A DNA stretch of 21,078 bases from a virus. Below are positions 1 to 21,078 of the stretch, one piece after another. The first letter of the stretch is position 1; each line of letters opens with the position of its first letter. The stretch spans positions 1-21,078 of IMG/VR virus record IMGVR_UViG_3300027985_000221; one strand, 5' to 3'. A program made the position numbers and the translations under genes. The notes beneath the pieces were generated by a model. That model was given only the letters and a program-made list of their open reading frames with translations. It made no database searches and had not been told where the DNA came from.

Positions 1-117
1 AAAGAGGCCATGCAAGGGAGTTATCTACGCGATCCGAACGGCAAGTTCCCGGCGTGGTTTGTTCCGCAAGCGGATCTGAAGCCTATGTCGCGACTGAACA
101 GACAGGTAGCGCAATGA
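1..117 (+). CDS. 3' end of an unidentified upstream phage gene (partial)
   Basis: An open frame enters from the left edge and stops with TGA at 115-117, giving 38 visible residues that end in LNRQVAQ. The true start lies outside the window; an ATG at position 10 is in frame but is probably internal. The stop overlaps the next start in an ATGA arrangement, which is typical of translationally coupled phage genes and supports reality. The visible part is basic and hydrophilic, with no recognisable motif. Function unknown. Confidence 0.5.
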   Translation, partial: KEAMQGSYLRDPNGKFPAWFVPQADLKPMSRLNRQVAQ

Positions 118-305
118 CAAGCAATCAACTGGTTTTGTGTCTTGACCGCTTCGAAGTGGTGAGGAATCGGATAGACGCGCGTGTCGATGCCGAGGCCGAG
201 CGAGCACTCATGGGCATCAAGTCACTGGCCGAGCATCACCGGCGGTCGCTCGGGCAGATTGTTCGGTGGCAGCAGAAGCGTACAACAGAGGCGGCGCGTG
301 CATAG
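114..305 (+). CDS. Small hypothetical phage protein (63 aa)
   Basis: The frame from ATG 114 encodes 63 residues, mostly charged and helical in composition (for example VDAEAERALMGIKSLAEHH), ending in a basic stretch around WQQKRTTEAARA. It has no membrane segment or cysteine motif. An upstream in-frame ATG at 54 exists, but the ATG at 114 overlaps the preceding stop (ATGA) and fits the compact gene packing better. It is followed at once by the nuclease gene, which begins inside its 3' end. Role unknown; it sits among early DNA-metabolism genes, so a small accessory role there is possible. Confidence 0.5.
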   Translation: MTSNQLVLCLDRFEVVRNRIDARVDAEAERALMGIKSLAEHHRRSLGQIVRWQQKRTTEAARA

Positions 306-609
306 CAAGAACAAGGCGCCGATGACGCGCGAGGAACGCGAACACGTCGCGCGGGTGAAGGCGTTGCCGTGTGCCGTGTGTGGCTGTTCGCTGGCCGTCA
401 GCGAGGCGCATGAAATCGAGCAAGGGCAGTGGTTCACGGCAATACCTCTCTGTCCCGATTGCCATCGCGGGTCGTTCAACGGCCTGCACGGACAGCGGCG
501 GATCTGGCTGGTGATGAAGAAGACGGAACTGTCCTGTTTGAACGACACGATCAGAAAACTGATGAGGGAGACGCGCTTATGTCACGTTCTGGCGCCAGGC
601 AGCCGATAA
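298..609 (+). CDS. HNH-like nuclease of the RecA-dependent Ref type
   Basis: The product is about 103 residues. Ordered metal/HNH-type residues are visible: C25-x2-C28, H38 in EAHEIEQG, then C52-x2-C55-H56 in PLCPDCHRG and H64 in NGLHGQ. This arrangement matches the recombination-enhancement nuclease family typified by phage P1 Ref, a RecA-dependent HNH endonuclease. The N-terminal stretch MTREEREHVARVKALPC also has the family look. A GTG start at 298 has AGAGG six bases upstream and overlaps the previous gene by eight bases; an ATG at 322 is the alternative and would give 95 residues. The 3' end overlaps the next gene by 31 bases. The protein could act in phage recombination or genome processing. 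The family call is from pattern recognition and the function is inferred. Confidence 0.72.
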   Translation: MHSKNKAPMTREEREHVARVKALPCAVCGCSLAVSEAHEIEQGQWFTAIPLCPDCHRGSFNGLHGQRRIWLVMKKTELSCLNDTIRKLMRETRLCHVLAPGSR

Positions 610-1001
610 AAAAGCGGGTGATCTTGCCCAAGGACGTCAACGGGCTGCCGCTGACGGTGCTGAAAAATCGTATCAAGTGGTTCGGCAAGGTGCGCCTGCA
701 TCTGCTGGACGAGGACGACGAGGCGCTGCTCTCCGAAGTCGAGTGGCCGAAAAAGAGCGGCATCCTCTGGTATGTTTGCGTGTTCTCTGGTTTGTTGTTC
801 GACAAACAAACCGGAAAATGCCGCCAATCCACGAACGTGACGCTGATGCTTGAGACGCTATCGGGGTCGGAAAGTCTTCCCGCAGGTTATTTCAACCGGT
901 GGCGCCGGGAGAGGAAGGAGCGGGAAAAATTCGATTGGAGTTCGATGAAGTGGGTCAGCGATTTCGAGGACGAGGACGATGGCGATGCTGAGATGGAGTG
1001 A
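579..1001 (+). CDS. Hypothetical protein with acidic C-terminus
   Basis: The product is 140 residues from ATG 579. The same frame stays open further upstream, but the start at 579 is preceded by a purine-rich GAGGGAGA stretch and lies in the short overlap expected of this operon, so it is preferred. The N-terminus is basic (ARQPIKKRVILPKDVNG), the middle is mixed, and the last twelve residues are almost all Asp/Glu. It overlaps both neighbours, including 23 bases with the DUF1064 gene. I do not recognise a family. The setting between two nuclease-like genes suggests an accessory DNA-metabolism role, but nothing in the sequence proves this. Confidence 0.6.
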   Translation: MSRSGARQPIKKRVILPKDVNGLPLTVLKNRIKWFGKVRLHLLDEDDEALLSEVEWPKKSGILWYVCVFSGLLFDKQTGKCRQSTNVTLMLETLSGSESLPAGYFNRWRRERKEREKFDWSSMKWVSDFEDEDDGDAEME

Positions 1002-1428
1002 TGAGAAGCTGGCCGAGTATCACAAGGCCCGCCAGTCGCGCGACGAGGCCAAGGCGGAAGCGAGGCAGCACACGCCAGACGCTCCGCGATCGAAGTACCG
1101 CAACAAGAAGGTGACGATTGATGGTCGGAAGTTCGACAGCAAGGCCGAGGGAGCGCGCTACGTGCAACTGAAGCGGCTGCATGAGGCGGGATTGATTTCT
1201 GGCCTGACGTGCCAGCCGGCGTTCGATCTGGTCATCAATGGGGAGAAGATCACCCGCTACACAGCGGATTTCGCCTATCACGACCACGAAAACCGCTATG
1301 TGGTCGAGGATGTGAAGGGGGTGCGAACGCGCGACTACGTGCTACGAAAGAAACTGATGAAAGCCATCCTGAACATCAACGTTGTCGAAATCAAAGTGGA
1401 ACGGAGGACGAATGCGCGCAAGCCTTGA
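979..1428 (+). CDS. DUF1064-type protein, PD-(D/E)XK nuclease-like
   Basis: The product is 149 residues, close to the usual size for DUF1064 phage proteins. After a charged N-terminal tail comes the core: FDSKAEGARY at 52-61, YTADFAYHD at 94-102 and VVEDVKG at 108-114. The order E57, D97 and E110-x-x-K113 matches the acidic and lysine residues of the PD-(D/E)XK nuclease fold, as in VRR-NUC and resolvase-like enzymes. A structure-specific or packaging-associated endonuclease role is an inference; the family itself is not well characterised. The start codon context is ATGGCGATG at 979, with 985 as an alternative. The gene overlaps its upstream neighbour by 23 bases and the next by 17, in the same operon as the Ref-like nuclease. 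Confidence 0.8.
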   Translation: MAMLRWSDEKLAEYHKARQSRDEAKAEARQHTPDAPRSKYRNKKVTIDGRKFDSKAEGARYVQLKRLHEAGLISGLTCQPAFDLVINGEKITRYTADFAYHDHENRYVVEDVKGVRTRDYVLRKKLMKAILNINVVEIKVERRTNARKP

Positions 1429-1903
1429 TCGCCTTTCCCCGGCGCTGGTGTCCTCCGACATGACAATTCGAGCCGGGATCGGTGACGCCGACATGGTGGC
1501 GGCGCTCGGGCTGGCGGGAAAGAAATATCCAATGGCATCCCCTTTGATCAGGATGTACCTGACCGGAGACAAGTCCGTCGTCTCCGAAGCGCGCCGCGTG
1601 GCGTTCGACATGGCAAAGAAGGCGGCGACGCGCCAAAACATGGCGATGAGTACCGCAGAACTCGTCAAGGTGGGCCGGATGGCGCTGGCCTATGCGGTGA
1701 ACAAAACCTGCCCGCGCTGCGGCGGGACGAAGTACGAACTGATTCCTGGGACGAAATGCCTGGGGTCGGAGCCGTGCCGGGAGTGCGGCGGCGACGGGCG
1801 CCGGCGGCTACCGCGGCGGAATCGCCGGTTGATCGCCGCGGTCGTGGCGCAGATTGAACGGTTGGAGAGCAAGATCGACTTTGTTGTGGCCAATCGCGTG
1901 TAG
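1412..1903 (+). CDS. Zinc-binding regulator, possible Q-like late antiterminator
   Basis: The product is 163 residues. ATG 1412 has GGAGG at 1403-1407 and is preferred over the longer frame from 1382. The N-terminal two thirds are helical and hydrophobic-basic. A zinc-ribbon or DnaJ-type cluster follows: C100-PRC103-GG, C116 in TKCLGSE, C122-REC125-GGDG. A strongly basic stretch, RRRLPRRNRR, and a final helix end the protein. Lambda Q-family antiterminators also carry a Cys-rich zinc module, and the gene is the last rightward one before the terminase operon, where Q usually lies. It is followed by a leader-sized non-coding region with a terminator. These points favour a late-gene regulator, but the Q assignment is inferred. 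Another zinc-binding DNA-binding protein is the main alternative. Confidence 0.5.
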   Translation: MRASLDRLSPALVSSDMTIRAGIGDADMVAALGLAGKKYPMASPLIRMYLTGDKSVVSEARRVAFDMAKKAATRQNMAMSTAELVKVGRMALAYAVNKTCPRCGGTKYELIPGTKCLGSEPCRECGGDGRRRLPRRNRRLIAAVVAQIERLESKIDFVVANRV

Positions 1904-1906
1904 AAT
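1881..1906 (+). promoter_or_regulatory. Weak candidate late promoter at the end of the Q-like gene
   Basis: TTGTTG at 1881-1886 and TAGAAT at 1901-1906 resemble -35 and -10 boxes, but the 14-base spacer is shorter than ideal. The position, just at the end of a possible antiterminator gene and about 125 bases before a terminator, is what a lambda PR'-like late promoter would show. Position is the stronger argument; the boxes alone would not convince. Confidence 0.25.
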
Positions 1907-1991
1907 GCGTATTCAACAAGTGGCCGAATGCAAACGGCCGCAAACGATAAGCCAGTGGCGGCCTTTGGCGTGACAAGGGCCGCACTCGCTT

Positions 1992-2025
1992 AAAAAACGG
2001 CGCCTAACCTCCTCCGGGGTGCCGT
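1992..2025 (-). terminator. Second leftward terminator candidate (tandem)
   Basis: On the minus strand ACGGC pairs with GCCGT, extended by CC/GG across one mismatch, and is followed by six Ts (plus-strand A-run 1992-1997). The loop is large and the stem imperfect, so it is weaker than the terminator at 2078-2101, which it backs up. Confidence 0.4.
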
Positions 2026-2032
2026 ACTCCAG

Positions 2033-2068
2033 AAACGCCATCCCTAACCCGGATGGCGTTTCGCTTTT
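2033..2068 (+). terminator. Rightward intrinsic terminator after the Q-like gene
   Basis: AAACGCCATCC at 2033-2043 pairs perfectly with GGATGGCGTTT at 2051-2061 around a seven-base loop, giving an 11-bp stem. It is followed by CGCTTTT. It would end transcripts coming from the early region or from a short late leader. Confidence 0.75.
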
Positions 2069-2077
2069 CAAGGGGAT

Positions 2078-2101
2078 AAAAAAGGCGCACGCAGGCGCCT
2101 T
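2078..2101 (-). terminator. Leftward intrinsic terminator after the inverted gene pair
   Basis: Read on the minus strand, AAGGCGC pairs with GCGCCTT around a six-base loop and runs into a T-rich tail (stem plus tail reads TTTTTT). It lies 17 bases past the stop of the leftward gene that ends at 2118, exactly where that operon's terminator belongs. Confidence 0.75.
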
Positions 2102-2117
2102 GATGAGTTGGGATCGG

Positions 2118-2531
2118 TCAGTCTTTTTGGATGAAGCCGCAATGGCCTGTAGCGGTGGGATCCGACTCGCGGCAGAAGACGGCGTACAGCTGTCCTTCCT
2201 CGTCGTCGTAGCACGGCGGGCCGTCGGCCACCCACTCGGCGTGCTTGCTGACGTGAGTGAGGGCGGCGATTACTGATTTGTCCTCCAGGGCGGCGCGCAT
2301 GTAGCGATCGAAGGATGCCACGTACTCATGGGGCGAGGCCGGGAAATCCGAGGCGATAGGCGCCGGATTTCCGGTAATGCTTTCGACCTCGATCCGGTCG
2401 AGCGTGCGGGTAAAGCCGAGTTTCGGCGTCTTCGACCAGCGCCAGGCCATGCAATCGGACGCACAGCACTTAATCGCGGCCGAGGGGCCGCAGCAGAACT
2501 TTTCGCGTGCTTCGGCTTCGGTGGTGTTCAT
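2118..2531 (-). CDS. Cysteine-rich hypothetical phage protein (137 aa)
   Basis: The product carries a Cys cluster at the N-terminus (C13, C14, C22, C23, C27) in the setting KCCASDCMAWRW, and ends with GHCGFIQKD. I recall similar phage proteins of unknown function with a C-x(3-4)-CMAWRW core and a C-terminal G-x-CG motif. The spaced cysteines could bind zinc or an iron-sulphur group, which is an inference. GGAGGG lies a few bases before the ATG on the minus strand. The start overlaps the stop of the upstream leftward gene (ATGA), so the two are coupled. Orientation opposite to every other gene suggests separate control, such as expression at another time than the late genes. Confidence 0.7.
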   Translation of the reverse strand: MNTTEAEAREKFCCGPSAAIKCCASDCMAWRWSKTPKLGFTRTLDRIEVESITGNPAPIASDFPASPHEYVASFDRYMRAALEDKSVIAALTHVSKHAEWVADGPPCYDDEEGQLYAVFCRESDPTATGHCGFIQKD

Positions 2532-2833
2532 GAACCCTCCGTGATTTCGGCGGGAAGGGCGAGAAGGTTCTGGATGCGGGTATCGATCGTCGACAGCGCG
2601 GCGGCTGCCTGGGCTTCGACCTCGCGGCGCTGATTCTTGAGCGCGGCGATTTGGGCGCGGGTGAATTCATCCCGCGAAACAAGCGTGACGGTGATTTCGG
2701 CGGCGCCAACCTCGATCCAGCCATGCGTCTCCATGTCGTAGTTGGAGAAGCTCAGGTTCTCTACTTGCTGCGGATCGTTTCCAGACATGTGCTTGGCCAG
2801 CCAAGCGCGGGTGCTTGCAGTGACGGTTTTCAT
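2528..2833 (-). CDS. Hypothetical protein, first gene of the leftward pair
   Basis: The product is 101 residues. The N-terminal half is mixed and likely beta-rich (GWIEVGAAEITVTLVS), and the C-terminal half is a predicted helix or coiled coil (AALKNQRREVEAQAAAALS). A strong AGGAGG ribosome site precedes the ATG on the minus strand. The 3' end overlaps the Cys-rich gene by four bases. A near-consensus leftward promoter lies upstream at 2870-2898, so this gene opens its own transcript. I recognise no family. A coiled-coil partner protein for the Cys-rich product is possible but unproven. Confidence 0.65.
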   Translation of the reverse strand: MKTVTASTRAWLAKHMSGNDPQQVENLSFSNYDMETHGWIEVGAAEITVTLVSRDEFTRAQIAALKNQRREVEAQAAAALSTIDTRIQNLLALPAEITEGS

Positions 2834-2847
2834 AAATCCTCCTGGGT

Positions 2848-2877
2848 TTGTTGAATGACCAACACACTTAATATAAC
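2848..2877 (+). promoter_or_regulatory. Possible divergent rightward promoter before the terminase genes
   Basis: TTGTTG at 2848-2853 and TATAAC at 2872-2877 with an 18-base spacer form a fair rightward promoter about 37 bases upstream of the terminase small-subunit start. It overlaps the leftward promoter, so the two could interfere. A TGTTG/CAACA inverted repeat (2849-2853 and 2860-2864) lies inside. Confidence 0.35.
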
Positions 2878-2898
2878 AAAGATGCGCGGCGCATACAA
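2870..2898 (-). promoter_or_regulatory. Leftward sigma70-type promoter for the inverted operon
   Basis: On the minus strand TTGTAT (plus 2893-2898) and TATATT (plus 2870-2875) are separated by exactly 17 bases. The local DNA is A+T-rich in an otherwise G+C-rich region. The 13-base palindrome ATGCG-CGG-CGCAT at 2882-2894 sits between the boxes and could be an operator, which is inference. Confidence 0.65.
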
Positions 2899-2913
2899 GG
2901 AAAGAGGTAGTAA

Positions 2914-3594
2914 ATGGCAGAAAAAAATGCGTATCGCCCGTCAGTAGATTGGGACGCGATGGAGCCCGACTGGCGCGCCGGCGTTATTTCTGTGAAAGCC
3001 CTGTCCGAGCAATACGGCGTTTCAAGGGCGGCCATCCTCAAGCATTGGGGCAAGGCCGGCGTCGAGCGCGACCTTTCCGCGAAGATTCATGCCAAGGCGG
3101 ATTCACTGGTTACACAGCAGGCGGTTACACCCGAGGTTACACAAGAGCGACGTGTAACCGAGAAACGCATCATCGACGCCAACGCCACGATGTTGGCCGA
3201 CAAGGTGCTTGGCCAGCGTACGGACGTGGCCAGGGCGCGGGCGACCGTGCAGCGACTTTGGGCGATTGTCGATGCTGAACTGGATTCCCCGGAAGAACTC
3301 GAGCAGTTGGGCAAGATGATGCGGAGCCCGGATGCGTTTGGCCAGGACCGGCTCAACGATATGTACCTGGCGGCGGTGGCCATCCCGCAGCAGGTTAAAA
3401 ACGTGAAGCTGTTGTGTGACTCGCTCAAAACGTTGATTGAGTTGGAGCGCAAGGTTCTCAAACTGGACACGCTGGCCGAGATGGACGAGGACGCGGCAAA
3501 GAAAGCGGGCGAGGATGCCGGACGGGCGGTGGCGGCGGGAGTGGATGCGGCGATGTCGGCGCTTGCGGAGAAGCTGAACGCACACCGGGCATGA
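2914..3594 (+). CDS. Terminase small subunit
   Basis: The 226-residue product has the layout of phage small terminases. Residues 12-23 (DWDAMEPDWRAG) lead into a helix-turn-helix at about 25-46 (ISVKALSEQYGVSRAAILKHW), the expected DNA-recognition domain. A long helical oligomerisation region follows, with an Ala-rich tail. It lies directly before the large subunit, whose ATG begins four bases before its stop (ATGA). AAAGAGG lies just upstream of the start. Small subunits recognise the packaging site on concatemeric DNA and deliver it to the ATPase/nuclease. The recognition site itself was not identified here. The call rests on the helix-turn-helix, length and neighbour. Confidence 0.8.
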   Translation: MAEKNAYRPSVDWDAMEPDWRAGVISVKALSEQYGVSRAAILKHWGKAGVERDLSAKIHAKADSLVTQQAVTPEVTQERRVTEKRIIDANATMLADKVLGQRTDVARARATVQRLWAIVDAELDSPEELEQLGKMMRSPDAFGQDRLNDMYLAAVAIPQQVKNVKLLCDSLKTLIELERKVLKLDTLAEMDEDAAKKAGEDAGRAVAAGVDAAMSALAEKLNAHRA

Positions 3595-5210
3595 TCGGCC
3601 TGAATGAAGAACTCGCAGCGGCCGTCCAGGCGGCGGCGACGATTGCGGAGGTTGAAGAGTGGTGGCGGCTGATCCGGACGTGCTTCGGCAACGAGGGGGT
3701 GCGCTGGCTCGGTCGCAATGACCGGTTCTTCCTGCTAACGGTTCTCCTGCACCGCAAGGATGCGTTTCATCCGTGGCTCTATGCCCGGTGCCGCGAGGTC
3801 GAGGCTGATCCTGACGACCATCTCGACTTATGGGCTCGGGAACACTACAAATCGACCATCATCACCTTCGCCGGGATCATTCAGGAGATTGTTCGCAACC
3901 CGGAAATCACCATCGGCATCTTCTCGCATACGAAGCCGGTGGCGCGAAAGTTCCTCATCCAGATCAAGACGGAACTGGAAACGAACGAAGACCTCGTTCA
4001 TACCTACCCTGACATCTTCTACGCGGAGCCGAAGAAGGACGCGCTCAAGTGGTCCGAGGAAAATGGCATCACGGTTATTCGTCAGAGCAACCCCAAGGAG
4101 GCGACGGTAGAGGCGCATGGCCTAGTCGACGGCCAGCCTATCGGCGCCCACTTCCTGTTGCGCGTCTATGATGACGTGGTTACTCAGACCTCCGTGGGGA
4201 CGCCAGAGCAGGTTTCCAAGACAACGACGGCATGGGAGCTTTCCGACAACCTGGGCGCCCGCGGCGAGGACGGGAAAAGCCGGCGCTGGCATATCGGGAC
4301 GCGCTACAGCTTCGCGGACACGTACCAGGCCATCATCGAGAAGGGTGTACTCAAGCTGCGGATCTACCCTGCCACGGAAGACGGGACTGTTGATGGAAGG
4401 CCGGTGTTCCTGCCGCAAGCGGTGTGGGAAGAAAAGATTCGCACGCAGGGGCTCGGGGTGCTGGCCGCGCAAATGCTGCAAAACCCGGCGGCCGGCGCTC
4501 AGGCCATGTTCAAGAAGGACTGGCTGCGCTTTGCCGATGTCCGACCGGCCACGCTGAACGTCTACATCCTAGCTGACCCGGCCAGCAGCCGGAAGAAGGG
4601 CAGCGACCGCACGGCCATTGCGGTGATCGGCATCGACGCCGCGGGGAACAAGTACCTGTTGGACGGCTATCACCATCGAATGAGTCTGTCCGAACGGTGG
4701 GCGGCGCTGTCAGGGCTCCGGAAGGTCTGGATAAATGCGCCAGGGGTGCAGTTGGTCAAGGTGGGTTACGAACGTTACGGCAGCACCAGCGACCTCGAAT
4801 ACTTCACGGAGCGCATGGAGCGTGCGCGCGACGAGTGGGAAATCCACGAGTTGGCATGGCCGAAGGACGGCACGGCCAGCAAGTACGACCGAATCCAGCG
4901 CCTCGAGCCGGATTTCCGGGCCGGCACGTTCTATCTGGCCGCCGTAACGCAGGGCATCACCAAAAACCAGCAGCGCGTGATCGACCTGGGGCAGAAGTAC
5001 CGGATTTTCTCGCCGGTGAAGCGCGCCGACGAGGGAAAGACCCTCTATGCGCTGAACAAGACGTTGCTTGATGAGTACCTCGTCTATCCGTTCTCGGTGC
5101 ATGACGATTTCCTCGATGCCTGCTCACGGATCTACGACATCGACGCCGAGCGGCCGATTCTGATCGATGAGCGGATGCTCGAACCGCAAACCTACGCTGA
5201 TGGAGCATGA
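3591..5210 (+). CDS. Terminase large subunit (packaging ATPase and nuclease)
   Basis: The 539-residue length is normal for the family. The N-terminal ATPase has a deviant Walker A at 81-90 (WAREHYKSTI) and a Walker B at 187-195 (HFLLRVYDD); WHIGTRYSFADTY at 233-245 is a likely coupling region. The C-terminal RNase H-like nuclease shows D329 in YILADPASS, the GSDRTAIAVIGID strand, E394 in VGYERYG, and HDDFLDA at 504-510. Together these catalytic features make the call secure. The protein translocates DNA into the prohead and cuts it. It is translationally coupled to the small subunit. No cos or pac site could be recognised. Confidence 0.95.
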   Translation: MIGLNEELAAAVQAAATIAEVEEWWRLIRTCFGNEGVRWLGRNDRFFLLTVLLHRKDAFHPWLYARCREVEADPDDHLDLWAREHYKSTIITFAGIIQEIVRNPEITIGIFSHTKPVARKFLIQIKTELETNEDLVHTYPDIFYAEPKKDALKWSEENGITVIRQSNPKEATVEAHGLVDGQPIGAHFLLRVYDDVVTQTSVGTPEQVSKTTTAWELSDNLGARGEDGKSRRWHIGTRYSFADTYQAIIEKGVLKLRIYPATEDGTVDGRPVFLPQAVWEEKIRTQGLGVLAAQMLQNPAAGAQAMFKKDWLRFADVRPATLNVYILADPASSRKKGSDRTAIAVIGIDAAGNKYLLDGYHHRMSLSERWAALSGLRKVWINAPGVQLVKVGYERYGSTSDLEYFTERMERARDEWEIHELAWPKDGTASKYDRIQRLEPDFRAGTFYLAAVTQGITKNQQRVIDLGQKYRIFSPVKRADEGKTLYALNKTLLDEYLVYPFSVHDDFLDACSRIYDIDAERPILIDERMLEPQTYADGA

Positions 5211-5211
5211 C

Positions 5212-5397
5212 ATGGCGACGACAGACCAAACCCCGCTGACCAGCACGCGCCTCTGGTCAGAGGAAGTCGGCATTGCCGAGGCGAATAGCCCGTTGAGCGC
5301 CATCGACCCGAGCCGTGAACCCGGCTATCGGTTCTCGAACGGCAGCACGTTCAACAGCGGCTTGGGGCCGTATGCACCTGTTGCCAACCCTGACTGA
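5212..5397 (+). CDS. Small hypothetical protein after terminase (61 aa)
   Basis: The frame is open from further upstream, but ATG 5212 has GGAG at 5202-5205 at good spacing and begins just past the terminase stop; ATG 5200 is the alternative. The product is hydrophilic, with a Gly/Pro/Asn/Ser-rich C-terminal half (GSTFNSGLGPYAPVANP) that looks unstructured. It has no recognised motif. It is the first of four very small genes between terminase and portal and overlaps the next by 26 bases. Small structural or regulatory role possible; unknown. Confidence 0.5.
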   Translation: MATTDQTPLTSTRLWSEEVGIAEANSPLSAIDPSREPGYRFSNGSTFNSGLGPYAPVANPD

Positions 5398-5539
5398 CGC
5401 ACTGGCTACCGCGGAGCAGGACGACTACACGCTCCTTCCCGAGCCGATCAAATGTTTTTTAACCCGAGACGAGTTTTTGTGGCTGACCGACAGCCAGAAA
5501 GCCTCGCTCATCCAGCAGGAGTGTGAGCCGGAATGGTGA
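5372..5539 (+). CDS. Small hypothetical protein (55 aa)
   Basis: ATG 5372 follows GGGGC and is preferred over the in-frame ATG 5315, which would overlap the previous gene deeply. The 55-residue product is acidic and contains LTRDEFLWLTDSQKASLIQQ, a helical segment with the look of small phage head-module proteins I have seen but cannot name. It overlaps the gene before by 26 bases and the helix-turn-helix gene after by seven (ATGGTGA). Function unknown. Confidence 0.5.
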   Translation: MHLLPTLTDALATAEQDDYTLLPEPIKCFLTRDEFLWLTDSQKASLIQQECEPEW

Positions 5540-5700
5540 TTCGCGCATGTGACATGGACACGGCTTTGAAGATGTTCCGTGAAGGAAAGAGCAAGGCTGA
5601 CATCGGCAAGGCGCTTGGCAAGGACAAGAAGGCTGTGACAAAAATCCTCGCCCGCGCCATCAACAGCAGCAGCGGGAGAAGTGCAAATGGGGCTGATTGA
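5533..5700 (+). CDS. Small helix-turn-helix protein (55 aa)
   Basis: A 55-codon frame from ATG 5533 to TGA 5700 encodes a single predicted helix-turn-helix: ALKMFREGKSKADIGKAL followed by a basic turn and AVTKILARAIN. The pattern (short helix, G-K-S, I-G-x-A-L-G, then a recognition helix) is that of homeodomain-like or resolvase-type DNA-binding helices. It overlaps the stop of the preceding gene by seven bases, and its own 3' end overlaps the next gene. It could be a regulator of late transcription or a packaging accessory; this is inference. Its position just after terminase makes a DNA-packaging role worth considering. Confidence 0.6.
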   Translation: MVIRACDMDTALKMFREGKSKADIGKALGKDKKAVTKILARAINSSSGRSANGAD

Positions 5701-6040
5701 CATCTCGGGTGAGTCGCCGAAGGTGGCGGCGCTTGATTTCAACATGGCCAAGGATATGGCCGAAACACTGTACGAGGCGTATCCAGATCATGCTTGGGCG
5801 GTGACGTGCGAGGGGAAGAAGGGCATTGCCACGGTGCGAAACATGTCGCTGGCTGGCAATTGGGGCTTTGTCCTGCACCTGAAAACCCTGTCGTCAGCGT
5901 CGGACTGGAAGAAACGGATTGTGATGGCCGGAGGCGAACTGCTCGAGCGATTCCGCTTGCGACGAGGCGCGGCGAATCAGGACGCCATCGCCGGCTTGGA
6001 GATGAACCGGTTTGGCCGGGTGATTGGAGATTATTCGTAA
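5687..6040 (+). CDS. Hypothetical protein between terminase and portal (117 aa)
   Basis: ATG 5687 has GGGAGA at 5674-5679, seven bases upstream; a GTG at 5681 would add two residues. The product has a mixed alpha/beta pattern (DHAWAVTCEGKKGIATVRN, then WGFVLHLKTL) and ends in a basic helix with MNRFGRVIGDYS. It overlaps the helix-turn-helix gene by 14 bases, and its stop overlaps the portal start (TAATG). I recall similar proteins next to portal genes in podovirus-like phages but no assigned function. A head or packaging accessory role is inferred from position only. Confidence 0.6.
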   Translation: MGLIDISGESPKVAALDFNMAKDMAETLYEAYPDHAWAVTCEGKKGIATVRNMSLAGNWGFVLHLKTLSSASDWKKRIVMAGGELLERFRLRRGAANQDAIAGLEMNRFGRVIGDYS

Positions 6041-8178
6041 TGGACATGATGACCGAGGATGTTGCTGTTTCGGAAGAGGCGGAAGAGCCGCAGGAACAGG
6101 CAATGGATGGCGAACTAGCGCTGGAACTTGCCAGAGAGGCGTATCACTCCAGCACGGACTACTTCGACGCGAATATACGGAGCGACGTGGAGCGAGACAT
6201 TCGGCGCTTCCAGTCACGGTTCCCGACCGACTCGAAGTACGTGAGCGATGCCTACCGCTCACGTTCGCGCATCTTCCGGCCAAAGACGCGCGGAACGATC
6301 CGCAAGAACGAGGCGGTGGCAGCCGAGGCGATGTTTTCGACACTGGACATCGTGAGCGTGAGCCCGGCGGAAGAATCGAACCTCGCGCAATCAGCCTCCG
6401 CTGATGTCATGTCGGCTCTGATGCAATACCGCCTGACAAAAAGCATTCCGTGGTTCCTGACGTGCGTTGGCGCCTATCAGGACGCACAGGTGACTGGGGT
6501 GGTGATTTCTCACCAATACTGGGAATTCAACCCGCGCAAGGGAATTGACAAACCGCGCATCGAGTTGATTCCCATCGAGAACTTCCGCTTTGACCCGGCC
6601 GCCAGTTGGGCCGACCCGGTAAATACTAGCCCTTACCTCATCAACATGATTCCGATGCGGGTCAAGGACATCAAGAGCCGCATGAAGTCGGGGCGCTGGA
6701 AGACCTATTCCGACGCGGAAATCCTCTCGGCGCTGAAGAAGCAGGGCGACACCACGCGCATGGAGCGTGACGGGAACCGTGTGGATGCCACGGAAAACCG
6801 CATGGCCATCGGGAGCTATACGGTGGTTTGGGTGCATCAGAACATCGTGGAGCATGACGACAAGGACTATATTTTCTACACGCTCGGGACGGAAATCCTG
6901 CTATCCGATCCGACTCCACTGGTTAACGAGTATGCCCACGGCCGCCGGCCGTTCGCGCTGGGTATTTGTGTTCTCGAGACGCACAAGGTCTATCCATCAG
7001 GAGTCTCGCGCATCGGGGCGCAGATCCAGGACGAAATCAACGAGGTAACGAACCAGCGGCTGGATAACGTCAAGTTCGCTATGAACAAGCGGTATTTCGT
7101 CAAGCGCAACAAACAGGTGGATCTACGCAGCCTGACCAGAAATGTGCCGTCATCGGTGACGTTGCTCACGGACCCGAACGAGGACGTGAAGATTGTCGAG
7201 ACGAACGACGTGACAAGCTCGAGCTACAACGAGCAGGACCGCTTGAACCTTGATTACGACGACGTGGCCGGTGTGTTCTCTGGCTCGAGCGTTGCCGCCA
7301 ACCGCAAACTGAACGAAACCGTGGGCGGAATGAACATCCTGACCGGGAACGCCAATCAGGTATCCGCGTATCAACTGAAAACCTTCGTGGAAACGTGGGT
7401 GGAGCCGGTTCTTCGGCAACTGATGTTGCTTGAGCAACACTACGAGACTGATGAGGTGATTCTGGCGCTGTGTTCCAAGAAGGCCGCGCTGTTCCAGCGG
7501 TTCGGGATGGATGCGGTAACGGATGAGTTGCTGTCGCAGGAATTAACCCTCTCGGTGAATATAGGCATGTCGGCCACAAGCCCGACAGAGAAGATCAACG
7601 GACTGGCAACGGCAATGGGAACAATCCGCACCGTGCTGGCCGATGGCCTGCTCGAGAAGTACGGATTGCAGCCGCAGTCGCTCATCAAGGAAATTCTCGG
7701 CGCCATCGGTCACAAGGACGGCGGGCGCTTCTTCGACTTCGATACCGAGCAGGATCCGCGCATCCAGTCGCTTATGCAGCAGATTCAGGAGTTGCAGGCC
7801 GCGCTGGACGCCAAGCACCCGCCGGAAGTGATTGCGGCGCAAGTGCGCAAGCTGGACGAGGAAGCAAAGAAGGTTGCCGCCGATCGCGTCAAGTCTGGAG
7901 TCGAAGGCGCCTATTCGGCGATGCAGGCCGCGCAGGTAGTCGCCACCATGCCGCAAGTCTCGCCGATCGCCGATGCGGTGATGCAGATTGCCGGGTACAC
8001 ACCCCCGAATCCTGTCGGGGTTGATCCGAACATCCCGCAGCCAGCGCAGGCGGTCGCGCCACAGGTGGACTTCCCGCAGGGCGCGGACCCGCTCAATCCT
8101 GCCGAGCCAGCCAGCCCCTTTGTCGGAGAACAGGCCGGCATTGAAACCCAACGTCCTGATGGAGTGATTTCCGAATGA
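6040..8178 (+). CDS. Portal protein
   Basis: The product is 712 residues from ATG 6040. The frame remains open to 5794, but that extension overlaps the previous gene out of frame, and GGAGA at 6026-6030 supports 6040. Portal features include an acidic N-terminal tail, SRSRIFRPKTRGTIRKNEA (clip/stem entry region), a large alpha/beta core, and HKVYPSGVSRIGAQIQDEIN followed by long helical segments typical of crown and stem. The C-terminus is Ala/Gln/Pro-rich and likely flexible. Size fits the larger podovirus-type portals. The protein forms the dodecameric ring at the capsid vertex through which terminase pumps DNA. Position between terminase and scaffold confirms the role. Confidence 0.88.
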   Translation: MDMMTEDVAVSEEAEEPQEQAMDGELALELAREAYHSSTDYFDANIRSDVERDIRRFQSRFPTDSKYVSDAYRSRSRIFRPKTRGTIRKNEAVAAEAMFSTLDIVSVSPAEESNLAQSASADVMSALMQYRLTKSIPWFLTCVGAYQDAQVTGVVISHQYWEFNPRKGIDKPRIELIPIENFRFDPAASWADPVNTSPYLINMIPMRVKDIKSRMKSGRWKTYSDAEILSALKKQGDTTRMERDGNRVDATENRMAIGSYTVVWVHQNIVEHDDKDYIFYTLGTEILLSDPTPLVNEYAHGRRPFALGICVLETHKVYPSGVSRIGAQIQDEINEVTNQRLDNVKFAMNKRYFVKRNKQVDLRSLTRNVPSSVTLLTDPNEDVKIVETNDVTSSSYNEQDRLNLDYDDVAGVFSGSSVAANRKLNETVGGMNILTGNANQVSAYQLKTFVETWVEPVLRQLMLLEQHYETDEVILALCSKKAALFQRFGMDAVTDELLSQELTLSVNIGMSATSPTEKINGLATAMGTIRTVLADGLLEKYGLQPQSLIKEILGAIGHKDGGRFFDFDTEQDPRIQSLMQQIQELQAALDAKHPPEVIAAQVRKLDEEAKKVAADRVKSGVEGAYSAMQAAQVVATMPQVSPIADAVMQIAGYTPPNPVGVDPNIPQPAQAVAPQVDFPQGADPLNPAEPASPFVGEQAGIETQRPDGVISE

Positions 8179-8465
8179 GCCAGGTGATTCTTGACCCGCT
8201 GATGAAACAGTTGATGGAACAGGCCGCTATCGGCGAGGCGGCCGACGAGTTCATGCGCTCGGGCCTGGGCGAATACCTCATCAAACGTGCGACCGACGAA
8301 GCCGATAGCGCCATGATGGAATTGGTCGACGTTGATCCGACATCGCCGGCCAAGGTGGCTGAGTTGCAATTCCGCATCAAGGTGGCGACGACGGCTATTT
8401 CCTGGCTGAACGAGGCGGTAGCTGAAGGACGCAACGCGCTCCGTCAAATCCACGACGAATCCTGA
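8175..8465 (+). CDS. Small helical head-module protein (96 aa)
   Basis: ATG 8175 overlaps the portal stop in an ATGA coupling. The product is almost entirely helical in composition: FMRSGLGEYLIKRATDEAD in the middle and FRIKVATTAISWLNEAVAEG toward the end. Proteins like this, of about 100 residues, commonly lie between portal and scaffold genes in related phages but have no established function. Tight coupling to the portal suggests comparable expression and a role in portal or scaffold assembly, which is inference. An intrinsic terminator follows directly. Confidence 0.65.
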   Translation: MSQVILDPLMKQLMEQAAIGEAADEFMRSGLGEYLIKRATDEADSAMMELVDVDPTSPAKVAELQFRIKVATTAISWLNEAVAEGRNALRQIHDES

Positions 8466-8494
8466 CCCGGCAATCCCGCCGGCGATTGACCCTG

Positions 8495-8517
8495 GGCGCT
8501 TCGGCGCCATTTTTTTT
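8495..8517 (+). terminator. Intrinsic terminator with UUCG loop before the scaffold gene
   Basis: GGCGC at 8495-8499 and GCGCC at 8504-8508 close a TTCG tetraloop, followed by A and eight Ts (8510-8517). It sits within the late operon, and the scaffold gene's ribosome site GGAGA begins right after the T-run. A second small stem (CCGGC/GCCGG) lies just upstream. Confidence 0.8.
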
Positions 8518-8531
8518 GGAGAAACACGACC

Positions 8532-9611
8532 ATGCCACAAACTGCCCAAGATGCCATCCAACTGGACGCATTGCAGCAGCAGGATCAAGCGATTGAGAAC
8601 GATCCCGCCGCCAATGCCGACCTTGATAACGGCGCTGGTGACGATGTTCTTTCGCCGCGCATGACAGAAATGGAGCGTATCGCTGAAAACCGTCGCCGCG
8701 CGATGGAAGCTGAGGACGGCGTTCAGTTCGATGACGAGTCTGAACGAGGGGAACAGCTCGGGGAACCTCGCCAGAATGACGAACCCGATCAGCTCGCCGC
8801 ACAACTCGCGCAGGACGAACGCGAAACGGCTTATGCAGATCCGTCATTGCGCGTGAAGGTCAAGGTCGAGGGCGAAGAAATCGAACTCCCGCTCTCGGAA
8901 GTGGTGAAGTCGTACCAAAAGGACGCCGCCGCCTCCCGCCGTCTCACGGAAGCAACACGTTTGTTGGAATTTGCTGAACAACAGGCCAACAAAATTCAAC
9001 CGCAAAGCGCCAAACCAAGCAATAATCCACCCGCGGACGAAGACCAGGACGCGCCGGATAAGGAACACCGGCGCGAAAAGATCAAATCCGCGGCCTCGAA
9101 ACTCTATGAGGGCGACGAGGAAGGGTTCGCAGAGGAAATCGAGCAGTTGCTTGACGCGGGCGCCAGCAGGGCTACCCAACCGTCAATCGATCCGGTCCAG
9201 ATTGCAGCCCACGTAAAGCAGCAACTCGCAGTCGAAAGCGCATACAGCGAGGTCGAGAAGGACTATCCGGCCGTGTTTGCCACCGATGAGCGAGGCGTCG
9301 TACTCGGGCGCGAAGCGGTGCAACGCATGAACGCGAAGGAGGCCCAAGGGGTTTCTCGCAGTCAGGCGCTACGCGAGTCGGTCGAGGAAGTCGCCACTCT
9401 CTTTGGCATTCAACGGGCAGGCCGTCAAAGTACCGAGCCGCGACGTACCGCCAGAGATGAAAAGTTGGAGCGAAAGGCCAGACTGGATATTCCAGGCCGA
9501 GCCAACGTGATTGCTGGTTCTGAAGTTTCACCGGCAGAGGCAACAGACGTGTCATCAACCATTCGAGAAATGGCGAAAGGGCGTCTCGGCCAAAGCCTGA
9601 ACATCAGGTAG
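8532..9611 (+). CDS. Capsid scaffolding protein
   Basis: The 359-residue product directly precedes the major capsid gene, and its composition is typical of scaffolds: very hydrophilic, rich in Glu, Asp, Gln and Ala, with long charged helices and disordered linkers (SAKPSNNPPADEDQDAPD). A short folded segment LRVKVKVEGEEIELPLSEVV at about 112-131 resembles the beta element seen in related phage scaffold proteins. The C-terminus is basic (GQSLNIR), as often needed for capsid binding. Scaffolds guide prohead assembly and leave before maturation; no protease gene is seen nearby. GGAGA precedes ATG 8532 by nine bases. The call rests on composition and position, not catalytic motifs. Confidence 0.78.
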   Translation: MPQTAQDAIQLDALQQQDQAIENDPAANADLDNGAGDDVLSPRMTEMERIAENRRRAMEAEDGVQFDDESERGEQLGEPRQNDEPDQLAAQLAQDERETAYADPSLRVKVKVEGEEIELPLSEVVKSYQKDAAASRRLTEATRLLEFAEQQANKIQPQSAKPSNNPPADEDQDAPDKEHRREKIKSAASKLYEGDEEGFAEEIEQLLDAGASRATQPSIDPVQIAAHVKQQLAVESAYSEVEKDYPAVFATDERGVVLGREAVQRMNAKEAQGVSRSQALRESVEEVATLFGIQRAGRQSTEPRRTARDEKLERKARLDIPGRANVIAGSEVSPAEATDVSSTIREMAKGRLGQSLNIR

Positions 9612-9654
9612 CAGCAAAGACAACTCGTTTTTTATTCACTGAAAGGAGGCCATC

Positions 9655-10599
9655 ATGGCCGGGCAATTGTGGGTAACGAACACTCTCGGCGGGTACATGT
9701 ACTCGGACAACCTGTCGAAAGTGCTGCGCCAGTCGGTTCAACCGCTGGTCAAATTCCGTCAGTTCGCTGACGTCAAGGACGCCGCCGTCCAGGGCAAGGG
9801 CAAGGGGCAGGAGTTCCACTGGAACGTCTACAGCGACGTGGCGACTCAAGGCACGGTCCTGACGGAAACGTCGACCATGCCGGAAACCAACTTCACCATC
9901 ACGCAGGGAACGATGACCATTACCGAATACGGTAACTCGGTCCCGTACAGCGAGAAGCTGGACAACCTGTCCGAGCATCCGGTAAAGGAAGTCATCAACA
10001 AGGTTTTGAAGAACGACGCGAAGAAGGCGTTCGACATCGGCGCCCATGCCGAATTCAACAAGACCAAACTGGTTGTCTATCCGACCGGCGGCACCAGCAC
10101 CACGGCCATTACGTTGTCGACGACCGGCACCGCGGCCGGCACCAATACCGGTGTGGCGCTGACCAAGGAACACGTCAAGAAGATTGTCACGCTGATGAAG
10201 GAGCGGAACATTCCGCCCTACGAAGCCGATGACTACTTCTCGATCGGCCACCCGTCGACCTACGACGCACTCAAGGATCAGTTGGAGCAGGTCCATCAGT
10301 ATGTTCCGCAAGGCTTCCAAGCCATCATCAACGGCGAATTCGGCCGCTACAACGGGGTTCGCTTCGTTGAGCAAACCAACATCGCCAAGGCGGCCTGGGG
10401 TGGCGGTAACACGAACTGGGCGTTCTTCTTTGGCAACGATACCGTGGCCGAGGGCGTCGTTGTTCCCGAAGAAATGCGCGGGAAGATCCCGACCGACTTC
10501 GGCCGAAGCCGCGGGGTGGCGTGGTACTACATGGGCGGCTTCGGCATCGTCCATGCGGCGGCCGATCAATCCCGCATCGTGAAGTGGGGCTCGACCTAA
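9655..10599 (+). CDS. Major capsid protein (N4 gp56-type, HK97 fold)
   Basis: A near-perfect AAAGGAGG at 9641-9648 precedes ATG 9655, as expected for the most abundant virion protein. The 314 residues run from an N-terminal arm (LSKVLRQSVQPLVKFRQFAD) through QGKGKGQEFHWNVYSDV to SVPYSEKLDNLSEHPVKEV. A long stretch follows with FSIGHPSTYDALKDQLEQV, and near the end RGVAWYYMGGFGIVH. These features and the length match the N4 gp56-like major capsid family as I know it. The protein forms the icosahedral shell around the scaffold. It is flanked by the scaffold gene and an intrinsic terminator. Confidence 0.88.
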   Translation: MAGQLWVTNTLGGYMYSDNLSKVLRQSVQPLVKFRQFADVKDAAVQGKGKGQEFHWNVYSDVATQGTVLTETSTMPETNFTITQGTMTITEYGNSVPYSEKLDNLSEHPVKEVINKVLKNDAKKAFDIGAHAEFNKTKLVVYPTGGTSTTAITLSTTGTAAGTNTGVALTKEHVKKIVTLMKERNIPPYEADDYFSIGHPSTYDALKDQLEQVHQYVPQGFQAIINGEFGRYNGVRFVEQTNIAKAAWGGGNTNWAFFFGNDTVAEGVVVPEEMRGKIPTDFGRSRGVAWYYMGGFGIVHAAADQSRIVKWGST

Positions 10600-10614
10600 C
10601 CGTGAGTAGGGAAG

Positions 10615-10638
10615 AGGGGGCGAGAGCCCCCTTCTTTT
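10615..10638 (+). terminator. Intrinsic terminator after the major capsid gene
   Basis: AGGGGGC at 10615-10621 pairs with GCCCCCT at 10626-10632 around a GAGA tetraloop and runs into TTCTTTT. This is a strong hairpin 16 bases after the capsid stop. It would reduce transcription of the genes downstream relative to the capsid gene unless bypassed. Confidence 0.85.
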
Positions 10639-10674
10639 GATTGACGCATGAATCGAGCGAACGGGAGGCGGGTA

Positions 10675-10902
10675 ATGGACGGAATTAGTTACAAGCGCGG
10701 AGCGAACGCCTTGAATGGGTCGTTGGGCGGCCTTTCTGAAAGCGCGTTGATTAGCGGGTTCGACGACGTTACGCCGCAAAAACTCGATCCGTTGGACGCG
10801 AGCTATCAGCGCCAGGACGACGACGGGAGCAATTACGTCGGGGATCGCTGGGAGTTTCGCAAGACAGGTGCCTGTGGGCGACCGCAGGGCGAAGAGCGCT
10901 GA
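10675..10902 (+). CDS. Small hypothetical protein after capsid gene (75 aa)
   Basis: ATG 10675 has GGGAGG at 10663-10668 with six-base spacing, so it is chosen over the in-frame ATG at 10648, which has no ribosome site. The product is hydrophilic, Gly/Asp/Ser-rich (MDGISYKRGANALNGSLGG, later YQRQDDDGSNYVGDRWEF) and has no membrane segment. It is the first gene after the capsid terminator. No family is recognised. Head decoration or small virion protein is a guess from position. Confidence 0.55.
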   Translation: MDGISYKRGANALNGSLGGLSESALISGFDDVTPQKLDPLDASYQRQDDDGSNYVGDRWEFRKTGACGRPQGEER

Positions 10903-10916
10903 ACAAGGAGCGAAGT

Positions 10917-11132
10917 ATGGGCAAATTCAACGAACGGCCAGATGGAACCGGTGTGGTGCAGGGCGATAGCCGACCGATGCCTGACCGTGGTACTGGCGCC
11001 GGATTCAACGGCAATACCTACGGCGCTGACGTGTCACAAGGCGCGACGAACAACCTGGGCCGGATCACTGGCGCGACAAAATCGCACTCCGTGGATGAGC
11101 GCCCCGGATGCAACAACCGGAAAGGATGCTGA
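10917..11132 (+). CDS. Small hypothetical Gly/Asn/Thr-rich protein (71 aa)
   Basis: AAGGAG at 10905-10910 lies six bases before ATG 10917. The product is dominated by Gly, Asn, Thr and Asp (GTGAGFNGNTYGADVSQGAT), looks unstructured, and ends with two cysteines in GCNNRKGC. It has no recognised domain. Its 3' end overlaps the following gene. The low complexity raises the possibility that it coats or decorates the capsid or is modified by the glycosyltransferase encoded two genes on; that link is speculation from proximity. Confidence 0.5.
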   Translation: MGKFNERPDGTGVVQGDSRPMPDRGTGAGFNGNTYGADVSQGATNNLGRITGATKSHSVDERPGCNNRKGC

Positions 11133-11380
11133 CCGTGGCGGAACTTGACAAGAGCAAACCGTATTTTGACGTGCATGGCGGGGCGAATGGCGCCGTGTTC
11201 GAGCAGGACGGGAAGATGTTCGACGGAGACGGAAAAGAAGTTTCCGTTTCCGCGAAAGGATCTCGCGGTAAGTCGTCGAAAGCAGCCGAATCAGCCAATG
11301 AGACTGCCGACGAGGCGGCAACAGGCGGAACGGAGACGGCCGCCGTTGATGAGCAAATTGCCGCACAAGGGGCCGCCTGA
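11126..11380 (+). CDS. Small hypothetical protein with disordered Ala/Thr/Ser tail
   Basis: Start choice is uncertain. ATG 11126 overlaps the previous stop (ATGCTGA); ATG 11108 would be six residues longer; GTG 11135 has AAAGG at 11121-11125 at better spacing. The N-terminal part AELDKSKPYFDVHGG and FEQDGKMFDGDGKEV look folded. The C-terminal 40 residues are Ser/Ala/Thr/Glu-rich and probably disordered. No family recognised. Its stop overlaps the start of the methyltransferase-glycosyltransferase gene (TGATG), so the two are translated together. Confidence 0.5.
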   Translation: MLTVAELDKSKPYFDVHGGANGAVFEQDGKMFDGDGKEVSVSAKGSRGKSSKAAESANETADEAATGGTETAAVDEQIAAQGAA

Positions 11381-12924
11381 TGACATGGCGGGCAGATGCG
11401 CCGCAAGGCAATGAAGCTGCAAAGGTGCAGTGGGATATTGTTGAATACACCCGCGGCAAGGGCTTGGACCTTGGCTGCGGGCCGAACAAGGCATTCCCGC
11501 ATTTCGTTGGCGTCGATAGCGGCAAGGACAGCGAACTCTTCGGTCTGGAGATGACGCCGGATGTCGTCGTTCCTGACGCCAGCGACTTGTCGCAGTTCGA
11601 GACGCACAGCCAAGACTTCGTTTTTTCCTCGCATCTGCTCGAACATCTGGAGGATTACGCCGCGGCACTCAAGGAGTGGTGGCGCGTGATCCGCCCCGGC
11701 GGGCATCTGGTTCTTTACCTGCCTCACAAGGATCTCTATCCGCGCATCGGCCAGCCGGGCGCGAACATTGACCACAAACACGACTTCGAGCCCGCTGACA
11801 TCAAGGCGGCGATGTACGACATTCCAGGATGGACGCTTATCGTCAACGAGGTTCGCGCTGGCGGCGACGAATACTCGTTCCTGCAAGTGTGGCAGAAGCG
11901 CCACGACGAGAAGCAGATCAATTTCGCCATGATGAACGATAAGCCGCGCAAGACAGCGTGTGTCGTGCGCTATGGCGGCTTTGGAGACATGCTGCAGGCG
12001 GCGGCCATTTTGCCGGAACTGAAACGACAGGGCTATCACGTCACGATGATGACCACGCCCCGAGGGCGGTCGGTGATAGAGCACGACCCGCACGTCGACG
12101 CCTTCTTCATTCAGGACGACAACCAAGTCCCGAATCATCTGCTGATGGACTTCTGGACGCATCAGGCCAAGCGGTTCGACAAGTTCATCAACCTGTCTGA
12201 ATCGGTAGAGGGCACCTTGTTGGCACTACCAGGCCGCGCGAATCACGCCTGGCCGCACGCCATCCGGCACAAGTACATGAACCTGAACTACAACGAATGG
12301 ACTGCAGAACTCGCCGGCGTGCCGTTCGTGCCGGAAGGGAAGTTCTATCCGAGCGAAGACGAATTACTGGATGCGGTTGCTCTGCATACGGAAGGCTTTG
12401 ACATCGTTTTCGCGCTCTCGGGTTCAAGCCAGCACAAGTTTTATCCCGGTCAGGACGCCGTGATTGCCCGTATCCTGCTGGAAATACCGGAAGCCACCGT
12501 GTTCCTCACCGGTGACGAGGCGTGCCAGATCCTTGAATGCGGTTGGGAAAATGAACCGCGTGTGCGTTTGTTGTCCGGAAAACAAACAATCCGCCAAACG
12601 CTGATGCTGGCGAGCAGTGTGCATTGCGTAATTGGACCGGAAACTGGCGTTCTCAATGCCGTGGCCTTTCTTCCGGAAGTTGCCAAGGTCTGTCTACTGT
12701 CGCATTCGTCAGCGGAAAACCTCACGAAGCATTGGGTAAACGCCACGGCCATCGAGCCAGTCGGCGTTGATTGCTATCCGTGCCACCGTCTGCACTACGG
12801 CATGGCGCATTGCCGTGAACACCTCGAGACTGGCGCCGCAATGTGCCAATTGTCAATTGATCCAGATCGTGTGATGACGCCAATTCTGGCCGCGTATGCA
12901 CACTGGAAGGAGGGGAGGGAATGA
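11380..12924 (+). CDS. Fusion of SAM methyltransferase and GT9-like glycosyltransferase
   Basis: The 514-residue product has two domains. Residues 20-175 are a class I SAM-dependent methyltransferase: GLDLGCGP at 28-35 (motif I), VGVD at 43-46, DFVFSSHLLEHL at 79-90 and RPGGHLVLYLPH at 105-116. Residues 192-514 are GT-B-like, closest to heptosyltransferase-type GT9 enzymes: VRYGGFGDMLQAAAILPEL at 196-214, SGSSQHKFYPG at 347-357, and VIGPETGVLNAVAF at 417-430, with a Cys/His cluster CYPCHRLHYGMAHC at 465-478. It lies inside the head module, coupled to the gene before and overlapping the adaptor gene after by four bases. Substrate is unknown: virion protein, phage DNA or host lipopolysaccharide are options. 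Domain calls are firm; the biological role is inference. Confidence 0.82.
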   Translation: MTWRADAPQGNEAAKVQWDIVEYTRGKGLDLGCGPNKAFPHFVGVDSGKDSELFGLEMTPDVVVPDASDLSQFETHSQDFVFSSHLLEHLEDYAAALKEWWRVIRPGGHLVLYLPHKDLYPRIGQPGANIDHKHDFEPADIKAAMYDIPGWTLIVNEVRAGGDEYSFLQVWQKRHDEKQINFAMMNDKPRKTACVVRYGGFGDMLQAAAILPELKRQGYHVTMMTTPRGRSVIEHDPHVDAFFIQDDNQVPNHLLMDFWTHQAKRFDKFINLSESVEGTLLALPGRANHAWPHAIRHKYMNLNYNEWTAELAGVPFVPEGKFYPSEDELLDAVALHTEGFDIVFALSGSSQHKFYPGQDAVIARILLEIPEATVFLTGDEACQILECGWENEPRVRLLSGKQTIRQTLMLASSVHCVIGPETGVLNAVAFLPEVAKVCLLSHSSAENLTKHWVNATAIEPVGVDCYPCHRLHYGMAHCREHLETGAAMCQLSIDPDRVMTPILAAYAHWKEGRE

Positions 12925-13577
12925 CCCTTGCCGAGTTGATCCGCGCGTTCCGTGATGAAATCAAGGACAACATCAAGCCGTATCTAGTCAGCGACGAGGC
13001 GGCGCAGCGCTATGCCAACCAGGCACAAATCGAGGCGGCCCGCCGGGCGCGACTGCTGGTTGATTCCAGTAGTGACCTGTGCCGAATCGACTATTCGGCG
13101 GGCGAGCCAGTCATCGATACCGATCGACGCATCGTCTCGTTGCGCCGCGTGCGCATCGAGACGCTATCCGCTCCGTTGCGTCTCACCAAAATCGCTGAAA
13201 TGGACGAGGAATTCTGCGGGTGGGATTTGATCGCCAGCCAGTCAACCCCGTTCATTGCCGTGGTGGATTACGGCACCGATCAATTGCGCCTCTACCCGAC
13301 TCCTAACGCTGCCGGAACACTGGCCCTGACGGTGACGCGCGAGCCGATGAACCTGCTGGAAAACGACGAAGACGAGCCGGAGATTCCGCGGCGACTGCAT
13401 GACCGGCTGATTCCGTGGATGAAGCATCGCGCGTACGCCATGCAGGATTCTGATCTTTACGACGCGAAGCAATCAGCACTGGCGCTCGCGGAGTTCGAGC
13501 AGGAATTCGGCCCGGCCATCGGTGCCATCAACGAACGCTTTGAATTCGAGAACTATCACGGCGTTGGGGAGCGATGA
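12921..13577 (+). CDS. Probable head-tail adaptor (neck) protein
   Basis: A strong AGGAGGGGAGGGA tract precedes ATG 12921, which overlaps the previous stop (ATGA). The 218-residue product starts with a helix (TLAELIRAFRDEIKD), then SDEAAQRYANQAQIEAARRA, a beta region with the repeated pattern RIVSLRRVRIET, and a C-terminal helical part, DRLIPWMKHRAYAMQDSDLY. This helix-beta-helix plan is like phage adaptor proteins of the DUF6682-like group, which attach below the portal. The assignment comes from remembered resemblance and from its place downstream of the capsid gene. It would link portal and tail in the assembled particle. Confidence 0.6.
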   Translation: MTLAELIRAFRDEIKDNIKPYLVSDEAAQRYANQAQIEAARRARLLVDSSSDLCRIDYSAGEPVIDTDRRIVSLRRVRIETLSAPLRLTKIAEMDEEFCGWDLIASQSTPFIAVVDYGTDQLRLYPTPNAAGTLALTVTREPMNLLENDEDEPEIPRRLHDRLIPWMKHRAYAMQDSDLYDAKQSALALAEFEQEFGPAIGAINERFEFENYHGVGER

Positions 13578-13578
13578 C

Positions 13579-14196
13579 ATGGCTGCCACCAAAGACCTCT
13601 CCATCCAGCAGGGGAAGACCTTCACGCTGGTTTTACGGTGGGAAACCGAGCCGGTCGTCCGCAAGGCCATCTCCGGCATCTCGTTCGACGGGGGATCACC
13701 ACGCATCACTGCTGCTGGACATGGCGTCCCAGACGGCTGGCGTTGTACGTTGTACGGGGTTAAAGGCCCGAAGCAGCTCAACGCGGAGAACAATCCGCCA
13801 CGCAGCGATGACTACCACGCCGCGACGGTCCTCGATGCCGACACCATCGAACTGAACGAGATCAATCCGTACGACGAGCGGGGTAATGAATGGCCGGCTT
13901 ATGCCTCCGGTGGCTACCTGCAGTACAACACACCGGTGGACCTCGCTGGCTATATGGCGCGCATGGCAATAAAGGACAAAATCGGCGGAACGGTCCTGCA
14001 CTCAATGACGACCGAGAACGACGGCATCGCTCTCGACAACACAAAAAAGACCATCACCCTGACTGTTGCAGCCACTGAGACAGACGACTTCGTCTGGACA
14101 CGCGGGGTTTATGACCTGGAGATGGTTAGCCCCACCGGCGTCGTGACGGCGCTGATCTCAGGCAGAGTTTCCATCAGCAAAGAGGTGACGACGTGA
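13579..14196 (+). CDS. Virion-associated beta-rich protein (205 aa)
   Basis: ATG 13579 starts one base past the previous stop, with GGGGA upstream; the longer frame from 13522 would lie in the previous gene. The product opens with DLSIQQGKTFTLVLRWE, a pattern I associate with N-terminal beta-sandwich modules of phage tail, baseplate or neck proteins. It closes with GVYDLEMVSPTGVVTALISG, a matching beta strand pair ending in a conserved-looking Gly-x-Val-x-Val-Ser. The middle is about 80 residues of extra beta-rich sequence. A structural role in the neck or tail is likely; the exact position in the particle is unknown. Confidence 0.55.
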   Translation: MAATKDLSIQQGKTFTLVLRWETEPVVRKAISGISFDGGSPRITAAGHGVPDGWRCTLYGVKGPKQLNAENNPPRSDDYHAATVLDADTIELNEINPYDERGNEWPAYASGGYLQYNTPVDLAGYMARMAIKDKIGGTVLHSMTTENDGIALDNTKKTITLTVAATETDDFVWTRGVYDLEMVSPTGVVTALISGRVSISKEVTT

Positions 14197-14414
14197 CGGA
14201 CGCCCAACTCCTTACCCTCTCCGCGCAGCTTGTCGCCGCCTTGTTCGGCCTACTGATCCTGATCCTCGGCTGGATGGGGAACAAACTCTCCAGCAAACTC
14301 GACTCGATGACGAGCATCTTCGACGAGATCAAACGTGAGATCCAGAAGATCGACAACCGGGTTACGCGACTTGAAGAGCGTTGCCGCTACGAACACGACG
14401 GTAAGGGTCTGTGA
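14193..14414 (+). CDS. Small membrane protein with coiled coil (lysis cassette)
   Basis: A GTG start at 14193 overlaps the previous stop (GTGA) and follows GAGGTGA at 14182-14188. The 73 residues contain one hydrophobic segment at about 8-29 (TLSAQLVAALFGLLILILGW), then a charged coiled coil at about 31-64 ending in RVTRLEERC. The size and position beside holin and endolysin candidates recall XhlA/hemolysin-type lysis accessory proteins or small holins, although XhlA normally has its membrane segment at the other end. It probably sits in the inner membrane with the coiled coil on one side. Lysis accessory or second holin is the favoured role. Confidence 0.65.
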   Translation: MTDAQLLTLSAQLVAALFGLLILILGWMGNKLSSKLDSMTSIFDEIKREIQKIDNRVTRLEERCRYEHDGKGL

Positions 14415-14833
14415 TGGCAAAGGTCGACTTCCTCCTTCTCCGCTCGACGTTCGCCGACGAGTTCACCCTCGGTACCCTGTTCTACGGTGACTGGTTTCTC
14501 GGATACACCTGCGAGGACAAGGATCGGCACCTCGAAGTCGGCGGCACGAAAGTGCCGAAGCGGACAGCGATACCGCGCGGCTACTACCGGATGACGGTCA
14601 GCATGAGCAACCGGTTCAAGAAGCTCATGCCGGAGATCAAGGACGTTCCGCAGTTCAGCGGCATCCGCATCCACGGAGGCAACACGCACGAGGACACCGA
14701 GGGCTGCCCGCTGCTCGGCGCTGTCAAGCGGCTCAACGGCGTTGGTGAGTGTAAGGAGGTCAACGCCAAGTTGATCAAGACGATTCAGGGCATCGAGGCG
14801 CAGGGCAACGAAGCCTGGATGGTGGTGCGATGA
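14414..14833 (+). CDS. DUF5675 family protein, likely endolysin candidate
   Basis: The 139-residue product shows the DUF5675 signature: TAIPRGYYRM at 51-60 and FSGIRIHGGNTHEDTEGCPL at 81-100, with H87, N90, D94 and C98. The His...Gly-Cys arrangement resembles, but is not identical to, the active site of YkuD-type L,D-transpeptidases. That suggests a cysteine-based action on peptidoglycan; this is inference. ATG 14414 overlaps the previous stop (TGATG) with AAGG upstream; a GTG at 14411 would add one residue. It has no signal peptide, so a holin would be needed for export. No classical lysozyme, amidase or M15 peptidase is present in the cassette, which makes this the best endolysin candidate. 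Confidence 0.72.
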   Translation: MAKVDFLLLRSTFADEFTLGTLFYGDWFLGYTCEDKDRHLEVGGTKVPKRTAIPRGYYRMTVSMSNRFKKLMPEIKDVPQFSGIRIHGGNTHEDTEGCPLLGAVKRLNGVGECKEVNAKLIKTIQGIEAQGNEAWMVVR

Positions 14834-15075
14834 ATTGGCTTCGCGAGGCGATCAACGACAGCAAGACGGGGCAAGCCTCGTCGAAGCGGATTATCTCGCT
14901 CGTCGGCGCCATCGCACTCTCTTTTGCCACGGTGATCCTCGCCGTCGCCGCTGTATTCGGGCAGGACGTCGCTGCTGCACTCTGGGCTTCCAGCGGGCCG
15001 CTCGCCGCGCTGGGGGGAACGAACTACGTCGGTGGGAAGCTCGCGGAAAGGTTCGGAAATGGAAGCCCTCCTTAG
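14830..15075 (+). CDS. Holin candidate with two membrane segments
   Basis: The 81-residue product begins with a charged N-terminus (MNWLREAINDSKTGQASSKR). One clear membrane segment follows at about 22-45 (IISLVGAIALSFATVILAV), then a second, weaker one at about 48-67 with ALWASSGPLAALGGTNYVGG, and a short C-terminus. Two membrane helices, small size and position between the DUF5675 protein and Rz fit a class II holin. Start and stop are coupled to the upstream gene (ATGA at 14830). The Rz start lies within its 3' end. Holins time lysis by opening the inner membrane. Confidence 0.68.
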   Translation: MNWLREAINDSKTGQASSKRIISLVGAIALSFATVILAVAAVFGQDVAAALWASSGPLAALGGTNYVGGKLAERFGNGSPP

Positions 15076-15544
15076 CCTGCTCAAGAGCTACTGGCAGACG
15101 ATCGCGTCGATTGTAGGTGGCATCGCGCTCGGGTTCTTCGCGGCGTGGCAGTTGCAGGGGCTGCGGCTCGATGCGCTGGAGTTGGATTTTGGGAAATACA
15201 GAATCGACGTAGAGCGGCAGGCGTCGGAGGCGCGACAGGCTGCATTAAAACAGAAGGCCGCATGGCTGGAGGAGAAAGAAAATGCACTCAACGCTGCACG
15301 TGAACGAGAAACGAAACTTAAGGCGGATCTGGCTGCTGCTCAGTCTTCTGCTCGCGGGCTGCGCGACGACCTCGCCGCCGCAAGTGCTCGACTGTCCGAG
15401 TCCTCCGCAGAAGCCTGTAACCGCTACGTCGGCGTTATCTCCGACGTACTCGCAGAGTGCAGCGATAGCTATAGCACGGTGGCGGGAGTCGCTGATCAGT
15501 GCGTCTCAGACGTCGCAACATTGAATGAGGCGTGGCCGAAATGA
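15059..15544 (+). CDS. Rz: Inner-membrane spanin subunit (Rz)
   Basis: The 161-residue product from ATG 15059 (GGAAAGG just upstream) has an N-terminal membrane anchor at about 13-32 (QTIASIVGGIALGFFAAW). A long Ala/Glu/Lys-rich periplasmic coiled coil follows, then a C-terminal Cys-containing domain (ACNRYVGVISDVLAECSD ... ATLNEAWP) typical of this phage Rz group. The frame opens earlier, at 15032, but that start lacks a ribosome site. The Rz1 gene is fully nested within it in another frame, which is the diagnostic spanin layout. The Rz-Rz1 complex spans the periplasm and fuses inner and outer membranes as the last lysis step in Gram-negative hosts. Confidence 0.85.
   Translation: MEALLSLLKSYWQTIASIVGGIALGFFAAWQLQGLRLDALELDFGKYRIDVERQASEARQAALKQKAAWLEEKENALNAARERETKLKADLAAAQSSARGLRDDLAAASARLSESSAEACNRYVGVISDVLAECSDSYSTVAGVADQCVSDVATLNEAWPK
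15282..15524 (+). CDS. Rz1: Outer-membrane spanin lipoprotein (Rz1), nested in Rz
   Basis: The 80-residue frame from ATG 15282 lies entirely inside Rz in a different reading frame. Its N-terminus is a lipoprotein signal: basic KRNLRR, hydrophobic IWLLLSLLL, then the lipobox LAGC with Cys27 as the lipidated residue. The mature part is Pro/Ser/Thr-rich at first (ATTSPPQVLDCPSPPQKP), as in known Rz1 proteins, and ends in a short helical stretch. The combination of lipobox, proline-rich stretch and nesting in Rz is diagnostic. The product would be anchored in the inner leaflet of the outer membrane and bind Rz across the periplasm. Confidence 0.88.
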   Translation: MHSTLHVNEKRNLRRIWLLLSLLLAGCATTSPPQVLDCPSPPQKPVTATSALSPTYSQSAAIAIARWRESLISASQTSQH

Positions 15545-15825
15545 GCGCAATATCAGTGGTAAAAACCAACGGAGTATCGAAGGACAGGAGCATTCTTCGG
15601 TCGAAATCAGTTTCGCTTGAAGAAGTTCTAATGGTTCTTTCGGCGTATGGGGAACCGCGAGTCGCCCACGACGGCGGAGGGTGGAATTGCTGTGTCGATA
15701 TGTACGTATCTTCGGCTGGCGTGAGTTTCAAAATTAGATCGGAATTCAGCTTGAAGACCCCGCTAATGGCGGCGTATCAGTGCGCTGAACGACTCGATAA
15801 AGCTCTTAGCGACGTGGGGGCATAG
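15541..15825 (+). CDS. Hypothetical protein (94 aa), A+T-richer
   Basis: ATG 15541 overlaps the Rz stop (ATGA); a GTG at 15532 would add three residues. The product is alpha/beta in composition, with SVSLEEVLMVLSAYGEP and a central GGGWNCCVDMYVSSAGVSF, then a helix, MAAYQCAERLDKAL. Base composition is visibly more A+T-rich and codon choice looser than in the genes before it. I recognise no family. It begins a run of three small accessory genes between lysis and tail genes, possibly acquired separately. Confidence 0.55.
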   Translation: MSAISVVKTNGVSKDRSILRSKSVSLEEVLMVLSAYGEPRVAHDGGGWNCCVDMYVSSAGVSFKIRSEFSLKTPLMAAYQCAERLDKALSDVGA

Positions 15826-16029
15826 ATGATCTTCCGCTCTCTCTTCGACTTGCGCGACTACGCCGACCGGCTGATCAATTTCGGCCTCGGAAGCGCTCAG
15901 CCGATGCTCGACCGACGCGGATGCGAGTGTTCGCGGAGTCCGGTCGCGCTCGGTGATCCCGGCGACGGTGAGCGGGTGAGCGCTGACGGGTCGATGGTGT
16001 ATCTCTCGTGCCGGAGGATGGAGGAATGA
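15826..16029 (+). CDS. Small hypothetical protein (67 aa)
   Basis: ATG 15826 follows the previous stop (TAG 15823-15825) without a gap, and its own stop overlaps the next start (ATGA). The N-terminal helix FRSLFDLRDYADRLINFG is followed by a Cys-containing, charged part (RRGCECSRSP ... VYLSCRRMEE) with three cysteines. The set could bind a metal, but the spacing matches nothing I know. There is no convincing ribosome site, so translation would rely on coupling. Function unknown. Confidence 0.45.
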   Translation: MIFRSLFDLRDYADRLINFGLGSAQPMLDRRGCECSRSPVALGDPGDGERVSADGSMVYLSCRRMEE

Positions 16030-16268
16030 GACGCCTCTGGAATTTCATCGTGAACATCGATGAAGCCCTGTGCTCGCTGATGTTCAATGACGCGCTCGAC
16101 GACGAGACGATCTGCGCTTACCTCTGGCGCAAGAAGAACGAGAAGTGGGTCGGAATCATGGACTAAATTTTCGGGAAAGACCACTGCAAGGACAGTTTCA
16201 AAGGCGAGACAGCTTCGGCAAAAGAGGGGCTGACCGTTCGCGAGAAGTTTGACAACGAATCAGCTTAA
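16026..16268 (+). pseudogene. Small phage gene interrupted by an in-frame stop
   Basis: ATG 16026 opens a 46-residue frame (MRRLWNFIVNIDEALCSLMF ... GIMD) that ends at TAA 16164-16166. The same frame then continues open for 33 codons to TAA 16266-16268, and the continuation reads IFGKDHCKDSFKGE. Small phage proteins I remember from lysis or accessory regions have the order DETISSRAG, then an acidic-aromatic stretch, then GHCEKSI. Here DDETICAYLW lies before the stop and KDHCKDSF after it, so the stop appears to split one conserved gene of about 80 residues. It may be a pseudogene, a shortened working protein, or a stop read through at low level. The resemblance is from memory and needs a search. 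Confidence 0.5.
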
Positions 16269-16282
16269 CCAAGGAGAAAAAC

Positions 16283-16687
16283 ATGGCTGCAACTATTCAC
16301 ATTCCTGATGCAACCCTTAATGCGAAGTTGACCGATTGGGAAACCAACGCGCTGAAATGTGTCCTGATCGACATCTCGACGTATGACCGGACGACTGATT
16401 CCGTTTTGGCCGACCTCACAGAAGTCACAGGCGATGGCTACACCGCAGGCGGGCAGGCACTCACCTCTTGCACCGTGACGCCTGATACGACGAACCACAA
16501 GACGACGATTGTCTTTACCCCGGCGGTCTGGTCTGGTGCGACGACGATCAGCGCGACGGGTGCGGCAATCATCGACACAACAGACAGCAACCGGATTCTG
16601 GCGGTCGACGACTTCGGTGAAACGAAATCCAGCTCGGGCGGAACTTTCACCGTGAATCCGATTACGCACGAGTTCACTCACTTCTAA
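16283..16687 (+). CDS. Putative virion structural protein (134 aa)
   Basis: AAGGAG at 16271-16276 precedes ATG 16283 at good spacing. The product is beta-rich: KCVLIDISTYDRTTDSVL, then VTPDTTNHKTTIVFTPAVW and ATTISATGAAIIDTT, ending TVNPITHEFTHF. The layout of a short helix-free beta protein that begins with conserved ALKCVLID-type sequence matches small tail or virion proteins seen before fibre genes in other phages, from memory. A role as a beta-sandwich component of the tail or capsid exterior is inferred. It begins the host-recognition half of the window. Confidence 0.6.
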   Translation: MAATIHIPDATLNAKLTDWETNALKCVLIDISTYDRTTDSVLADLTEVTGDGYTAGGQALTSCTVTPDTTNHKTTIVFTPAVWSGATTISATGAAIIDTTDSNRILAVDDFGETKSSSGGTFTVNPITHEFTHF

Positions 16688-16688
16688 C

Positions 16689-18104
16689 ATGCCCGCGCAA
16701 CCGGAGTCCTATGTCATCGCCGCCGGGGAGCCCCTCGGCGTGGGCCGCTTTGTCGCGCCCGACTGGGCGCCGGCAGCGGGGGAGATCAAGACGATCAGCA
16801 AGGCGGCCGGCTACTTTGGAACGAACGGCGGGGCGACGCTCGCAGAAATCAACCCGGCGTATCAAAGCTGGAATCCTGATGCTCCAAGTCTAGGCGTGTT
16901 CGGAATTAAAGACCCAGTTTCCGGAACGTCGGCCTATGCGTGGGATTCTGCTCTATCGTATGCCGGGTCTGTATTTAACAGCGCAACTAGGCAGATTGTC
17001 ACGTATCAGGCTGGGCATTCCGCCATGAATGCGTGCGCGCCGTTTGGTTTTGACTTGAACGATTTGAAATATAAGTGGTTCGATGTACCAGTTCCGTTCG
17101 ACGGTTACGCAGCGGTTTATTACGGAGACGGTAAAATCGATTCGGCATCGATGGCCGCGAAGTACGGCGATCAACTTGACTACGACTGGGGGGAGGTCAA
17201 CGGCGGATCTTCGGCCTTTGGTGCATATGCTCGTCCGGGCGTAATACAGCCTATTCCTGGGCATTCGCGGGCAGGGTTGGTTTATATCCCTCCGTCAGTC
17301 GCAGGAAACGCCAAAGGAAAGATGTATACAGGAGTTCAGGCTACGGGTGTTCTGAGCGGTGTGTTGTCAAAGCAGTCGCACATTTTCGACTTTGACTCTG
17401 CAATGTGGGCACGCACGACGGCATTGTTTCCACTAGAGAGTGGGATGCAGCATACACGGTGCGGATGCCTTGACCCGGAAAGCTCAAAAATCGTCATCAA
17501 CGGGACATGCAGCCCGAGTACGCCAATGTATGTTCTTGACATTGCAACCGGACTATACGCGCTGCGTTATCCGACGAATTACGTGTATAGCAGTCTTGAC
17601 GTCGGCGGCTCCGTCTATCACGCCGCGTCGGGGCTAAATATTTTCGCCCCGGCAAGAACCGCGTCGGATACAGCAGCAAATGGCCTTGACGGAGTGAAAT
17701 TCCAGTTCTACGCCTGCCCGATGGAAGACGTTGTTGGCACAGGCGCATTTTCATTTAGCACACTGACGATTGATGTTGAGAGTACGTGGCCGCTGAATAG
17801 CGCCGGATACAACCTCGCTATCGGGTGGGTTTACTGCCCAGTCGATCATTGCTTGTACGCCATTAGTGGTTCTGGCGGATCGAATAAATACTGGCGGCTT
17901 TCCCCTCCCGCAAATGCGACGACAACGGGGGATTACATAACAGGCACATGGACGCTCTCTGAACTTACGTTCACAACAGGCCAAAACAATATCCCATCGT
18001 CCATATCGAATATGTATCAAAAACTCTCATGGGATAGAAATAGCAGGTCGTTCGTGTTCATGGCGAGCGCATTGGTGCAGGCGTTTAGACCTGAAGGAAT
18101 ATAG
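16689..18104 (+). CDS. Beta-propeller-like tail/virion protein (possible spike)
   Basis: The 471-residue protein starts one base after the previous stop. It has repeated Kelch-like blade hints: GHSAMNACAPFGFDLNDLKY near 109-128, HTRCGCLDPESSKIVING, YVLDIATGLYALRYP, and a closing MYQKLSWDRNSRSFVFMAS. Each pairs a Gly or Asp turn with aromatic strands, as in galactose-oxidase or Kelch propellers. About six such blades could fit. The DNA is clearly more A+T-rich than the head genes, a common sign of an exchanged receptor-binding gene. A tail-spike or virion decoration role that contacts host sugars is inferred; no catalytic residues could be assigned. Confidence 0.6.
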   Translation: MPAQPESYVIAAGEPLGVGRFVAPDWAPAAGEIKTISKAAGYFGTNGGATLAEINPAYQSWNPDAPSLGVFGIKDPVSGTSAYAWDSALSYAGSVFNSATRQIVTYQAGHSAMNACAPFGFDLNDLKYKWFDVPVPFDGYAAVYYGDGKIDSASMAAKYGDQLDYDWGEVNGGSSAFGAYARPGVIQPIPGHSRAGLVYIPPSVAGNAKGKMYTGVQATGVLSGVLSKQSHIFDFDSAMWARTTALFPLESGMQHTRCGCLDPESSKIVINGTCSPSTPMYVLDIATGLYALRYPTNYVYSSLDVGGSVYHAASGLNIFAPARTASDTAANGLDGVKFQFYACPMEDVVGTGAFSFSTLTIDVESTWPLNSAGYNLAIGWVYCPVDHCLYAISGSGGSNKYWRLSPPANATTTGDYITGTWTLSELTFTTGQNNIPSSISNMYQKLSWDRNSRSFVFMASALVQAFRPEGI

Positions 18105-18112
18105 GAGAAATC

Positions 18113-19444
18113 ATGCCAGAGATTTACGTACGGTCAACAGATGGTTCAGACAGTGATGATGGATCGACATGGGCGCTTGCAAAGGCAACGCTTACTGGAG
18201 CGGCGGCTATTGATGCGGCTGGCGATGCGATTTATGCAAGTCAGTCCCACGCCGAAACGACGGCATCGGCGGTCACTCTGAATTTTGCCGGGACACTGGC
18301 ATCGCCCACAAAACTGATTTGTGCGAATGACGCGGCAGAACCGCCGACAGCAGTTGCCGATACAGCCAGTGTGACAACTACAGGGACGAGTTCGATTACG
18401 ATCAACGGGAAGCTTTTCGCTTACGGCTTCACGTTCAATATCGGAACGGGGTCGTCTTCGGCCCATATGTACCAGACAACAAACCAGACTAACGGCATAC
18501 AACTCTACGAAAAATGCCAGTTCAAGCTATTGAATACGGGATCGACGTCGGTAATTCTTATTAGCAGCAGTAGCGGAACAGCCTACGGTCAAAAAATACA
18601 GTGGAAGGATTGTGACGTTAGGTTCGCGGAGTACGTGCAACTGGTAAAGGTTTATAACGCACGATTCGAGTGGGATGGCGGATCGTTACTCTCCGGCGGC
18701 GTGTCTCCTGATTATCTGATTCGACTTGGGAATTCATGCCATGTAAGAGCTAGAAACCTCGATTTAACAAATGCTGACGCCGATATCAGTATTTTCATAT
18801 CAGATGCTAGTGAGGCAGTAACAGACGGATTTATTGTGTCATCAAAACTACCGGCCTCATGGACCGGGACGGTCGGAAACGTGACTGGCCCGCACCAGCG
18901 CCTAGAACTGCATGAATGCTCGTCTGGAGCGAACCGAATTCGTCTGCAAGTTGCGGATTACGCGGGGAAAATCTACGACGAAAACACGATCGTTAAAACG
19001 GGCGGCGCGAACGACGGAAGTGGGTACAGTTGGAAGCTCGCGACATCAGCGAACGCCATATATCCGACTACCCATTTGAAGACGCCTGATCTCCCGGCGA
19101 AGTGGAATGAGACGACCGGATCGGCGCTGACTGTATCAGTCGACGTTCTTCACGATTCGACTACGGCGCTGAACGATGATGAAATCTGGCTTGAGGTCAC
19201 ATATCTGCCGGACACCACGAAGTTGGGCAACACGGTATCGGATGTGAAAGCGTCGTATCTCGCATCAGCCGCTGCACAGGAGTCAAGCAGTGCGGAGTGG
19301 ACCACGACCGGACTGACGAATCCTAATAAACAAAAACTCTCGGTGACTATCACCCCGCAGAGCGCTGGCTACATCCAGGCTAATGTCAAGGTCGCCAAAG
19401 CGAGTACGACGGTCTATGTCGATCCGAAATTGACGGTGGACTGA
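18113..19444 (+). CDS. Right-handed beta-helix-like tail protein
   Basis: The 443-residue product opens with EIYVRSTDGSDSDDGSTWAL and KATLTGAAAIDAAGDAIYAS, the usual entry into a pectate-lyase-like right-handed beta helix. Many short strands follow, with Ser/Thr/Asn/Gly turns (FNIGTGSSSAHMYQTTNQTN, YEKCQFKLLNTGSTSVILIS, WKDCDVRFAEYVQLVKVYNA). The C-terminal part (about 250-443) is a separate beta-sandwich-like region with DDEIWLEVTYLPDTTK. Such proteins form trimeric tail spikes or fibres. GGAG at 18103-18106 precedes the ATG. A+T content is again high. Whether it has depolymerase activity cannot be told from sequence alone. Confidence 0.65.
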   Translation: MPEIYVRSTDGSDSDDGSTWALAKATLTGAAAIDAAGDAIYASQSHAETTASAVTLNFAGTLASPTKLICANDAAEPPTAVADTASVTTTGTSSITINGKLFAYGFTFNIGTGSSSAHMYQTTNQTNGIQLYEKCQFKLLNTGSTSVILISSSSGTAYGQKIQWKDCDVRFAEYVQLVKVYNARFEWDGGSLLSGGVSPDYLIRLGNSCHVRARNLDLTNADADISIFISDASEAVTDGFIVSSKLPASWTGTVGNVTGPHQRLELHECSSGANRIRLQVADYAGKIYDENTIVKTGGANDGSGYSWKLATSANAIYPTTHLKTPDLPAKWNETTGSALTVSVDVLHDSTTALNDDEIWLEVTYLPDTTKLGNTVSDVKASYLASAAAQESSSAEWTTTGLTNPNKQKLSVTITPQSAGYIQANVKVAKASTTVYVDPKLTVD

Positions 19445-19445
19445 G

Positions 19446-19952
19446 ATGGCACAACGGCTAATTCCGGGGGTAGGATGGGTCGATGAGTCTGGCGTCGGAC
19501 AGTCGCTGATCCCCGGCGTCGGGTTTGTCGATGATCCGGCGTCAGGTGGCGCGACAGACGCGACCGCCTCCGGTGGCACTGGCACAGGAACCGGCTCGGG
19601 CACCGGCGGTGAAGCGACTGGCGGAACCGCTGCCGTCGATGCAACCGCAGATGGCGGCACTGGAACGGGAACTGGAACAGGTAGCGGGGGCGAGGCGGTT
19701 GGAGTGGCCTCTGGCTCTTTCACGAGCTCACCGATGTACTCGTCGGGCATCCTGCAGGTCAGCGTCGCGCTCGACTGGACCTGGTGCCCAGGTGCGATCG
19801 GAGCGGCGCCAACAGCCGCCATGGTACATGGCAGCGGCTCAACCTCGGTATCTGGCACACTGACCGCCTCCGGACTGCCGACAGGCACCGGCTTCCTGCT
19901 CGCGGAAACCGCTGACGGCGCGATCTACTACGAGGCCGGGACGGTAAGCTGA
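19446..19952 (+). CDS. Tail-associated protein with LIPGVG motifs and two Gly-rich repeats
   Basis: The 168-residue product starts with two copies of a short unit, RLIPGVGWVDE at 4-14 and SLIPGVGFVDD at 20-30, a motif I associate with phage tail fibre proteins. Two Gly/Thr-rich repeats follow at about 40-63 and 67-90 (core GGTGTGTGSGTGGEA). A folded beta-rich C-terminal domain then runs FTSSPMYSSGILQVSVALDW and ends GFLLAETADGAIYYEAGTVS. The Gly-rich units are the same family as five repeats in the next gene. The protein is probably a fibre or spike adaptor with flexible linkers. The start follows the previous stop by one base and the stop overlaps the next start (TGATG). Confidence 0.6.
   Translation: MAQRLIPGVGWVDESGVGQSLIPGVGFVDDPASGGATDATASGGTGTGTGSGTGGEATGGTAAVDATADGGTGTGTGTGSGGEAVGVASGSFTSSPMYSSGILQVSVALDWTWCPGAIGAAPTAAMVHGSGSTSVSGTLTASGLPTGTGFLLAETADGAIYYEAGTVS
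19563..19715 (+). repeat. Two Gly-rich coding repeats, first set
   Basis: Two units of about 24 codons encode xAxGGTGTGTGxGxGGEAxG. They differ at many third codon positions while the amino acids stay alike, so the repeat is kept at the protein level. They belong to the same family as the five units at 20291-20656. Confidence 0.8.
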
Positions 19953-20851
19953 TGCTCCGCAACCTCAACGCCACCTACGCCGGCAAGCGCATCCTCGCGT
20001 CGCCGTATGTCGGGGTTCTCGCGGCCACGATCGCTGCCGAGACCGCCGAGGGCGATCAGGGGCCGGGCATCCTCTACAACGAGTCAATCGATCCGGCCTA
20101 TGCCGGTAAATACCTGCGCGCCTGGATCACCAACCCGCCAACGGTCGGAACATTGCTGATCGCCGAGAACGGCGCGATTGAAGGTTACGACCTGCCGGTT
20201 GGCACGCACGTTTTCAACTACGACCTGATCGTCAATGACGCCAATGACTCCTCGTCGTCATTCACCGTCACGGTCGGCGTGGTGGATGCCGTGGCCGAAG
20301 GCGGCGTCGGGGTCGGAGCGGGGAGTGGAACAGGTGGCGAGGCTTTAGGGCAGATCGCTGGAACAGCGGACGGCGGGACCGGCAGCGGCACCGGATCGGG
20401 AACGGGCGGTGACGCTGCTGGCGAAGTATCCGCGACGGCCGAGGGCGGGGCCGGCGTTGGAACCGGGAGCGGCACGGGTGGCGATGCTATCGGTGAGGCC
20501 GGCGGCTCGGCGACAGCGATCGGCGGCACGGGAATAGGAACTGGCAGCGGAACAGGTGGGGAAGCGGCTGGAGAAATATTCGCTGTTGCCGATGGCGGTA
20601 CGGGAGCCGGAACGGGCAGTGGAACGGGGGGGAACGCGGCTGGCGTAGTTGCTGGCGTGGAAATATGGCCAAACGAATCCGACGTTCGCCTCGGCGTGAC
20701 CTACGGCCCGACCGGAGTTGAATACACCGGGACGATGGAAGCGGGAGCGGGAGCTTATCCAACCGCTGACCAGATCGCCTCAGCGGTCGATGCGGTGCTC
20801 GCGGCACGGTTCGCTTCCGTGCCCGCCGGCGTGTGGGACGAAGTGCTATGA
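19952..20851 (+). CDS. Tail-associated protein with five Gly-rich repeats
   Basis: The 299-residue product has three parts. Residues 1-112 are a beta-rich domain (LNATYAGKRILASPYVG, later EGYDLPVGTHVFNYDLIVND). Residues 114-235 are five tandem units of about 24 residues with core GTGxGTGSGTGGxAxGE. Residues 236-299 are a folded end with SDVRLGVTYGPTGVEYTGTM and PTADQIASAVDAVLAARF, a motif pair I remember from C-termini of phage tail or fibre proteins. The Gly-rich middle is likely a flexible or polyproline-II-like spacer between the two domains. ATG 19952 overlaps the previous stop; the stop overlaps the next start. Function in the particle is inferred from position and composition. Confidence 0.62.
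   Translation: MLRNLNATYAGKRILASPYVGVLAATIAAETAEGDQGPGILYNESIDPAYAGKYLRAWITNPPTVGTLLIAENGAIEGYDLPVGTHVFNYDLIVNDANDSSSSFTVTVGVVDAVAEGGVGVGAGSGTGGEALGQIAGTADGGTGSGTGSGTGGDAAGEVSATAEGGAGVGTGSGTGGDAIGEAGGSATAIGGTGIGTGSGTGGEAAGEIFAVADGGTGAGTGSGTGGNAAGVVAGVEIWPNESDVRLGVTYGPTGVEYTGTMEAGAGAYPTADQIASAVDAVLAARFASVPAGVWDEVL
20291..20656 (+). repeat. Five tandem Gly-rich coding repeats, second set
   Basis: Units begin at residues 114, 138, 162, 188 and 212 of the host gene; the third is two residues longer. The amino-acid core is highly alike while synonymous codons vary widely, including TCG in one unit and AGC or AGT in the others for the same serine. This points to conservation of the protein rather than recent DNA copying. 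Confidence 0.85.
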
Positions 20852-21078
20852 CCACCGCCCGCGAGCGCATGATCGCGCTGTCAGGACTGACCGGCGCTCA
20901 CACGGCGCGCGAGCACTTCCTGGCGATCATGCAGGGCACCGGGCAAGGCACGGTCTTCGCTTCGATGTTCGCCGTGCAGATCGATGAACCGACGCTTACG
21001 CTGGTGCAGATGCCGAAGCGCGAGGCGCGCAGCGACTACGCGCCGCCCGAAGTGCAGCAGTCCGGGGATGACCATGAC
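20848..21078 (+). CDS. 5' part of an unidentified tail-region gene (runs off window)
   Basis: ATG 20848 overlaps the preceding stop (ATGA), and the frame stays open for 77 codons to the right edge. The visible product begins MTTARERMIALSGLTGAHTA and continues AREHFLAIMQGTGQGTVFAS, with a Gly/Ser-containing turn, then a beta stretch FAVQIDEPTLTLVQMPKRE and a hydrophilic run DYAPPEVQQSGDD. I recognise no family. Coupling to the repeat protein and the return to higher G+C suggest it belongs to the same tail module. The remainder lies outside the window. Confidence 0.65.
   Translation, partial: MTTARERMIALSGLTGAHTAREHFLAIMQGTGQGTVFASMFAVQIDEPTLTLVQMPKREARSDYAPPEVQQSGDDHD

Follow-up and report, generated by a model that had tools for sequence, protein, structure and literature searches.

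The window, i.e. the whole stretch of 21,078 nucleotides analysed here (a 21-kb virus record), covers the late region of a podovirus-like phage, in which the genes are ordered TerS, TerL, SU10-type portal, scaffold-like protein, major capsid protein (MCP), three small genes, a gene that fuses a methyltransferase (MT) to a glycosyltransferase (GT), adaptor, lysis and tail genes (Table 1). The sequence-only reading had placed this fusion inside the head operon and described it as coupled to small capsid-region genes on both sides. Both points were confirmed: TerS/TerL, an SU10-type portal, an HK97-fold capsid and an SU10-type adaptor lie nearby, and the fusion gene shares 1 nt (TGATG) with the gene before it and 4 nt (ATGA) with the gene after it, and is thus start-stop coupled on both sides.

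Table 1. Coordinates of the fusion gene, its motifs and the neighbouring head genes in the window
Feature	Position	Strand	Evidence or remark
Large terminase	3591..5210	+	phrog_38 2.7e-41
SU10-type portal protein	5986..8178 (start approximate)	+	PF23899 1.9e-29
MCP, proposed acceptor	9655..10599	+	phrog_1357 6.9e-23; HK97-type capsid matches
Small head-region protein	10648..10902	+	homologues in 38 loci
Small head-region protein	10917..11132	+	homologues in 45 loci
Small head-region protein, start-stop coupled to fusion gene	11108..11380	+	homologues in 72 loci
MT-GT fusion gene, 514 aa	11380..12924	+	ATG start
Class I SAM methyltransferase domain (MT), residues 1-175	11380..11904	+	Methyltransf_11; model; PDB matches
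SAM-binding motif GLDLGCGP, residues 28-35	11461..11484	+	G32 in 96/97, G34 in 94/97 sequences
GT-B, GT9-like glycosyltransferase domain (GT), residues 188-514	11941..12921	+	Foldseek WaaF/WaaC/TibC; PF01075 in relatives
D203, equated with GT9 catalytic base (TibC Asp-110)	11986..11988	+	97/97; aligns with GD motif of 3tov and WaaF
S349-x3-K353, equated with donor-phosphate site (TibC Thr-226, Lys-230)	12424..12438	+	97/97
E421-T-G, counterpart of GT9 DSG/DTG motif	12640..12648	+	E421 97/97; aligns with WaaF NDSG
Family signature SHSSAENLTKHW, residues 441-452	12700..12735	+	S441, H442, S443, N447, W452 invariant
Four-cysteine finger C465-x2-C468-H469-x8-C478-x10-C489	12772..12846	+	Cys and H469 invariant in 97 sequences
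SU10-type head-tail adaptor, coupled downstream of fusion	12921..13577	+	PF24175 2.4e-22

The N-terminal domain gave a Methyltransf_11 match (PF08241, 1.5e-12) above the Pfam cut-off and contains, besides the SAM-binding motif, HLLEHL (residues 85-90), RPGGHLVLYLP (residues 105-115) and D46, an acidic residue that follows the second strand and is conserved together with GLDLGCGP. An AlphaFold model built with 97 homologues reached a pLDDT of 95.8 and a pTM of 0.91, indicating that both domains and their mutual packing are predicted confidently. When the model was compared with the PDB by Foldseek, the N-terminal part matched class I methyltransferases, while the GT part matched Escherichia coli WaaF (1psw, 1.1e-13) and the Veillonella GT9 protein 3tov (2.6e-13), with WaaC (5e-9) and TibC among the further top matches. 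The GT9 family PF01075 gave no match to the GT half of the window protein itself at E 0.1, and matched 21 of 37 aligned relatives (best 4.2e-10). The MT domain has the predicted Rossmann-type SAM domain, the glycine-rich motif and the acidic residue of class I SAM methyltransferases, and the modelled GT domain has a GT-B fold closest to WaaC/WaaF, so that the protein belongs to the class I methyltransferases and, by its modelled fold, to the GT9 group. The earlier description of a methyltransferase and a GT9-like enzyme joined in one 514-residue protein, with the motifs it listed, is therefore borne out by Methyltransf_11, by Foldseek, by PF01075 in relatives and by the structure prediction that it had called for.

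Elsewhere in the window, a DUF1064 protein (PF06356) is encoded at 979-1428, upstream of the packaging genes, and the likely lysis genes at 14411-15544 comprise a DUF5675 protein (PF18925), a possible holin (a short membrane protein) and an Rz-like spanin (weak PF03245). Two consecutive ORFs at 19446-20851 carry Gly/Thr/Ser-rich repeats such as GGTGTGTGSGTGGEA, and no tandem DNA repeats were detected there.

Conserved residues and comparison with known enzymes

Conservation was counted over an alignment of 97 sequences of the fusion family. Residues R197, G199, D203, S349, K353, E421, S441-H-S, N447 and W452 of the GT were invariant (97/97), and in the profile of the GT half K353 was aligned with the Lys of the WaaF motif AKRWPH. 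The residues equated with the Asp and Lys of the GT9 set are thus invariant, and DSG/DTG reads ETG, the classical GT9 Asp and His being replaced by E421 and N426. TibC, a heptosyltransferase, modifies proteins with ADP-heptose as donor; its Asp-110 has a catalytic role, and an iron finger formed by Cys 339, 342, 358 and 370 binds the metal and is required for activity (PMC4358343). From the alignments we infer that D203 and S349-x3-K353 correspond to Asp-110 and Thr-226-x3-Lys-230 of that enzyme.

The resemblance to the TibC/AAH group of bacterial autotransporter heptosyltransferases (BAHT) comprises the GT-B heptosyltransferase fold, the counterparts of the catalytic Asp and the donor Lys, and a four-Cys finger in the C-lobe, which occupies the corresponding place although its Cys spacing is shorter (x2, x9, x10, compared with x2, x15, x11 in TibC). 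In contrast, the fusion family lacks the N-terminal beta-barrel of these enzymes and has the methyltransferase in that place, and the BAHT model TIGR04414 matched it weakly (2 of 37 members, best E 0.03); the absent beta-barrel and the failed model rule out membership of the BAHT group. WaaC and WaaF are the best structural matches of the GT, and GT9 Pfam matches occur in relatives, but the fusion family differs from them in its Cys finger, its SHSSxENLTKHW signature, the fused MT, the location among phage head genes and the E found where GT9 DSG/DTG has Asp.

The two halves were not equally well kept. In one locus (L019:8001-9541) they are encoded by two genes that overlap at stop and start, L114 and L116 are GT-only members that start near the GT, and the MT is degraded in L105 and L022. 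Since the GT was intact in 97/97 sequences while the MT is split, lost or degraded in a few members, the GT is the core of the enzyme and the MT is an accessory, fused to it in most cases; methylation would accordingly not be universal across the family. In the Pseudothauera rhizosphaerae locus (L105:9998-11395), the MT half has no SAM motif and the GT half is intact.

Distribution and genomic position of the fusion

We collected 109 fused homologues, which indicates that the fusion in the window is not due to chance, and an alignment scan of IMG/VR returned at least 571 candidate relatives, the best 80 of which matched over nearly the whole protein. Judged from these matches, the enzyme is probably present, adjoining the capsid gene, in hundreds of uncultured phages and in some prophages. 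Among genome contigs, prophages or phage contigs with the fusion were found in Zoogloea, Aromatoleum, Polaromonas, Paraburkholderia, Pseudothauera, Magnetococcales, Gallionellaceae, Methylophaga and others, the host genomes being mostly Gram-negative. Apparently complete prophages occur in the cultured strains Paraburkholderia sp. C35, P. rhynchosiae WSM 3937 and Aromatoleum anaerobium LuFRes1; in all three the contig that holds the fusion also has an integrase gene ~38 kb away from it, which fits complete temperate phages. Among 50,697 catalogued phage records the fusion was not found in any isolate phage, the matches being to the MT only, and a GT-only query against the same records gave no match. 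A structure search of BFVD identified GT9-like proteins in other uncultured phages, with no full-length counterpart of the fusion among the 50 matches listed. A literature search, with subscription papers outside its scope, found no report of an MT-GT fusion or of a heptosylated capsid.

The position relative to the capsid gene was scored in 89 of the 109 fused loci, namely those in which a homologous MCP could be detected within the retrieved stretch. In every one (89/89) the MCP lay upstream of the fusion on the same strand, with a median gap of 1036 bp and 84 within 2.5 kb, thus answering the earlier suggestion to look for the same fusion beside capsid genes. A PF24175-type adaptor follows or adjoins the fusion in 51 loci. 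Lambda-type phages, whose head genes are different, likewise carry the fusion between the capsid gene and the head-tail connector: one (L015) has the order lambda-family portal, protease-capsid fusion, MT-GT, Phage_attach (head-tail attachment) and Phage_tube_2 (tail tube), and in another (L011) the capsid gene is followed by MT-GT. In L022, MT-GT lies between a GpA terminase and the portal. GT distances tracked those of the portal (Spearman 0.59) and the scaffold (0.55), head genes giving 0.57-0.67 among themselves. Isolates with close MCP relatives, the small genes and the adaptor but no fusion were also found (Vibrio phages 219E41.1 and 1.232.O; E. coli phages Bas95 and PTXU04). Close head relatives such as Bas95, PTXU04 and Vibrio 219E41.1 assemble without it, so that this head type does not require the enzyme, which is an add-on to a functional head module.

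The sequence-only reading had considered a virion protein, phage DNA and host lipopolysaccharide (LPS) as targets and favoured the first, a preference that is strengthened by the head-gene position in 89/89 loci and by the co-divergence with head genes. Modification of the LPS core in late infection or lysogeny, which would decorate lipid-linked sugars and block phage re-adsorption, agrees with WaaF and WaaC being the closest folds, with the mostly Gram-negative hosts and with the ADP-heptose genes of two phages (see below). We nevertheless consider it unlikely, because the gene sits inside the head module wherever head genes are recognisable, across two head types, is start-stop coupled to head genes in the window and co-diverges with them, and because the invariant Cys finger suggests an enzyme of the TibC type, which modifies proteins. 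Moreover, the family profile matched no host LPS enzyme in seven host genomes, indicating that the two families are well separated. Phage GT-B enzymes that glucosylate hydroxymethylated DNA are known, and a glycosylated and methylated base would be the analogous product here; this is highly improbable, as the thymidylate-synthase family, which includes the makers of hydroxymethyl bases, was present in only 1 of 19 fusion-bearing viral contigs, leading us to reject DNA hypermodification, and as the GT9 fold, the ADP-heptose links and the late head position fit it poorly.

Sugar genes, donor and acceptor

Sugar genes recurred beside the fusion. A TylF-type O-methyltransferase, of a family that takes its name from macrocin sugar O-methyltransferase, was encoded in 13 loci within ~1.2 kb upstream of the fusion, mostly abutting it. 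A GT2 gene lies upstream of MT-GT in L101, and between MCP and MT-GT another locus (L066:2269-7030) holds GT4-type enzymes, two methyltransferases, a Gfo/Idh/MocA oxidoreductase and a hexapeptide sugar acetyltransferase; this glycan cassette includes a second methyltransferase-GT4 fusion ORF (3782-5677). The contig of L069 encodes, close together (L180:9834-11218), GmhA (163-189 bits) and an HldE-type heptose-1-P adenylyltransferase (174.8 bits), which, judging from these matches, are part of the ADP-heptose pathway, and the contig of L087 encodes an HldE-type heptose-1-P adenylyltransferase (180.6 bits; L184:9808-10287), which makes two fusion-bearing phages with this gene. The L069 contig further carries an ORF (L180:2422-3276, minus strand) with a sulfotransferase-like start by eye (SYPKSGNTWVR), for which NCBIfam gave no match.

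Among the 50,697 catalogued phage records, the adenylyltransferase was matched in 59 and GmhA in 11. The heptose adenylyltransferase occurred in 2 of 50 fusion records, many of them incomplete, compared with 59/50,697 (p ~0.002), a contrast drawn across two collections with two methods, which gives no more than a hint. An IMG/VR search for close relatives of the phage adenylyltransferase returned its own contig only. The nearest isolate-phage relative of the MT domain is gp114 of cyanophage S-T4 (a Synechococcus phage, L185), which adjoins a heptose adenylyltransferase in a cluster that also contains phosphoheptose isomerase, a type 11 methyltransferase and GTs. On the basis of the fold, the finger and the pathway genes in two phages, together with the rarity of these genes in phages and the S-T4 cluster, heptose comes close to an even prospect as the donor sugar; GT9-type folds may use donors other than ADP-heptose.

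These sugar genes also bear on the role of the MT. Were it to methylate a protein side chain or another target independently of the sugar, the fusion would merely co-localise two modifications, as the separate genes of L019 and the lone GT of L114 and L116 might suggest. This seems quite unlikely, since the extra TylF-type genes at the same site suggest a sugar substrate and the nearest isolate-phage relative of the MT sits in a sugar cluster.

As the major capsid gene is the universal neighbour of the fusion, the MCP is our proposed acceptor, a choice that comes from position only and that we hold tentatively, at somewhat less than even. The MCPs of fusion-bearing phages share a Thr-rich stretch with the consensus TTNGTATxTNN, in which G158 is invariant and T159, T163 and N164 are present in at least 90%, while the Gly-Thr pair is missing there from four control MCPs of phages without the fusion, which represent only two control groups. 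In an MCP model of moderate quality (pLDDT 76.8) the stretch is mostly coil. This Thr-rich capsid loop, altered in the few relatives without the enzyme, could possibly be the acceptor site.

Modification of a virion protein other than the MCP, i.e. the small proteins, a decoration protein, the adaptor or the tail tube, is suggested by the coupling of the fusion gene to a small gene and to the adaptor, by the nearby tail tube gene of lambda-type relatives and by the Corndog enzymes, which are reported to modify both capsid and tail tube. We regard it as rather unlikely, as each of the small genes is lacking in many phages that carry the fusion, and as decoration-like proteins, the largest cluster (47 ORFs) in the corresponding interval of relatives, are absent from the window. 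The sequence-only reading had preferred Ser/Thr/Gly-rich small proteins just upstream as the target, which was not supported: their Ser/Thr share was 11-14%, similar proteins also occur where the fusion is lacking, with comparable shares at the same place in four control phages, and L083 and L093 have the fusion directly behind the capsid gene, ahead of the small genes. Lacking enrichment and absent from many fusion-bearing phages, these proteins were rejected as acceptors.

By analogy, the nearest known system is Corndog-type virion glycosylation. In mycobacteriophage Corndog (cluster O), an O-methyltransferase and GTs are encoded between the portal and protease genes; in Corndog-like phages the capsid and tail tube proteins are reported to be modified. 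Gene content and position agree in that genes for sugar and methyl transfer lie inside the structural operon, whereas Corndog has separate genes and actinobacterial hosts and the fusion is one polypeptide with a GT9-type domain. The enzyme may work like a Corndog-type virion-modifying cassette compressed into a single polypeptide with a TibC/WaaF-type sugar-transfer domain.

Setting out from the two confidently modelled folds, the invariant catalytic-type residues of the GT, its position in two head types and the recurrent sugar genes, we think it fairly probable that this phage enzyme glycosylates and methylates a virion protein. The two-domain enzyme would be made late in infection together with the head proteins; its GT would use a nucleotide sugar as donor, the likeliest being ADP-heptose from the host pool, and attach the sugar (heptose in that case) to side-chain hydroxyls of a virion protein, for which the MCP encoded by the neighbouring gene is the likeliest candidate, and the MT would afterwards O-methylate and so cap the added sugar, which might shield or stabilise the particle. 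The complete scheme, a widespread phage system in which host ADP-heptose is used to O-heptosylate the MCP during assembly and the sugar is methylated by a fused enzyme with a TibC-like metal finger, is possible but on the doubtful side. To our knowledge, few cases of virion glycosylation are known in tailed phages, most of them in mycobacteriophages, and a heptosylated capsid would, if true, be the first of its kind. The apparently complete prophages in cultured strains make a direct test feasible. If the proposal is correct, virion glycosylation would be a common trait in many phages of Gram-negative bacteria and would be tied to a host metabolite, ADP-heptose, with a bearing on the encounters of phage particles with antibodies and proteases and on their adherence.
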